From Halobellus clavatus (GTDB lineage: Archaea; Halobacteriota; Halobacteria; Halobacteriales; Haloferacaceae): DNA of 59,354 bases. The notes beneath the pieces were generated by a model. That model was not told where the DNA came from and did no database searches. It saw only the letters and a list, made by a program, of their open reading frames with translations. This document shows, piece after piece, positions 1 to 59,354 of this stretch. The stretch is taken from contig NZ_FNPB01000017.1 in assembly GCF_900107195.1 (NCBI RefSeq), positions 1 to 59,354 on the forward strand. Reading direction: 5' to 3'. The translations under genes and the position numbers were made by a program. The first letter of the stretch is position 1; every line of letters starts with the position of its first letter.

Positions 1-70
1 CCATCGCGATGAACACGATGAGCGTTCCGATACCGACCTGACCACGGTCGGTTTCGTTGTCTTCGAACAT
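1..70 (-). CDS. arlA: archaellin, N-terminal fragment cut by the window edge
   Basis: Only the first 23 codons are inside the window. They begin [20 protein letters not shown], which has the short acidic leader, the [10 protein letters not shown] processing site and the start of the hydrophobic helix of archaeal type IV-pilin-like archaellins. Prepilin peptidase (PibD/ArlK) is expected to cleave before QVGIGT. The segment is base-identical to the start of the archaellin at 985-1653, including the region before the ATG, so it is a third paralogue in the same orientation with its own promoter. The rest of the gene lies left of the window. Confidence 0.9.
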   Translation of the reverse strand, partial: MFEDNETDRGQVGIGTLIVFIAM

Positions 71-95
71 ATTGTGTTGTCTCCAGTCTGGTCCC
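1..95. repeat. 95-bp direct repeat, copy A (archaellin start region)
   Basis: Positions 1-95 match 1584-1678 base for base. The block covers the first 23 codons of an archaellin plus 25 bases upstream of its ATG. Identity of both coding and leader sequence suggests recent duplication or gene conversion between archaellin copies. Confidence 0.9.
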
Positions 96-146
96 TGCGC
101 CCCTCTCCGGAGGTGAGGACCGTCAATTCAGCAAAATAGCGGTCAG

Positions 147-182
147 TATATAACGGTGAGGGACCAGATATCACACGTGATA
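147..182 (-). promoter_or_regulatory. archaellin promoter with TATCA-N4-TGATA dyad
   Basis: Read on the minus strand, a TATA-like element lies at 147-152 and a 14-bp dyad TATCACACGTGATA at 169-182, centred about 26 bp upstream of it. Transcription should start near 120-125, leaving a leader of about 50 bases that contains the self-complementary stretch around 103-113. The same dyad with similar spacing occurs before the archaellin at 1653 and before cheY. The remaining sequence between 183 and 352 shows no gene. Confidence 0.65.
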
Positions 183-352
183 CTGGGGTTGTCAGAGGCC
201 ACTATCTCAGAGTTGCACTGACGCCGCTCAGAAACGATCCCGATGATGTCAGTGAAATACGTCGGTGTCACCGCTCACAGTCTGTGACACACCGAAGTAG
301 CCGATAGCATCGAAAAACTAAAACGCAGTACCCGTCGAAGACGGAGTCGCGA

Positions 353-973
353 TCAGAGCTTGACGGGGTCGCCCTCGTTGGCCCCAGCGAGCTGCTGCGG
401 CATCGTCAAGATGACCTGCGTCGTACCGCCGGTCTGGCTCGTGATGTCGAGTTGGATCTTGTCGCCTGTGCTGAGGCCGCCCGTCCCCGTCTCAATTTTC
501 GACGCATTGATACTTACGACATACCGATCGGCCCCGTCGTTGAGCACACCGAAGGAATTGTCGCTGTCGGTTCCTTCGACTCTCGTGAGGTTAAACTCGT
601 GCTCCTCATACGTATCTGCGTTGGGCGCAGAGTTGTTGGTCAACGTCGCGACCTCGTTATCACTCAGATACTTGATCGAGGTGCTGTTCATATCCACCGC
701 GCTTGACCCCGCCGCCAGCCGAACCGTCAGGTTCACTGTCTCAATGTCGTCGTTTGCCCCGACAATACCGTGCTGATTAACAACTTCGACGCGGTTGGTG
801 ACCTTGTCGACGCTCTCTTGACCAGCATCCTCGGCGGTTGCCTGCAGGAAGCCGGCCGTGTTCACGAGGACGCCGGCCGCGATCGCGGCGACCAGGACCA
901 TCGCGATGAACACGATGAGCGTCCCGATACCGACCTGACCACGGTCGTCGTCGTTGTTGAATAGTGATTTCAT
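353..973 (-). CDS. arlA: archaellin (archaeal flagellin)
   Basis: This 206-residue protein is a structural subunit of the archaellum filament. The N-terminus has a short leader [12 protein letters not shown], the cleavage motif RGQVGIGTL and a hydrophobic helix (about residues 13-45) that packs in the filament core. The C-terminal part is Thr/Ser/Asn-rich with potential N-glycosylation sequons, typical of haloarchaeal archaellins. It ends with the [12 protein letters not shown] motif shared with its neighbour. It lies 11 bases downstream of the archaellin at 985-1653 in the same direction and is probably cotranscribed with it. Helix-coding DNA is almost identical to the neighbour, while the outer domain differs. 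Confidence 0.95.
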
Positions 974-984
974 TATTTTACTCT

Positions 985-1653
985 TTAGAGGGGAACCGGG
1001 TCGTTGTCAGTTTGGCCGGCGAGTTGCTGGGGCATCGTGAAGATGACTTGCGTGGAGCCACCCGAGCGGCTGGTGATGTCGAGTTCGACCGAGTCGCCGG
1101 TCGAGAGGCCCGCACCGTTCTGTTCCACGACGGAGGTGTTGATGACGATCTCGAAGCGATCGGCCTGCCCGTTCAGCACCGGGAAGGAACTGTCGTCGGC
1201 GTCATCGAGCGAGTATGCCGTGTACTCCGTCGAATTTAGACCCCCAGAGAAGCCATCCGCTGACTGGGTCACGTTCTGGAGGGTTTCACCACTGGAATCC
1301 GTCTCATCGTTGTACACGAGGTTCCGGGCGGTGGTATCACTCACGTACTTGATGGTCGTGTCTTCGAGTGAGACTGCACCGGAACCCGCCGCAAGCCGAA
1401 CAGTGAGGTTGAGGCTGTCGACTGCCTTGCTGCTTCCTGTATCATTCACTAAGCCGTGAGAACTCACGACGTCGAGCCGATTCGTCACCTTGTCGACGCT
1501 CTCTTGACCCGCGTCCTCCGCAGTCGCTTGGAGGAAGCCGGCCGTGTTCACGAGGACGCCGGCCGCGATCGCGGCGACCAGGACCATCGCGATGAACACG
1601 ATGAGCGTTCCGATACCGACCTGACCACGGTCGGTTTCGTTGTCTTCGAACAT
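985..1653 (-). CDS. arlA: archaellin (archaeal flagellin)
   Basis: This is a 222-residue archaellin, first gene of a two-gene archaellin operon with the one at 353-973. I chose the ATG at 1653 because it gives the canonical short leader [10 protein letters not shown] before the QVGIGTL cleavage site; an in-frame ATG at 1758 would add 35 residues that are not archaellin-like. The hydrophobic core helix spans about residues 11-43. The exposed domain contains an Asp/Ser-rich loop, and the C-terminus ends [13 protein letters not shown]. The promoter with a TATA-like element and dyad lies at 1731-1766. A conserved leader of about 55 bases precedes the ATG. Confidence 0.95.
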
Positions 1654-1678
1654 ATTGTGTTGTCTCCAGTCTGGTCCC
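1584..1678. repeat. 95-bp direct repeat, copy B (archaellin start region)
   Basis: This block is identical to positions 1-95. Part of it continues leftwards as near-identical sequence shared with the archaellin at 353-973 (about 847-951 against 1531-1635), so all three genes share a conserved 5' coding block. Confidence 0.9.
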
Positions 1679-1730
1679 CGCGCCTCCTCCCCGGAGGTGA
1701 GGACCGTCGTTTCGGTAGAAAATCGGTTCA

Positions 1731-1766
1731 TACATAATAGTACGCACTCGGATATCACGTATGATA
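1731..1766 (-). promoter_or_regulatory. archaellin operon promoter with TATCA-N4-TGATA dyad
   Basis: On the minus strand an AT-rich TATA-like element lies at 1731-1739. The dyad TATCACGTATGATA is at 1753-1766, centred about 25 bp further upstream. The arrangement copies that at 147-182 and at 2997-3030. It probably drives the two archaellin genes at 985-1653 and 353-973. The stretch 1767-1937 shows no gene. Confidence 0.65.
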
Positions 1767-1937
1767 TTGGGTCCTAACTGCCTGTACCGTCGGAATAGCG
1801 AATTCTCAGTGGTGAAACCGCCTGCATCCGACAGTCGCAGCAAGAAGAGACAGTTCTGTCGCCGACCGCCTACGACGGACAGAGATCCGGCGTACCACTC
1901 GCTTCCAACAGGCGCGCGCCCGACAGTGTCCGCGTGA

Positions 1938-2297
1938 TCACTCGTTCGAGATCTGCCGCCAGACGTCGTCGAGTTTGTTCTTCACCTCGGGCCGTTCGGT
2001 CACTTGCACGTTGAGTTGGTCACCCTGGAAATCGATCACGATCTCGTCGACGTCGCGTCGGTAGACGTTCGTCCGGCGGTGTTCGTCCGAGAGGACGCGG
2101 TCGTGCAGTTCTAAGAGTCCCGCGCTGGTGAGTTCCTCGATCCGGCGGTAGCACGTTGCGATGGGGATGTCGAGCATCTCACTGAACTCCTGGGCGGAGT
2201 GCGCCTCGTCCGCCGCACGCAGGATATCAGGATTGTATTCATTACCGAGTGCTGAGAGCGTCCTGTCGGAGTCCATAGATACCCGACCGTTCGACAC
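1938..2297 (-). CDS. winged-helix (ArsR-like) transcription regulator
   Basis: This 119-residue protein has an ArsR/MarR-type helix-turn-helix. Residues 32-65 contain the core SAQEFSEMLDIPIATCYRR followed by a segment reading IEELTSAGLLEL, the usual recognition-helix and wing pattern. The C-terminus is acidic with an amphipathic end. The first codon is GTG at 2297, about 25 bases after a TATA-like element (2318-2325). An alternative ATG at 2276 would give 112 residues. It sits between the archaellins and the che genes, so it is a natural candidate for the regulator that reads the repeated dyads. That link is inference from position only. Confidence 0.8.
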   Translation of the reverse strand: MSNGRVSMDSDRTLSALGNEYNPDILRAADEAHSAQEFSEMLDIPIATCYRRIEELTSAGLLELHDRVLSDEHRRTNVYRRDVDEIVIDFQGDQLNVQVTERPEVKNKLDDVWRQISNE

Positions 2298-2399
2298 GGA
2301 ATCACCTCAATGTGACGGTTATTCGGGTCTCGATATCGATACTGAGAGTCGATCGGGGACATTGGTACCCGCTCACGCACCAACCGCTGCGATGGGCTT

Positions 2400-2984
2400 A
2401 TGGTCGCGCCGGAGCCACCAGAACCTATGGCTCCGACCGACCCTCCGGACGACGCGCCGTCACGCGCGCGTGATGAGGAGGGAGTGGTCAGACCAGACGA
2501 GCTCGACTACACGGCGTCCGAACGAGTCGCCGAACTCGACGAGGGGCGCTACGTCGTCGCGACGGACGACGCTGAGTCGCCATCTGTCGACGAGGACGAG
2601 GACGCCGATACCGAGGAACGCGGGACGCTCGCGCGGCAACAGATGGGGCGGTACGTCTCGGACCACGAGGCCGACTACGGGTTCGCGCTCACTGCGGCCT
2701 TCGACGGCGACATCTCCCAGCACGAACACTTCTCCGACGACGTCGCGACGGCGTTCGGCGAGCTGGCCACGTGGTACGTCGAACAGATCGATACCGACGC
2801 GTCCGCGGACGAGGCACTCGGCATCCTGCTTCTCGCGTCGAATACGCAGGTGTCGTACCCCACAAAGGCCCTCGCGTCCATCCTCAGCGCGCACGAACTC
2901 AGTCTCGACGATTCGATAGCCGACCTCGTCAGTGCCCTCCGTGGGGACGGACTCCAGATCCCAGCTGACCAGCCCGAGGAGTGA
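2400..2984 (+). CDS. conserved haloarchaeal protein of the archaellum/chemotaxis locus
   Basis: The product is 194 residues, acidic and probably cytoplasmic. The first 75 residues are low-complexity (Pro, Asp, Glu) and the rest is a compact helical domain (about 80-185) without recognisable catalytic motifs or membrane segments. The start at 2400 is the most upstream ATG; a second ATG at 2427 is equally possible. It is transcribed towards cheY, with 69 bases between. Its place in the archaellum/che island suggests a role in motility, but I do not recognise a function. Confidence 0.75.
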   Translation: MVAPEPPEPMAPTDPPDDAPSRARDEEGVVRPDELDYTASERVAELDEGRYVVATDDAESPSVDEDEDADTEERGTLARQQMGRYVSDHEADYGFALTAAFDGDISQHEHFSDDVATAFGELATWYVEQIDTDASADEALGILLLASNTQVSYPTKALASILSAHELSLDDSIADLVSALRGDGLQIPADQPEE

Positions 2985-2996
2985 CGCGCGAAGCTG

Positions 2997-3030
2997 TATC
3001 ATCGATGATAATGGGGGCGATGCGTTTATA
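2997..3030 (+). promoter_or_regulatory. cheY promoter with TATCA-N4-TGATA dyad
   Basis: A perfect 14-bp palindrome TATCATCGATGATA lies at 2997-3010, and a TATA element (TTTATA) at 3025-3030. The ATG of cheY at 3054 is about 26 bases after the TATA centre, so the mRNA is probably leaderless. The dyad is centred about 24 bp upstream of the TATA box, matching both archaellin promoters. Confidence 0.7.
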
Positions 3031-3053
3031 CGCTGTTTCCCGGAAAACAGCCT

Positions 3054-3422
3054 ATGGCACGCAACGTACTGGTGGTCGACGACTCGGCGTTTATGCGGAA
3101 CCTGCTGAAGCAGCTGCTAGAGGACGACCACGAGGTCGTCGGCGAGGCCGAAAACGGCGTCGAGGCCGTCGAAATGTACCGCGAGCTCGATCCCGACGTG
3201 GTCACGATGGACGTGGTGATGCCGATTCGCAACGGGATCGAGGCGACCTCCGAGATCAAATCGATCGATCCCGACTCGTCGGTGATTATGTGCACTTCCG
3301 TCGGTCAGGAAGAGAAGATGCGCGAGGCGGTCGAGGCGGGCGCTGACGGGTACATCACGAAGCCGTTCCAGAAGCCGAACGTGCTGCAAGCCATCGACGA
3401 CGTCGTCGGCGTCGAAGCATGA
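3054..3422 (+). CDS. cheY: chemotaxis response regulator CheY
   Basis: This is a 122-residue single-domain receiver. All key residues are present: the acidic pair D9/D10, the phospho-acceptor D53 (in VTMDVVMP), T81 and K103 (in ITKPF). Phosphorylated by CheA, archaeal CheY signals to the archaellum motor through CheF adaptors, which are not in this window. It overlaps cheC by four bases (ATGA), and the whole che segment cheY-cheC-cheD reads in one direction from the dyad-bearing promoter. Confidence 0.97.
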   Translation: MARNVLVVDDSAFMRNLLKQLLEDDHEVVGEAENGVEAVEMYRELDPDVVTMDVVMPIRNGIEATSEIKSIDPDSSVIMCTSVGQEEKMREAVEAGADGYITKPFQKPNVLQAIDDVVGVEA

Positions 3423-4648
3423 ACCTCGACATCCAGTCGCTTCGAACGTTCAGCGATCTCGCCCACTCGGGGGCCGAAGAGGCAGCCGGATCGCTCACGG
3501 CGCTCACCGGCTTCGACGCGCGTGTCGCCGTCACCAAAATCGAGATGGCGACTCGGTCCGACGTGGAACGAGAGTTCCGCGAGGGCGACCTCGTCACGGT
3601 CCACATCGGATTCTCCGGGGCGATCGCTGGGCATACGATCCTCGCGTTCGATCGCGAGCGCGCCGTCGAACTCGTCGACGCGCTCGTTCCCGGGGCGTCC
3701 GACAATCCCGAGAGCGACCTGGCGACGAGCGGGCTCAAAGAACTGGGCAACATTATGCTCGGCGGCTTCATCGACGGGTGGGCCGACTTCCTCGGCGACG
3801 GAATCGACATCACGACGCCGACGTACGTGGAACTCGATGCGGACCGATCGCTCGAAGACGTCGTCACGCCGGAAGGCAGCAGCGACGTGGAGGCCGAGGC
3901 CGCAGAACTCGAAACCGAACTCGACACCGGACACGTTCTGGCGTTCCGGAACCACCTCGAGACGATCAACGAGGAGGCGGGGTTCTACATCTATATGCTC
4001 CCCACGCACGACTCCGTCGACACCATCGTCGACGCCGCCGGCGACAGCGGGGATACGATCCCCGTCGAGACGTTCACGTCGTTCTCCGAGATGATCACCG
4101 AGGGCGCGGGGCAGGCCTCCGAAGACCTGACCGCAATGACCGGGATCGACACCACCGTCGACGTGAGCCGACTGAGCTTCGTCCCCGTGGAGGGCGTGCC
4201 GATGGAACTGACCGACGAGGCCAGGCGGGGCGTCGTTCTCGAATTCACCGGGACACCGTCGGGGTACATCGCGATCCTGTTCGACCACGACTCGGCCGAG
4301 AGCGTCGCGGACGCGCTGATGCCCGGGATGGACTCTGATCCTGCGATGCGGCAGAGTGCCATCCAGGAGATCGGCAACATCGTCACCTCGGGGTTCCTCG
4401 ACGGCTGGGCGAACACCCTGGAGACGACGATCGAGATCTCGCCCCCGACGCACGTCGACGACATCGCGTCCGCGATCGTCGATCCGCTCGTGACCGAACT
4501 GGCGCGGACACAGGACTACGCGTTCCTCATCGATTCGGCCATCGTCACGCCCGACGAGACGTTCACGTGTGACATCTACGCGCTGCCAGACGAGCGTGAA
4601 CTGCGTGCGGCGTTCGATCAGCTCGCACCCGAACAGCAGGCTAACTGA
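3419..4648 (+). CDS. cheC: CheC-type phosphatase, two tandem CheC domains
   Basis: At 409 residues this is about twice the usual CheC length. It carries two CheC units (about 1-205 and 215-409). Each has the catalytic E-x-x-N motif: E108/N111 in KELGNIMLGGF and E317/N320 in QEIGNIVTSGF. The N-terminal E-x-x-N site found in many CheC domains is degenerate in both units. An acidic linker lies around residues 150-170. CheC dephosphorylates CheY-P and binds CheD. It is translationally coupled to cheY by a 4-base overlap and followed after 81 bases by cheD. Confidence 0.93.
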   Translation: MNLDIQSLRTFSDLAHSGAEEAAGSLTALTGFDARVAVTKIEMATRSDVEREFREGDLVTVHIGFSGAIAGHTILAFDRERAVELVDALVPGASDNPESDLATSGLKELGNIMLGGFIDGWADFLGDGIDITTPTYVELDADRSLEDVVTPEGSSDVEAEAAELETELDTGHVLAFRNHLETINEEAGFYIYMLPTHDSVDTIVDAAGDSGDTIPVETFTSFSEMITEGAGQASEDLTAMTGIDTTVDVSRLSFVPVEGVPMELTDEARRGVVLEFTGTPSGYIAILFDHDSAESVADALMPGMDSDPAMRQSAIQEIGNIVTSGFLDGWANTLETTIEISPPTHVDDIASAIVDPLVTELARTQDYAFLIDSAIVTPDETFTCDIYALPDERELRAAFDQLAPEQQAN

Positions 4649-4729
4649 GAGTCACGTGCATCGCCTCTCTCCGCTGCGCGCGTGGCCCGCTCGCCCCTCA
4701 CGTGCGCATCGCGCTCTCCGACCACGCCA

Positions 4730-5275
4730 ATGAAGGTATACACCTCTAACCAATCGACCGAGCAGTCGACGTCCGAACGCGTCAAAGTCGGCGTCGCCGA
4801 CTACGCTGTCACGGAGTCGGGTGCCGAACTCGTGACGAGCGGGCTCGGCTCCTGCGTCGGTATCGCGCTCGTCGACACGGAAACCGGCATCGCGGGCCTC
4901 GCTCACGCGATGTTGCCCGCAGCGAGCGATGGCCGTAGCCAGACTGACGGTGGGGGCCCCGATCCGATGTCGAACGATGCGAAGTACGTCGACACCGCCG
5001 TCAACGGACTCTTACGCGAGATGGTGGACGCCGGGGCGGACCGGTCCCGCATCGAAGCCCGGGTCGCCGGCGGGAGCGCAATGTTCGAGTTCAACGCGGG
5101 CGACGGGGCCGTCGGCGAGCGGAACGTCGAGGCCACCGAGGAGGTCCTCGGGGAACACGGCATCCCGATCGTCGCCACCGACGTGGGCGGCGATCACGGC
5201 CGGTCGCTCTCGTTCGACGTCTCCAGCGGCACACTCTCGGTCCGGCGGGCGCACGGCGACACGCGCGATCTCTAG
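4730..5275 (+). CDS. cheD: chemoreceptor glutamine deamidase CheD
   Basis: This 181-residue protein has the CheD signature VTSGLGSCVGIAL with the catalytic Cys42, a conserved His59 in GLAHAML, and the GGSAMF block. CheD deamidates glutamines in chemoreceptors and is regulated by CheC, whose gene is immediately upstream. I chose the ATG at 4730 because it gives the usual short N-terminus; an upstream GTG at 4682 would add 16 non-conserved residues. Confidence 0.93.
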   Translation: MKVYTSNQSTEQSTSERVKVGVADYAVTESGAELVTSGLGSCVGIALVDTETGIAGLAHAMLPAASDGRSQTDGGGPDPMSNDAKYVDTAVNGLLREMVDAGADRSRIEARVAGGSAMFEFNAGDGAVGERNVEATEEVLGEHGIPIVATDVGGDHGRSLSFDVSSGTLSVRRAHGDTRDL

Positions 5276-5380
5276 TCTCGTTCTCTCGTTTGATAACTCA
5301 GGGGGCACGTTTATGCCCGGGCTCTCAGATTGTGCAGACAAGACCGAGCGGCGGGCGCGCGCCGCGATCAACCCAGGCCA

Positions 5381-6385
5381 ATGACCATCGATCCCGACGA
5401 CTACGACCTCCGAGAACTCAGGCGCATCGCCGATCAGCGACGGAAAGAACGAAACGAAGACGGCGCACAGCGGGAGGGCGACGACGCCCGGCCGCGGCCG
5501 AGTGAGCGACGCCGACGCGGTCGGCGCAACGGTCGCGAGACCGACCGCCGGGACCGGGATGGGCGCCGCCGAGACGGCCGCCATCGAAACGGCCGGGCTG
5601 ACGAGGGGAACCAGGGGCGACGACGCGGAGATTCCACGGGTCGCCGTCGCAACGGTCAGGCGAACGAGGAGACCGACGAGCGGCGACACCAGGAGTCGAC
5701 CGATCGCCGGCACAACGGCCACGCGGACGACGACCGTCGGAACGGAAGCGACGACGAGATATCCGTTCGTCCGCGCGACGGCGTCTCGCCGCCGCGTCGC
5801 GGCCGATCCGACCACGCCGACGGGCACGCTGACGTCGTGCGCGCGGACCGGATCGCGAGTGACCTCGGCCTCGGCGACGTCGAGCGTCCCGCGCGGGGAC
5901 AGAGCGAGGGTCGCCGCCGTCCCGAGCCCGGGTACGCTGAGGCCCGACCGCGTTCTCGGAGCGGCGGCTTCGACACCGCCGGCGACGTCGGCCGGTTCCA
6001 GTTCGACACGGAGATCCGCGAGCGTCCCCGCGGCCGGGCCGGCGAGGCGCTTCGACAGAATCAGTTAGAACAGTTGCTGGTCCGGGAGACGGCCTCGGCC
6101 GGCAGCCTGGACAAGCCCTACCTCTCGTCGCTCCCCGACGCGTACGCGGCCGAACGAATCGTCTTCGACTGGCTGGAGTTCCTCGTCCTCAAGGGCGGCT
6201 ACAAACGGACGATGGACGCCATCCGGTACTACCACACCGTCGACTGGCTGACCGAGGACGTTGAGGCCGAACTCCAGGACTATCTCGTCGGCTTCTCCGG
6301 TGAGGTCACGAACACCTCGGAGTTCGACGTCGACGATCACCACCTGAGCCTGGTCTACATCGCCCGTCTGGCGTCGATGGAGTGA
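5381..6385 (+). CDS. ArlD/ArlE (FlaD/E)-domain archaellum protein with Arg-rich spacer
   Basis: The C-terminal 110 residues match the FlaD/FlaE domain of archaellum cytosolic-ring proteins: KPYLSSLPDAYAAERIVFDW followed by LEFLVLKGGYKRTMDAIRYY and a WLTEDVEAEL block. This domain links the chemotaxis input to the motor ATPase in archaea. Residues about 15-140 are a low-complexity region rich in Arg, Asp, Gly and Asn with repeated RRNGR- and DRR-like units, unusually basic for a haloarchaeon. The ATG at 5381 was preferred to an upstream in-frame start at 5330. None of arlF, G, H, I or J is in the window. Confidence 0.85.
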   Translation: MTIDPDDYDLRELRRIADQRRKERNEDGAQREGDDARPRPSERRRRGRRNGRETDRRDRDGRRRDGRHRNGRADEGNQGRRRGDSTGRRRNGQANEETDERRHQESTDRRHNGHADDDRRNGSDDEISVRPRDGVSPPRRGRSDHADGHADVVRADRIASDLGLGDVERPARGQSEGRRRPEPGYAEARPRSRSGGFDTAGDVGRFQFDTEIRERPRGRAGEALRQNQLEQLLVRETASAGSLDKPYLSSLPDAYAAERIVFDWLEFLVLKGGYKRTMDAIRYYHTVDWLTEDVEAELQDYLVGFSGEVTNTSEFDVDDHHLSLVYIARLASME

Positions 6386-6423
6386 CGGACGACCCGACCT
6401 GTCAGTAATCATACCGACAGGAT

Positions 6424-6430
6424 TTTTTAT
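6424..6430 (+). promoter_or_regulatory. TATA element of the actin-like gene
   Basis: The T-rich element TTTTTAT is centred about 25 bases before the ATG at 6452. This separates the actin-like gene from the upstream archaellum gene as its own, probably leaderless, transcription unit. Confidence 0.5.
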
Positions 6431-6451
6431 TCGTTCGGTGTCGGTTTTCGT

Positions 6452-7522
6452 ATGGCAGACGAGACAGACGAGCCGGCGGACGAGGAAGCAGACGAGGCCG
6501 TCGACCCGGGGCCGACCCCCGTCGGCGTCAAGCTCGGGAGTACGCGAACAGTTCTCCAGTACGTCCGAAACGGTGAGATCAACACAGTCCGGACGCTGAC
6601 GTGTCTGGCGACGTTCGAGAACGCCCTTACCGGCGAAGAAGAAGTCCTCTTCGGCGAGCAAGCGGCTCAGGAATACCCCGACACGGTGGAGTATATGCTC
6701 CGCTCGGGACTTCCCGAGGACGACGACAGCGCAGAACTCGCCTCGAAGTTCTTCAACGAAGTCGTCGCGAGCGAAAATCTCGACGCCGACAGTGCGGTCG
6801 TCTACGCGATTCCGACGATCGACAACGAACCCGGCCTGGCGAACCTCAACCGCGTGATCGAAGAGAGTCCCGTGGGCAACGCCCTGGTTCGGAGCTTCCC
6901 CGAGTCGCTCTGCGGATCGATTCCGGCGTTCGGCGACGACCTCGAAGCCATCGAGGAAGTGTTCGCGGCGATCAATATGGGTTCGACGAACCTCGAAGCC
7001 TCTGCGTACCGACACGGCGAACAGCTCTCTCCGTTCGTCTCGGGCGCCGTCACCGGCAACGAAGTCGACCGCCGAATCGCGAACGCGGTCGAAGAAGAGA
7101 CTCAGGGTCGCGTCAACGTCGATCTGACGACCGCCCGCGAGTACAAAGAAGCGCACGCCGACTTCGACGACTTCCAGCCGTTCACCGACGTCATCCAGCA
7201 GCCTGGCGGCGGCGCTCACGAGTTCACGATCGAACGCTCGGTGATGGAACCGCTCTCGGACTACGTCGACGACGCTGTCGACGAGGTCGCCAACAACTTC
7301 CTCGCGCAGTTGGCGAACGATCATATGAAGCCCTACCAGCTCGCGCTCTCGAAGCCGATCGTCCTCACCGGCGGGATGGCCTGTATCCCCGGCATCGTCG
7401 ACGTCTTCGAGGAGCGGCTCTCCGCAGAACTCGACCGCGACGTGGACTGCATCGCCGCGGATCGCCCGGACCTCGCTCCCGCAGAAGGCGCGCGACGGAT
7501 CGCCGAGCGGCTCTCGGAGTGA
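6452..7522 (+). CDS. actin/MreB-like ATPase (salactin-type)
   Basis: This 356-residue protein shows the actin-fold nucleotide motifs in order: phosphate-1 loop GVKLGSTRT (about residues 25-33), phosphate-2 loop INMGSTNLEASAY (about 174) and adenosine motif VLTGGMACIPGI (about 304). Length and motif order fit the haloarchaeal actin homologue family that includes salactin, a polymerising protein in Halobacterium. Membership of that exact family is my inference. The first 20 residues are an acidic tail. It follows the ArlD/E-domain gene after 66 bases but has its own TATA element, so a motility role is not shown. Confidence 0.75.
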   Translation: MADETDEPADEEADEAVDPGPTPVGVKLGSTRTVLQYVRNGEINTVRTLTCLATFENALTGEEEVLFGEQAAQEYPDTVEYMLRSGLPEDDDSAELASKFFNEVVASENLDADSAVVYAIPTIDNEPGLANLNRVIEESPVGNALVRSFPESLCGSIPAFGDDLEAIEEVFAAINMGSTNLEASAYRHGEQLSPFVSGAVTGNEVDRRIANAVEEETQGRVNVDLTTAREYKEAHADFDDFQPFTDVIQQPGGGAHEFTIERSVMEPLSDYVDDAVDEVANNFLAQLANDHMKPYQLALSKPIVLTGGMACIPGIVDVFEERLSAELDRDVDCIAADRPDLAPAEGARRIAERLSE

Positions 7523-7598
7523 TGCCGACGGCCGTTCCGGTTCCCGCTCGCTGAGAGCCATCCGAACGCCCTACTCCCCTCGCACCGTCGGTTCAGAT

Positions 7599-8036
7599 AT
7601 GTACGAACGCATCCTCATCCCCACGGACGGCAGCGAGTGCGCAGACAGCGCGGTCGACCACGCGATCGACATCGCGACCCAGTACGACGCCGAACTGCAC
7701 GTGCTCTCGGTGGTCGACACCCGCGATATGAGCCACAGCGCCCCCGCGATCAGCCCACAACAGGTCGAACAGACGTTGCGAGAACGCGCGGAATCGGTCG
7801 TCGAGTCGGTCGCAGAGCGCGCGGCCGACGCGGGCGTCGAGGCCGTCACGGCAGTCGAGCCCGGCGTCCCCGACGACGTGGTCGTCGAGTACGCTGCCGA
7901 CCACGACTGCGACCTCGTCGTGATGGGGACCCACGGCCGCACCGGCTTACAGCGGTACCTCCTCGGTAGCGTCACCGAGCGTACGGTCCGGCGGTCGAGC
8001 GTCCCGGTGCTGACGGTCCGCGGAACCGACGACTGA
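7599..8036 (+). CDS. universal stress protein, UspA family
   Basis: This single-domain Usp protein has 145 residues. It begins MYERILIPTDGSECADSAVD and has the C-terminal nucleotide-binding pattern GTHGRTGLQRYLLGSVTERT (G-2x-G-9x-G-S/T), which suggests it binds ATP. It is cytoplasmic, with a stress-related role that is usually unspecified. It stands alone between the actin-like gene and the kinase. Confidence 0.93.
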   Translation: MYERILIPTDGSECADSAVDHAIDIATQYDAELHVLSVVDTRDMSHSAPAISPQQVEQTLRERAESVVESVAERAADAGVEAVTAVEPGVPDDVVVEYAADHDCDLVVMGTHGRTGLQRYLLGSVTERTVRRSSVPVLTVRGTDD

Positions 8037-8108
8037 GCGCTCCCCGCGACTCGTTTTTCGGGCTCCGATACCGCCGACAGCTGGGTCCGACGTATCCGGC
8101 GAGGACGA

Positions 8109-8117
8109 TATATATAC
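8109..8117 (+). promoter_or_regulatory. TATA element of the RIO-like kinase gene
   Basis: TATATATAC is centred about 27 bases before the ATG at 8140, supporting that start and a leaderless transcript. Confidence 0.6.
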
Positions 8118-8139
8118 GCTCCGGGACGTACGTTGGGGT

Positions 8140-8943
8140 ATGGAACTCCGCCGCCTCCTTCGCGGACGCGTCGAGTGGTCGCGGCTGGAGGCCGTCGCCC
8201 GGGAGATCCGCGATCGGTACGACCGAGAATCGGTCCACGTCCGGTTTCTCGACGCGGACAACTGGCTGTCGACCCCGATGGTGATCGACGACCGGTGGTT
8301 CGTGAAAGTCATCTCTCGACAGAACTCCGTCGTCCACGCGCTCTTCACCACGGGGCGCAACCTCGGCGCGTTCTCCTCGGGGACCGAAGGCTTCTTCGAG
8401 CACTTCGCCGATCCCGTCGAGATGGCCGAGCACGAACTCGAGGCGACAGAGCGGATGCGAGAGATCGGGCTCAACGCCCCCGAACCGGTCGAGGCGTTCG
8501 AGGTCGACGGACTCGGCGTGTTAGTGCTCGAATACCTCCCGGCGTTTCGGACGCTCGACGAACTCGACGAGGCGGCCGAGGCGGACCTGGCCCCCGCACT
8601 CTTTCAGGCGCTCGCAACGATGCACGACAACGACCTTCTCCACGGCGACCTCCGCGCGGAGAACGTCCTCATTCGCGACGGTGAGATCTACTTCATCGAC
8701 GCGACGAACGTTCGCGAGGAGGGCGCACAGGACGCGAAATCGTACGACGTCGCGTGCGCGCTCGGCGCGCTCGAACCGTTGATCGGCGGGAAACGGACCG
8801 TCGAGGCCGCTTCGGAGGCATTCTCGGCCGACGAGTTGCTCGACGCTGCTCGCTTTCTGGATTTCGTCAACATCCGACCGGATCACGACTTCGACGCGGC
8901 GATGATCCAAGGCGAGATCGAAAAGCGGGCGTCGTCGCCGTAG
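8140..8943 (+). CDS. RIO/Bud32-like serine/threonine protein kinase
   Basis: This 267-residue protein has an atypical kinase fold: candidate ATP-binding Lys56 in WFVKV, a helix Glu near residue 99, the catalytic loop HGDLRAEN (H168, D170, N175) and the metal-binding D187 in YFIDATN, which replaces DFG. The short C-lobe and the HGDLxxEN loop resemble RIO and Bud32 kinases rather than Hanks-type enzymes. It has no membrane segment. The substrate is unknown. Classical RIO1, RIO2 and Bud32 each have different N-terminal extensions, so this is probably a separate haloarchaeal family. Confidence 0.8.
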   Translation: MELRRLLRGRVEWSRLEAVAREIRDRYDRESVHVRFLDADNWLSTPMVIDDRWFVKVISRQNSVVHALFTTGRNLGAFSSGTEGFFEHFADPVEMAEHELEATERMREIGLNAPEPVEAFEVDGLGVLVLEYLPAFRTLDELDEAAEADLAPALFQALATMHDNDLLHGDLRAENVLIRDGEIYFIDATNVREEGAQDAKSYDVACALGALEPLIGGKRTVEAASEAFSADELLDAARFLDFVNIRPDHDFDAAMIQGEIEKRASSP

Positions 8944-9175
8944 CTAGCGCGTCGATCCATCGAAGGCGAAGGCGGGAGTGGGAGCGGAGCGTACAGTCAC
9001 TCCCCCTCCGGGGTGAGGGAGCGCTGGACGCGGTGGGCCGCAGCGGACCCCGAGCACTGCGGCGGTGTGTGGCGGGTGTGTGCCGACTTCGACGAGAAAA
9101 GCGTCGGTCGTCGGCACCAGCAGATAACGCGGGATCGGCAATAAACCCTCCGGGACGGTCCGGCCGGGCGAAGGG

Positions 9176-9607
9176 CTACGAGCCGGTCTCGACGGACCGC
9201 CGCAGTTCCCGTTCTAGATTCTCTAACTCCGTGTCGAGGTTTCGTTTGAAGAACCCCTCGACTCCCGGCACGCGGCCGTCGACGACGAACTCGTTGATCA
9301 GACGCGCGCCCGTCTCGGTCGGTTCGATCGTGTGTTCACCGGTCACGCGAAGCACCGACGACTTCCCGAGGAACTTGACGTGTGACGGTGGGTCGCGGGT
9401 CACGTCTTCTGTCTCGACCCGCGCGGTCGAACTGATGAGCGGGATCGGGAGTTTCACGTGCCACGTCGCCGCGCCGGTCGATTCGTCGACGTCGTACCGC
9501 TCGACGACGCTTATGGCTTCAGCCCGCTTGCCCGGGTCGGCGATGAAGTCCCACACGGCCTCTGGCGAGGCTTCGAACTCGAAGACTCGCCGGACGCGAA
9601 CCGTCAT
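9176..9607 (-). CDS. SRPBCC (START-like) family protein
   Basis: The 143-residue product has the Bet v 1/START-like pattern: a first strand VRRVFEFEASPEAVWDFIAD, a central group of beta strands (WHVKLPIP, VKFLGKSSVLRVTGEHTIEP) and a long C-terminal amphipathic helix (FFKRNLDTELENLERELRR). Such proteins bind hydrophobic ligands; CoxG/polyketide-cyclase members are the closest style. The substrate is unknown. The 232 bases between it and the kinase gene show no convincing gene. Confidence 0.82.
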   Translation of the reverse strand: MTVRVRRVFEFEASPEAVWDFIADPGKRAEAISVVERYDVDESTGAATWHVKLPIPLISSTARVETEDVTRDPPSHVKFLGKSSVLRVTGEHTIEPTETGARLINEFVVDGRVPGVEGFFKRNLDTELENLERELRRSVETGS

Positions 9608-9685
9608 AGTGGCCGGTGGGAGGCAGAGAGGAAAAAGCCCCTGAATCCGCGTGCCACCCCGGCAGCGATTCGACTCACGCGGGGG

Positions 9686-9910
9686 TCAGCTCTGTGTAAC
9701 ACGCCAGGTGGTCGATCGGGCGCGGCCCCACTTCTCGATGTCGACGTCCTCGGACTTCTCCGCCAACCGCGGCAGTCGGACGCCAACCTGCTTGGCAGAG
9801 AGTCCGATGGCGTCGGCGATATTCTTCGCCCGGAAGTATCGCTCACCGGCGGCGACGCTCTCGCGGAGGTATGCGACGATCTGTCGTTCCTCCTCGGTGA
9901 ACTCACTCAT
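9686..9910 (-). CDS. small HTH-like conserved haloarchaeal protein (DUF7123-like)
   Basis: The 74 residues form a small winged-helix-like unit: EEERQIVAYLRESVAAGERY, then FRAKNIADAIGLSAKQVG as the helix-turn-helix core, ending with a short wing (RARSTTWRVT). I believe this is the haloarchaeal family named DUF7123, from memory. The likely role is DNA binding or regulation. It lies between the SRPBCC gene and a small membrane protein, all on the minus strand. Confidence 0.75.
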   Translation of the reverse strand: MSEFTEEERQIVAYLRESVAAGERYFRAKNIADAIGLSAKQVGVRLPRLAEKSEDVDIEKWGRARSTTWRVTQS

Positions 9911-9974
9911 CGTATGTACCCTATGGGGGGTTCGGTCTTAAGCTTCTCGTCCGTTTCGATGAGCCGACGCGCGC

Positions 9975-10166
9975 TCACCCGAAGAGATGCGTCGCCGACA
10001 CCGACAGCGACGCCGCGACGGTGGCAACGAGGAATCCGATGGCAGCGACGAGCTGGTCGCCGGTCAGCCCAGCGGCGAACATCCCGACGACGCCCAAGAG
10101 CGCGACGATCGCGAAGAGAACAGTCAGACCGAAGCCCTTGTCCGATGTAGCGGATGCGGTCTCCAT
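9975..10166 (-). CDS. small two-helix membrane protein
   Basis: This 63-residue protein has two predicted transmembrane helices (about residues 12-32 and 39-58) separated by the short loop LTGDQ. It resembles a short conserved haloarchaeal membrane family (possibly DUF7525, from memory). It is divergently transcribed from the LEA-2 protein gene at 10256, with both promoters in the 90-base gap. Confidence 0.6.
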   Translation of the reverse strand: METASATSDKGFGLTVLFAIVALLGVVGMFAAGLTGDQLVAAIGFLVATVAASLSVSATHLFG

Positions 10167-10255
10167 ACCTGATGCTCACCCGGTCCCGACTTAGTTCATA
10201 CGACTTGGGGGCCGCTCCGACAGGGTATTTAGGGCTCCACCGACTCGGAGGGACA

Positions 10256-11449
10256 ATGCCGACGCTCTCGCTCTTCGGCCGGATTCGATCGCTGGTCGTC
10301 GTCCTCCTCGTCGCCGGACTCATCGTCGGTGGTGCGATCGCCGCGGGTGTCCTCGGTGTCCCGAGCGTCGCGGGCGTCGAGAACCGATTCGGACCGGTGA
10401 ACGAGACGACGACCGTCGTCGAGACGGACCTCACCGTCTCGAACCCGAACCCGATCGGCGCCTCGCTGGGCGGAGCGACTGTCAGCTACGACGTCCTGTT
10501 GAACGATGTCACGCTCGCCAGCGGCGTCAAAGACGACGTCTCGGTCGGCACCGGCAACTCCACGCTGTCGTTCCGGACCAGCGCACGCAACGACCGGATC
10601 CCGCCGTGGTGGGTCTCCCACATCCGGAACGGCGAACGAACGACCGTGACCGTCGACGCGTCCGTCCGCTCGTCCACCGTCGGCCGGTCGGTCGACCCAC
10701 CGAACGTGACCAGATCGATCGAGACGGATCTGCTCTCGCAGTTCAACTCCACCGAAACCCGCTCGATCGACGCGAATCAGCCGTACGCTTCCGATCCCGT
10801 ACTCTACATCAACGAGACGAGCGCAGAATGGGGCACGGTCAGCGCCCAGCGGACGCCGTTGGATCTCACGTTCGTCGTCTACAATCCGAAACCGTACCCG
10901 ATCCCCGTCTCCCAGCTCGAATACGACGTCACGATGAACGAAGTCGCAGTGGGCAACGGGACGACCGACTCCGAGTACGTGATTCCGCCGAAGTCGACGG
11001 AGACCGTCGAGGCGACGGCTACGATCCGGAACGACCACATCGACGAGTGGTGGGTCACGCACCTCGAGCGGAATCAGGTGACTGACCTCCGGATCGAGTT
11101 TGCCGCCCGCCTCGAACTCAGCGACAGGAGCGTCCGAGTCCCGCTGGACTCGCTCACCTACACCCGGACGATCGAGACGGACCTCTTCGGCACGAAGCCG
11201 ACCGACGGGAACGGCACGGCGGCCTCGGGGACTGCGACGCCGACCCCCGAACCGACGACGGATCGGTCGGGTGAGGAAGAGTCCACCGAGACGGCCGAGC
11301 CGACTCCCGCGCCGACGCCGACCGCGACGCCCGAACCGACGGCGACCGACTCGTCGGGAGCGGACGGCACTGTGACGACGAACGGCGGAACCGAACCACC
11401 GGACGGCGGGGCCGAGACGACGACCGACGGTGGCCTGATCGAACTCTGA
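10256..11449 (+). CDS. membrane-anchored LEA-2 (water-stress domain) protein
   Basis: This 397-residue protein has one N-terminal membrane helix (about 12-35) and two LEA14/WHy domains in tandem (about 45-180 and 185-320). Both carry the repeated pattern LTVSNPNP / LTFVVYNPKPYPIPV, then PPWWVSHIRNGE / DEWWVTHLERNQ. The C-terminal 75 residues are a Thr/Pro/Glu-rich stalk, probably on the outer face. LEA-2 domains are linked to desiccation or osmotic tolerance in other organisms; the function here is unknown. The ATG at 10256 was chosen because the hydrophobic signal follows directly. The repeated domain suggests internal duplication. Confidence 0.82.
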   Translation: MPTLSLFGRIRSLVVVLLVAGLIVGGAIAAGVLGVPSVAGVENRFGPVNETTTVVETDLTVSNPNPIGASLGGATVSYDVLLNDVTLASGVKDDVSVGTGNSTLSFRTSARNDRIPPWWVSHIRNGERTTVTVDASVRSSTVGRSVDPPNVTRSIETDLLSQFNSTETRSIDANQPYASDPVLYINETSAEWGTVSAQRTPLDLTFVVYNPKPYPIPVSQLEYDVTMNEVAVGNGTTDSEYVIPPKSTETVEATATIRNDHIDEWWVTHLERNQVTDLRIEFAARLELSDRSVRVPLDSLTYTRTIETDLFGTKPTDGNGTAASGTATPTPEPTTDRSGEEESTETAEPTPAPTPTATPEPTATDSSGADGTVTTNGGTEPPDGGAETTTDGGLIEL

Positions 11450-11456
11450 TCTCGGC

Positions 11457-12488
11457 TTATCCGATCGTGACGTGTTCGGACTCCTCGTTCAGCGCGAGGT
11501 TCGCCGCGATCTCGGCGTTCCGCATCGCGTACTGAGCCGTCTGCTGGAGGCTCACGAGGACTTCGCGTACCTGAAGCAGTTCGTCGTTGTCCATCTCCGG
11601 GAGGTCGTCGAGGATCTCCTGCTCGCGGTCTCGGAGCTGTCGGAAGAGGGTCCGGCACTCGACGGTTTTGTCGTAGTCGCGTTCGACGACCGCCTGCACC
11701 GCCGTCCGCGTGAGTTCGTCGACCTGATCGGTGAACTCTCGGATCCGACGCATCGTCTTCGAGTCCACGTCGAGGGTGTGACCGTCGGCGTCCATCACGA
11801 TGTTGGCGATGTCCTCGGCGTTGTCGGCGGTCAGTTCGAGGTTCTTCGCCACCGAGCGGTAGCCGATGAGCGGGAAGCCCTCCTCTAAGCCGATCGCCCG
11901 GGCGAGGTTGGGATTCTGATAGGCCGTGAAGATCAGCCGCAGCAGGAGGACGAAGATCTTGTTCGCCTGCCGCTCTCGGTTCAGCGCGCGCTGTGCGAGA
12001 TCGGTATTGCCGTGTGCGAGCGCCTTGACCGCCTCGCCGCGCATCGTACTGCCGGTGTTCTCGAGCCGTTCGAGCAGGTTGTCGAGCGTGAAGTCCTCGG
12101 GGTCGACCGAACAGCGGATGGCGATCCGATCGGGCGTCTCTTCGATGACGCCCAGTCCCATCAGTTGCGTCTCCGCCTTGTAGACGGCGTTGATGTGCTC
12201 GGAGTCGAGCGCACCGTCACTCTTCTCGATGTGGATCACTCGCCGTCCGAGGACGTACTGTGCGACGATCGCCCGCTCGAGAGAGTCTGCGTCGAGACTG
12301 TCCGCTCGGATCGTCGCTGAGGCGTCTTCCTGACTGGCCGACTCCGGCAGGACGGTCAACGTACCCTTTCCACCCATTCGCAGGGACACCTCGTCGCCCT
12401 TGTCGACGTTGTGCTCCTTCGCCCATTCGGCTGGAAGCGTCATCGCTAGCGTCGAGGGGCCCAACCGTTGGACCTTACGCGTCTCCAT
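11457..12488 (-). CDS. phoU: PhoU family protein with N-terminal AbrB/SpoVT DNA-binding domain
   Basis: The 343 residues begin with an AbrB-type swapped-hairpin domain (METRKVQRLGPSTLAMTLPA, residues 1-50) followed by PhoU-type helical bundles (about 70-340). PhoU proteins regulate phosphate uptake with the PstSCAB transporter and PhoR-type sensors, none of which is nearby. The AbrB-PhoU fusion is common in haloarchaea and suggests direct DNA binding. The ATG at 12488 gives the canonical AbrB start; an AT-rich TATA-like element lies near 12533-12541. It is convergent with the LEA-2 gene, only 7 bases apart. Confidence 0.9.
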   Translation of the reverse strand: METRKVQRLGPSTLAMTLPAEWAKEHNVDKGDEVSLRMGGKGTLTVLPESASQEDASATIRADSLDADSLERAIVAQYVLGRRVIHIEKSDGALDSEHINAVYKAETQLMGLGVIEETPDRIAIRCSVDPEDFTLDNLLERLENTGSTMRGEAVKALAHGNTDLAQRALNRERQANKIFVLLLRLIFTAYQNPNLARAIGLEEGFPLIGYRSVAKNLELTADNAEDIANIVMDADGHTLDVDSKTMRRIREFTDQVDELTRTAVQAVVERDYDKTVECRTLFRQLRDREQEILDDLPEMDNDELLQVREVLVSLQQTAQYAMRNAEIAANLALNEESEHVTIG

Positions 12489-12616
12489 ATGCCACCCCTG
12501 GCTTCGCGAGACCTTAATGGTCACTATATGCTACTTATATGTACACAGATTCAACCGAGGTATTAAATCGCCGTGGAAGAACGTGGACCACCAGTCGTGG
12601 GTCGTGCCTCGAGCAG

Positions 12617-13687
12617 TCACGCGATCCGCATCATTCGCCGTTCGACCCGACCGATACGGACTTTCGTCCACCCGCTGAGTTCCGCATCGAGGTCGGGGTC
12701 GTCGGTGTCGACGCGGAGTTCGCCCACGGTGTCGAGTTTCGAGCGCGATGCCACGATTTCGAGATCACACCGTCGGATCACCGCGGGCGAGAGTTGCGGA
12801 TTGCCCCGTCCGAAGACGAAGCCCTGACCGCCGATCGGCGAGACGACGACGACGTTCTCGCCCGCGGGGCCGAGTGCGTCGAGGATCTCTGATTCGGTCG
12901 CGTCCAGCGCGAGCACTTCGCCGTCGCGCCACACGTCGACGCCGAGCGGCGAGCCGTCGAACCCGAGTTCCTCCTTGATCGCGCCGACCGTGCTGCCGGG
13001 TCCGAGGACGAACGTCTTCTCGCTCGCACGGATGTCGTCGGCGACGCCCGCCGCCAGCGCCTCGACGTTACCGCCGCCGAGTTGTTTGGAAGACTGGAGT
13101 TCCTCGGCGACGGGCACCAGCGGTACGGCCCGCAACTCGGGGTGGACCTCTCCTTCCCGATACTCGTCCTCGTCGATATCCATCACCTCGCGCCGTTCGG
13201 TCCGCTCGAACGTCCGCACCACCTGCGCGGCGTCTTCCGGTGAGACGGCGAACACCGAGGAGTACACCTTCACGCCGGCCGGAACGCCCAGCATCGGCGT
13301 CTCACTGCCTTCGACGGCCTCGGCGACGTCCGCGGCGGTTCCGTCGCCGCCGACGAACAGCACGAGATCGACGCTGGCGTCCACGAACGCCTCGACCGCT
13401 CGTTCGGTGTCGGTGGCGCTCGTCTCACCATCAGCCGGCGAACCGACCACGTCCGGTTCCATCCCGACTGCCCGCGCGATCTCGCCGCCCATATCGCCGC
13501 CCCAGGTGAGCAGTTCGATTTCGTCGGAGCCGTGCGCTGCGAGCGCCTCGAGGGCCCGTCTGGCTCGGTCGGGTGCGCGCGGTTCTGCGCCCCGCCGGCG
13601 CGCCTCCTCGACCTTCCCGTCGGTGCCTTTGAGCCCGACGCGACCGCCCATTCCGGCGATCGGATTGACGACGAAACCGATGCGCAT
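12617..13687 (-). CDS. ATP-NAD kinase family protein
   Basis: This 356-residue protein starts MRIGFVVNPIAGMGGRVGLK and has the NAD-kinase/diacylglycerol-kinase motif VLFVGGDGTAADV (about residue 114-124), a GVPAGVKVYSSVFA segment and GPGSTVGAI. These mark the archaeal branch of ATP-NAD-kinase-like proteins (AcoX-related), larger than the normal NAD kinase of about 280 residues. The substrate is not established. The gene stands alone, 54 bases downstream of a long palindrome. Confidence 0.85.
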   Translation of the reverse strand: MRIGFVVNPIAGMGGRVGLKGTDGKVEEARRRGAEPRAPDRARRALEALAAHGSDEIELLTWGGDMGGEIARAVGMEPDVVGSPADGETSATDTERAVEAFVDASVDLVLFVGGDGTAADVAEAVEGSETPMLGVPAGVKVYSSVFAVSPEDAAQVVRTFERTERREVMDIDEDEYREGEVHPELRAVPLVPVAEELQSSKQLGGGNVEALAAGVADDIRASEKTFVLGPGSTVGAIKEELGFDGSPLGVDVWRDGEVLALDATESEILDALGPAGENVVVVSPIGGQGFVFGRGNPQLSPAVIRRCDLEIVASRSKLDTVGELRVDTDDPDLDAELSGWTKVRIGRVERRMMRIA

Positions 13688-13740
13688 ACTCGGAGGCAGT
13701 ACCGGGGCGTGGAAAAGTTCCCGGTCGGGGTGCCTCTCTC

Positions 13741-13822
13741 ATAGTGTTTACTCTCATCTCTTACCGCCGGGCGCTGCCAACGGGGGTGGCGCTCGGCGGT
13801 AAAAAGTGAGAGTAAACACTAT
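13741..13822. repeat. 82-bp imperfect palindrome (MITE-like or structural element)
   Basis: The ends are perfect 16-bp inverted repeats: ATAGTGTTTACTCTCA at 13741-13756 and its complement at 13807-13822. Inside, TACCGCC...GCGC...TGCCA pairs with TGGCGC...GGCGGTA around a short centre (about 13785). The whole element could fold into one long hairpin. No target-site duplication is evident. It lies in the 306-base gap between two genes; the rest of the gap (13823-13993) holds only the promoter of the small gene at 13994. It may be a miniature transposable element or a long terminator. Confidence 0.75.
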
Positions 13823-13993
13823 CAGGCCGACCGGTCACCGGGCGATCGCGCGAGCGTCGGTCGCCGCCGGTTCTCGTGAGGTCCGTGAGGCTTCGGTCAC
13901 TCGATCGCTGGACTGCGTGGGGTCGGATTGCAACCGGTTGCGACCGCTCCGATAGTATGAACGTTTAAGAACGCTGCCGCGGAACCTCGGAGT

Positions 13994-14107
13994 ATGCTCC
14001 CGCTCGCACTCGCCGGCGAACCGTTCCCGATCGCAGAGACCGGGGCGGTCGTGTTGCTCTTGAGCCTCGCGATGGTCGTCGTCTGGATCCGGCTGCTGGG
14101 CCGCTAG
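13994..14107 (+). CDS. 37-residue single-helix membrane protein
   Basis: This short reading frame encodes MLPLALAGEPFPIAETGAVV followed by a hydrophobic helix ending IRLLGR. It has one predicted transmembrane segment over residues 16-35. An AT-rich element (GTTTAAGAA, about 13962-13970) lies about 27 bases before the ATG, as for a leaderless haloarchaeal gene. Length and composition fit small membrane proteins conserved in haloarchaea, but I do not recognise the family. Confidence 0.55.
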   Translation: MLPLALAGEPFPIAETGAVVLLLSLAMVVVWIRLLGR

Positions 14108-14125
14108 CTCGACTTTCGACTTCGA

Positions 14126-14824
14126 TTACTCCTCGTTCTCGACCAACTCGACCTGCCCTCGCAGCCACGCTGCGGCCTCCTCGGCGACGCGCTCTTCGGT
14201 CGCGGTGAGTTTGATCCGCACCGACTCGCCCGGGTAACTCCCCACGGTGACGTCGAACCGCCGCCGGAGTTCACGCAGGCGATCGATCAGTTCGCTCTCC
14301 GGTTCGTCGACGTCGACGACCGTCGAGTGCGTGCGTTCACCGGAAAACTCCTCGGCCACCTGCTCGAACATCGCTTTCATCTCGTCGGGCACGCCGGGGA
14401 GGACGTAGATCCCCTCGACGACCGCGCCGGGCGCAACGCCGGCCTCGTTGGGGAGCATCCGCGCCCGCGCGGGAAGGTCTGTGGTCCCCTCGACCAGTTT
14501 CTCCGCCGCGTAGCCGCCCTCTTCGGTCAGCCACCGGCGGGCCTCTTCGTGCGGTTTGACGTCCCGGCCGACCGCGGCGGCGACTCCCTCCATCGTCACG
14601 TCGTCGTGTGTGGGGCCCAGTCCGCCGGTCACGACGACCGCGTCGTACTCGGCGCGGTACTCGTTGATCACGCGGGCGATGTCAGCCACCACGTCGGGAA
14701 CGGTCGTGATCCGTCCGACGCTGACGCCGCGGTCGTGCAACCGCTCGGCCAGCCACGACGCGTTGGTGTTCACGGTGTCCCCGGCGAGGATCTCGTCCCC
14801 GACGGTGACGATTGCGACCTGCAT
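14126..14824 (-). CDS. CinA-like molybdopterin-binding domain protein
   Basis: This 232-residue protein has the MoCF/CinA N-terminal fold: start MQVAIVTVGDEILAGDTVNT and the nucleotide-binding block VVTGGLGPTHDDVTMEGVAA (about 64-83), plus the IYVLPGVPDEM motif. It corresponds to the N-terminal COG1058 domain of CinA without the C-terminal nicotinamide-nucleotide amidase domain. Some COG1058 proteins hydrolyse ADP-ribose or FAD. The role here is uncertain. It lies downstream of the TFE-DUF2110-DUF5803 genes on the same strand, after a hairpin at 14838-14863. Confidence 0.88.
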   Translation of the reverse strand: MQVAIVTVGDEILAGDTVNTNASWLAERLHDRGVSVGRITTVPDVVADIARVINEYRAEYDAVVVTGGLGPTHDDVTMEGVAAAVGRDVKPHEEARRWLTEEGGYAAEKLVEGTTDLPARARMLPNEAGVAPGAVVEGIYVLPGVPDEMKAMFEQVAEEFSGERTHSTVVDVDEPESELIDRLRELRRRFDVTVGSYPGESVRIKLTATEERVAEEAAAWLRGQVELVENEE

Positions 14825-14837
14825 ACTCTCTGTACCG

Positions 14838-14863
14838 CCGAGGCGGACAAAAACGCCTCGGCA
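14838..14863 (-). terminator. 9-bp stem hairpin before the CinA-like gene
   Basis: GCCGAGGCG at 14838-14846 pairs perfectly with CGCCTCGGC at 14855-14863. On the minus strand the loop is T-rich (TTTTTGTC). It probably terminates the upstream TFE-DUF2110-DUF5803 transcripts, but it also lies only 14 bases before the CinA-like ATG and could be a leader structure. The rest of 14864-15048 shows no gene. Confidence 0.5.
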
Positions 14864-15048
14864 CTGCGTCGGCCCGAGCGCTTCGCCGCACGAACCGGCC
14901 GCTGTGTCAGCGTATCCGTCGTGGTAACTGCCGGCGCCGACGCATCATTGAGTGACACCCGGCGTCGACACGTCGCTCGTGGGCCCCCGGCGTCGACGCC
15001 TCCCCGCCGGTGGGCCACCGTCACGCAGTTCGATGACGGAGAACCTCG

Positions 15049-15846
15049 TCAGCCCATCCCCGGAGGGGGGCCGTCGTCGTCGTCGACTTCGGTCTCGACG
15101 TCGACCCCCATCTCCATCCGCTCCTGCCGGAGTTCCTCGATCTGTCGGCGGTAATAGAACAGGCCGCCGAGTCCGACGAGGGCGACGAGGGCGACGATCC
15201 CGCCGAAGACGTAGAGGTCTCGCTGGAGGTAGAACTGCACCGAGACCGTGTCCGTGGTCACGGCTTCGTTCCACACGATGTGCAGGCGGTTCTGGTCGTC
15301 GACCGAGGTCTCGAACCCTCCGGGCCTGACCTGCCCGAAGACCGGGAAGTCGATGCGGCGGTTCTCCGGCAGCACGACCTCGTAGGTTCCGTCGACGTAC
15401 GTCGGTAGCGTGAATCGTTTCGGCGTACTCTCGCTCGTGAACGCCAGCGACCCGCCGCGCGGCGGCGCGTCCGACGGCAGCGCGATGATCGTCTCGTCAC
15501 GCGTGGTCCGAACCTCGCCGCCGCGGTCGCGGATCTCGCTTCCGGTGACTACCGTCCCGTTCGGGTAGCGGTACCTGACCGCCTGCACCGACAGCGGGTT
15601 CGTTCCGCCGAAACCGTCGCGGCGGAACAGTTCGATCGTCGTCTCGTTGGTCTCCATCACCGTGCGGAACTGCGTGTTCGACTGAATGGTGAGGTGGACC
15701 GTCCGGTTCTCCGTCCACTGGTACTGGGCGGCGGGGTCGCTGTCGATCTGGTCCTCGGAGACGGGTCCAGTGCCGATACCGAGACAGCCGCTGGTGACGG
15801 CCAGGAGGGCGAGACAGGCGGTCGCGAGCAGGAGTCGACGGTTCAT
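15049..15846 (-). CDS. lipoprotein with C-terminal membrane helix (DUF5803-like)
   Basis: The 265-residue protein has a lipobox signal (LLATACLALLAVTSGC, Cys21), an extracytoplasmic beta-rich domain (about 45-210) and a C-terminal transmembrane helix (about 212-234). The tail is acidic and cytosolic and ends PPPGMG. This layout matches the haloarchaeal family I know as DUF5803, whose function is unknown. It follows DUF2110 after 15 bases, in the order TFE, DUF2110, DUF5803. Confidence 0.85.
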   Translation of the reverse strand: MNRRLLLATACLALLAVTSGCLGIGTGPVSEDQIDSDPAAQYQWTENRTVHLTIQSNTQFRTVMETNETTIELFRRDGFGGTNPLSVQAVRYRYPNGTVVTGSEIRDRGGEVRTTRDETIIALPSDAPPRGGSLAFTSESTPKRFTLPTYVDGTYEVVLPENRRIDFPVFGQVRPGGFETSVDDQNRLHIVWNEAVTTDTVSVQFYLQRDLYVFGGIVALVALVGLGGLFYYRRQIEELRQERMEMGVDVETEVDDDDGPPPGMG

Positions 15847-15861
15847 AGATGTGTGTCGCGC

Positions 15862-16539
15862 TCAGGTCAGCACGCACTTCAGTTCCGACCGGAGGTACGA
15901 CCCGATACTGGCGAGCAGCCCCGGCGGGTCGGTGTCCTCCGGACAGATGATGCTCTGTTCAAGTAGTCCCAGGCGCTCGACTGTAACGATGTCGGCCGCG
16001 TGACCCGCGCGGTTGACCGTCGCGCGGACCTCGCCCCGCGTCGCGCTGTTGACGTTGACGCGCCCGCTGCCCTCCTCGCGGGTCCACTCATAGAGGCGGT
16101 CGCGCTCCGCGTCCGCGAGCCGCGCGGGCTCGCCGTAGACGAACCGGAGCGGGAGGTGCTGGACGACACCGAAGCGGTCGCGGATCTGCGTCGCGGTCCC
16201 GGTCCCGAGCCCGAGTTCTTCGGTCGGGATCCGGACTGTCGTTCCGTTGCCGACGTCGAGCGTCCACCCGTCGTCGTCCCACGATTCGAGCGTGCCGACG
16301 TACGTCTCATCGGCCTCGAACTCGGGCGTGATCTCGCCCCACGACTCCGCGAGGACGTTGGCGGCGACAGTCGCGTCCTCGCCGTCGAGATCGACCGCGA
16401 CGAAGTCGTCGTCACGGACGTCGACCGACCACTCGACGGCGAGCTCGCCGATGTCGTTGTCCAGCAGCGACTCGAAGCTATCGAGCGCCCGGGTCCGGGC
16501 GTCGCCGCTCACGTAGCACTTGGTTGCGAGGACGACCAT
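15862..16539 (-). CDS. DUF2110 family protein
   Basis: This 225-residue conserved archaeal protein starts MVVLATKCYVSGDARTRALD at an ATG that overlaps the stop of TFE (TGATG), so the two are translationally coupled. The sequence has repeated small beta-rich units and a segment reading RVNVNSATRGEVRATVNRAG near residue 155. DUF2110 is regularly next to TFE in euryarchaea and may relate to transcription or RNA, but its biochemical role is unknown. Confidence 0.88.
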   Translation of the reverse strand: MVVLATKCYVSGDARTRALDSFESLLDNDIGELAVEWSVDVRDDDFVAVDLDGEDATVAANVLAESWGEITPEFEADETYVGTLESWDDDGWTLDVGNGTTVRIPTEELGLGTGTATQIRDRFGVVQHLPLRFVYGEPARLADAERDRLYEWTREEGSGRVNVNSATRGEVRATVNRAGHAADIVTVERLGLLEQSIICPEDTDPPGLLASIGSYLRSELKCVLT

Positions 16540-17069
16540 CAGTCGTCCCGACCCACGTCGACGTTGAGTTCGTCGCGAAGTTCCGCGATCCGGCGCTCCA
16601 TCGTGCCGACCATATCGTCGTTTTCCATCGGTTCCAGCGGCGCGCCGGTCTCGGGGCACTGGAAGCCTTGCTCCATCGCCTCCGAGAACTCGAAGCGGAT
16701 CCCGGCGGGTTCAGAGAGGTAGAACTCGTGGGTCCGCTCGTACTCGAGGCGCTCTTCGAGCGCGTCCAGCAGCCGTTCCATCTCCTCGCGGAGGTTCTCG
16801 GGAATATTCTCGTAGTGGAACGTCCAGAGGTAGGTGAGCCATCCGGAGTCCTCGTCGCGGACTCGACGGTACTCCGCCAGATCGTTCTCGTAGAGAATGA
16901 AGAGTGCCCGCCGGACGTCGTTGAGTTCGAGACCCAGTTCCTCTGCGAGCTCCTCGTCGGTCACCTCGCCATCGGGGGGTGCCGCGGCCACCGGCATCCC
17001 CGTCGGTCCGACCAGCTCGTGGAGGTACTTCTGGATGACAGGGTCGTTCAGCAGCTCCTCAAAAGCCAT
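16539..17069 (-). CDS. tfe: transcription initiation factor E, alpha subunit (TFE)
   Basis: This 176-residue general transcription factor has an N-terminal winged helix (about 1-85, including DEELAEELGLELNDVRRALF) and a helical hinge (88-112). TFE stabilises the open complex with TBP and TFB. The C-terminal region aligns with a zinc ribbon, but three of the four ligand positions are not Cys: FYLSEPAGIRF has S119 and A122 and QCPETG has C138 and T141. The fold may be kept without zinc. It heads the TFE-DUF2110-DUF5803 cluster. Confidence 0.93.
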   Translation of the reverse strand: MAFEELLNDPVIQKYLHELVGPTGMPVAAAPPDGEVTDEELAEELGLELNDVRRALFILYENDLAEYRRVRDEDSGWLTYLWTFHYENIPENLREEMERLLDALEERLEYERTHEFYLSEPAGIRFEFSEAMEQGFQCPETGAPLEPMENDDMVGTMERRIAELRDELNVDVGRDD

Positions 17070-17142
17070 TACACACAGTTGCGCCGCTCAGTCGTTTCAA
17101 AGTTGCGGATGGCCGGGGCGACGTCATCGCTCGCTTCGCGGG

Positions 17143-17745
17143 CTACTCAGTGACGTCGTTCGCGCCGCCGTCGGCGTCGGTTCCGCCGGGATCGTCACCG
17201 TCACCGAACGCGTCGGCGTCGACGACGCGCTTCCCGGAGGCCTGCGGGAGCACTCGTCTGTCTGCGTCGGGCCATTCCTGTTCCAGTTCCCGGCCCTCGA
17301 AGAGCCGGTCCAGGAAGACTGCGAGCCCGGCCACCTCGGAGTGTGGTTGGTTCGTGACGCCGACGTTCCAGTCGGCGGCCTCGTACACCTCGAATGGGAC
17401 CTTCTCCCCGCCGACGACGACGAGTACCGGTTCGTCGCGATGGGCTCTCCGGACTTCGGCCTCGACGTCCTGGATCCGCTCCCCGTACATCGTCAGGTGG
17501 ACGATGACGCCCTCCCACTCGCTGATCGTCCCGTCCAACGCCGCGGTTCGCTCGACGGCGAATTGGCCGCCGAACCGTCCGGTGATGTCTTCGACCGTTT
17601 CCTCGGACTGGCTGGCGTTGTCGGGGAAAATCACCCGGTCGGCGCCGAGTGCCCGAGCCGTGAGCCCCACGTGGGTCGTCATCCGATCGTCCCGTCCGGG
17701 CCGGTGGCCGTACCGGAGGACGGCCACCTCCGATTCGTCGTGCAT
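17143..17745 (-). CDS. trm56: tRNA (cytidine(56)-2'-O)-methyltransferase
   Basis: This 200-residue SPOUT-type methyltransferase of the archaeal aTrm56 family methylates the ribose of C56 in the T-loop of tRNAs. Recognisable blocks are VAVLRYGHRPGRDDRMTTHV at the start, IVHLTMYGER (about 81-90), and the knot segment VLVVVGGEKVPFEVYEAADW with VGVTNQPHSEV. The last 30 residues are an acidic Gly/Asp-rich tail. It stands next to TFE. Confidence 0.93.
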   Translation of the reverse strand: MHDESEVAVLRYGHRPGRDDRMTTHVGLTARALGADRVIFPDNASQSEETVEDITGRFGGQFAVERTAALDGTISEWEGVIVHLTMYGERIQDVEAEVRRAHRDEPVLVVVGGEKVPFEVYEAADWNVGVTNQPHSEVAGLAVFLDRLFEGRELEQEWPDADRRVLPQASGKRVVDADAFGDGDDPGGTDADGGANDVTE

Positions 17746-17859
17746 ACCCGGGTCGAAACGGTGCGGGCGCTAAGGACCTTCGGATGGCCCGTCCCCCGTG
17801 GGCCGCGCGCTCGATCTGCGCGCCAGGTTCAAACGACCCTTTGAGCCTCCACGAAGCAC

Positions 17860-17866
17860 TTTATAT
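17860..17866 (+). promoter_or_regulatory. TATA element of the SIMPL lipoprotein gene
   Basis: TTTATAT lies about 23 bases before the ATG at 17886, supporting that start over in-frame codons further upstream. Confidence 0.55.
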
Positions 17867-17885
17867 CCCCCAACAGTCTTCGGGT

Positions 17886-18632
17886 ATGTCACGACGCACG
17901 CTCGGCATCGTCGCCGTCGTCGCACTGGTCCTCCTGGCCGGCTGTTCGGGCGCCCTCTCCAGTTCCGCCGCAGAGGCGCCGCAGTCACAGTCAGGGAGCA
18001 CGATCGAAGTCTCCGGATCCGGAAGCGCCAGCGGGCAACCGAACCACGCAGTCGTCCGCGTCGGCGTCATTGCCACCGCTGACGACGCCGTGACCGCCCG
18101 CCAGCGACTCGCCGAAAACGTCTCGCAGATGCGACAGGCGCTCTCCGAACTGGGGCTCACGGACGATCAGGTCACGACTCGACGGTACGACATCGGTCGC
18201 GATTACCGACCGCCGCGCAGGGACGGTGAAGAGCGGCAGATCCAGTACCGCGCGTCCCACGAGTTCGAGATCTCGCTCTCGGACGTCGATCGGGTCGGCT
18301 CGGTCATCGACACCGCGGTCAAGAACGGCGCGACGGACGTCGACGACGTCTCGTTCACGCTCTCGGCTGACCGCCGCAAAGAACTCGAACAGAGCGCACG
18401 CAAGTCGGCGATGACCGACGCCCGTCAGAAGGCCGAGACCGTCGCCGACTCCGCGAACCTCACGATCACCGGCGTCCACGTCGTTCGCGTCCAGCGGGAT
18501 TCGCCGCGCCCCCGCAGCCTCGAAGCCGCAGCTACGGCAACCGCCGGGGCGAACGTGGGGACCGACGTCGAGAGCGGTCCCGTGGACGTCGTGACGAACG
18601 TGGAAGTCGTGTACAACGCCACGGCCGCCTGA
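17886..18632 (+). CDS. SIMPL domain (DUF541) lipoprotein
   Basis: The 248-residue protein has a lipoprotein signal peptide with lipobox VLLAGC (Cys20), then a SIMPL/DUF541 domain from about residue 38: IEVSGSGSASGQPNHAVVRV at its start and RKSAMTDARQKAETVADSAN near 180. Members form periplasm-like oligomers in bacteria; the archaeal role is not known. It is probably anchored to the outer face of the membrane by a lipid. It stands alone between Trm56 (divergent) and the DUF2797 gene. Confidence 0.9.
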   Translation: MSRRTLGIVAVVALVLLAGCSGALSSSAAEAPQSQSGSTIEVSGSGSASGQPNHAVVRVGVIATADDAVTARQRLAENVSQMRQALSELGLTDDQVTTRRYDIGRDYRPPRRDGEERQIQYRASHEFEISLSDVDRVGSVIDTAVKNGATDVDDVSFTLSADRRKELEQSARKSAMTDARQKAETVADSANLTITGVHVVRVQRDSPRPRSLEAAATATAGANVGTDVESGPVDVVTNVEVVYNATAA

Positions 18633-18667
18633 TCGAACCCACCGCCGCCGGGTCCCGAACGGGACAC

Positions 18668-18675
18668 CTTTTATT
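18668..18675 (+). promoter_or_regulatory. TATA element supporting the GTG start of the DUF2797 gene
   Basis: CTTTTATT is centred about 26 bases before the GTG at 18698. In a leaderless setting this supports the GTG as the true start. Confidence 0.5.
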
Positions 18676-18697
18676 CGCTCACCGCGTAGCCATCAGC

Positions 18698-19531
18698 GTG
18701 CAGTTCGTCGGCTATGACACCAGCGATCCGGGGCTGTTCCTCAGCGACGCGGACAGTGCTGCAGCCGACGCAGAGAGCACGTCGCTCGCGACCGAAACTG
18801 ACGCAGAGCGTGCATCGCCCGCGTCTGTCGACTTCCTGTCGCTGGAACCCGGCACTGAACTCGCGTACACCCTCGGCGAGCGACACTGCGCCGGCGCCGT
18901 GACCGAGGACGGCCACCTCGCGTGCGCGGAGCCGACCGCGCCGCACTGCGCCCAGCACGCTTCCACGTGGGTCTGTGCGAAGTGCACCGGCACCTGTCTC
19001 AAAGACGAGATGGACTGCGTCGAACCGCACGCCATCTACCTCGCGGCGTTCGCGCCCGACGTGTTCAAAGTAGGCGTCACCAAGGAGTGGCGACTCGAGA
19101 CCCGTCTGCGCGAGCAGGGCGCGGACCGCGGCGCGCTGCTCGCGGTCGTCTCGGACGGTCGAATCGCCCGCGAGCGCGAGGCCGAGATCGCCATGGAGAT
19201 CTCCGACCGGATCCGCGTCCCCACCAAACGCGCCGGCCTCCACCGAGACGTCGACGAGACGGCGTGGAACGCGCTCCTGTCCGAGTTCGACGTCGACGCC
19301 GCCGACCGGTTCGACTTCGACTACGACCTGGGACTCACGGATCGGCCGGTCGCCGAGACGATCGCCACCGGCACCGTCCGTGGGGTGCAGGGGCGCCTGC
19401 TCGTCCTCGATCACGCCGGGAGCACGTACGCGGTCGACCTCCGGGATCTCGTCGGGCACGAGGCCGCGCCGGAAGCCACGACGCGCGACGTACAGGCGAG
19501 CCTCGGCGCGTGGGGCGAACCGACCCGATAA
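18698..19531 (+). CDS. DUF2797 family protein with Cys-rich zinc-binding segment
   Basis: The 277-residue protein starts at GTG. It has a Cys/His-rich stretch (about 68-108, with HCAGAV, PHCAQHAS and WVCAKCTGTC) that probably binds zinc, followed by the DUF2797 core YLAAFAPDVFKVGVTKEWRL and a REQGAD block. DUF2797 is distantly like GIY-YIG folds and its function is unknown. An acidic linker occupies residues 15-45. Confidence 0.82.
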   Translation: MQFVGYDTSDPGLFLSDADSAAADAESTSLATETDAERASPASVDFLSLEPGTELAYTLGERHCAGAVTEDGHLACAEPTAPHCAQHASTWVCAKCTGTCLKDEMDCVEPHAIYLAAFAPDVFKVGVTKEWRLETRLREQGADRGALLAVVSDGRIAREREAEIAMEISDRIRVPTKRAGLHRDVDETAWNALLSEFDVDAADRFDFDYDLGLTDRPVAETIATGTVRGVQGRLLVLDHAGSTYAVDLRDLVGHEAAPEATTRDVQASLGAWGEPTR

Positions 19532-19549
19532 TCGGCCCTGTTCGGATAT

Positions 19550-19577
19550 ACCCGGATTAAACGGTCTAAATCCGGGT
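19550..19577. terminator. 9-bp inverted repeat after the DUF2797 gene
   Basis: ACCCGGATT (19550-19558) and AATCCGGGT (19569-19577) are perfect complements with a 10-base loop. The hairpin starts 18 bases after the DUF2797 stop and ends 23 bases before the next TATA-like element (19601-19609). It may be a terminator or an operator for the DUF4382 gene. Confidence 0.45.
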
Positions 19578-19635
19578 GAATCCCGGGTCACGGCCGCCCC
19601 TTTACATACTCTTTCACCACCTGGTGTCGGATGTA

Positions 19636-20808
19636 ATGAACCGCAACGCAATCGCGAGTGTTCTCGTCGCGGCGCTGGTGCTGCTCGCCGGGTGTGCCGG
19701 CGGCCTCACCGGCTCGCCCGACGGGACCACAGCCACAGACAGCGCAGTGCAGTCGACCAGTGATGCGACGAGTGCCGGGACGGTGAACTTCTACGTCAGC
19801 GACGAACAGAACGCGATCGGCGACTTCGAGCATCTCAACGTCACGATCACGCGGGTCGGGCTCAAGCCCGCCGGCGAGGGTGACGACGAGGAGACTGACG
19901 ACGTTGCAGACGACGACGCCGACAGCGAGGACGCCGACGGCGAGCCCGTGAGCGACGAGAACGAGACCTCGTCCACGGCGACAGCCGAGACTGAGACGGA
20001 CGACGACTCGACGGATGATGCTGATTCCACCGAAGACGACGCTGATTCGACGGAAGACGGCGACGATGCGGCCGACGATGACTCCGAGGCGGAGGACAGC
20101 GACGCCGAGAGCGAGGAGTGGGTCGAATACGAGGTCGAGAACCGCACGGTCGACCTGACGGAACTCCAGGGCGCGAACGCGACGCAACTCGCCTCGTTCG
20201 ACGTCCCGAACGGCTCCTACGAGAAGGTGTTCGTCTACGTCTCGTCGGTGAACGGGACCCTGAAAGACGGGAGCGACCAGCGCGTGAAACTCCCCAGCGG
20301 GAAACTCCAACTGAACTCGGCGTTCACCGTCGGTAACGGCGAGGAGGTCGACTTCGTGTTCGACATCACCGCGTTCGAGGCCGGACAGAGCGGGAAGTAC
20401 ATCCTGAAGCCGGTCATCTCCGAGTCCGGCACCGACGTCGAGATCGACTCCGTCGACGACGACGAGAACGAATCTGACGAGCGCGAGGACGACGACCGAC
20501 CGACGGCCGCCGAACGCGCGCTGAACGCCAGTTTCACCGAGAACGTGACGCGCGGTGAGAACGCGACCCTCAGCGTGACCCGGAACGGAAGCGCGGTCGC
20601 GAACGCGTCGGTTTCAGTCAATGCGGAAGAGGTCGGAACGACCGCCGCCGACGGGACGATCACGATCGCCGTCCCCGAGAACGCCGAGGAACTCGAGGTG
20701 AGCGTCAGCAGGGACGAACTGGAAGCCGAAGTCGAGATCGACTTCGAATCCCGGTCCGGCTCTGACCCCGGAACCGAACCCGACGGCGGTCAGTCCGCGG
20801 CCGCCTGA
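19636..20808 (+). CDS. DUF4382 lipoprotein with long acidic insert
   Basis: The 390-residue lipoprotein has lipobox VLLAGC (Cys20) and a DUF4382 domain that starts TVNFYVSDEQNAIGDFEHLN (about 49-68). An 80-residue insert of almost pure Asp/Glu/Ser/Thr (about 80-160) splits it. The second half (about 165-275) resumes with VDLTELQGANATQLASFDVP. A C-terminal Ig-like beta domain (about 300-370) follows. It is probably surface-exposed; the function is unknown. The ATG at 19636 is chosen for the signal peptide. Confidence 0.85.
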   Translation: MNRNAIASVLVAALVLLAGCAGGLTGSPDGTTATDSAVQSTSDATSAGTVNFYVSDEQNAIGDFEHLNVTITRVGLKPAGEGDDEETDDVADDDADSEDADGEPVSDENETSSTATAETETDDDSTDDADSTEDDADSTEDGDDAADDDSEAEDSDAESEEWVEYEVENRTVDLTELQGANATQLASFDVPNGSYEKVFVYVSSVNGTLKDGSDQRVKLPSGKLQLNSAFTVGNGEEVDFVFDITAFEAGQSGKYILKPVISESGTDVEIDSVDDDENESDEREDDDRPTAAERALNASFTENVTRGENATLSVTRNGSAVANASVSVNAEEVGTTAADGTITIAVPENAEELEVSVSRDELEAEVEIDFESRSGSDPGTEPDGGQSAAA

Positions 20809-20832
20809 GTGATGCTGTCGTCGGGGACCGAC

Positions 20833-22512
20833 TCAGGCGTCGGGCGCGCCGTCTGATTCTCCGTCGGTACCTGAATCCCCACTTTCTGCCGATTCTTCGG
20901 CCGCTTCGGCGTCGTCCTCGGCATCCGGAGCGGCCGCGTCGCGGGTCGCGTTCGGCGCGTTTCGCTTGACGCTCTCGACGCCGTCGCGGGCGTTCCGTCG
21001 CTCGGCGTACCCCTGCCCAGAATCCGCGAGGATGTTGCCGTTCCGGTGGCGGAGTCGCCAGCGGTACTTGCCACCCTTGTCCTCGTAAATCTCGAAAGCG
21101 GCCTCACCGAGGTCTAGTACCCGCGCCTCCGGCGCGTACTCACGGATTCGATCGATCGCTTCGGCTGCGCCCCGCGCGTCGGCGTAGCCCTGACCGGAGT
21201 CTGCGAGGATGTCACCGTTCGGCGATTTGAGTCGCCACCGGGACTCGCCCGCTCGATCCTCGTAGCGCTCGAACGACAGCTCTTCGATCCCCTCACGGAT
21301 CCGATCGATCGCGCGTCTGGCATCGCGCCTGCGGGTGTACCCCTCGCCTGAGTCAGCGAGGATGTTGCCGTTCCGGTGGACGAGCCGCCAGCGCCAGGCA
21401 CCCGCCGCGTCGCGGTAGGTCTCGAACGCAGTCGGGTCGAATCGGAGGTAGTCCGCGCTCCCGGCGTAGTCTCTGATGCGCTCCATCGCCCGCTCGGCGT
21501 CGCGCTTTCGCGTGTATCCCTCGCTGCTCTCGGCGATCAGGTTCCCGTTCTCGTGTCTGAGCCGCCAGCGGTACTCGCCGCCGCGGTCCTCATAGAGTTC
21601 GAAGGCGGCCTGGCTCCCGACCTCCTCGACCGGTTCGAAGGACTCGTCCTCCGGCGCGAGTTCGGACTCGCTCTCGAGGAACAGCACATCCGCCCCGAGG
21701 GCGTTCCGCCGGACGCTCTGCATTCCCTTCTGGGCGTTGTGGCGCGCGGTGTACCCCTCACCGCTGCTCGCGATCAGATTGCCGTTCCGGTGGCGGAGTC
21801 GCCAGCGGTACTCCCCGCCTGCGTCCTCGTAGACCTCGAAGCGGGCGCTGCTGGACCGCAGTGACCGCAGTTGCGCCGCGAGGTCGGCCTCGTCGTCCTC
21901 GGCGACGGCCACGTCCGCACGGAGCCGATCGACCTCCTCGGCCAGTTCCGATTCGCGCTCGCGCAGTCGATCGATCGTGGCCTGCGCTTCGGCCTCGTCG
22001 ACGCCGGCGTCTTCGAGCGCTGCTCGAAGGTCCGCGACTTCCCCGCGCGACTCGTCGCGTTCCCGCTCGGCCATCTCCGTCGCGCTCGGCGTCAGCAGGG
22101 GAACGAGCACCCCACCGGCCGCGATTGCGGCCGTCCCCACTGCGTACAGACCGATGATCCCGAGCCAGTTACTCCGGGTCCACCCCGCCGGGAACACGAA
22201 CAGGAACCAGAACACTGCGACGAGACAGAGCACGAGACCGAGGTACGCGAGGCGGTTGGCTCGCTTCCGCAGCGGGAGCCGGATGACCGGGCCCGCGAGC
22301 GCTAATGCGAGTCCCGATCCGGCGAGGACGATCGCCCACTCCCTGAGCGGACTCGCGGTCCGGCTCGGCAAGAACAGGACGATCCCGACGACACCCAGTA
22401 GCACGCCGAGGACGAATATCCAGTACCCACGAACCTCGTCGGCGGTCTCCGGTCGACCGATCCCGGTCCGGTACCACTGTGGCAGCGTTCCGCTGGCGGA
22501 TTCATTCATCAT
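20833..22512 (-). CDS. membrane protein with five DUF1508 (YegP-like) repeats
   Basis: This 559-residue protein has about four transmembrane helices (about 28-150), a coiled coil (about 165-225, AERERDESRGEVADLRAALE onward), then five repeats of about 50 residues. Each repeat has the pattern F-E-x-Y-E-D-x-G-x-x-R-W-R-L-x-x-x-NGNIxADSGEGY, seen at roughly 227, 305, 363, 415 and 470. The tail is acidic. DUF1508 units are short beta-alpha modules usually found as one or two copies in small cytosolic proteins (YegP, HVO_2922). Tethering five to a membrane is unusual. It is convergent with the DUF4382 gene. Confidence 0.88.
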   Translation of the reverse strand: MMNESASGTLPQWYRTGIGRPETADEVRGYWIFVLGVLLGVVGIVLFLPSRTASPLREWAIVLAGSGLALALAGPVIRLPLRKRANRLAYLGLVLCLVAVFWFLFVFPAGWTRSNWLGIIGLYAVGTAAIAAGGVLVPLLTPSATEMAERERDESRGEVADLRAALEDAGVDEAEAQATIDRLRERESELAEEVDRLRADVAVAEDDEADLAAQLRSLRSSSARFEVYEDAGGEYRWRLRHRNGNLIASSGEGYTARHNAQKGMQSVRRNALGADVLFLESESELAPEDESFEPVEEVGSQAAFELYEDRGGEYRWRLRHENGNLIAESSEGYTRKRDAERAMERIRDYAGSADYLRFDPTAFETYRDAAGAWRWRLVHRNGNILADSGEGYTRRRDARRAIDRIREGIEELSFERYEDRAGESRWRLKSPNGDILADSGQGYADARGAAEAIDRIREYAPEARVLDLGEAAFEIYEDKGGKYRWRLRHRNGNILADSGQGYAERRNARDGVESVKRNAPNATRDAAAPDAEDDAEAAEESAESGDSGTDGESDGAPDA

Positions 22513-22611
22513 CGATCACAATAGAACAGACGCGGACTGCGTAATTATAGTTCGGGGAGCCCCGTCTCATCGCGGCCGCGGCGCTCGGCGTCGATGTGAT
22601 GTCGAATGAAT

Positions 22612-22918
22612 GGTGGACAGCGGGATTGCCCGGCGTTCCGGCACGGGGAATCCCGGTCGCCTCCTCCACCCCGCGATCCTCCGAGCGACGAACGTTCACC
22701 GGTCCGCTGCTCGCTTCCGCGCCTGACGGGCTGCCGGCGTCGAATCGCGGCGGACCGACCCTGCGGCCGGCGACCGCGAACCGCCGTCCCCGAAGGACGA
22801 GGTTTCTACGTTGGCTTCCGGGGCCCGCGTCGGTCTGACCGGACGCCCCCGGGTTCGGTCCCTGCTGAAGGCCAAATTGCAGGTGACGAGCAGGGCCTAG
22901 CTGCCCGACCTAGTCCAT
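22612..22918 (-). ncRNA. 7S signal recognition particle RNA
   Basis: Read on the minus strand the RNA begins near 22918 with GGACTAGGTCGGGCAGCTAG, characteristic of archaeal SRP RNA 5' domains. The SRP54-binding helix 8 is present as CGTCAGGCGCGG followed by AAGCGAGCAGCGG (about 22695-22730). The segment GGAAGCCAACGTAGAAACCT matches the helix 6 region known from Halobacterium 7S RNA. The 5' TGGAC and 3' GTCCA ends can pair as helix 1. The length of about 305 bases is typical. Exact ends are estimates. Its protein partner SRP19 is encoded at 42184. Confidence 0.92.
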
Positions 22919-22936
22919 CCCGAAATACACCGGGGC

Positions 22937-22945
22937 CACATAAGG
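22937..22945 (-). promoter_or_regulatory. TATA element of the 7S RNA gene
   Basis: On the minus strand CCTTATGTG is centred about 24-27 bases upstream of the inferred 5' end of the SRP RNA. The remaining bases 22946-23008 show nothing else. Confidence 0.5.
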
Positions 22946-23008
22946 GGCTTTCGACTCCGTGACCCCTCTGATCGCCGGACACCGTCAGGGTTCGGTGTCG
23001 TGCTGGGA

Positions 23009-23428
23009 TCAGTCCATCACGCCGCGCGCGAAGCCACCGGCGGCGGCCGTGACGACGGCCGTGCCGGTGACGACGAGCCAGCGGTGGTCCTCGATCCAGG
23101 CGTACTCCGCCGGGAAACTAAAGAGCAGCGTGGTGTCGATCGATATCGCCCACAGGACCGAGAACAACAGCATCGCGATCCCCGCCACGACCGCGAATCC
23201 CGCGAGCGTCACCGGGTCCGATCGCTCCTGGTCACCGGCGAGAAACACCACCACGTCGATCAGCGCGAGGACGCCGACGACCGAAACGCCGATCGGCCCG
23301 GCGGCGTAGTACTGGGCGACACCGCTACCCGGTGCGGATATCACTATCGCGGGCACGAATACGACGCCCGCGAGGAGGAGTGCGGCGACTGCACCCACCT
23401 TCGGAGCCAGCGAATCGAGAGCGACCAT
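23009..23428 (-). CDS. four-helix membrane protein, haloarchaeal
   Basis: The 139-residue protein consists almost wholly of four predicted transmembrane helices (about 10-30, 36-57, 68-90, 113-135) with short loops. The loop between helices 2 and 3 is acidic/basic (AGDQERSD). No catalytic motif was seen. The ATG at 23428 was chosen since helix 1 follows closely and the upstream in-frame part is Arg/Ser-rich and unlikely. It is divergent from the thiolase gene, about 95 bases apart. It resembles a DUF-type haloarchaeal family that I cannot name with certainty. Confidence 0.7.
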   Translation of the reverse strand: MVALDSLAPKVGAVAALLLAGVVFVPAIVISAPGSGVAQYYAAGPIGVSVVGVLALIDVVVFLAGDQERSDPVTLAGFAVVAGIAMLLFSVLWAISIDTTLLFSFPAEYAWIEDHRWLVVTGTAVVTAAAGGFARGVMD

Positions 23429-23522
23429 ACCGGATCTCGGACTGGTGGGTGTGTAAGCGCTTCGAGACCCGCCCGCCGGAGTGAAGGGAAACCGGTAAGC
23501 CACCGCCCGAACGTGTGCGACT

Positions 23523-24677
23523 ATGGAGCGCGTAGCAATCATCGGCGCGTCGATGACCCAGTTCGGGCAGCGCGAGGAGTGGATCCGCGGGCTGCTCGCG
23601 GAGGCCGGCGGCGCCTGTCTCCGCGACGCCGGGGTCTCGGCTGACGCCGTCGACCACCTGTACGTCTCGAATATGGCGAGCGGCGAGTTCGAGGGGCAAA
23701 CGGGCGTCCCGAACGCACTCGCACACGACCTCTCGGCGGTTCCCGCCTACACCGCTCGGATCGACCAGACCTCGTCGTCCGGCGGCGCTGGCGTGTACGC
23801 CGCCTGGCAGTCGGTCGCCTCGGGAGCCTCCGAGATGACGCTGCTCGTCGGCGGCGAGAAGATGACGCACCGCTCGACGTCGGAGGCGACAGACGTCATC
23901 GCGTCGCTGACGCATCCCGTCGAGTACAAACACGGCCTGACACTGCCCTCGTTCGCGGGGTTGACCGCGCGACACTACCTGGACACGTACGACGCCCCCC
24001 GGGAGTCGCTCGGCAAGGTCGCGGTGAAGAACCACCGCAACGGCATCGACAACCCACACGCGCAGTTCCGCAAGGAGGTCGACCTCGACACGGTGCTCGA
24101 CTCGCCGATCGTGGCCGACCCGCTTCGGCTGTATGACTTCTGCCCGATTACGGACGGCTCGGCGGCGCTCTTGCTCTGCCCGGAGTCGGTCGCCCGCGAG
24201 TATGCGGACGACTACGCCGTGATCACGGGCATCGGTGGCGCGACAGACACCCACGTCGTCCACGAGCGCGCTGATCCGACGACGATGGGCGGCGTCGTCA
24301 ACTCCGCGGAGGTGGCCTACGAGATGGCCGACGTCGGCCCCGACGACATCGACGTGGCGGAACTCCACGATATGTTCACCATCCTCGAATTCCTCCAGTC
24401 GGAGGATCTCGGCTTCTTCGAGAAGGGCGAAGGCTGGAAGGCCGTCGAGGAGGGCGTCACCGACCGGGACGGCGAACTCCCGATCAACACCTCCGGCGGA
24501 TTGAAATCGAAGGGCCATCCCCTCGGCGCGTCGGGGGTGGCGCAGGTGTACGAGATCTACAAACAGGTCCTCGGCGACGCGGGGCCGCGCCAGGTCGACG
24601 CCGAGACCGGCCTCGCCTGCAACGTCGGCGGGTTCGGGAACTGCGTGACGACGGCGATTCTGGAGGGACGACAATGA
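23523..24677 (+). CDS. haloarchaeal-type beta-ketothiolase, catalytic (alpha) subunit
   Basis: This 384-residue thiolase-fold protein has the usual motifs, except that the nucleophile Cys is replaced: DQTSSSGGAG has Ser84 where bacterial thiolases have Cys. The catalytic histidines are kept in VAELHDMFT (about 281) and GGLKSKGHPLGASG (about 332). A Ser-His-His triad with a separate OB-fold subunit is the published description of haloarchaeal beta-ketothiolases. It would condense acetyl-CoA with acyl-CoA for the mevalonate pathway, fatty-acid metabolism or polyhydroxyalkanoate synthesis. It overlaps the OB-fold partner gene by four bases. Confidence 0.88.
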   Translation: MERVAIIGASMTQFGQREEWIRGLLAEAGGACLRDAGVSADAVDHLYVSNMASGEFEGQTGVPNALAHDLSAVPAYTARIDQTSSSGGAGVYAAWQSVASGASEMTLLVGGEKMTHRSTSEATDVIASLTHPVEYKHGLTLPSFAGLTARHYLDTYDAPRESLGKVAVKNHRNGIDNPHAQFRKEVDLDTVLDSPIVADPLRLYDFCPITDGSAALLLCPESVAREYADDYAVITGIGGATDTHVVHERADPTTMGGVVNSAEVAYEMADVGPDDIDVAELHDMFTILEFLQSEDLGFFEKGEGWKAVEEGVTDRDGELPINTSGGLKSKGHPLGASGVAQVYEIYKQVLGDAGPRQVDAETGLACNVGGFGNCVTTAILEGRQ

Positions 24678-25093
24678 CCGACGAACACGACACGAACGGC
24701 GGTGAGGACGCCGACGACACCGACGGCGCCCCCGTGATGGAAGCGTACCGCTACCCCGACGGGAGCATCACCTACCCCGGCCATCCGTACGGGCCGGGTG
24801 GGCAGGAACCGACCGAGACGGTCGATCTCAGCGAGTACACCGCCGAGGTCGTCACCTGGACCACGTCCACGGCGACGCCCCCGGGCGTCCGCGAACCGAA
24901 CACGATCGCCATCGTCGAGTTCGACGTCGAGGGCGAACCCGTCCGCGCCATCGGGCAGGTCGCGAGCGAGACGATCGACATCGGCGACGACGTCCGGCCG
25001 GTGTACTGCGAGGAACTGCGGGACCCCGAGGCGGGGATCCGTGAACCCGCGAGCCAGGAGTGGGACGGCTTCCGGTTCGAACCGATCGAGTAA
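24674..25093 (+). CDS. OB-fold (DUF35) subunit of the beta-ketothiolase
   Basis: This 139-residue DUF35 protein is the partner of the thiolase just upstream (ATGA overlap). The C-terminal OB fold (about 50-138) contains TAEVVTWTTSTATPPGVREP and RAIGQVASETIDIGDDVRPV. The N-terminal rubredoxin-like zinc ribbon normal for DUF35 proteins has no cysteines here and is shortened to AYRYPDGSITYPGHPYGPGG. The first 20 residues are acidic. DUF35 proteins scaffold thiolase complexes in archaea. Confidence 0.85.
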   Translation: MTDEHDTNGGEDADDTDGAPVMEAYRYPDGSITYPGHPYGPGGQEPTETVDLSEYTAEVVTWTTSTATPPGVREPNTIAIVEFDVEGEPVRAIGQVASETIDIGDDVRPVYCEELRDPEAGIREPASQEWDGFRFEPIE

Positions 25094-25150
25094 CGACGCC
25101 GAGACCACCCGACACGCACGCTTTTCATCCCGCGGAATGTTGCCTCGCCT

Positions 25151-26182
25151 ATGAGTAGCGACCTGTCCTATCGGCGGCTCGGATCGACGGGGACCTCGGT
25201 GTCGGAGCTCTGTCTCGGTACGTGGCGCTTCGGCCGCGAGACGAACGGCGTCGTCGAGACGCCGAAAGACGAGGCGCACGAACTCCTCGACGCCTTCGCC
25301 GACCGCGGCGGGAACTTCATCGACACCGCGAACGTCTACGGGACGCCCAGCGGTCGCAGCGAGTCGTGGATCGGTGACTGGCTCGCCGAGCGAGACCGCT
25401 CGGAGTTCGTCTTGGCCTCGAAAGTGTACTTCGAGTTCGACCCAGAGGACCCGAACGGCTCGGGACTCTCTCGCACGCACATCCGCGAGCAGATCGAGGG
25501 GACCTTAGACCGGCTGGGCACCGACTACTTGGATCTGTACTACATCCATCGGTGGGACGATGAGACGCCGATCACGGAGACGCTCTCGACGCTCGATCGG
25601 CTCGTGGCGGAGGGAACGATCAACTACCTCGGTGCGTCGACGATGGCGGCCTGGCAACTCACCAAGGCGTTGTGGGCGTCGGACGTCAACGACTGGGAGC
25701 GCTTCGAGGTCACCCAGCCGCTGTTCCACGCGGGCTACTACGAGGACGTCGAGGAGTACCTCGACGTCTGCAGTGACCAGGGGCTGGCGGTCTGTCCGTA
25801 CTCCCCGCTGGCCGGAGGCTTTCTCACCGGCAAGTACGAGCGCGCAGACCCCGAGGACCCCACGGCGGTCGTCGCGCCCGACGGCTCGCGTGGCTCTATC
25901 GACGACCGGTTCGATCGTTTCTACCTCTCAGAGCGCGGCTGGCACGTGCTCGACGCCGTCCGCGCCGTCGCGGACGAGGTCGACGCCTCGCCCGCGCAGG
26001 TCGCGCTCCGCTGGCTGATGGACTTTCCCGACGCGACCGTGGTGCCGATCGTCGGCGCGCGGACCGTCGAGCAACTCGACGAAAACGTCGGTGCGACCGA
26101 CGTCGACCTTTCGCAGTCACAGTGGGAGCGGATCTTCGACGCCCGCTACGACGAGGACGGCCGGCGGTGGGGGCATCGATAA
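25151..26182 (+). CDS. aldo/keto reductase
   Basis: The 343-residue TIM-barrel NADPH-dependent oxidoreductase has the catalytic tetrad in standard contexts: Asp and Tyr in FIDTANVYG, Lys in VLASKVYF and His in YYIHRWD. The cofactor pattern PIVGARTVEQLDENV lies near the C-terminus. The closest style is the YajO/potassium-channel beta-subunit-like group. The substrate is unknown. It sits 57 bases downstream of the thiolase pair and could share its transcript. Confidence 0.93.
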   Translation: MSSDLSYRRLGSTGTSVSELCLGTWRFGRETNGVVETPKDEAHELLDAFADRGGNFIDTANVYGTPSGRSESWIGDWLAERDRSEFVLASKVYFEFDPEDPNGSGLSRTHIREQIEGTLDRLGTDYLDLYYIHRWDDETPITETLSTLDRLVAEGTINYLGASTMAAWQLTKALWASDVNDWERFEVTQPLFHAGYYEDVEEYLDVCSDQGLAVCPYSPLAGGFLTGKYERADPEDPTAVVAPDGSRGSIDDRFDRFYLSERGWHVLDAVRAVADEVDASPAQVALRWLMDFPDATVVPIVGARTVEQLDENVGATDVDLSQSQWERIFDARYDEDGRRWGHR

Positions 26183-26204
26183 ATCGGCAGTCGGCGGTCG
26201 CTCC

Positions 26205-26435
26205 TCAGATCGCGTCGCGAACGCGCCGCGTGATCGCGTCCACGTCGTAGTCGTCTTCGGCCTTATCCCAGATCACGTCGCCGTCGACGGCGACAGTCAA
26301 GACGCCGTGATCGCCGGTCACGAGTGCGACCCGATCCAGTCGATCACCGAACTGGTCCAACAGCGCGTGCTGGATCTCTTCGGCCCGCTCCAGGAACCCA
26401 CACGGCACGCAGTACTCGATCTCGATTGCCGTCAT
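26205..26435 (-). CDS. Rdx/SelW-like thioredoxin-fold protein
   Basis: These 76 residues match the SelT/SelW/SelH (Rdx) family: the start TAIEIEYCVPCGFLERAEEI has the CxxC redox motif (C9, C12), and the end has VDGDVIWDKAEDDYDVDAIT. In other organisms the first Cys can be selenocysteine. It is probably a small redox protein. It is convergent with the aldo/keto reductase gene. Confidence 0.88.
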   Translation of the reverse strand: MTAIEIEYCVPCGFLERAEEIQHALLDQFGDRLDRVALVTGDHGVLTVAVDGDVIWDKAEDDYDVDAITRRVRDAI

Positions 26436-26517
26436 CGCTCTGCGTTCGACGCCGTGGCGTGTTAAGCCCGTCGCGGGGTGCGGTCGCCACGAGGTAGATT
26501 TATGTCACTTGGTACCA

Positions 26518-26739
26518 ATGTTCCAGATTGGTATGTGCTACCACTCACAGCGGCGAGCGGCGCTGGTCGAGCAGGGGCACGATGCCGAGCGTGACGGCCG
26601 CGACCCAGTCGAGGAGTCACCGACCCCCGCTGACCCCGACGGCGTCACAGACGCCGCTGCGGACGACGCGACCGCCGAGGACCGCACTCCAGTCGATCAC
26701 CGCGCCGACGGGGATCCGAAACCGGTCGGATTCGCCTGA
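26518..26739 (+). CDS. small acidic protein starting MFQIGMCYHSQRR
   Basis: The 73-residue reading frame is dominated by Asp, Ala, Pro and Glu, as in real haloarchaeal small proteins. The N-terminus has Met-Cys-Tyr-His-Ser-Gln-Arg-Arg, which might bind metal. The ATG at 26518 is assumed; a TTG at 26509 and an ATG at 26533 are alternatives. It is divergent from the Rdx gene. Function unknown; the call rests only on composition and context. Confidence 0.5.
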   Translation: MFQIGMCYHSQRRAALVEQGHDAERDGRDPVEESPTPADPDGVTDAAADDATAEDRTPVDHRADGDPKPVGFA

Positions 26740-26755
26740 GCGCGGCACGCCACCG

Positions 26756-27445
26756 TCATTCTTCGCTCGCCGAGCGACCCAACCGTCCGCCGACGACCGG
26801 CCGCCAGTAGAGCAGCGCGACCGTCAGGAGGAACACGACGGTGGAGATGTCGTACGAGAAGTCGAACGCCGCCGCGGCGACGGCCGATCCTCCGCCGAGG
26901 ACGCCCGACAGCACCGAGGCGACGATCGGCCACGAACACGAGACACAGGAGAAGAGGCCGACCACGCCCGACACCGCCGCGCCGGCGGCGTCGATCACGG
27001 TCGCGTACACCAGATACGCGAGCGCCAGGTAGCCGACGATCCGGGCCGGCATCAACACCAGCGCGGCCCACGGCGTCGACACGATCGGCGCGGGTCCCCA
27101 TCCGGCGGCGAGCGTCGCGAGTCGGAGGCCGAATTCGCCCGCGCCAGGACGCATCGCCGTGACGACGACCCCACCGGCGGCCGCAAGTGCGACGAAGTAG
27201 ACGCCCGCGATCGCGATCGCGCGCCGCCGGGTCCGCTCGTCGGTCGGTCGCGGCTGGACTTTCCAGAGAACCAGGAGGCCGACGAACACCCACGAAAGCC
27301 CGTAGATCGTGTACCGCGGCTGGATGACCGTGATCCCCGCTGCGAGCATATACACCGCTCCGAGGATTGCGAGGCTGTTTCCGAGCAGCGCTGCGTGGAG
27401 GACGTTGCGGGTCGGCACGCGGGACGCGGCCTTTGCGAGCGCCAT
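26756..27445 (-). CDS. multi-pass membrane protein next to the heme synthase
   Basis: The 229-residue protein has about six transmembrane helices (about 15-37, 43-61, 74-95, 118-142, 150-175, 185-205). A pair of Cys in LFSCVSCSWP (about 168-177) resembles CxxC metal sites in respiratory assembly proteins. The N-terminus is basic. The family is haloarchaeal (I recall DUF7546, unsure). It lies two bases after the ctaAB stop, so it is clearly in the same operon and may assist heme or oxidase assembly. Confidence 0.75.
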   Translation of the reverse strand: MALAKAASRVPTRNVLHAALLGNSLAILGAVYMLAAGITVIQPRYTIYGLSWVFVGLLVLWKVQPRPTDERTRRRAIAIAGVYFVALAAAGGVVVTAMRPGAGEFGLRLATLAAGWGPAPIVSTPWAALVLMPARIVGYLALAYLVYATVIDAAGAAVSGVVGLFSCVSCSWPIVASVLSGVLGGGSAVAAAAFDFSYDISTVVFLLTVALLYWRPVVGGRLGRSASEE

Positions 27446-27447
27446 TT

Positions 27448-28863
27448 TCAGACGACCAGAGCGTCGACCACGAGGGCCAGGAGTAACGCTCCGAGATACG
27501 CGTTCGACGCGTGGAACGAGCGGAGCGCGGCCGACTCGGTTTGTTCGTAGTGCAGTCGGACGGCGAAGTAGAGGAACGCCGCCCCGAAGACGGCGCTCGT
27601 GAGCGCGTACACGACCCCGAGCGTCTCCATCGCCGCCAGCGCTCCGGCGGCGACGAGGGTCGCCGCGAGGTAGTACAACACGTGCTTTCGGGTCTCCGTC
27701 TCGCCGCGGACGACCGGCATCATCGGGAAGCCGCCGCGTTCGTAGTCGTCTTTGTACGCCAGCGCGAGGTTGTAGAAGTGTGCCGGCGTCCACAGGAAGA
27801 TGATCGTCGCCAGCGCGAGTCCGCCGAGTCCGATCTCGCCGGTCACCGCCACCCAGCCGATGAGTGCCGGGAGCGCGCCCGCCGCCCCGCCGATCACGGT
27901 GTTCTGTACGGTGTTCGGCTTCAGGAGGAGGGTGTAGACGACGCTGTAGAAGACGATCGCGGCCACGCCCAGGACGGCCGCGAGGGCGTTCACCCACGCG
28001 AACAGCGCCACCGACGCCACGGCCAAGGCGAATCCGAACGCGAGCGCGTTGCGGACGGGCACGAGGTCGGTCGCGAGCGGCCGATCGCTGGTCCGCTGCA
28101 TCCGACGGTCGATGTCGCGCTCGAGTACGTGATTGAACGTTCCGGACGCGCCGATCGAGAGGACGCCCCCGCCGAGCGTCGCGAGGACGATTTCGATCGT
28201 CAGGCCCCCGGCAGTCGTCGCCGCGAGCGCCATTCCCGCGGCGGCGACGAGACACAGGAGCCACATCAGCCGCGGCTTCGTCAACCGGACGTACGCCTTG
28301 ACAGTCGCCAGCAGTCGTGCCCGTGGCTCGGTCGGGATGTCTGGCTCGTAGTCGGTTTCGACGGGCGGTGAAAGGTCGACGTCGTCGACCGACTCCTCGC
28401 TGGGATCGCCCGTCTCTCGCTCGAGCGACCACGCCAGCGACGCGACGAGCGACGCGAAGATGCCCAGTCCGACCGTCAGGTGGACGGCCGAGAGCGTTTC
28501 GCTCGCACCCCCGACCGCGACGATAGCGCCAAGTGCGGCCTGCACGGGGTAGAGCACGCTCGCGAGGAGCATCGGCGCCAGTACCCGCCGGTCGACACCG
28601 GCGCGCACCCCAGCGAACAGCGTCAGCACACCGAGCACGCCCACCCCGACCGCCGCGATGCGGTGGCCGATCGCCAGCCATCCAGCGGCCGATGTCGGTA
28701 TCGTCCATCCGTCGCCGCAGACGGGCCAGGCCGCACACGCCGCTGCGGCGTCAGTCAGCGCAGTCGTCGCGCCGACGAGGAGGAGGAAGTAGACGCCGAT
28801 AGCTGTCGCCGCGAGCAGGCTGTGAAATCTGGTATGCGTTGCACTCGGTGCCACGAGAGTCAC
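27448..28863 (-). CDS. ctaB: fused CtaA-like and protoheme IX farnesyltransferase (heme o synthase)
   Basis: The 471-residue membrane protein joins two enzymes. The N-terminal part (about 1-145) looks like half of CtaA/Cox15 (heme a synthase), with His67 and His128 as possible heme ligands. The C-terminal part (about 185-471) is CtaB, a UbiA-type prenyltransferase with the diphosphate-binding motif NHVLERDIDRRMQRTSDRPL at 244-263 (Glu248 where Asp is more usual). It makes heme o for heme-copper oxidases. The GTG at 28863 is favoured by a TATA-like element at 28886-28893 (minus strand). It is divergent from coxB. Confidence 0.92.
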   Translation of the reverse strand: MTLVAPSATHTRFHSLLAATAIGVYFLLLVGATTALTDAAAACAAWPVCGDGWTIPTSAAGWLAIGHRIAAVGVGVLGVLTLFAGVRAGVDRRVLAPMLLASVLYPVQAALGAIVAVGGASETLSAVHLTVGLGIFASLVASLAWSLERETGDPSEESVDDVDLSPPVETDYEPDIPTEPRARLLATVKAYVRLTKPRLMWLLCLVAAAGMALAATTAGGLTIEIVLATLGGGVLSIGASGTFNHVLERDIDRRMQRTSDRPLATDLVPVRNALAFGFALAVASVALFAWVNALAAVLGVAAIVFYSVVYTLLLKPNTVQNTVIGGAAGALPALIGWVAVTGEIGLGGLALATIIFLWTPAHFYNLALAYKDDYERGGFPMMPVVRGETETRKHVLYYLAATLVAAGALAAMETLGVVYALTSAVFGAAFLYFAVRLHYEQTESAALRSFHASNAYLGALLLALVVDALVV

Positions 28864-28948
28864 CTACGCGAACTTAGGAATGCCCGTATTTATGGGCCCC
28901 GCTTTCGCTCATTCGGCCCCCGAATTGGGGGTGGCTGAAGTCAGCAAC

Positions 28949-28954
28949 TATTTA
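28949..28954 (+). promoter_or_regulatory. TATA element of coxB
   Basis: TATTTA is centred about 28 bases before the ATG at 28980. It argues for that ATG and against an in-frame GTG at 28956. Confidence 0.55.
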
Positions 28955-28979
28955 CGTGGCTCTTCCTAAGCCCGAATCG

Positions 28980-29708
28980 ATGCGAAAGACGCGTTTGGCA
29001 CTCGTTTCACTCCTCACGATGGTGGTGATGGGGCTGTTCGCGGATCCCGTGGCCGCGCAGTCGTCCGCCAGCGAGGCCCTCATCAACGGACTGAACGGGA
29101 AGCTGCTGTACGTCGCCATCCCGATCACGATCCTCGTCGAGGGAATCCTCATTTACACGGTGGTGAAGTTCCGGAACAACGACGAGGCGTCGCCGACGCA
29201 GGAGAATCGACGCCTGGAGATCACCTGGACGATCGCCACGGCAATCGTGCTGCTGTTCGTCGGCGTCGCCTCCTACGGCGTCCTCGCCGACCAGAGCGTT
29301 TCCTACCAGCCGCAGGCGGAGAACGCCGCCGGCGAACCCGTCGAGGGCGACCCCGTCGTCGTCCGCGCGGAGGCCTACCAGTGGGGCTGGGAGATGTCCT
29401 ACCCCGAGGACGGGAACTTCACGACCGGCACCGAAATCGTCGTCCCGGTCGACCGTCCGATAGAGATCCGGGTCACCTCACGTGACGTGATACACGGCTT
29501 CCACGCACCCGATCTGGGACTCAAACAGGACGCGATGCCCGGACAGGTCAACTCGATCAGGACCGTCGCCTACGAGACTGGCACCTATCAGGGCTACTGT
29601 ACGGAGTACTGCGGCGTCGCCCACTCGCAGATGTACTTCTCCGTCGAGGTCGTCTCCCAGGAGGAGTACCAGCAGTGGCTCGACGACCAGCAGAGTAGCG
29701 ACGAGTAA
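28980..29708 (+). CDS. coxB: cytochrome c oxidase subunit II
   Basis: The 242-residue protein has a signal peptide (about 1-27, cleavage near AAQ), two transmembrane helices (about 40-62 and 83-103) and a C-terminal cupredoxin domain. The dinuclear CuA ligands are all present: H175, C207, E209, C211, H215 and M218 (in GFHAPDLG and GYCTEYCGVAHSQM). It accepts electrons in the heme-copper oxidase; other subunits are not in the window. It stands divergent from ctaAB, whose product feeds the same complex. Confidence 0.95.
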   Translation: MRKTRLALVSLLTMVVMGLFADPVAAQSSASEALINGLNGKLLYVAIPITILVEGILIYTVVKFRNNDEASPTQENRRLEITWTIATAIVLLFVGVASYGVLADQSVSYQPQAENAAGEPVEGDPVVVRAEAYQWGWEMSYPEDGNFTTGTEIVVPVDRPIEIRVTSRDVIHGFHAPDLGLKQDAMPGQVNSIRTVAYETGTYQGYCTEYCGVAHSQMYFSVEVVSQEEYQQWLDDQQSSDE

Positions 29709-29761
29709 CGAGTCCGCGCGTTCCGCCCTTCTGTCGTCACTGTCGAAAATTCGCTGTCGCG

Positions 29762-29783
29762 ACCGGTGAACGTCCTCACCGGT
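29762..29783. terminator. inverted repeat between convergent coxB and FAD synthase genes
   Basis: ACCGGTGA (29762-29769) and TCACCGGT (29776-29783) pair perfectly with a 6-base loop. Its place between two convergent stops suggests a bidirectional terminator. Confidence 0.5.
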
Positions 29784-29789
29784 TCGAGC

Positions 29790-30227
29790 CTACTCGTCGG
29801 CCCTCGCGTCCAGAATCCGCTCGACGATTCGTCCGGTCGAGAGCAGTTCGCCCGCGTACCGGGGGTCGCGGGCGGACGCGCGCTCGACTTCGCACTCGAT
29901 GCCCCGGGCGGCGAGCGCGTCCCGGATGCCGTCGGCGTCGTGGTGTTGGTCGTGACCGAGGACGATGAGGTCCGGATCGATCCGCTCGATCGGGACGAAG
30001 ATGTCCTCGCGGTGACCGAGGTGGGCTTCGGTCACGACCCCGAGCGCGTCGACCACGTCACGTCGCTGTCGGTCCGGCAGCACGGGTGGTTCCTTGTGCG
30101 TGACGTTTTCCCGCCTGGCGACGATGACGTGGAGCTCGTCACCCATCGCCGCCGCCTCCGAGAGATAGTGGACGTGACCGGGGTGGATGAGATCGAACGT
30201 TCCCTGCGCGACGACGCGTCGGGTCAT
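29790..30227 (-). CDS. ribL: archaeal FAD synthase / cytidylyltransferase-like protein
   Basis: This 145-residue nucleotidyltransferase of the RibL type adenylates FMN to FAD in archaea. The motif [12 protein letters not shown] contains HxGH for nucleotide binding, and VLGHDQHHD is near residue 90. The ATG at 30227 is chosen since it overlaps the stop of the JAMM gene (ATGA); a GTG three codons earlier is possible. RibL is distinguished from glycerol-phosphate cytidylyltransferases mainly by similarity, so the substrate is inferred. Confidence 0.88.
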
Positions 30228-30742
30228 CGGAACCACCCGCTAGTGTCCGAGTAGCTGCCGTCGGTGTAATCGATGTCGAGGTCGTCCTCGGTGAAGTCGA
30301 AGAACTCCTCGGGATCCTGCAGGTCGACGTCGACGACGTCGAGCGTGCGGGTGTCGCCGTTCTGGTCGAAGGCCCGCCAGTCGGTCGATCCGTATGGATG
30401 ACCGAGGATGATGTGGACCCGACCCTGCCCGAAGGTGTCGAGGTCGGCGTCGCTCGGGCGGAGGACACCGTTCGGGTGCGAGTGGATCGACCCGACCGAG
30501 TGGCGATCGTTCGGGATCATATTGCTGTCGACGGTCGCGCTCGTCGGATCCGAGCGGGTCCCCGGGACGATCAACACCTCGGTGATCAGCGTCCCCGAGC
30601 GGTCGAGATCGAAGTTGCGTGCGGGTTCGCCGCGGAGGAACCCCATATACTCGTCCGGGTGCGTCTCGCTCGCGGCCTCCCGCGCGAAGTCGAGCGCGTC
30701 GGCTGCGATGCCGATGATCTCGCTCGACCGGAAGAGTCGCAT
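30224..30742 (-). CDS. JAMM/Mov34-type metalloprotease
   Basis: The 172-residue protein has the zinc-protease motif: Glu31 (DEYMGFLRG), H87-x-H89-P in SIHSHPNG, and S97-x-x-D100. These are all the residues needed for an active JAMM isopeptidase, as in Haloferax HvJAMM1, which removes SAMP ubiquitin-like modifiers. Whether this one acts on SAMPs is inference. It is coupled to the FAD synthase gene through a 4-base overlap. The ATG at 30742 leaves about 180 bases to the divergent DHH gene. Confidence 0.92.
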
Positions 30743-30922
30743 ACGCGATTCTGTGGTTCGTCGCCTTCTAAGCGTTCCGATCATCTGCGTCGCGGCCGCG
30801 TGCTCTGCCGCGGAGTGCGCCGAATTCTGCCCAGCGGCCTCCGGGTCGATCGCCGCGTCAGGGGCCGCCGCGCCGACGCTGGATTGTAAAGTCTTAACCG
30901 CGGGCCGCCATTGTCCAACAGT

Positions 30923-32848
30923 ATGACTGCCGATAACGCCGGAGATTCCGGCGGCGAGTCCGCTCCGAATTCGGAGGGTGACTCGCGTCCTGTCGTCTAC
31001 GATCTCGCACCGAACTGCACGCTCGAAGACGTCTCCGAAGGCGACCGCTATCACGCCGTCGTCAACGGTGTCGTCGAGTACGGTATCTTCGTCGACATCT
31101 CCGACGAGGTGTCGGGGCTGGTCCACGAGTCCAACCTCGATCGCTCCTACGAAGTCGGCGACCGGCTGACTGTGGCCCTCGAGGCGATCAAAGAGAACGG
31201 CGACCTCGCCTTCGACGTCTTCCGGGAGTCGTCCTATCAGACGGTCGTCGTCGACCACGAACCCGACCTGACCCCGATCGCAGGGCTGTCGGCGGGCGAG
31301 GAGGTCCACATCGAGGGACAGGTTGCACAGATCAAACAGACCGGCGGGCCGACCGTCTTCCGAATCGCCGACGAGACGGGGATCGTCTCCGCGGCGGCGT
31401 TCCGCGAGGCGGGCGTCCGCGCCTTCCCGTCGATCGACCTCGACGACGTCGTCCGGATCGGCGGAACCGTCGAATCCCACGAGGGCGCGCTGCAACTCGA
31501 AGTCGATTCGATGACGCGGCTCGACGACGAGGCGATGGCCGAGGCCCGTGAGCGACTCGACGAGGCGTTCGAGCAGCGCGCCGAACCCGACGACGTCGAC
31601 CCGCTCGTCGAGTGGCCCGCCTTCGAGAAGCTCCGTGACGACCTCCGCGATCTGGCTCACCTCCTCCGACGGACCGTCCTCGAAGGACGGCCGATCCGCG
31701 TCCGTCACCACGCCGACGGTGACGGAATGTGCGCCTCGGTGCCCGTCCAACTGGCGCTGGAGAACTTCATCGAATCCGTCCACGACGACGCCGACGCGCC
31801 GCGACACCTGATCAAGCGCCTTCCCTCGAAGGCACCGTTCTACGAGATGGAAGACGTCACGCGCGACCTGAACTTCGCGCTGGAGGGCCGCTCGCGGCAC
31901 GGCCAGCGGCTCCCCTTCCTCCTGATGCTCGACAACGGCTCGACGGAGGAGGACGTGCCGGCCTACGAGAACCTCGCGCACTACGACGTGCCGATCGCCG
32001 TGGTCGACCATCACCACCCCGACCCAGAGGCCGTCGAGGACCTACTGGACGCCCACGTCAACCCCTACCTCTACGACGAGGACTACCGGATCACGACCGG
32101 GATGATGTGCGTCGAACTCGCGCGGATGATCGACCCCGATCTCACCTCGGAACTCCGACACGTCCCCGCCGCCGCCGGACTCGCCGATCGGTCGAAGGCC
32201 GACGAGATGGCGGACTTCATCGCACTCGCCGAGGAGGAGGGCTACGACCGCGAGCGCCTGCTCGACGTCGGTGAAGCGCTCGACTACGCCGCCCACTGGC
32301 TGCGCTACAACGACGGGCAGTCGCTCGTCAACGACGTCCTGAACGTCGGCTGTGACGACGAGGAGCGCCACCGGGAACTCGTCGACTTCCTCGCGACTCG
32401 GGCCGAGCGCGACGTCGAGCGGCAGATGGACGCCGCCGCGCCCCACCTCGAACACGAGCGACTCGATTCGGACGCCCACCTCTACACCGCTGACCTCGAC
32501 GAGTGGGCCCACCGCTTCACGTACCCCGCACCGGGCAAAACCACGGGCAAACTCCACGACCGGAAGGTCGAAGAGCACGGCGAAGCGGTTATCACCATCG
32601 GCTACGGCCCGGACTTCGCGGTGCTCCGCTCGGACGGCGTCCGTCTCGACATCCCCCGGATGGTCGAGGAACTGAACGAGGAGGTCGTCGGCGGCGGCGT
32701 CTCCGGCGGCGGCCACCTCGTCGTCGGCTCGATCAAGTTCGTGAAGGGTATGCGAGCCGAAGTCATCGACAGCCTCGTCGACAAGATGGCCGACGCCGAA
32801 CTCGACGAGGAACTCTCCTCGCAGGCGATCGTCGACACCGAGGCCTGA
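30923..32848 (+). CDS. RecJ-like DHH phosphoesterase with S1 and OB domains
   Basis: This 641-residue protein has an N-terminal S1 domain (about 30-105, EGDRYHAVVNGVVEYGIFVD), an OB nucleic-acid domain (about 115-195), then DHH and DHHA1 domains. The catalytic metal motifs are HHADGDGMCAS (about 262), LMLDNGSTEED (about 336) and VVDHHHPDPEA (about 363); the C-terminus has GGGVSGGGHLVVGS typical of DHHA1. It belongs to the archaeal RecJ/GAN-like exonucleases acting on single-stranded nucleic acid. The ATG at 30923 follows a TATA-like element near 30891. The substrate is not determined. Confidence 0.9.
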   Translation: MTADNAGDSGGESAPNSEGDSRPVVYDLAPNCTLEDVSEGDRYHAVVNGVVEYGIFVDISDEVSGLVHESNLDRSYEVGDRLTVALEAIKENGDLAFDVFRESSYQTVVVDHEPDLTPIAGLSAGEEVHIEGQVAQIKQTGGPTVFRIADETGIVSAAAFREAGVRAFPSIDLDDVVRIGGTVESHEGALQLEVDSMTRLDDEAMAEARERLDEAFEQRAEPDDVDPLVEWPAFEKLRDDLRDLAHLLRRTVLEGRPIRVRHHADGDGMCASVPVQLALENFIESVHDDADAPRHLIKRLPSKAPFYEMEDVTRDLNFALEGRSRHGQRLPFLLMLDNGSTEEDVPAYENLAHYDVPIAVVDHHHPDPEAVEDLLDAHVNPYLYDEDYRITTGMMCVELARMIDPDLTSELRHVPAAAGLADRSKADEMADFIALAEEEGYDRERLLDVGEALDYAAHWLRYNDGQSLVNDVLNVGCDDEERHRELVDFLATRAERDVERQMDAAAPHLEHERLDSDAHLYTADLDEWAHRFTYPAPGKTTGKLHDRKVEEHGEAVITIGYGPDFAVLRSDGVRLDIPRMVEELNEEVVGGGVSGGGHLVVGSIKFVKGMRAEVIDSLVDKMADAELDEELSSQAIVDTEA

Positions 32849-32850
32849 GA

Positions 32851-32868
32851 CGGACGGTCATCCGTCCG
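32851..32868. terminator. 7-bp stem hairpin between convergent genes
   Basis: CGGACGG (32851-32857) pairs perfectly with CCGTCCG (32862-32868) around a TCAT loop, two bases after the DHH gene stop and before the stop of the convergent phospholipase-D-like gene. Confidence 0.5.
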
Positions 32869-32896
32869 CTGCGAGCAGCTACTGGCCGGTTCTGAT

Positions 32897-34612
32897 TCAT
32901 TCGAATGCTATCACCCGCCGCAGGACGAACCCCGCGAGCGCCAGCGCCGCGAGCGCGCCGAGGCCCATCGTCACCTGCACTCGCCGGTCCGTGAGACCTC
33001 GTTCTGTGCCCCCGGCCCCGCCGGCCCGTCGCCAGTCGGCGTCGAACGCCTGCCCGTAATAGGCCGCCGGCTCGGGGCCGGAGAGTGCGAGGACGACCTC
33101 GCGGTTTCGTCGCTCGGCGCCTTCGTTCCAGTTGAGGCTGCCAACGAGGACGGTCTCGCTGTCGACGAGCGCCCCCTTGGCGTGAACCTTTCCGAACCGG
33201 CCCGCGGGCCGTGCGATCCGGGCCTCGATCGGAAGGCCGCGGTCGCGAAGCCGCGCGGCCCGCTCGACCACCGCGCCGTTCGACTCCGCGTCGTACCAGG
33301 CGTTCGAGAGCAGGATCCGAACCCGAACCCCGCGCCGGGCGGCGTCGACTAGCGACGCGAAGTACGGCCCCTCGACGTCCAGTCGTGGCGAGAGTACCCA
33401 GATCCGGTCGTCGGCATCGCGGATCGTCTGCCGGACGGCCGTTCCGGCGTTTCCCGGTGCGGTCAGGACCTCGATACGTCCGGTTTCGACCCGTTTCGCG
33501 TCGAACTCGCCGTCGTAGGTGCCCGCGGCCGGTCCCGCCTCGACGAACGTCGCATTCCGCCGGGCTGTGGGCCACGGCACCGCGTCGGTCCAGTCGGCGT
33601 CGTGAGCGAACACGTCGGCCAGTGCTGCGGCGGTCCGCGGCGAATCGACGCGCACCCCCCAGCCGCGGCTGTCGCGGCCGCCGGTCCCCGCGGGCTTCCA
33701 GTTCTCCGTCAGCACGAGCGCCCTGTCGTCGACGACCGCGTACTTCGCGTGGTGGTACGTGAACCGCGCGTGCGGCCCGTCGATCACCCGGACGTCGACC
33801 CCGCCCGCGGCGAGGCGGTCGAGTTGCGTCCGCTGTGCGGTCGTCATCCCGCCGATCGGGCCCCCTTCGAGGAGGACCCGAACCCTGACGCCGCGTCGTT
33901 CCGCCGCGAGCAACGCGTCTGCCGCCCGCGGCGAGGCGAACGTGTACCCCGCGAGCAGGATCCGGGTCTCAGCGCCGCGGAGCGTCTCGATGGCCACCTC
34001 GGGCGCGTCCGGGAGGACGAACACTGTCGCCGGCGACGCCCCGGTCGACACGACCGATCGCGGCCGCAACCCCCGCGGTGTCCATCGCTCTGTCGTCGCG
34101 TTCAATCGCTCACCTTCACGCGATCGGTCGTACGCAACCCGGTCGACGACGATCCCGTCGCGGCGGAGTTGCAGGCGTTCGCCCGCGTTCGAGAGGTCGA
34201 GTCCGGGGCCGACGACGCGTGTCTCGACGAGCGCTCGCGTGGCGTTCGGTGACGAGGAGACCGCCACGCGACCGTCGGGCGGCACCCGGACGGTCGACTC
34301 GCCGTCCGCTAAGGTCAGATTCGGCGTGCCCGCGGTATCGACCACGACGTACTCACCGCTGTCGCCGGCTGCGACCGGGTCCGGGAAGACGGCCACGATG
34401 CGTGGGCCGGTGTCGTTCGCCGTCGCTCCCGCCGGCGGCTGTGTCGGCTCTGCCACCGCCGGTGCGGCGACGACCGACGTCGGGACGACGCCGAGACTCC
34501 AGAGAAGGACGACGAGGAGCATCGCCCGGACGGTCGCCGAGCGAGCGATCCAGCGGTCGCCGCTCGGCGAGGACTTCGCGGACTCGTCGGACCGGGGTAC
34601 GCGTGCGGACAC
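32897..34612 (-). CDS. exported phospholipase D-like protein with lamin-tail domain
   Basis: The 571-residue protein has a signal/anchor helix (about 29-52), a lamin-tail-like beta domain (about 70-170, IVAVFPDPVAAGDSGEYVVV onward), and two PLD domains. The HKD motifs are YHHAKYAVVDDRALVLTENW (about 289) and GKVHAKGALVDSETVLVGSL (about 476). A C-terminal transmembrane helix (about 547-567) anchors it. PLD-fold enzymes cut phosphodiester bonds in lipids or nucleic acids. With a lamin-tail module and an outside location, an extracellular nuclease or lipase is plausible, but the substrate is unknown. Confidence 0.88.
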   Translation of the reverse strand: MSARVPRSDESAKSSPSGDRWIARSATVRAMLLVVLLWSLGVVPTSVVAAPAVAEPTQPPAGATANDTGPRIVAVFPDPVAAGDSGEYVVVDTAGTPNLTLADGESTVRVPPDGRVAVSSSPNATRALVETRVVGPGLDLSNAGERLQLRRDGIVVDRVAYDRSREGERLNATTERWTPRGLRPRSVVSTGASPATVFVLPDAPEVAIETLRGAETRILLAGYTFASPRAADALLAAERRGVRVRVLLEGGPIGGMTTAQRTQLDRLAAGGVDVRVIDGPHARFTYHHAKYAVVDDRALVLTENWKPAGTGGRDSRGWGVRVDSPRTAAALADVFAHDADWTDAVPWPTARRNATFVEAGPAAGTYDGEFDAKRVETGRIEVLTAPGNAGTAVRQTIRDADDRIWVLSPRLDVEGPYFASLVDAARRGVRVRILLSNAWYDAESNGAVVERAARLRDRGLPIEARIARPAGRFGKVHAKGALVDSETVLVGSLNWNEGAERRNREVVLALSGPEPAAYYGQAFDADWRRAGGAGGTERGLTDRRVQVTMGLGALAALALAGFVLRRVIAFE

Positions 34613-34666
34613 GGCGGGGGTGGTCCCCCGATCCTACTTGAAGATATGCGTGAGGAGGCGTCCCGA

Positions 34667-35989
34667 CTACGCCGTCGGTGCTTCCGCGTCGGTGTCGTCG
34701 AGGGCGTCAGCAGCGAGTTCCGCCTCGTGCTGGACGAGGAACGACCGTTCGTCGGTGTACTCGGCGGCGGCTTCGAGCGCCGCTTCCGTGCCGATCTGGC
34801 GAAGCGCCCAGGCGGCGGCCGCGCGGACCTCGTCGGCCCCGTCGTTCGCGAGGGTGTCCGAGAGCGGTTCGACCGCGCGCGTGTCACCGATGAGACCGAG
34901 CGCGCGGGCAGCGTACGGCCGGACGTTGTCGTTGTCCATCTCCAGTTTGTCCGCGATCGCCTGTGTCGCCGCCGTCGAGCCGATCTCTCCCAGCGCACGG
35001 AACGTCACTTTCTGGAGCGCGGGATCGGAATCGGTGTCGACGTACTCGACGAGCGTCTCGACGGCGTCTTCGGCGCCCGAGCCCATCCGACCGAGTGCCT
35101 TGATCGCCTTCTTGTCGCGCCGCTGTGCGAGTTGGTGCATCTCGTCGAACGCCTCGGGGTTGGCCATCCGGACGAGCGCGTCCATACAGTGGTCCTGCAT
35201 AAACTCCGACTGGAGGCTGTCCTTCGCGAGCAGCACCATATCCACGCGACCCTGGCTCTCCCACTGCTTGAGCGCCGAGAGTTCCGGCGGGTAGTCCTTG
35301 TAGTGGCCGAGGACGTCGTAGAACCCCTCAGCCATCAACTGCTCGTTCGTCTCGAGGTCGTCCCACTCCTGGGCGTCCTCCAGTCCGGACTCGAGTTCGT
35401 CGGTCGCCTCGATGAGCGAGGCGATGGTCTCGGCGTCCTCGTCTGCGTCGAGGCCGGCGTCCGCGACGGCCCCGGCGACGGTTTCGAGCGCGGCGTCCAG
35501 CGCGTCCACGTCGACCCCCTCCGCCGAGTCGGCGTCGACCTCGAACGTCTCTTCGAGAGACTCGCCGGCCGCGTCGGCGAACGCCTCGACGGCGTCGCGG
35601 ACTTCGGGCTCCCCCTGGGCCGTCCAGCGCGTCTCGGTCAGTTTCGAGCGCGCCGACTCGACGGCGTCGGTCACGTCGCTCGCGTACGGGCCGCGCTGGG
35701 CGTCGAGATCGTCGCGGAGGTCCGAGATCCGCGTCTCGAGATCCGCCTGTGGATCCTCTGCATCCTCGTCGTCCTCGTCCGGTTCCGGGAGGTTCGCCGC
35801 GTCCAGATCCGACTCGGCGTCGTCGAGGTCGGCCTCGATGTCGTCGAGGGCGGCCTCCGTCTCGGCTGCCTCCAGGTCGGCCTCCAGGTCGTCGAGGCGT
35901 TCGTTGAGGGTCTCGGGCGTCGCATCTGTCGACTCGTCCGACGCCGCCGCGTCCGAATCGGCGGTCGTCTCCTCGTCCCCGTCGCTCAT
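34667..35989 (-). CDS. HEAT-repeat protein with acidic N-terminal coiled coil
   Basis: The 440-residue acidic protein has an N-terminal region (about 1-130) with a Glu/Asp/Leu/Ala coiled coil (LNERLDDLEADLEAAETEAA), and a C-terminal array of HEAT/PBS-lyase-type repeats (about 255-430). Typical units are DPALQKVTFRALGEIGSTAA and NVRPYAARALGLIGDTRAVE. It has no catalytic residues and is probably a scaffold for protein interaction. It lies beside the PLD gene and is divergent from a methyltransferase gene. The function is unknown. Confidence 0.88.
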   Translation of the reverse strand: MSDGDEETTADSDAAASDESTDATPETLNERLDDLEADLEAAETEAALDDIEADLDDAESDLDAANLPEPDEDDEDAEDPQADLETRISDLRDDLDAQRGPYASDVTDAVESARSKLTETRWTAQGEPEVRDAVEAFADAAGESLEETFEVDADSAEGVDVDALDAALETVAGAVADAGLDADEDAETIASLIEATDELESGLEDAQEWDDLETNEQLMAEGFYDVLGHYKDYPPELSALKQWESQGRVDMVLLAKDSLQSEFMQDHCMDALVRMANPEAFDEMHQLAQRRDKKAIKALGRMGSGAEDAVETLVEYVDTDSDPALQKVTFRALGEIGSTAATQAIADKLEMDNDNVRPYAARALGLIGDTRAVEPLSDTLANDGADEVRAAAAWALRQIGTEAALEAAAEYTDERSFLVQHEAELAADALDDTDAEAPTA

Positions 35990-36083
35990 ATGCCGGATAT
36001 CCGTCCGTACCCGAAAAGAGCGTTTCCCTTCTGCCGCGCGCCGTCCGGATCGATTTATGCCGCATCGGCCGCAACGACGGACG

Positions 36084-36869
36084 ATGACCGACGAGACAGC
36101 GAACGACTGGGACTCGGCCGCCTACGACGGCTCGCACTCGTTCGTCTACGAGTACGGCTCCGACGTGATCGGGCTTCTCGACCCCGACCCGGGCGAACGG
36201 GTCCTCGACCTCGGGTGTGGGACCGGCCACCTGACCGCTCGAATCGCGGACGCGGGCGCGGACGTGGTCGGCCTCGACCGATCGGCGGAGATGATCGAGA
36301 CGGCACGGGCGGCCCATCCGGGAATCCAGTTCGTCCGCGCGGACGCTCGAAAGTTCGACCTCGCGACGCTCGGCGCGGACGAACCGTTCGACGCCGTCTT
36401 CTCGAACGCGGCGCTGCACTGGATCGACGAACAGGACGCCGTGCTGGACGGGGTTACCGACGTGCTCCGCTCGGGCGGTCGGTTCGTGGCCGAACTCGGC
36501 GGGAGCGGCAACGTCGACGCCATCGTGACCGCGGTGCGAGCCGAACTCGACGCACGGGGGTACGACCCGCCGAGTGAGCCCTGGTACTTCCCGACCGTCG
36601 GCGAGCACGCGAGCACGCTCGAAGCACACCGGTTCGAGGTCCGCTACGCCAGACTGTTCGACCGGCCGACGGAACTCGACGACGGGGCGGACGGTATGGC
36701 CGCCTGGTTGGGAATGTTCGGTGACCGCCTGCTCGGGTCGGTTCCCGAGGCGGAACGCGACGCGGTCGTCGCCGCCGTCGAAGACCGACTCCGCGACGAG
36801 CTGTACGACGACGGGACGTGGACGGCCGACTACCGGCGGCTTCGGTTCGTCGCCGTCCGCACCGAGTGA
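36084..36869 (+). CDS. class I SAM-dependent methyltransferase
   Basis: The 261-residue protein has motif I VLDLGCGTGHLTARIADAGA (about 38-57), an acidic motif II (VVGLDRSAEMIE) and a motif-IV-like SNAALHWIDEQDAVL, which resembles trans-aconitate methyltransferase and small-molecule methyltransferases. The ATG at 36084 is the first in-frame start after the divergent HEAT gene. The substrate is unknown. It is convergent with surE. Confidence 0.9.
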   Translation: MTDETANDWDSAAYDGSHSFVYEYGSDVIGLLDPDPGERVLDLGCGTGHLTARIADAGADVVGLDRSAEMIETARAAHPGIQFVRADARKFDLATLGADEPFDAVFSNAALHWIDEQDAVLDGVTDVLRSGGRFVAELGGSGNVDAIVTAVRAELDARGYDPPSEPWYFPTVGEHASTLEAHRFEVRYARLFDRPTELDDGADGMAAWLGMFGDRLLGSVPEAERDAVVAAVEDRLRDELYDDGTWTADYRRLRFVAVRTE

Positions 36870-36884
36870 GCCCGTCCGAGCCGT

Positions 36885-37682
36885 TCAGACCGTATCCAGG
36901 TACGTCTCCGCGAGCGCGTCCAGCGCCTGGTGGCGCTCCGTCGAGTGGGGTGCCGTCAGCGGCGACACCGACACCTTCCCGTCGACCACCGCGCGGCGGT
37001 CGGTGCCTTCCGGATCGGGGAGGTCGCCGCTGCGCATCATGTCCCACACGCGGTCGTGGAGCGTGACGGTCCCGTTGCCGTCGTGGTCGGCGGTCATCTC
37101 ATAGAGGGTCGACGGCCGAGTGATCTCGATCGGCGCGGGGTCGCCGTCGTGCATCGGTGCGTTGACGTTCAGATATTCCGCCTGTTCGAAGACGCCCGCG
37201 CCGAGCGCGTGCTCGACCAGGTACGTCGTCGCGCGGGTCGCCTCCCGGAAGTCCGCGGGGTCAGTCGCCTGCTCGTGCCACGGCGTCTCCCCGCCGCCGG
37301 GCACGTACAGCGAGACGGCGATCGCGGGCACGTTGAAGAACGCGGCTTCCACCGCCGCGCTGACCGTGCCCGAGCGGCCGAGGACGTACGCGCCGAGGTT
37401 CGCCCCCTTGTTGCAACCGGCGACGACCGCGTCGACGTCCGGCCGGAGTGATTCGAGTCCGGCGACGACGCAGTCAGCGGGCGTCCCCTCGATGGCGTAG
37501 CCCAGTTCGTGCTGGCGGACGGTGACGTCACTCGAAAGCTTCCGACCGACCGCGCTCTGATCGTCGGCGGGGGCGACGGCGGTCACGTCGGCAATCTCCG
37601 AGAGCGCCTCGTACAGCGCTCGAAACCCGACGGCGTCGATGCCGTCGTCGTTCGTGAGGAGCAGGGAGAGCGAGTCGCTCAT
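36885..37682 (-). CDS. surE: 5'/3'-nucleotidase SurE
   Basis: This 265-residue nucleotidase removes phosphate from 5'- and 3'-nucleoside monophosphates. The metal-binding D12/D13 lie in LLLTNDDGIDAVG, and Ser and Asn ligands in DDQSAVGRK and AGCNKGANLG. The GTPADCV block is also typical. The gene is monocistronic, convergent with the methyltransferase. Confidence 0.95.
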   Translation of the reverse strand: MSDSLSLLLTNDDGIDAVGFRALYEALSEIADVTAVAPADDQSAVGRKLSSDVTVRQHELGYAIEGTPADCVVAGLESLRPDVDAVVAGCNKGANLGAYVLGRSGTVSAAVEAAFFNVPAIAVSLYVPGGGETPWHEQATDPADFREATRATTYLVEHALGAGVFEQAEYLNVNAPMHDGDPAPIEITRPSTLYEMTADHDGNGTVTLHDRVWDMMRSGDLPDPEGTDRRAVVDGKVSVSPLTAPHSTERHQALDALAETYLDTV

Positions 37683-37806
37683 ACCGCTATCTTCGCCGGC
37701 GCGGGGAAATGTGTACCGCCCGCGAGTGCCGAGACGAGCGGGGATCGACCGCGACGGCTCGCCCGCTCGGTCGGCCCTGCGCGTCAGTCGCCCGACGCGC
37801 CCAGCC

Positions 37807-39276
37807 TCACGCGACGAATTCGACGAACGTCTCGTCGTCGACGACGAGATTGTAGGCCCCCTCGTCGTCGTTCCACAGGCACAACACGTTCTCGAAGGCC
37901 AGCACGTCGCCGTAGTCGGCGGTCAAGAGCGTCTCGTTGAGCGGGTCTGCCATCGTCGAGACGGCGTAGTGCTCGACCGCTTCGCTTCCGTCACTGATCT
38001 TGAACAGGGGATTCGCGTCCGCGTCGTCGGTGAGGTCGCGACTCAGTTTGACCGCGAGCAGATCGATCCGGTTCGTGACGTGCTGTTCCATCTCGGCCAT
38101 CTTGGCGTGGCGGTCTGGACTGCCGAGCACGTCCGCCCGGCGCGCCCCGTCCGGCCGGAGGATCGCGTAGGAGAACTGGACCGTCTCGTTCCGGAACGTC
38201 CCGTCGCTGGGCGTGCGCTCGGATCCGCCCGCGGGCGCTCCCGCCTGATCGTCCCGCTCACCGGGTGGCGGTGACGGGGCGCCGGCCTCGTCGAGGCGGC
38301 GCTGGAAGGGCGGGGCCGCGATGTCGTCGCGGCGGTCGAACGACCACCCGCGATCCGATGGGGCCGCATCGGGCCACAGCCGGAGTGTCGGCGCGTACAC
38401 CGAGACGTCGGCGGAGGCCGGAGCCAGCGCGCGCTCGACGTCGCGTAACTGCGTGCTAGTGTTGCGGTCCGCGGGAGCCAGCGCGACGAACGAACCGTCG
38501 GCAGCGACGCTGTCGAGGTAGCGCGCCGCGACTGCTTCCGGCTCGTCGAGTTCGCTCAGCACGTTCGCGAACAGCACCAGATCGTACGGGTCGTCGGGCT
38601 CGAACGCCTCCGCGGGCTCGCGGTGGATCGTCGTCCGGAAGTTCGGCCCCGTCTCGGTCAGCAGCCGCTCGAGGACGTCGGCCGCAGCCGACGGCTCGAC
38701 GGCGTGGTAGTCGACGACGGCGTCCGCGGGCAGGTAGTCGTGTACTCCCAGCGCCGGGCCGCCGGCCCCCGCGCCGACGTCGAGGACGCGCAGCCTCCGG
38801 GGCAGTCGCTCGCGCTCTGTGAGGTCGTCGAGGACGTAGCCGACGGCGGCGTAGTAGTCCGGGAGGTGATAGATCGCGTAGCCCAGCGCGGCGACCGCGT
38901 CGTATTCGACGGGGTTGCCCCGGTAGTAGTCCTCCTTGAGCCGCCGGATCACGGTCCGCAATCGGTCGCCGCTCTCGCCGCGGTGCCAGTTGGCCCCATA
39001 GCGCTCGACGAGCAGGTCTTCGAGCGCGAACGCGTACGATTCGGGCAACGCGGTCGGGTTCCACCCGGGTTGTGGTGCGGGGTCGTCGCTCGCAGGGACG
39101 AAGGTGCCGTCCGAACGCTCTCTGAGCCCGAGGTCGAACGCCTCCTCGCGGAGTGTCTCACGCACGACTGCCGGATGGGGCGTCCCGTCGATGTACTCGT
39201 GGATCTCTTCGGGATCGATCGGGCGAACGTTTCTGAGATACTTTGCATTCGCGCGGACGGCGTCTCGGTCGATCAC
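37807..39276 (-). CDS. Rsm22-like/small-subunit-associated SAM methyltransferase
   Basis: The 489-residue protein has an N-terminal helical region and a Rossmann methyltransferase domain with motif I RVLDVGAGAGGPALGVHDYL (about 162-181), then VLFANVLSELDEP (about 235). The family is like Rsm22/mitochondrial small-subunit methyltransferases. The C-terminal half has a low-complexity insert (about 330-365) and ends with a domain seen in haloarchaeal relatives. It overlaps tyrA by four bases (ATGA). Methyltransferase activity is inferred from the motif; the target is unknown. Confidence 0.8.
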   Translation of the reverse strand: MIDRDAVRANAKYLRNVRPIDPEEIHEYIDGTPHPAVVRETLREEAFDLGLRERSDGTFVPASDDPAPQPGWNPTALPESYAFALEDLLVERYGANWHRGESGDRLRTVIRRLKEDYYRGNPVEYDAVAALGYAIYHLPDYYAAVGYVLDDLTERERLPRRLRVLDVGAGAGGPALGVHDYLPADAVVDYHAVEPSAAADVLERLLTETGPNFRTTIHREPAEAFEPDDPYDLVLFANVLSELDEPEAVAARYLDSVAADGSFVALAPADRNTSTQLRDVERALAPASADVSVYAPTLRLWPDAAPSDRGWSFDRRDDIAAPPFQRRLDEAGAPSPPPGERDDQAGAPAGGSERTPSDGTFRNETVQFSYAILRPDGARRADVLGSPDRHAKMAEMEQHVTNRIDLLAVKLSRDLTDDADANPLFKISDGSEAVEHYAVSTMADPLNETLLTADYGDVLAFENVLCLWNDDEGAYNLVVDDETFVEFVA

Positions 39277-40079
39277 TGCGTGGACCCCTCACTGCCGGCG
39301 TCGGTATCTCGGTCTTCCGGGGCCGTACCGGGCCGGTCGCCTGGCATTCCCGCTTCGGCGTACAACTCTTCGAACGCGTCGCCATCGGCGTCGGCGATCC
39401 GGCGCGCCGCCTCGGCGACGGCGTCGGCGCCCGTGAACGACTCCTGGATCTCCCGGTAGACGCGCGGAGTCCCGCCGGTCACCGTGTCGACGAGTTCGTC
39501 GAGCCGCTCTGAGACCGGCGTCGAGAACTCCTCGCGGACCTCGCGCGCCGCGAGCGCATACGCGAGAATAGCGGTGTGCGCACCGGCCTGGACCGTCTCC
39601 ATCGCCGCGTCGTGCTCTGTCGGTTCGGTCTCGAACACGTCGTTTCCGGCGTCGGCGATGGCCTCCAGCGCCCGATCGGTGACCGGCCCCGGCGCGTCGA
39701 CGACGGCGGCGACGTTCCCCGGGGCGTTCCCGGGCGCGAAGAGCGGATGCAGACTCACGCGCTCGCGGTCGGCGAGGTGTGCACGCATCTCGGTGACCGG
39801 TTCGACCATCACGCCGGTGACATCGAGCATCGCTCGGTCGGCCCGCGCCGCGTGTGTCTCGATCGCCGTCCCGACGGCGCTGATCGGGACCGCGAGACAG
39901 ATTGCCTCGAACCGTTCTGCCGTGTCGAGAGCCACCGCGCGCGCTCCCCCGCTGAGTGCCGCTGCGGCCGCGTCGGCGGCGTCGGGATCACGGTCGGCGA
40001 AGGCGACGCTGAACGATGCTGCGAGCGTCTCGCCGGCCCAGCGTCCCATCCCACCGGCCCCGACGACGAGTACCTCCAT
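39273..40079 (-). CDS. tyrA: prephenate dehydrogenase
   Basis: The 268-residue NAD(P)-dependent enzyme has the Rossmann motif VLVVGAGGMGRWAGETLAAS (residues 3-22), a VSLHPLFAPG segment with the conserved His near 113, and an all-helical C-terminal dimer domain. It is a stand-alone archaeal TyrA without chorismate mutase or ACT domains. It acts in tyrosine synthesis, converting prephenate to 4-hydroxyphenylpyruvate. The last 25 residues are acidic. It is the upstream member of an operon with the methyltransferase gene. Confidence 0.9.
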   Translation of the reverse strand: MEVLVVGAGGMGRWAGETLAASFSVAFADRDPDAADAAAAALSGGARAVALDTAERFEAICLAVPISAVGTAIETHAARADRAMLDVTGVMVEPVTEMRAHLADRERVSLHPLFAPGNAPGNVAAVVDAPGPVTDRALEAIADAGNDVFETEPTEHDAAMETVQAGAHTAILAYALAAREVREEFSTPVSERLDELVDTVTGGTPRVYREIQESFTGADAVAEAARRIADADGDAFEELYAEAGMPGDRPGTAPEDRDTDAGSEGSTQ

Positions 40080-40347
40080 CGCCGCGGACTACGCGCCGCC
40101 GCAATCAAAAGGGGTTCGGTGACGCGATTGCCGGGGGTATATTATCAGATATGAATATTTGGGGCGTACGTTTAAATCAGATCACTGGCCAATTGGCTCT
40201 CGGGGGGAAAGAACCTGCACCAGTGTGACACCGAACGGTTCGTTGGCTCCGGTCTGTGCCGTCCACGTAGCTACGCGTGTGAGTGCCGTACTGGGCACCG
40301 TTCGACCGTGAACGGCCACGAATGATGGATGTAGAGGCACCAACCGA

Positions 40348-40851
40348 ATGAAGTTTCCCACAACGTCAGGCTCCGACAAACACGGCCGACGAGTGACGCT
40401 ACCCGCAGACCTCGACGGCGAGCAGACGCTCGTCGTCGTCAGTTTTCATCTCCGACAACGGTCACTCGTCTCGCCGTGGCGCGAATTCGCCGACGAACTC
40501 CGTGAGGAGTTCGACCACTTCGGATACGCCGAACTGACTGTCGGGTCCAAGGGGGGGATGCTCCCGCCGATGTCGAAAGGGGGGATGTCGCCGACGAACG
40601 CCAGCCACCGACTCCACGAGAACACCGTGTTCCTCTCGGTGAACAAACAGGCGTTCCAGCGGCGACTCGGCATCCTCGGCGATCAGACGATCTACGCGTT
40701 CCTCCTCGAGGACGACTACGTCGTTCGCCAGGCGGCCGGCGTTCTCACCCCCGAAACCGCCGACGCGCTGGAATCACTGCTCCGCGAGTACCGCGACGCG
40801 CAGAACCGGACCTCGAACGGGACCGAGAGTGCCGGCGAGTCCCCCGGCTGA
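40348..40851 (+). CDS. Cys-free thioredoxin-like protein
   Basis: The 167-residue protein has the peroxiredoxin/thioredoxin beta-alpha-beta layout: a first strand after residue 28 (TLVVVSFHLRQRSLVSPWRE), a helix, and later strands TVFLSVNKQAFQRRLGILGD and TIYAFLLEDDYVVRQAAGVL. There is no cysteine, so it cannot act as a thiol oxidoreductase. A small internal duplication SKGGMLPPMSKGGMSP occupies about residues 67-82. The 268-base AT-richer gap before it (40080-40347) contains a GTTTAAATC element near 40169 but no gene. The family is not recognised. Confidence 0.65.
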   Translation: MKFPTTSGSDKHGRRVTLPADLDGEQTLVVVSFHLRQRSLVSPWREFADELREEFDHFGYAELTVGSKGGMLPPMSKGGMSPTNASHRLHENTVFLSVNKQAFQRRLGILGDQTIYAFLLEDDYVVRQAAGVLTPETADALESLLREYRDAQNRTSNGTESAGESPG

Positions 40852-40853
40852 CC

Positions 40854-42071
40854 TCAGACGGTCAGCTCGAACGGGTAGTCGGTCAGATTCTCGTATCCGT
40901 CCTCGGTCACGACGACGAGGTCTTCGAGCCGCATCCCGCCGACTGCCGGATCGTACAGTCCGGGTTCGACGGTCACGACCTGTCCGGGCCGGAGTTCGCC
41001 GCCGTCCGGTGACAGCCGTGGCAGCTCGTGGATCTCCAGCCCGACCCCGTGACCGGTCGAGTGGATGAATCCCGTCCCGGTCGTCGAATCCGAGCGGAGC
41101 GTCGGCCACCCGGCGTCCTCGTAGACGTCACAGACCGCGTCGTGGACGGCGCGCCCCGTCGCGCCGGGTTCGAGAACGTCGAAGGCCGCGTCCATCGCCG
41201 CCTGCGTCAACTCGAACCACTGCCGAATCGTCTCCGTCGGCTCCCCCTTGACGAACGTCCGGGTCATATCCGCGTGGTACCGCGTCGTCTTCGACCGGGG
41301 GAAGATGTCGACGATGATCGGTTCGTCGGGGCGAAGCGGCCCGCTGCCCCGATCGTGTGGATCGGCGGCGGCGGCACCGCACGCGACGATCGTCTCGTCG
41401 AGTGCGCACCCGTTGCGCAGCAGCGTCGCCTCGATCTCGCGTTTGACGCGCTCGCTGGTCAGGATCTCGCCGTCGTGGACCAGCACCTCGTCCTCGGGAC
41501 TGGCCGCAGACTCTCCATCGTCGACCGCGGCGGCGCGCTGGACGGTCGCCGCCGTCAGGAGGTCGTTCGCGGCCGCCATCGCCGCCTCGTTGGCACGCTG
41601 TGTAGCGCGGATCCACTCGATCTCCGTCGGCGTCTTCCGCGCGCGGATCTCCGTCACCACGTCCGCCGTCTCGGGCTCGACGGCGATCCCTCGTTCCCGG
41701 AGGTGATCTGCGGATCCGAGTGGAAACCGTTCGGGCGTCGCGACTGCGTCTACGCCCCGATCCGCCAGCCAGGCCTCGACGACGCGCGCTTTCGCCTCGT
41801 GCGTGCCGTGTTTGGCCGCGAGCGACCGGTAGTCGTAGTCCGCCAGCCGCGACACGTCGTCGGCCTGGCTCTCCGTCTTCGCGCGGCCGTATTCCAGCGC
41901 GGAGACCAACACCGCGGTCGAGTCGGGCGTGTAGAGCGTCACGAACGGGTCGGGAGCGTCGAACCCTGAGAGATAGCGTTGCGTGGCGTCTGACCCCGGG
42001 GCGTCGACGAGATAGCCGTCGTATCCCGCGTCAGCCAGATACTCGTCGAGGGCGGCGAGATCCGGATCCAT
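40854..42071 (-). CDS. M24 family Xaa-Pro peptidase-like protein
   Basis: The 405-residue protein has a creatinase-type N-terminal domain and a pita-bread catalytic domain. The five metal ligands appear in [20 protein letters not shown] (two Asp), [13 protein letters not shown] (His), TVEPGLY (Glu) and RLEDLVVV (Glu). It should be a proline aminopeptidase/dipeptidase. The ATG at 42071 is the first that starts the domain; the upstream in-frame region is basic and unlikely. It is convergent with the Cys-free protein, 2 bases apart. Confidence 0.92.
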
Positions 42072-42153
42072 ACTCGGCCTGTGGGGGGCGCGCCGATAAA
42101 GCCTACTGCTCGGCACCCCGCCGTCGGTCACCCGACAGCACCGGACCACAACC

Positions 42154-42160
42154 GTATTAC
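42154..42160 (+). promoter_or_regulatory. TATA element of the SRP19-GAR1 operon
   Basis: GTATTAC is centred about 27 bases before the SRP19 ATG at 42184, consistent with a leaderless transcript covering both genes. Confidence 0.5.
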
Positions 42161-42183
42161 GGGCGCGCCGCGGTCGTTGGACT

Positions 42184-42465
42184 ATGGCTGTGGAGAACGT
42201 CATCTGGCCGCGCTACATCGACGCGTCGGTCTCGCGCGAGGACGGTCGGCGCGTCCCGCTCGACGACGCCGTCGACGACCCCACCGTCGACGAGATCGCG
42301 CAGGCCGTCCAGCAGATCGGGTACGACGCCGTCATCGAACGCGACGTGACGCACCCCCGCGAGTGGGACGCTCGGGGCCGCGTCCTCGTGAAAGGCGCCG
42401 AAGACTCGACGAAGAACGATCTGGTGCAGGCGGTCGCCGCCTACGTCGGCATCCTGCGGGACTGA
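42184..42465 (+). CDS. srp19: signal recognition particle protein SRP19
   Basis: The 93-residue RNA-binding protein binds helices 6 and 8 tips of 7S RNA and helps SRP54 assemble. The characteristic start [20 protein letters not shown] and the block [15 protein letters not shown] are present. The RNA it binds is encoded at about 22612-22918 in this window. It is in an operon with gar1, two bases apart. Confidence 0.95.
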
Positions 42466-42467
42466 CG

Positions 42468-42695
42468 ATGCGGCGCCTCGGTACTGTCACCCGAACGGCA
42501 CAGAACCTCCTCATCGTCCGCTGTGCGGACGAGAACCACCCGGGCATCGGTGCAGAAGCCGTCGACGAATCTCTCTCGACGATCGGCCGCGTCGTCGACG
42601 TGTTCGGCCCGGTGTCGCGCCCCTACGTCGCCGTCACGCCCGAGCAGGACGTGCGTGCGGCGTCGATCGTCGGGCAGCGGCTCTACGCGCGCTGA
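42468..42695 (+). CDS. gar1: H/ACA RNP protein Gar1
   Basis: The 75-residue beta-barrel protein is part of H/ACA ribonucleoproteins for pseudouridine formation. The pattern GTVTRTAQNLLIVRCADENH and IGRVVDVFGPVSRPYVAV matches archaeal Gar1. The ATG at 42468 follows the SRP19 stop directly, so they are coupled. Confidence 0.9.
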   Translation: MRRLGTVTRTAQNLLIVRCADENHPGIGAEAVDESLSTIGRVVDVFGPVSRPYVAVTPEQDVRAASIVGQRLYAR

Positions 42696-42779
42696 CCCGG
42701 CCAAACCGGGGCCGCAAACTCGAAAATATTTCATTCTCTCTGACAGGAGCGTTATCAAAATGTCGAATGACGGGAGTGA

Positions 42780-42786
42780 TTTATAT
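42780..42786 (+). promoter_or_regulatory. TATA element of the histidine kinase gene
   Basis: TTTATAT is centred about 27-30 bases before the GTG-ATG pair at 42810/42813. The exact start codon of the two is not resolved by this. Confidence 0.5.
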
Positions 42787-42812
42787 CCCCATCTATCGAC
42801 CGATCAATTGTG

Positions 42813-44507
42813 ATGTTGCCCTTACGGGTGCTCCATATCGCCGCGTTCGGCGCCGCGGCACTCGCCTGTCTCGCGGCCATCTCGCGAGTACGGCGATTTT
42901 CGGACACGGAGACCCGGACGGGGCTGACGGCGCTTTTACTCTGCAGCGGGGTGTGGGCCGCGGCGCACACACTCCGACTCGTCGCACCCACGGACGGGCT
43001 CAAGCTTTCGTTCTATATGGTCGGACTACTCGTCGGCTTCGCGAGCGTGGGCGCGTGGCTCTACTTCTGCTCGGCGTACACGGGTCACGACTACCACCGC
43101 CGACCGCTGTTCCGCCAATCCGCACTCGTGCTCTATCTCTTCGTGGCCGGTCTGAAATTCACGAATCCCGTTCACTCGCTGTACTTCACGACCACCTTCG
43201 CGACGACCCCGTTCGCTCACCTCTCGATCGAGCCCTCACCGGTCCACTGGGTCGTGACGGGACTGGCGTACGCGCTGACCGCCGTCGGCTTCTATCTGCT
43301 CTATGAGACCTTCACCGAGTCACACCTCGACACTCGACTCCTGGGGGCGCTCGTCGGGACGACCGCGATCCCGGTCGTCTTCGACGTCCTCGCGTACACG
43401 GGCGTCGGTCCGTTCATCAAGTTCAACTACGAGCCGCTGGGTGTGGCGGTCTTCGCCGTGGGCGCGCTGTTCGTCATCGACGAGCAGTTCGTTGCCGTGC
43501 CGCAGTTCTGGCGGAACCGCGTCATCGAAGCGCTCGACGACGCGGTGGTGTTGATCACGGACGACCGGGTCGTTCGCGACGTCAACGAGGCGGCGGTCGT
43601 GACGTTCCCACAACTCGCGGACGCCGTCGGACGCCCGCTCAAGGCGGCCTGTCCGTCGTTCGCCGCGGCTCTCGACGACGACGAGGACATCATCGCCATC
43701 GAGGACCGGGTCCAGACCCGGTACTTTCTGCTCAAGACCGCGCCGGTCGGCACCGGGTCGAAGCGCGTGGGTGAAGTCCTGATCTGTACCGACGTGACCG
43801 AGGTCGAACAGCAGCGCCGGGAACTTCAGCGCCAGAACGAGCAGTTCGACGACTTCGCGGAGGCGATCACCCACGAACTCCGCAATACCCTCTCGATCGC
43901 GCAGGGGTATCTCGACCTGGCGTCGGAGGACATCTCGGGAGCCGATCCAGCCGAGACGAGAGAGGCCTGTGAGACGGCGAGCGCGTCGCTCGACCGGATG
44001 GACCGCATCGTCGCTGATCTCACGACGCTCGCGCGCTACGGTCAGACGGTCGACTCCACGGAGTACGTCGATCCCGGTGTGATCGCCGACGCGGCCCGCG
44101 AACGGCTCGACGACCCCGAACCGGCGCTCACGGTCCGCGGTGACCGGGAGGTCGCCGCCGACGAGTCGCGGCTGGTCCAACTGTTCTCGAACTGCCTCGA
44201 GTTCGCGGCCGCGACGAACGCCTCGGAGCTCTCGGTCGACGTCCGGGACGGCAGCATCGATCTGGTCTGTGACGGCGAATCGATCCCGGCCGCCCAAGTC
44301 GACCGCGCCTTCGAGTACGGCGAGGCGGTTCCGAACGCCAAGACGGGAATCTTCCTCCCGACGATTCGAACCCTGTGTCGGGTCCACGGCTGGTCGATCA
44401 GCCTCGAATCTCCGTATCCCGACGGCGTCAAACTGGTCATTCAGGACGTGCGGACGCGGTCGAATCGAGACCCCGATACCGCGACCCTCGAAGCGCAATC
44501 CCCATAG
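42813..44507 (+). CDS. 7TM-type sensor histidine kinase
   Basis: The 564-residue protein has seven predicted N-terminal transmembrane helices (about 1-225, the 7TM histidine-kinase sensor domain), a PAS-like region (about 235-330), HisKA with the phospho-acceptor His354 in EAITHELRNTLSIAQGYLDL, and a C-terminal HATPase region (about 440-545). The ATP-lid G-boxes are weak; LVCDGESIPAAQVDRAFEYG is recognisable. It may signal to a response regulator elsewhere. No receiver is adjacent. A GTG at 42810 is an alternative start. Confidence 0.88.
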   Translation: MLPLRVLHIAAFGAAALACLAAISRVRRFSDTETRTGLTALLLCSGVWAAAHTLRLVAPTDGLKLSFYMVGLLVGFASVGAWLYFCSAYTGHDYHRRPLFRQSALVLYLFVAGLKFTNPVHSLYFTTTFATTPFAHLSIEPSPVHWVVTGLAYALTAVGFYLLYETFTESHLDTRLLGALVGTTAIPVVFDVLAYTGVGPFIKFNYEPLGVAVFAVGALFVIDEQFVAVPQFWRNRVIEALDDAVVLITDDRVVRDVNEAAVVTFPQLADAVGRPLKAACPSFAAALDDDEDIIAIEDRVQTRYFLLKTAPVGTGSKRVGEVLICTDVTEVEQQRRELQRQNEQFDDFAEAITHELRNTLSIAQGYLDLASEDISGADPAETREACETASASLDRMDRIVADLTTLARYGQTVDSTEYVDPGVIADAARERLDDPEPALTVRGDREVAADESRLVQLFSNCLEFAAATNASELSVDVRDGSIDLVCDGESIPAAQVDRAFEYGEAVPNAKTGIFLPTIRTLCRVHGWSISLESPYPDGVKLVIQDVRTRSNRDPDTATLEAQSP

Positions 44508-44531
44508 TGCGTCGGCGGCAACTCCGGCCGT

Positions 44532-45650
44532 ATGCGAAGACGCGTCGCCGGAGCCGTCGGGTTCGCTGCCCTGCTGTTCCTCCTCGTCCAGCTCGGCGCC
44601 CTCGCGCTGGTGCCGACGTTCTACGATCAGGGGTATCAGACCGTCGAGGATCCGTCGGATCCCACGAACAGTCTCGTTTACATCGGAGCGATCCTGGTCG
44701 CGACGGCCCTGATGCTCGCGGCGTTCAAATTCGACCTCGACTGGGCCGTCCGGGGCTTCGTCGTGCTGGCGGCCGCGTCGCTGGCCTGGTACGTCTTCTC
44801 GGTGTTGCTCCCGCCGCTCGCTGCGATTTCGGCCTCGGTCGCGCTCGCCGTGCTCCTCGTGATCCATCCGGAGTGGTACGTCATCGACGCCGCGGGCGTC
44901 CTGATGGGCGCGGGCGCGGCGGGCCTGTTCGGGATCAGTTTCGGGCTGTTGCCCGCGATTCTCCTGCTCGCCGTCCTGGCCGTCTACGACGCGATCAGCG
45001 TCTACGGGACCGAGCATATGCTCGATCTGGCCTCGGGCGTGATGGACCTGAACCTCCCGGTCGTCCTCGTCGTTCCGACGTCGCTGTCGTATTCGCTGGG
45101 GGACTCGACGCCCGACGTGGTCGACGACGCCTCCGGCGACGACGAACCAGCGGAGGCGTCCGCGGACACCGCGACGGATGAAACGTCTGCGGACGCCGGA
45201 ACGGATGACACCTCCACTGGCACCACGACGGATGACACCTCCACCGAGACCGCGACGGATGACACCTCCACCGAGACCGCGACCGCGGACGCTCCCAGCC
45301 CGGCGGCCGACGCAGAGTCGAGTGACGACACGGACGAGACGGGGGTCCGCGACGCCTTCTTCATCGGCCTCGGCGACGCCGTGATGCCGACCGTGATGAT
45401 CGCCAGCGCGGCGTTCTTCGTCCCCTCACGGTTCGCGCCGTCGCTCGGCGTCCCGGGTCTCCCGGCGCTGAACCTCCCCGCGCTGACGGCGATGGTCGGG
45501 ACCTTCGCGGGGCTCTTTGCGCTCCTCTGGCTGGTGCTGAAGGGGCGAGCGCACGCCGGCCTGCCGCTCCTCAACGGCGGGGCGATCGGGGGCTATCTCG
45601 TCGGCGCACTCGCCGCCGGCGTTCCGGTGGTGACGGCGCTGGGACTCTGA
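44532..45650 (+). CDS. presenilin-type (A22) intramembrane aspartyl protease
   Basis: The 372-residue membrane protein has nine predicted helices. The catalytic Asp153 is in AVYDAISVYG and Asp282 in FIGLGDAVMP, and the PAL-like region reads GLPLLNGGAIGGY near 338. It would cut transmembrane segments. Between helices 6 and 7 lies a 95-residue acidic loop (about 188-270) with nine-residue repeats (TDDTSTETA). Family: PF06550 archaeal presenilin-like. It follows the kinase gene by 24 bases and may be cotranscribed with it. Confidence 0.88.
   Translation: MRRRVAGAVGFAALLFLLVQLGALALVPTFYDQGYQTVEDPSDPTNSLVYIGAILVATALMLAAFKFDLDWAVRGFVVLAAASLAWYVFSVLLPPLAAISASVALAVLLVIHPEWYVIDAAGVLMGAGAAGLFGISFGLLPAILLLAVLAVYDAISVYGTEHMLDLASGVMDLNLPVVLVVPTSLSYSLGDSTPDVVDDASGDDEPAEASADTATDETSADAGTDDTSTGTTTDDTSTETATDDTSTETATADAPSPAADAESSDDTDETGVRDAFFIGLGDAVMPTVMIASAAFFVPSRFAPSLGVPGLPALNLPALTAMVGTFAGLFALLWLVLKGRAHAGLPLLNGGAIGGYLVGALAAGVPVVTALGL
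45177..45284 (+). repeat. four 27-bp tandem repeats inside the presenilin-like gene
   Basis: Four units of 27 bases encode TDETSADAG, TDDTSTGTT, TDDTSTETA and TDDTSTETA. The last two are nearly base-identical, so the array probably expands and contracts in frame. It lies in the hydrophilic loop between the two catalytic halves. Confidence 0.8.
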
Positions 45651-45664
45651 CACGCCGGCGACGC

Positions 45665-46165
45665 CTACGAGTCGGACTCCTCGTCGACGCCGGCGCCCTC
45701 GCGCACGCTGACTGCCATCCCCGTCTCGAAATCAGTCATCGCGTCTGCTGAGAGCTCCGCACGACCCACCGCGAGAACGGTGTCGTCCTCACGAACGACG
45801 GCGACCTCGTCGCCCGGCCTCACTGCGGGGTCGACGTCGCGGACGAACTTGGCGAAGGTGTTCTTGCCGTCGCGAACGAACGGCTCGCTCTCCGCCCCGA
45901 CGACGACCCGCGCTGTCGGACGGTCCAGTGCGTCCACGAGCCGCCGACCACCGGCGATGCCGAGCGTGAAGCGGCCGTCAGTACCGTAGGAGACCACACG
46001 GCCGTCGTCGACGACGAGTTGCCGCGGCCGCCCGCTCGTCGATCGGTGGACGGTCACCCGCTCGTCGTCGTCGGCAGGAAACAGCGCCTCGCCCGCGCCC
46101 GCCCCGAACTGGTAGTTCGCGACCGTCCGGAGTTCCCCGAGCGTCTTTGCGTCGGCTTCGCTCAT
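45665..46165 (-). CDS. PUA domain protein
   Basis: The 166-residue protein has an N-terminal domain (about 1-75) and a C-terminal PUA RNA-binding domain (about 80-160) with VRPGDEVAVVREDDTVLAVG and a FVRDGKNTFAKFVRDVDPAV segment. PUA domains bind modified or structured RNA (as in archaeosine transglycosylase and pseudouridine synthases); this stand-alone form is common in archaea with unknown target. The ATG at 46165 is chosen because upstream codons are non-conserved. It is convergent with the presenilin-like gene. Confidence 0.88.
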   Translation of the reverse strand: MSEADAKTLGELRTVANYQFGAGAGEALFPADDDERVTVHRSTSGRPRQLVVDDGRVVSYGTDGRFTLGIAGGRRLVDALDRPTARVVVGAESEPFVRDGKNTFAKFVRDVDPAVRPGDEVAVVREDDTVLAVGRAELSADAMTDFETGMAVSVREGAGVDEESDS

Positions 46166-46255
46166 ACCCACGCTCCCGGGCCGAGCGGCAAGACTCCCTC
46201 GGTCGCGCACCCGTCCGTGCGAGCGGTTACCGCACTCGAACGAGTGGTAAACCCA

Positions 46256-46261
46256 TATATA
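46256..46261 (+). promoter_or_regulatory. TATA element of the small membrane protein gene
   Basis: TATATA is centred about 27 bases upstream of the ATG at 46285, supporting that start. Confidence 0.55.
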
Positions 46262-46284
46262 CCGCCACGGCGTCCGAGACGAGT

Positions 46285-46476
46285 ATGATCGCGAACGCGC
46301 GCCTGGTGGCGCTCGGCGTGCTCCTCCTCTTCACTAGCAGCGGACTCCTCTTCGAGACGGGCGTCAGCGACGCCCTGGCCCTGACCGTCGCCGCGGTCGC
46401 TGTCGTCGGGACGGGACTCGCGGCGCTCTCTGTCGTCCGGACCGGCGCTGCCGCCGTCGCGACCCGTCTCTCCTGA
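46285..46476 (+). CDS. small two-helix membrane protein
   Basis: The 63-residue product has two transmembrane helices (about 6-24 and 30-50), separated by GVSD, and a short basic tail. The clear TATA element upstream and the position between two minus-strand genes support a real gene. No family name is recognised. Confidence 0.65.
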   Translation: MIANARLVALGVLLLFTSSGLLFETGVSDALALTVAAVAVVGTGLAALSVVRTGAAAVATRLS

Positions 46477-46493
46477 CACTGTCGGGCGCGTCC

Positions 46494-46991
46494 TCACAGC
46501 AGGAACGTCTCCTCGCGCTCCGAGAGGTCGAGGAAGGTGTCGGCCGCCTCGATCAGTTCCTCAGCGGTCGACTCCTGGAAGGCCATCACCTCGACGCGGA
46601 CGCCCTCGTGGCGGAGGTGAGAGCACAACCGCGAGAAGTCGCCGTCGCCGGTGCAGAGCACGACCGTATCGACGTGGTTCGCGAGCGTGACGGCGTCCAG
46701 GCTCATCCCGACGTCCCAGTCGGCCTTCTTCGACCCGTCGCCGAACGTCTTGATCTCCTTGATCTTCGGCTCGAAGCCGATATCGACGAGCGCGTCGAAG
46801 AAGCTCTCCTCTTCGGGCGAGTCCGCGCGGACGACGTACGCGATCGCGCGCGTGAGTTCCCGCCCCGAGACGCCCTTCTCTAAGAGCGCCGAGTAGTCGA
46901 TGTTCCGTGAGTACAGGCTCTGTGCGGTGTGATAGAGGTTCTGTGCGTCGGCGAGGATCGCCACCCGCTGACTCGGGTGAATCTCGGTCAT
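46494..46991 (-). CDS. NYN domain (LabA/DUF88) putative ribonuclease
   Basis: The 165-residue protein has the PIN-like NYN fold: VAILADAQNLYHTAQSLYSR with a metal-binding Asp near 14, a DWDVGMSLDAV block with Asp, and VVLCTGDGDFSRLCSHLRHE with further Asp residues (about 113-128). NYN proteins are metal-dependent RNases or RNA-processing factors. Cytoplasmic. The RNA target is unknown. Confidence 0.88.
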   Translation of the reverse strand: MTEIHPSQRVAILADAQNLYHTAQSLYSRNIDYSALLEKGVSGRELTRAIAYVVRADSPEEESFFDALVDIGFEPKIKEIKTFGDGSKKADWDVGMSLDAVTLANHVDTVVLCTGDGDFSRLCSHLRHEGVRVEVMAFQESTAEELIEAADTFLDLSEREETFLL

Positions 46992-47078
46992 ACTGTCACT
47001 GGCGTCGGCATCCTACATGAATGTCCGGTCCTGCGTGCCGTCGCGATCGAAGATCCGGTGCGACCGCTCCCGCTATCT

Positions 47079-47130
47079 ATCTGAACCTCGATTCAGATCG
47101 GAATGTCTATTTGAGCCGGATTTCAACTAG
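47079..47130 (+). promoter_or_regulatory. ArsR operator region: two dyads before arsR
   Basis: ATCTGAA (47079-47085) and TTCAGAT (47092-47098) form a perfect 7-bp inverted repeat with a 6-base spacer. A second imperfect dyad, CTATTTGA...TCAACTAG, spans 47107-47130 just before the ATG. Both are plausible binding sites for the autoregulating ArsR product. No other gene lies between 46992 and 47132. Confidence 0.6.
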
Positions 47131-47132
47131 GT

Positions 47133-47525
47133 ATGATGGCACCCACCGCGGACCGAATCAGACGACTGCTGACCGAGCAACTGTCCGAGTGCTGCGACGC
47201 GGACGTGGAGCGCCGTCTCGACGAGCTCGACGCCCTCGCGGAGGCGGCCTTCGCCGACGCCGACGCCCGTCCCCTCTTCGCCGTCCTCGGAAACGAGACG
47301 CGATACCGACTCGCCCGCGCGCTCGTCGCGGCCGACGACGAACGCTGCGTCTGCGAACTCGAACCGCTCGTCGACGTCAGCGAGAGCGCTGTCAGCCACG
47401 CGCTGTCGGACCTCGTCGACGTGGGACTCGCGGGCCGCCGCAAGGAGGGTAACTGGCGGTACTACACTGCGACCGACAGCGCCGAATCGCTCCTGGCGAC
47501 TGCCGACGAGGTGGTGACGGCGTGA
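47133..47525 (+). CDS. arsR: ArsR-family metalloregulator
   Basis: The 130-residue winged-helix repressor has the metal-binding motif DERCVCELEPLVDVSESAVS (CVC in the alpha-3 helix region, near residues 69-71) and the recognition helix SESAVSHALSDL. Additional Cys pair CC lies near residue 20. It is expected to release DNA on As(III) binding. It is followed by a GTGA overlap with the ACR3 remnant and then arsC. Two ATG codons (47133, 47136) are possible starts. Confidence 0.92.
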   Translation: MMAPTADRIRRLLTEQLSECCDADVERRLDELDALAEAAFADADARPLFAVLGNETRYRLARALVAADDERCVCELEPLVDVSESAVSHALSDLVDVGLAGRRKEGNWRYYTATDSAESLLATADEVVTA

Positions 47526-47608
47526 GCGACGACCTCGGCGTCCTCGACCGGTATCTCACCGTCTGGATCGGGCTCGCGATGCTCGCCGGCGTCGCCTACT
47601 CGGACTGA
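47522..47608 (+). pseudogene. ACR3 arsenite efflux permease, 28-codon N-terminal remnant
   Basis: A GTG overlapping the arsR stop opens a frame encoding DLGVLDRYLTVWIGLAMLAG followed by VAYSD and a stop. The LDRYLTxWIxLAMxxGV pattern is the start of ACR3-family permeases, which are normally about 350-400 residues. The reading frame ends nine bases before arsC starts. All remaining transmembrane helices are missing, so this looks like a large deletion that joined the ACR3 start to the end of the gene or to the arsC leader. Confidence 0.8.
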
Positions 47609-47616
47609 CCACGACA

Positions 47617-48060
47617 ATGACAGACACCACCGACTCCGACCCGACCCGCATCGCCTTCGTCTGCGTCCAGAACGCCGGCCGGTCGCAGATGGCCTACGCC
47701 TTCGCCCGACAGGAACGCGCCGACCGCGGTCTCGAAGCGCGGATCGAACTCGTGACCGGCGGCACGCGCCCCGCCGATCACGTCCACGACGTCGTCGTCG
47801 ACGCGATGGGAGATGTCGGGATCGACCTCAGCGACAGAACGCCCCGCGAGGTGACGTTCGACGAGATCCAGCGCAGCGACTACGTCGTCACGATGGGCTG
47901 TTCGGCCGACGACGTGTGTCCGGCCGGATGGGCCGGCGAGAACCGTGACTGGGACCTCGACGACCCCGACGGACGCCCGACGGACGAGGTGGCGCGCATC
48001 CGAGACGACATCCGGCAGCGCGTGGCTGCCCTCTTCGACGAACTCCACCTCGACGAGTGA
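47617..48060 (+). CDS. arsC: arsenate reductase / low-molecular-weight phosphatase
   Basis: The 147-residue LMW-PTP-fold protein has the signature C16-x5-R22 in FVCVQNAGRSQMA, like thioredoxin-coupled ArsC. A later Cys pair is found in TMGCSADDVCPAGWAGENRD, matching the usual cysteines and the acidic DP loop (WDLDDPDGR). It would reduce arsenate to arsenite. With ACR3 deleted upstream, arsenite export from this operon is missing. Confidence 0.9.
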   Translation: MTDTTDSDPTRIAFVCVQNAGRSQMAYAFARQERADRGLEARIELVTGGTRPADHVHDVVVDAMGDVGIDLSDRTPREVTFDEIQRSDYVVTMGCSADDVCPAGWAGENRDWDLDDPDGRPTDEVARIRDDIRQRVAALFDELHLDE

Positions 48061-48127
48061 CTCACACCCCCGATCCGCCCGGACACGAGGTCAGTGCCCT
48101 CGAATCGCGTGGGGCGACTGCGAAACG

Positions 48128-48222
48128 TATATACTTTCGGCCGCTCATCGTTTCGGTGTGACACACGCCACGCCGTCTTCGACGGGGTCGCCCCCGCAGA
48201 CAGCGACGGGTGGCGCTCTTTT
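48128..48222 (+). promoter_or_regulatory. dapA leader: TATA element plus terminator-like hairpin
   Basis: A TATA element (TATATAC, 48128-48134) predicts a start near 48157, about 200 bases before dapA. Soon after, GCCAC-G-CCGTC (48167-48177) can pair with GACGG-GTGGC (48205-48214), followed by CTCTTTT (48216-48222). This looks like an attenuator or a short RNA ending in a terminator. A ten-codon frame MTTETNPTRQ lies at 48313-48345 before dapA. The rest of 48223-48355 shows no gene. Confidence 0.45.
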
Positions 48223-48355
48223 CCGCGGCAAAAAACGCGCGTGCTAAACGCTCTGGGCGGGAGTGGCATCCCCGTCCTTGGCGGCTTCGCGGCGCGCGCA
48301 CCAACGTCCGAATGACGACAGAGACAAACCCCACCCGACAGTAGACATCCCAACA

Positions 48356-49270
48356 ATGACAGACATCGACTTCACCGGCGTGTTCCCCGCGATGACCACG
48401 CCGTTCGACGAGAACGAAGAGATCGACCACGAACTGCTCGCAGCGGACGCCCGACGACTCGAAGACGCCGGCGTCGCCGGTCTCGTGCCCGCCGGGTCGA
48501 CCGGTGAGAGCGCGACGCTGACCCACGACGAACACATCGAGGTCGTCGAGACAGTCGTCGAGGCCGTCGACGACGTGCCCGTCATCGCCGGCTCCGGGTC
48601 GAACTCGACCCACGAGGCGCTTGACCTCTCACAGCGCGCTGCGGACGCCGGGGCCGACGCCCTACTGCTCATCTCACCGTACTACAACAAGCCCGAGCAG
48701 GCGGGCCTCCGCGAGCACTTCCGGGCGATCGCCGACGCGGTCGACCTCCCGCAGATCGTCTACAACGTCCCGGGCCGAACGGGCCAGAACGTCGAACCGC
48801 AGACGGTCGAGGCCCTGGCCAGCCACGAGAACATCCGCGCGTACAAGGCTGCTAGCGGGGATATCGCACAGATCTCCGAAGTGATCGAACGGACGCGCGA
48901 GGAGGACCTGGCGGTCCTCTCCGGCGACGACGCGCTCACGCTGCCGGTCTGTACGCTCGGCGGCCGCGGCGTCATCTCCGTCGCCGGCAACGTCGAACCC
49001 GAACGCACGGTCGAACTCGTCGACGCCGCCATCGAGGGAGATCTCGATCGCGCTCGCGAGGTTCACTACGAACTGTCGCCGCTGTTCCGGCACCTGTTCG
49101 TCGAGACTAACCCGATCCCGGTCAAGGCCGCGATGGAGATCCGCGGCTACGGCCCGAGTCGGGTCCGCTCGCCGCTGACGGACCTCGAAGACGACAACTA
49201 CGCCGAGATGGAGCGGATCCTGGCGGCGCTCGAGGAGACGCCCGACCCCGAGCGGACGGAGGCCGTCTGA
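48356..49270 (+). CDS. dapA: 4-hydroxy-tetrahydrodipicolinate synthase
   Basis: The 304-residue TIM-barrel enzyme condenses pyruvate and aspartate semialdehyde. The Schiff-base Lys164 is in RAYKAASGD, Tyr136 in YNVPGRTG and the GSTGE motif at 47-51. It is the first gene of the lysine operon. The stop overlaps the dapB ATG (TGATG). The ATG at 48356 is chosen since the family start MTDIDFTGVFPAMTTPF follows. Confidence 0.95.
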   Translation: MTDIDFTGVFPAMTTPFDENEEIDHELLAADARRLEDAGVAGLVPAGSTGESATLTHDEHIEVVETVVEAVDDVPVIAGSGSNSTHEALDLSQRAADAGADALLLISPYYNKPEQAGLREHFRAIADAVDLPQIVYNVPGRTGQNVEPQTVEALASHENIRAYKAASGDIAQISEVIERTREEDLAVLSGDDALTLPVCTLGGRGVISVAGNVEPERTVELVDAAIEGDLDRAREVHYELSPLFRHLFVETNPIPVKAAMEIRGYGPSRVRSPLTDLEDDNYAEMERILAALEETPDPERTEAV

Positions 49271-50091
49271 TGGGCGGGCACCGAGTCGCAATCACCGGTG
49301 CGAGCGGCCGGATGGGCGGCGAACTCCTCGCGGCCGCGGCCGCCGACGACGCCGTCGAGTACGTTCTCGCCGCCAGCCGAACGCCCGAGGCAGTCACGAG
49401 CGGTGACGCACCGAGCGCCCCCGACGCGGTCGTCGACGAGGGCGACCTCGACGACGCGCTCGAACACCACGACGTCGACGTCCTCGTGGACTTCACCGTC
49501 CCCGACGCGAGCGTCGAGTACCTCCGCACGGCGGCGAACAACGGCGTCGCCGTCGTCGTCGGGACGACGGGCTACGACGACGCGGAACTGGAGACGCTGG
49601 AGTCGGTCGCCGAGACGGTGCCGTTCCTGCGCGCCTCGAACTTCTCGCGGGGCGTTGCGGCGCTGCGACGGGCCGTCCGCTCGGCCGTCGAGGCCCTTCC
49701 CGGCTACGACGTCGAGGTGACGGAAACGCACCACAACGGCAAGCGCGACGCCCCGTCTGGAACCGCGCTCACCATCCTCGACGACATCGACGAGGCCCGC
49801 GGCGACGCCGCCGAACGGGTCCACGGCCGCGAGGGAGACCAACCGCGCGAGGGCGACGAAATCGGTGTCCACGCGCGTCGCGCGGGTGACGTAACGGGCG
49901 AACACCGCGTCCTCCTGGCCGGCAACGAGGAGATCGTCGAACTGACCCACCGCGCGGGCTCCCGCGGCATCTTCGCCGCTGGCGCGCTCGACGCCGCGAC
50001 CTGGCTCGTCGGCCGCGACCCCGGTCGCTACGATTTCGACGCAGTCTTGGACGCCGACCGAGACACAGGCGACACCGGAGCATCCCAATGA
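49270..50091 (+). CDS. dapB: 4-hydroxy-tetrahydrodipicolinate reductase
   Basis: The 273-residue NAD(P)H enzyme has the Rossmann motif VAITGASGRMGGELLAAAAA and the signature ETHHNGKRDAPSGTA with catalytic His and Lys residues. It converts the DapA product to tetrahydrodipicolinate. It overlaps dapA by one base and dapD by four (ATGA). Confidence 0.95.
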   Translation: MGGHRVAITGASGRMGGELLAAAAADDAVEYVLAASRTPEAVTSGDAPSAPDAVVDEGDLDDALEHHDVDVLVDFTVPDASVEYLRTAANNGVAVVVGTTGYDDAELETLESVAETVPFLRASNFSRGVAALRRAVRSAVEALPGYDVEVTETHHNGKRDAPSGTALTILDDIDEARGDAAERVHGREGDQPREGDEIGVHARRAGDVTGEHRVLLAGNEEIVELTHRAGSRGIFAAGALDAATWLVGRDPGRYDFDAVLDADRDTGDTGASQ

Positions 50092-50933
50092 GTCTGGAAT
50101 CCGACATCGAAGATCTGTGGCAGCGCTATCAAGCCGACGAAATCGCCGCTGAGACGGCGGGCTCGGGCGTGGAATCTACGCTCGACGCGTTCCTCGAAGC
50201 CCTCGAAACTGGCGACGTCCGTGCGGCAGAACAGGTCGGGGGCAGCGGCCCCGACGGCTGGGTCGTCAACGAGTGGGTCAAGCGCGGCATCCTGCTGAAC
50301 TTCGGTCTGCGCGAGACCCTCCCGCGTGAGTACGGCGACGTCACGTACTACGACGTCTTGCCGCTCCGCTCGACGACAGACCTCGGCGGCCGCGGCACGC
50401 GGAACACGCCCGACGGAACCGCGATCCGACGGGGCGCGTACCTCGGCTCGGACTGCATTATGATGTCGCCGTCGTTCGTCAACGTCGGCGCGCACGTCGG
50501 CGACGGTACCCTCGTCGACTCCTGCGACACGGTCGGCTCCTGTGCCCAACTGGGCGAAAACGTCAAACTCGGCGCGAACACGCTGATCGGCGGCGTCCTC
50601 GAACCCGTCGAGGACGCGCCCGTCATCGTCGAAGACGGTGTCTCGCTCGGTGCGGGCTGCCGCGTCACGTCCGGGTTCCACATCGGCGAGAACACAATCG
50701 TCGGCGAGAACACGCTACTCAGCCCCCGGATTCCGGTGTACGACCTCGTCGAAGAGGAGGTCATCTACGGCCACCTGCCCTCTGATCGCCGTGCGTTCAC
50801 CCGCTACGTCGAATCTTCGCTCGGCGACCACGACCTCTTCGAGTCCGGCGCGTACAAGCCCGCAGTCGTCGCGCTCGACATCGAAGACGACACGCTCGAT
50901 CAGACCCGTCGTGAGGAGGCGCTCCGGGAATGA
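50088..50933 (+). CDS. dapD: tetrahydrodipicolinate N-succinyltransferase
   Basis: The 281-residue left-handed beta-helix acyltransferase uses succinyl-CoA. Hexapeptide repeats appear from about 125 (IRRGAYLGSDCIMMSPSFVN, VGAHVGDGTLVDSCDTVGSC). It defines the succinylase branch of the DAP pathway. It overlaps dapB and lysA by four bases each. Confidence 0.93.
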   Translation: MSLESDIEDLWQRYQADEIAAETAGSGVESTLDAFLEALETGDVRAAEQVGGSGPDGWVVNEWVKRGILLNFGLRETLPREYGDVTYYDVLPLRSTTDLGGRGTRNTPDGTAIRRGAYLGSDCIMMSPSFVNVGAHVGDGTLVDSCDTVGSCAQLGENVKLGANTLIGGVLEPVEDAPVIVEDGVSLGAGCRVTSGFHIGENTIVGENTLLSPRIPVYDLVEEEVIYGHLPSDRRAFTRYVESSLGDHDLFESGAYKPAVVALDIEDDTLDQTRREEALRE

Positions 50934-52174
50934 GCGAGGTCGACGACGTGGGGCCGGCGGTCAGACGCCTCGCCGACTGGGACGGCGAGGCCCTCCTCGC
51001 CCTCGCCGAGGAGTACGAGACCCCGCTCTACGTCGTCGACCGTGAGAGGGTGACAGCGAACTGCGCGCGACTCCGCGCGGCGTTCCCCGACGCCGACGTC
51101 AAGTACGCGATGAAGGCCCACGCGGGACAGTCGGTACTCCGGACCGTTCGCGAGGCCGGTCTCGACGCGGAGTGCGCCTCCGCGGGCGAGGTCCAGCGCG
51201 CCCTCGACGCCGGGTTCCCGGGCGAGCGGATCCAGTATACCGCGGTGAACCCGCCCGCCCGCGACCTCGATCACGTCGTCGAGCGCTGGCGGGAGCACCC
51301 CGCGCTGACGATCACCGTCGGCGCGGCCGACACCGTCGAGCGCCTGCGCGACCGCGGCTTCGACGGCCGCCTGTGCATCCGGGCAAATCCCGGCGTCGGC
51401 GCGGGCCACCACGAGAAGGTCCAGACGGGCGCGAACGCGAAGTTCGGGATCCCGGCCGAGCGGGTCGCCGACCTCGCCGAGCAGTGGGACGCCGACTTCG
51501 ACCTCGTCGGCGTCCACGCCCACGCGGGCAGCGGGATCTCCGGCGAGGACCTCTCGGACCACCGGGAGTTAGTCCGCCGGATGGGTGAACTGACCCGGGA
51601 GATCGAATCCCGGATCGGTCCACTCTCGTTCGTCGACGTCGGCGGCGGCTTCGGCGTTCCCTACCGGGAGACCGAACCGCCGCTCGATCTGGATGCGGTC
51701 GCCGACGCGACGCGAGCGGCACTCGGCGACGTCGAGGCGACGCTCGCGGTCGAACCCGGCCGTTACGTCGTCGCCGACGCCGGCGTGTTGCTCGCCCGGG
51801 TCAACACGGTCAAGCAGGCCCGCGACGCGACCGTCGTGGGTATCGACGCCGGAATGACGACGCTGCTCCGGCCCGCGATGTACGACGCCTACCACGCGAT
51901 CCGCAATATCTCCGCACCCGACGCCGAGTCGACGCCGGTCACAGTAGCAGGACCTATATGTGAGTCGGCAGACGTACTCTGTGAGCACAGATCGCTCCCG
52001 CGGCCCCGACGCGGGCACGTCCTCGCCGTCGGGAACGCGGGCGCGTACGGATACGAGATGTCGAGCACCTACAACTCCCGACCCCGGCCGGCGGAAGTCG
52101 CGCTCTCTGAGACGACGGTTCGACTCACCCGACGGCGGGAGACGTTGACTGACCTCACTTCCTTAGAGCAATGA
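50930..52174 (+). CDS. lysA: diaminopimelate decarboxylase
   Basis: The 414-residue PLP enzyme makes lysine from meso-diaminopimelate. The PLP Lys62 lies in VKYAMKAHAG, and the C-terminal blocks GPICESADVL and GAYGYEMSSTYNSRPRPAEV carry the active-site Cys, Glu and Tyr. It sits between dapD and dapF in the operon with ATGA overlaps at both ends. Confidence 0.95.
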   Translation: MSEVDDVGPAVRRLADWDGEALLALAEEYETPLYVVDRERVTANCARLRAAFPDADVKYAMKAHAGQSVLRTVREAGLDAECASAGEVQRALDAGFPGERIQYTAVNPPARDLDHVVERWREHPALTITVGAADTVERLRDRGFDGRLCIRANPGVGAGHHEKVQTGANAKFGIPAERVADLAEQWDADFDLVGVHAHAGSGISGEDLSDHRELVRRMGELTREIESRIGPLSFVDVGGGFGVPYRETEPPLDLDAVADATRAALGDVEATLAVEPGRYVVADAGVLLARVNTVKQARDATVVGIDAGMTTLLRPAMYDAYHAIRNISAPDAESTPVTVAGPICESADVLCEHRSLPRPRRGHVLAVGNAGAYGYEMSSTYNSRPRPAEVALSETTVRLTRRRETLTDLTSLEQ

Positions 52175-53055
52175 GTGTACAGCACGATCAGGTACCAGTC
52201 GAGAAGTACCACGGCACCGGTAACGACTTCATCGTCGTCGACGCCGTCGAATCGATCCCCGACCGCCCCGCATTCGCGACCGCCCACTGCGACCGCGAGA
52301 CCGGCGTCGACCACACTGACGCCCCGCGGGTCGGTGCCGACGGCGTCCTCTTTCTCCACCTCGAAGAGCGCTACTCCCCGCCACGGGTCGTGATGACGCT
52401 GGTCCAACCGGACGGGTCGGTCGCCGCGATGTGCGGCAACGGCGCGCGGGTCGCCGCCGCGTGGGCGGCTGAACGGACCGGCGACGACGAACTGATGATC
52501 GACACGCCCGCCGGCACGCGACACGCGGCCGTCGACGGTAACTTCGTCACCGTCGAGATGGGCGAACCCACGTTCGATCCCCGTTATCTCCCGCTGGATC
52601 GCCAGGACGAACTGATCGAGGAGTCCGTCGAGGGGCTCACCGTCACGGCGGTGAACACGGGCGTTCCCCACGCCGTCGCCGTCGTCGATGACGTCGACGC
52701 GGTCGACCTCGAGGCGGTCGCGCCGGCCGTCCGTCACGCCGACGTCTTCCCGGAGGGAGCGAACGTCACGCTCGCCTCGCGGGCCGGCGTCGACGCCGAC
52801 GGGAATCCCCACTTCCACCAGCGAACCTACGAGCGCGGCGTCGAGGGCGAAACCAGGTCGTGCGGCACGGGCGCGGTGGCCGTGGCCGCGGTCGCGAAGC
52901 GCCTCGGCCTCGTCGACGGCGCCGAGTCGGTGACCGTCAGTCCGCCGGGCGGTGACCTCCGAATCACCGTCCCCGACGACGGTCCCGCGACGCTCGCCGG
53001 CCCGGCCCAGCGCGAGTTCGCCGACGAACTCGACCTCGTCGTCCGCTCGGCGTAG
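52171..53055 (+). CDS. dapF: diaminopimelate epimerase
   Basis: The 294-residue cofactor-free racemase converts LL- to meso-diaminopimelate. Both catalytic cysteines are present: C88 in AAMCGNGARV and C231 in RSCGTGAVAV. The HGTGNDFIVVD start and the HAVAVVDDVD block are typical. It overlaps lysA by four bases and is followed directly by dapE without a gap. Confidence 0.95.
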   Translation: MSVQHDQVPVEKYHGTGNDFIVVDAVESIPDRPAFATAHCDRETGVDHTDAPRVGADGVLFLHLEERYSPPRVVMTLVQPDGSVAAMCGNGARVAAAWAAERTGDDELMIDTPAGTRHAAVDGNFVTVEMGEPTFDPRYLPLDRQDELIEESVEGLTVTAVNTGVPHAVAVVDDVDAVDLEAVAPAVRHADVFPEGANVTLASRAGVDADGNPHFHQRTYERGVEGETRSCGTGAVAVAAVAKRLGLVDGAESVTVSPPGGDLRITVPDDGPATLAGPAQREFADELDLVVRSA

Positions 53056-54231
53056 ATGTCCGGACCCGACGTCTATCGAACGGACGACGCCGACGCGTTC
53101 GATCCCATCGACTTCCTGGAGCAGGCCGTCCCGATCGCCTCGAACGAGACCGTCGAGCCGATGCGCGAGTTCCTCGTCGAGACGCTGGCGGAGCACGGCG
53201 TCGACGTCCGGGTCGACGACGCCGGCAACACGATCGCCCGGAAGGCCGGAGCCGACGCGGGGGAGGATCCCGCGACGCACCTCGTCTTCAACACCCACAT
53301 CGACACCGTCTCGCCGCACGTGCCGAGCGAGATCCAGCAGGTCGACGGGCGACTCGTTCGCATCAGCGGGCGGGGCTCCTGTGACGCCAAGGGCCCGCTC
53401 GCCGCCATCCTCGCGGCCTTCTTCGCCGTCGATCCGGCACCGGACTCGCGCGTGACGCTCGCGGTAACGCCCGACGAGGAGGCGGTCTCGACCGGCGCGG
53501 CCGCACTCGACCTCGACGCGGATCTGTACGTCGTGGGCGAGCCGACCGGGCTCGACGTCTGCACCGCCGCGAAGGGTCGCTTCCAGGGGACGCTCACGCT
53601 CTCCGGCACGGCCGCCCACGCCGCCGAACCGGACTCCGGCGTCAACGCCGTGGCGGCGCTCGAAGGCGCGCTCGCCGCCGTCCGCACCTTCGACGAGGGG
53701 CGCGAGGCCCACCCCCAACTCGGCCGGGCGACGCTGACGCCGACGACCGTGACCGGCGGCGCGGCGACGAATCAGGTCCCCGCCGCGTGCGAACTCGTCC
53801 TCGATCGGCGGAGCGTCCCGCCCGAGACCGCCGAGGGGTTCCGACGCGAACTCGAGGCCGCGGTGCGGGCGGCGGTCCCCGACCCCGTTGGCGTCGACTT
53901 CGCGCTCACCGACCGCCCGACGCCGTTCCTGGAGGCCTTCTCCACCGAGCCGGACCACGAACTCGTTCGGACGCTCGCTGCGGCGGCCGAGCGCGCCGGC
54001 GGCTCCGGCGACGTTCGGCCCTTTACCGCCGCGACGGAGGCGTCGTACTTCGCGCCCGCGCCCGTCGTGGTCTTCGGGCCGGGCGTCCTCGCCGACGACC
54101 AGGGAGCCGTCGCACACGCCGAGCGCGAGTACGTCGACGTCGCTGACGTGCGCCAGGCCGCCAGGGCGCTGACCGATGCGACGCGGCGACTCGTCGGGGT
54201 GGCCGGCGCCGATTCGGCCGATTCGGCTTAA
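53056..54231 (+). CDS. dapE: succinyl-diaminopimelate desuccinylase-like M20 peptidase
   Basis: The 391-residue M20 metallopeptidase has the metal motifs FNTHIDTVSPH, RGSCDAKGPLAA, TPDEEAVSTGAA and VVGEPTG, with zinc-binding His, Asp and Glu residues. Position in the operon supports desuccinylation of N-succinyl-DAP. Its ATG starts immediately after the dapF stop. M20 proteins are broad, so the exact substrate rests on context. Confidence 0.88.
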   Translation: MSGPDVYRTDDADAFDPIDFLEQAVPIASNETVEPMREFLVETLAEHGVDVRVDDAGNTIARKAGADAGEDPATHLVFNTHIDTVSPHVPSEIQQVDGRLVRISGRGSCDAKGPLAAILAAFFAVDPAPDSRVTLAVTPDEEAVSTGAAALDLDADLYVVGEPTGLDVCTAAKGRFQGTLTLSGTAAHAAEPDSGVNAVAALEGALAAVRTFDEGREAHPQLGRATLTPTTVTGGAATNQVPAACELVLDRRSVPPETAEGFRRELEAAVRAAVPDPVGVDFALTDRPTPFLEAFSTEPDHELVRTLAAAAERAGGSGDVRPFTAATEASYFAPAPVVVFGPGVLADDQGAVAHAEREYVDVADVRQAARALTDATRRLVGVAGADSADSA

Positions 54232-54289
54232 ACAGCGATTTACGCATTCCGCGGCTACTTTTCGGTCCGATCCGTCGCTCCGAACGGAG

Positions 54290-54844
54290 ATGACAGCTAG
54301 CCCTCCCCCCTCGCCGTCGGCGGATCCCGATGGCCCGGCCTCCCGCATCGCTTCGCGAGCGCCGTCGGTGCGTTCGCTCGCCGCACTCGCGGTCGCGGCG
54401 CTGTGTCTGCTGTCGGCCGCCGGGTTTCCGGCAGCCGCGCAGTCCGGCGACGTCGTCGAGCCCACGACCCGGAACGTCACGTCGGCCGCCGACCAGCGCA
54501 TCGCCGGCACGTCGACGCTCGAGCCGGGCACCGAACTCCAGGTCCGGGTCCGCTCCGCCGGCGAGACGGCCCCGCAGTTCCTCAAGACCGACGCCGCGAC
54601 CGTCGCCGCCGACGGCTCCTGGAACGCCACGGTCGACCTCTCCGCGATCGACGCACACGACCGCGTCGGCGTGACGGTCGCCGTCGCCGACGGGAACCGC
54701 TCGGCTCACTTCGAGCTCCCGGTCCGGAACGACGAGGCGACGCCGACGGGGACCGATTCGGGCGCGTCGACGCCCGGGTTCGGCGTCGGTGTCGCCCTCG
54801 CGGCGCTCCTCGCGACCGGGGCGCTCGCCCGTCGGCGGCGCTGA
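54290..54844 (+). CDS. PGF-CTERM surface protein
   Basis: The 184-residue exported protein has a signal peptide (about 25-53, cleaved after PAAAQ), a beta-rich domain (about 55-150) like the BGTF surface domain and the C-terminal PGF-CTERM anchor: TPGFGVGVALAALLATGALA followed by basic residues. PGF-CTERM proteins are cut and lipid-modified by archaeosortase ArtA. The ATG at 54290 comes 58 bases after the dapE stop. Function unknown. Confidence 0.85.
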   Translation: MTASPPPSPSADPDGPASRIASRAPSVRSLAALAVAALCLLSAAGFPAAAQSGDVVEPTTRNVTSAADQRIAGTSTLEPGTELQVRVRSAGETAPQFLKTDAATVAADGSWNATVDLSAIDAHDRVGVTVAVADGNRSAHFELPVRNDEATPTGTDSGASTPGFGVGVALAALLATGALARRRR

Positions 54845-54938
54845 GCAGTTACCTCGGTCTCCCGGCTCTCGGATCGCTCCTGCCGCTCCGCTTCTGCTTA
54901 CCGTAACCCCCATACCCGGCGGGCGCGTGCGCCTCAGT

Positions 54939-55667
54939 ATGTACGAGGCGGTCCACGCCCACCCCGACGGCGACAGCACGGCCTCGCGGTTCGCCGCGAC
55001 GGCCGAGCGATACGGGTACGAGGGCGTGGTCGTCCGCGCTGACGACGCCGACCCCGAGTACGAGCGGCTCCGGGAGGTCGCCAACGTCGATGTCGTCGAC
55101 GGCAGGGAGATCGTCGCGCCCGACCCCCAGCACGCCAGCGGCGCGGTCGGGAACGCCCGGCCGAAGCACACCGTGGTCGCCGTCCGCGGCGGGACGGACA
55201 GCCTGAACCGCTTCGCCGTCGAGCAGGCCCGCGTCGACGTGCTCGCCCGTCCCTTCGAGGGGACGCGCTCGCACGACGGCGACCAGGTCGGCGGCGACGG
55301 CGACGTCAACCACGTGCTCGCGAAGGCCGCCCGCGACAACGACGTCCGGATCGAGGTGAATCTCGGCCCCGTCCTCCGGGACCGCGGCGGCGGCCGGGTC
55401 CGCCACGTCGACAAGCTCCGGCGGCTCAAACGGTTGCTCGACCACTACGACACGCCGTACGTCGTGAGCGCGAACGCCAGTTCACACCTGCAGTTGCGGG
55501 CCCCACGGGAACTTGCCGCCGTGGGGGCGGAGACCGGGCTCGGCGACGAGTGGGTCCGCGAGGGGCTCGCCGAGTGGGGCCGGCTCGCCGAGCGGAACCG
55601 CGAGCGCCTCTCCGAGTCGTTCATCACCCCGGGCGTCGAACGTGGCCGGTATGAAGAAGACGATTGA
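54939..55667 (+). CDS. rnp3: RNase P protein component 3 (Rpp30)
   Basis: The 242-residue TIM-barrel protein is an archaeal RNase P subunit that works with the RNase P RNA in tRNA 5' processing. Recognisable are the start MYEAVHAHPDGDSTASRFAA and blocks RPKHTVVAVRGGTDSLNRFA and DNDVRIEVNLGPVLR. Its 3' end overlaps the methyltransferase gene by 17 bases. It heads the cluster Rnp3-methyltransferase-Rnp2-PsmA. Confidence 0.9.
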   Translation: MYEAVHAHPDGDSTASRFAATAERYGYEGVVVRADDADPEYERLREVANVDVVDGREIVAPDPQHASGAVGNARPKHTVVAVRGGTDSLNRFAVEQARVDVLARPFEGTRSHDGDQVGGDGDVNHVLAKAARDNDVRIEVNLGPVLRDRGGGRVRHVDKLRRLKRLLDHYDTPYVVSANASSHLQLRAPRELAAVGAETGLGDEWVREGLAEWGRLAERNRERLSESFITPGVERGRYEEDD

Positions 55668-56349
55668 GGAACACGCCGAGCGATTCTCGGCGGCGGCCGG
55701 GTCCTACGACGACGACCAGGACAGCGAGGAGTACCTCGCCTGCGCCGATCTCGTCGTCGAACACGCCGATCCCGGCCCGGACGACGTCGTCCTCGACCTC
55801 GGCACCGGAACGGGCGCGATCGCGCTAGCGCTCGCCCCGCGGGCGAAGCGCGTCGTCGGCCGCGACATCAGCGAGGGGATGCTCGCACAGGCGCGCGAGA
55901 AGGCCGCGGACGCGGGCATCGAGAACATCGCGTTCGGCGACGGCCGCTTCCGCGACCCGAACTACGACGCCCCGGTAGACGTCGTGACCTCGAACTTCGC
56001 GATGCATCACCTCTCGGACGACGAGAAGCGCGAAGCGGTCACGACGATTGCCGACCTGAACCCGCGGCGCTTCGTCCTCGGCGACGTGATGTTCTTCGGG
56101 ACGCCCGATCCGGACGAACCGTTCTACAGCCCCGAGGTCGACGATCCGGCCACCGTCGGGACGCTGGTCGACGCGCTGACAGACGAGGGGTTCGTGCTCA
56201 CGGCCGTCGAGCGCGTCCACGAGCAGGTCGGCGTCCTCGTGGCCGAGCGGTTCGGCGAATCGAGCGAGCGTGTCGCTGCCGATGGCGACGCCGACGCGTC
56301 GGCGGCAGTCGACGTCGATGCCGCCAGCGACGGAGCACAGCGAGAGTGA
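55651..56349 (+). CDS. class I SAM methyltransferase within the RNase P cluster
   Basis: The 232-residue protein has motif I VVLDLGTGTGAIALALAPRA (about 46-65), VVGRDISEGMLAQAREKAAD (motif II) and VVTSNFAMHHL (motif IV). The C-terminal 30 residues are acidic. It is inserted between rnp3 and rnp2, which are usually adjacent in haloarchaea, so it may act on RNA or small molecules. It overlaps rnp3 by 17 bases and ends one base before the rnp2 ATG. Confidence 0.88.
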   Translation: MKKTIEEHAERFSAAAGSYDDDQDSEEYLACADLVVEHADPGPDDVVLDLGTGTGAIALALAPRAKRVVGRDISEGMLAQAREKAADAGIENIAFGDGRFRDPNYDAPVDVVTSNFAMHHLSDDEKREAVTTIADLNPRRFVLGDVMFFGTPDPDEPFYSPEVDDPATVGTLVDALTDEGFVLTAVERVHEQVGVLVAERFGESSERVAADGDADASAAVDVDAASDGAQRE

Positions 56350-56350
56350 C

Positions 56351-56830
56351 ATGAAACACCTCCCGAAGCACCTCCAGCCGCGCTGGCGGTACCTCGGTGT
56401 CGAGATCGAGACCTGGCCCGACGCCGACTTCGACCGCGGAGCGTTCCAGCGCGATCTCTGGTACGCGGCGCAGAATCTCTACGGCGACGTCGGGAGCGCC
56501 GAGGCGGATCTGACGGTACTCTCGTTCGACCTCGCCGACGGTGACGGCGAGACGATCGTCCGCGCGTACCGGGGGCAGACGGACCGCGCCCGCGCTGCGC
56601 TGGCGACGCTGGATCGCGTCGACGGGCACGAAGTCGGACTCCGCGTCCGCGGAATTTCGGGCACCGTTCGTGCCTGTGAGGAAAGGTATTTGAACGGCCG
56701 GGCCGGAGGTGAAGAACAGAGAGACGTCGTGTTCGAGACCGAACCCCGCGCCGCCGTCGTCCGCGACGACCGCGTCGACGTCGAACGCGACGGGGGGTTC
56801 GCGGGCGCGACGCGGCTCGATTTCGAGTGA
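56351..56830 (+). CDS. rnp2: RNase P protein component 2 (Pop5)
   Basis: The 159-residue archaeal Pop5 homologue starts MKHLPKHLQPRWRYLGVEIE, and its RRM-like core has the VLSFDLADGDGETIVRAYRG segment. It pairs with Rnp3 in the RNase P holoenzyme. It ends four bases before the psmA ATG, so the operon is tightly packed. The C-terminal segment (about 115-159) is Glu/Arg-rich and extends beyond the core Pop5 domain. Confidence 0.9.
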   Translation: MKHLPKHLQPRWRYLGVEIETWPDADFDRGAFQRDLWYAAQNLYGDVGSAEADLTVLSFDLADGDGETIVRAYRGQTDRARAALATLDRVDGHEVGLRVRGISGTVRACEERYLNGRAGGEEQRDVVFETEPRAAVVRDDRVDVERDGGFAGATRLDFE

Positions 56831-56834
56831 TACT

Positions 56835-57593
56835 ATGCAGGGACAAGCCCAACAGCAGGCGTACGACCGCGGGATCACGATCTTCTCGCCCGATGGTCGT
56901 CTATACCAAGTAGAGTACGCGCGGGAGGCCGTCAAGCGCGGGACAGCGAGCGTCGGCGTCCGGACCGAAGACGGCGTCGTCCTCGCCGCCGACAAGCGAT
57001 CGCGTTCCCCGCTGATGGAACCGACCAGTGTCGAGAAAATCCACAAGGCCGACGACCACGCCGGCATCGCCTCGGCGGGCCACGTCGCCGACGCGCGTCA
57101 GTTGATCGACTTCGCGCGCCGGCAGGCGCAGGTCAACCGACTCCGCTACGGCGAGGCGGTCGGGATCGAGACGCTCACGAAGAACGTCACCGATCACATC
57201 CAGCAGTACACCCAGGTCGGCGGCGCGCGCCCCTTCGGCGTCGCGCTGCTGATCGGCGGGATCGAGAACGGCGAGCCCCGGCTGTACGAGACTGACCCCT
57301 CGGGGACGCCCTACGAGTGGAAGGCAGTCTCGATCGGTGCCGACCGCAGCGACATCCAGGAGTACCTCGAAGAGAACTACGAGGACGATCTGACGCTCGA
57401 CGAGGGCGTCGGTCTCGCACTTCGGGCCATCGCGTCCGCGAACGAGGACGAACTCGAGTCCAGCGGCGTCGACGTCGCGACGGTCTCGGGCGACACCGAG
57501 GCCTTCGTCGAACTCGACAACGACGGGATCGCCGACTACATCGCCGAGAACGACCTCGAACCGGCCGAGGACGAAGACGAGAGCGACGAGTAA
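56835..57593 (+). CDS. psmA: 20S proteasome subunit alpha
   Basis: The 252-residue protein has the alpha-type N-terminal extension YDRGITIFSPDGRLYQVEYA, which forms the gate, and an Ntn fold without an N-terminal catalytic Thr. It forms the outer rings of the 20S proteasome. The C-terminal 25 residues are acidic. Its neighbours (Rnp3, Rnp2) are the conserved archaeal proteasome/RNase P cluster. The 226 bases after it show no gene. Confidence 0.95.
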   Translation: MQGQAQQQAYDRGITIFSPDGRLYQVEYAREAVKRGTASVGVRTEDGVVLAADKRSRSPLMEPTSVEKIHKADDHAGIASAGHVADARQLIDFARRQAQVNRLRYGEAVGIETLTKNVTDHIQQYTQVGGARPFGVALLIGGIENGEPRLYETDPSGTPYEWKAVSIGADRSDIQEYLEENYEDDLTLDEGVGLALRAIASANEDELESSGVDVATVSGDTEAFVELDNDGIADYIAENDLEPAEDEDESDE

Positions 57594-57819
57594 CGCACCC
57601 GTACGGGGCCTCGCGACGGGCGGCCCTCGTTTGTGTCTCCTAAGCGTCGACGACGCCCTCGTTCCTGCGGACCGTACTTCGATTGTCAGTCCGATCGCGC
57701 TCCGGTATCGAGTAGCGAACGACCCCAACTCCGTCGAGAGGCGCTCGCACTGCTGGTCGCGTTACTGAGTGGATCGCGGCCCAGAATCGAACTGTTCTCC
57801 GGTCTTCCCGCTGACAGCC

Positions 57820-58173
57820 TCAGTACTCCTCGTAGGCGAGGTTCATCAGCCACTGCGAGAACGCGTCGCTGTTGTGATTGACCTCCTCTTCGCCGATGAA
57901 CGGCGAGAGCATATCGCCGGCCATCAGAAGCGAGAAATCGAGGTCGCGGGCGGCGGGTTCGAGGTGGTAGGTGTTGTGTCCGTCGTAGACGGTCTCCTCA
58001 CGCTCGATGAGACCCTGCGAAGCGAGTTTTTCGGCGATCCGACTGCCCTTCCGCGAGGAGATATCGAGTTCCTTCCAGAAGTCGCTCTGGTGGATCCCAC
58101 CCGTCTCTCGGATCAGTTCCAGCGCTTCCCGTTCGTCCTCCGAGAGATCGGCTTCGGCAGCACCTGCGCTCAT
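57820..58173 (-). CDS. helix-turn-helix transcription regulator
   Basis: The 117-residue protein has a MarR/Lrp-like winged helix: EREALELIRETGGIHQSDFW, then KELDISSRKGSRIAEKLASQ as the recognition region, then GLIEREETVYDGHNTYHLEP as the wing. The C-terminal helix segment FSQWLMNLAYEEY may dimerise. The ATG at 58173 is chosen as the first in the domain. The regulated gene is unknown; NRDE lies upstream in the same direction. Confidence 0.85.
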   Translation of the reverse strand: MSAGAAEADLSEDEREALELIRETGGIHQSDFWKELDISSRKGSRIAEKLASQGLIEREETVYDGHNTYHLEPAARDLDFSLLMAGDMLSPFIGEEEVNHNSDAFSQWLMNLAYEEY

Positions 58174-58198
58174 ACGCAGTCCGACGCGCGCGACTCGT

Positions 58199-58972
58199 TT
58201 AAAGTTGACTTTCGACCCGGTCGAAGGCCGTCTCGCAGGGCGGCCCGTCCGCGAAGTGGACCTCGACGTCGCCGTCGTCCCGGAAGACGAACAGCGACGA
58301 CGAGCGGGTCCCGAAGTCGCGCTCGGGGTCGTGCACGCAGACGCCGTAGTCGTGGTCCCCGAGGATTTCCGCTGCGCGGTCACGCCAGGCGACAGCGCCG
58401 TCGAATCGGTCGGGAGCGAGGTCCTCGCGGAGCCGCTCGGCGTTGTGCGCCTGCACGGGACCGACTTCGGGATCCCGCTCCGGCTCGACGTACTCGCCGT
58501 CGAGGCCGACGTTGACGAGCACGTGGACGCCCGGATCCAATCGCCGCACGCGGAGGTCGCCGTCCCACTCGAAGAGGAACGCCGCCGGTTCGTCGGCCGC
58601 GGCTCCCCCGGATCCGTCGGCGACGACGAGGTTGAAGCCGTCGTACGTCTCGGTTTCGACCGCGGACTCGACGACCTCCCGCGCGGCCTCGGCGCGCTCC
58701 GTGCGAAGGACGTCGCGGACGAGTTGTCCGCGGGAGCGCTCCCCGCCGCCGTCGACCTGGGTCCAGCGGTTCGTCAGCCCGGCGAAGACCCCGCGCTCGT
58801 TGTGGCCGATCCACGTGCCGCCGGCGACGGCGTCACGCGGGGCGAGGACGGCCGGATCGCCGTCGACGACGCCGGGCGGCTCAGACGCCCGATCCAGCAG
58901 CTCGTCGCGGTTCGCCGCGACCACCAGGGGCGCGTCGTCGAACGCGCGCCAGGCGAACGTGAGTGTGCACAC
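58199..58972 (-). CDS. NRDE (TANGO2-like) family protein
   Basis: The 257-residue protein starts MCTLTFAWRA and has the NRDE motif in VVAANRDELLDRASEPPG, then GGTWIGHNERGVFAGLTNRW. Cys2 is in the position of an N-terminal nucleophile, so the protein may be an Ntn-fold hydrolase. NRDE/TANGO2 proteins are linked to heme or lipid handling in eukaryotes; the archaeal role is unknown. Confidence 0.9.
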   Translation of the reverse strand: MCTLTFAWRAFDDAPLVVAANRDELLDRASEPPGVVDGDPAVLAPRDAVAGGTWIGHNERGVFAGLTNRWTQVDGGGERSRGQLVRDVLRTERAEAAREVVESAVETETYDGFNLVVADGSGGAAADEPAAFLFEWDGDLRVRRLDPGVHVLVNVGLDGEYVEPERDPEVGPVQAHNAERLREDLAPDRFDGAVAWRDRAAEILGDHDYGVCVHDPERDFGTRSSSLFVFRDDGDVEVHFADGPPCETAFDRVESQL

Positions 58973-59042
58973 GGCGTCCGTTCGTTCCTCGCGCCAATAT
59001 ACCCTCCGTCAGCGGCACTTCGGCCGCCTCGAATGGTCGTGT

Positions 59043-59354
59043 TTAGTTTGGAGCATTGAGCCAGGCGGCAAATGCTTGGAGCCAATTTTCGGCGGTTTGC
59101 GGCTCAACGTGGCTGAAACAGTTGGAGAACGACGAGGTGCGACGCTTGAGTTCTCGAAAGATTCGCTCGATGGCATTCCGATTTCCATTCCGTTCGGTTT
59201 GAAATCGGAGTGAAGCTCTGGCCAGCGCAGTTTGGAGGTGTTGAGCGCCATCGACCAGAAACACTGCGGATTCGACATCGTGTTTCTCGCGCAGTTCACG
59301 GAGAAAGATCTCGGTCAATGCGGTCGTCGTCGTTGAAAACAGCCGCAGATGCAG
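59043..59354 (-). mobile_element. IS6-type transposase, C-terminal part cut by the window edge
   Basis: The open frame runs from the window edge to a stop at 59043 and has no internal start that must be used. It reads LHLRLFSTTTTALTEIFLRE, then ESAVFLVDGAQHLQTALARA, then NRNAIERIFRELKRRTSSFS and ENWLQAFAAWLNAPN. This is the catalytic end of an IS6-family haloarchaeal transposase; the D of VDG and the E of IER fit the last two DDE residues. The right end of the element should lie just left of 59043 (around 59030-59042). The other end is outside the window. Confidence 0.85.

Follow-up and report, generated by a model that had tools for sequence, protein, structure and literature searches.

An ars operon of Halobellus with an apparent in-frame internal deletion of the arsenite pump gene acr3

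Introduction

Haloarchaeal arsR-acr3-arsC operons are the closest counterparts of the locus described here. Such operons occur in two other Halobellus genomes (G002 and G013), in Halospeciosus flavus (L056), and in Halarchaeum (L057 and L061), and our locus shows the same gene order, ACR3 termini, and ArsC type. It also has the start/stop overlap between arsR and acr3 that is present in many members and the doubled operator that is present where this was examined. On the other hand, its acr3 frame has only 28 codons, and the locus lies between an NYN gene and dapA. Two-gene haloarchaeal arsR-arsC loci (for example L014, L017, L037, and L064) are similar in that arsC lies close behind arsR with no pump between them. 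However, these loci have no acr3 match between the two genes, and L064 has acr3 about 1 kb downstream, whereas our genome has a remnant and no acr3. In the system of PMC6205960, arsenate reduction is likewise found without ArsB or ACR3 beside it; our genome has no MIP channel. The loss of acr3 is in itself ordinary gene loss. Within the abstracts and matching passages covered by our literature search, we found no description of an ACR3 remnant of this kind.

In this study, we analyzed the window, that is, the whole stretch of 59,354 nucleotides, which is contig C9 of a 3.75-Mb Halobellus genome (G000) of 30 contigs and 99.3% completeness.

Results

Organization of the ars locus

The order on the + strand is arsR, the 28-codon frame, and arsC, followed at about 48356 by a gene that we named dapA by eye from its sequence. 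This is the first gene past arsC, and the sole trace of an exporter in the operon is the ACR3 remnant. The features are as follows.

47034..48111, no strand: inserted ars segment, approximate extent; missing from the NYN-dapA interval of 10 Halobellus genomes
47077..47126, + strand: putative doubled ArsR operator just upstream of arsR; palindrome, with similar boxes in relatives
47133..47525, + strand: arsR, ArsR/SmtB metalloregulator with CVCEL motif, intact; NF033788 at 68.4 bits (cut-off 55), HTH_5
47522..47608, + strand: ACR3 remnant of 28 codons with in-frame internal deletion; TIGR00832 positions 1-22, codons in agreement with both termini of 25 intact acr3 genes
47522..47587, + strand: ACR3 N-terminal part, codons 1-22; follows the N-terminal side of relatives, with an amino acid identity of 1.0 for the majority of codons 8-20
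47588..47596, + strand: deletion joint GGCGTCGCC (Gly-Val-Ala), fitting either side in the codon comparison with relatives
47597..47608, + strand: ACR3 C-terminal part, YSD and native stop; relatives end in VAYSD or VAYTD and the stop
47617..48060, + strand: arsC, thioredoxin-type (LMWPc-fold) arsenate reductase, intact; PF01451 E 4.7e-25, PRK13530 E 3e-20

An earlier note on this DNA had described arsR and arsC as intact, which our results support. ArsR exceeds the NF033788 cut-off and carries the metal-binding CVCEL motif, as a regulator of an ars operon does. ArsC contains CVQNAGR, the catalytic CX5R motif, and CSADDVC, the resolving Cys pair, and is thus predicted to be an arsenate reductase; it is 74% identical to the ArsC of G002 and G013, and its gene starts 8 nt past the stop of the remnant. 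The dN/dS values were about 0.14-0.26 for arsR against its nearest relatives and about 0.13-0.30 for arsC against most relatives. In the arsR and arsC trees, the window genes showed no unusually long branch and no well-supported sister. Upstream of arsR, the putative operator consists of two boxes, CTATCTGAA-N6-TTCAGAT and CTATTTGAG-N5-TTTCAA, and includes, at 47079-47098, a palindrome with perfect 7-nt arms (ATCTGAA/TTCAGAT). In the 12 related haloarchaeal operons used for comparison, arsR is likewise preceded by similar paired boxes of the CTATCTGAA-N6-TTCA type.

The segment of approximately 1.08 kb that contains these genes is inserted between the NYN gene and dapA, which are adjacent in 10 Halobellus relatives. 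The matches of the relatives end at query positions 538-545 (window about 47033) and restart at about 1619-1665 (window about 48112 on). Among the Halobellus species compared, only this one has an ars operon at this site. Around the insertion, we found no direct repeats or inverted ends of a mobile element of note, apart from one 7-nt inverted match. The spacer between the NYN gene and dapA is 316-412 bp in nine Halobellus genomes and 788 bp with other small frames in G013, where the insert (L187, contig C1) reads by eye as a ribbon-helix-helix/RelE-type pair. Judged from these sequences, insertions may have occurred at this site repeatedly.

The 28-codon frame as a remnant of acr3

The start codon of the remnant is GTG at 47522, which forms a GTGA overlap with the stop of arsR, and its stop codon is TGA at 47606-47608. 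In a profile search, its residues 5-26 matched positions 1-22 of the 327 positions of TIGR00832 (E 2.4e-4). The nearest ACR3s are 67-88% identical to it across its first 24-26 residues, indicating a match far above chance. The earlier note was therefore right that the ACR3 start is kept, including its GTGA coupling to arsR. It had also stated that the frame then stops, and this part needs correction, because the native C-terminus, GVAYSD, and its stop codon are kept as well. In a codon-by-codon comparison with 25 distinct intact acr3 genes, codons 1-22 of the remnant track the N-terminal side, and codons 26-28 with the stop track the C-terminal side. Considering that the remnant carries the native 3' end of ACR3, the change is an internal deletion and not a truncation.

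With both termini recognizable in frame, we classify the 28-residue frame, as read from its sequence, as the remnant of an ACR3 gene and not as a member of the ACR3 family. A full-length ACR3 is a multi-helix permease that scores above 282.8 bits against TIGR00832, whereas the remnant scores 20.5 bits. It comprises no more than a portion of a single transmembrane helix and is unable to act as a pump. Complete acr3 genes of 349-350 codons lie between homologous arsR and arsC genes in G002 and G013 of the same genus and in G018, another member of the family.

The deletion joint

Codons 1-22 fit the N-terminal side of the intact genes, codons 26-28 fit the C-terminal side, and codons 23-25 (GGC GTC GCC) fit both. 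Accordingly, the deletion took out about 322 codons (about 966 bp) of acr3 without shifting the frame and spared both the GTGA overlap and the native stop. At the joint codons, the fit to the N-terminal side was 1.00 for G, 0.88 for V, and 0.44 for A, and that to the C-terminal side was 0.36, 0.32, and 0.44, respectively. The comparison with relatives revealed intact acr3 and placed the joint at GGC-GTC-GCC, where its assignment to either end is ambiguous. The ancestral position of the joint is estimated from relatives whose identity over the stub is no more than 67-88%. An exact repeat of 8-9 nt at both ends of acr3 was found in none of the 25 intact genes, and the longest stretches shared there were 0-7 nt. 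The Gly-Val-Ala match at the joint nevertheless suggests, at the level of sequence, a deletion across a short repeat.

Based on these results, we consider it highly probable that an arsR-acr3-arsC operon between the NYN gene and dapA lost about 966 bp of acr3 in a single in-frame deletion. The assembly is a draft of 30 contigs, and a strain with a full acr3 whose contig was misjoined in assembly or sequencing would give the same picture. However, the two ends share at most 8-9 nt at the joint, which is too little to cause a misjoin by a standard assembler, and the excised piece of acr3 is absent from the rest of the assembly, so that we regard such an artefact as very improbable.

The short frame among haloarchaeal genomes

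The earlier note had also proposed that the stub is now a microprotein that couples the translation of arsR and arsC. The frame is open, shares GTGA with arsR, and terminates 8 nt ahead of arsC, as would suit a selected microprotein or a frame kept for coupling; intact relatives have the same overlap with arsR. When the 28-residue frame was compared with 392 haloarchaeal genomes, 234 matched, and no comparably short frame was present among the matches listed. Open-frame lengths also count upstream codons, and the strongest matches were therefore fetched and read directly. They were full-length ACR3s of 349-351 residues, except those of G169 and G130. The copy in G130 is cut by a contig end. 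The acr3 frame of G169 (L171, contig C1) is interrupted after codon 87 by a nonsense codon, TGA in place of the TGG of the relatives, and the remainder of the gene aligns; the ACR3 N-terminus has two additional matches in this genome.

It is unlikely that the remnant is a conserved microprotein, since the listed matches from the 392 genomes include no other short ACR3 frame and none of the relatives read directly keeps the short frame. The intact gene already provided the native ends and the coupling, and this inherited frame explains undisturbed translation of arsC with no need for a peptide function. In addition, one in three deletions would stay in frame by chance, and only one sequence shows this outcome. 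Accordingly, we give very little credence to a selected role of the remnant and retain the deletion of a pump gene as the explanation.

Arsenite exporters elsewhere in the genome

The absence of a pump in this operon had been stated with the proviso that ACR3 or ArsB might lie elsewhere. Searches of the 99.3%-complete genome with TIGR00832, SBF (PF01758), ArsB (PF02040), ArsP (PF03773), and MIP (PF00230) gave no match, so that no aquaglyceroporin was found either, and the control genomes were positive. These searches covered known families, and MFS or other exporter types would escape such models. For ArsM, the 15 matches were all weak and far under the cut-off of 263 bits, like generic methyltransferases, and the model also responded in all controls. 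In the genus, 16 of the 17 genomes match TIGR00832, with G000 as the sole exception: a full ACR3 above the cut-off is present in eleven, and the other five contain an ACR3-like permease that scores lower. In these five (G008, G010, G012, G016, and G001), which have no full-scoring ACR3, the permease has 336-358 residues and scores 89-107 bits against the ACR3 model. From their sequences, we treat these permeases as a divergent ACR3-like group.

ArsA-type ATPases on contigs C19 and C22 were considered as ars genes and rejected, as no ars genes adjoin either of them in the sequence that was read; both look like housekeeping ArsA/Get3 types for this reason. The copy on C22 adjoins, by eye, a carbon-starvation-type permease and a COG0523-like GTPase, and that on C19 has a non-ars setting.

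Contig C19 also contains, at 282101-283895 (L184:2602-3084 and 2957-4396), a decayed second arsC-like frame, which has no usable start codon before its conserved part, followed by an intact MFS transporter gene. In G007, G009, and G011, copies approximately 80% identical to this transporter stand in convergent orientation to acr3; in G021 and Halostella pelagica, related copies adjoin arsC. MFS genes are also known from bacterial ars operons, where a survey found them together with ArsB or ACR3 and with an unproven role in arsenic (PMC4435449). In Halobacterium NRC-1, arsenic resistance does not involve ArsB, and an as yet unidentified arsenite exporter of a new kind has been proposed (PMC3600143). 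On these grounds, it is plausible that the C19 transporter exports arsenite, which would add to the deletion reading and make the operon a working reductase-plus-sensor unit. On the other hand, the gene has only a generic MFS_1 match, the MFS genes of the bacterial survey did not stand alone, and linkage is not function; on balance, we hold such compensation to be possible but rather unlikely.

Discussion

We propose that the deletion probably arose by slippage or recombination between short stretches coding for Gly-Val-Ala (GGCGTCGCC-like) near both ends of acr3. The operator with its two boxes, arsR, the GTGA overlap, and the spacing of 8 nt before arsC are all still present, and the operon should therefore still sense As(III) and make ArsC. 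Retained expression together with lowered arsenic tolerance would be the expected outcome of the pump deletion. As judged from the locus, the loss of the pump was likely non-polar: sensing and arsenate reduction should survive, and the operon should no longer export arsenite. A further step would be that an MFS transporter of haloarchaea, with no established link to arsenic so far, exports arsenite, made ACR3 dispensable, and so allowed its deletion while the sensor and the reductase were kept. We regard this sequence of events as improbable.

In summary, the locus represents a clean natural knock-out of acr3 that retains the reductase and the regulator, and it accordingly predicts arsenate reduction without dedicated arsenite efflux. 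The ars-linked MFS family may represent a possible alternative arsenite exporter in haloarchaea.
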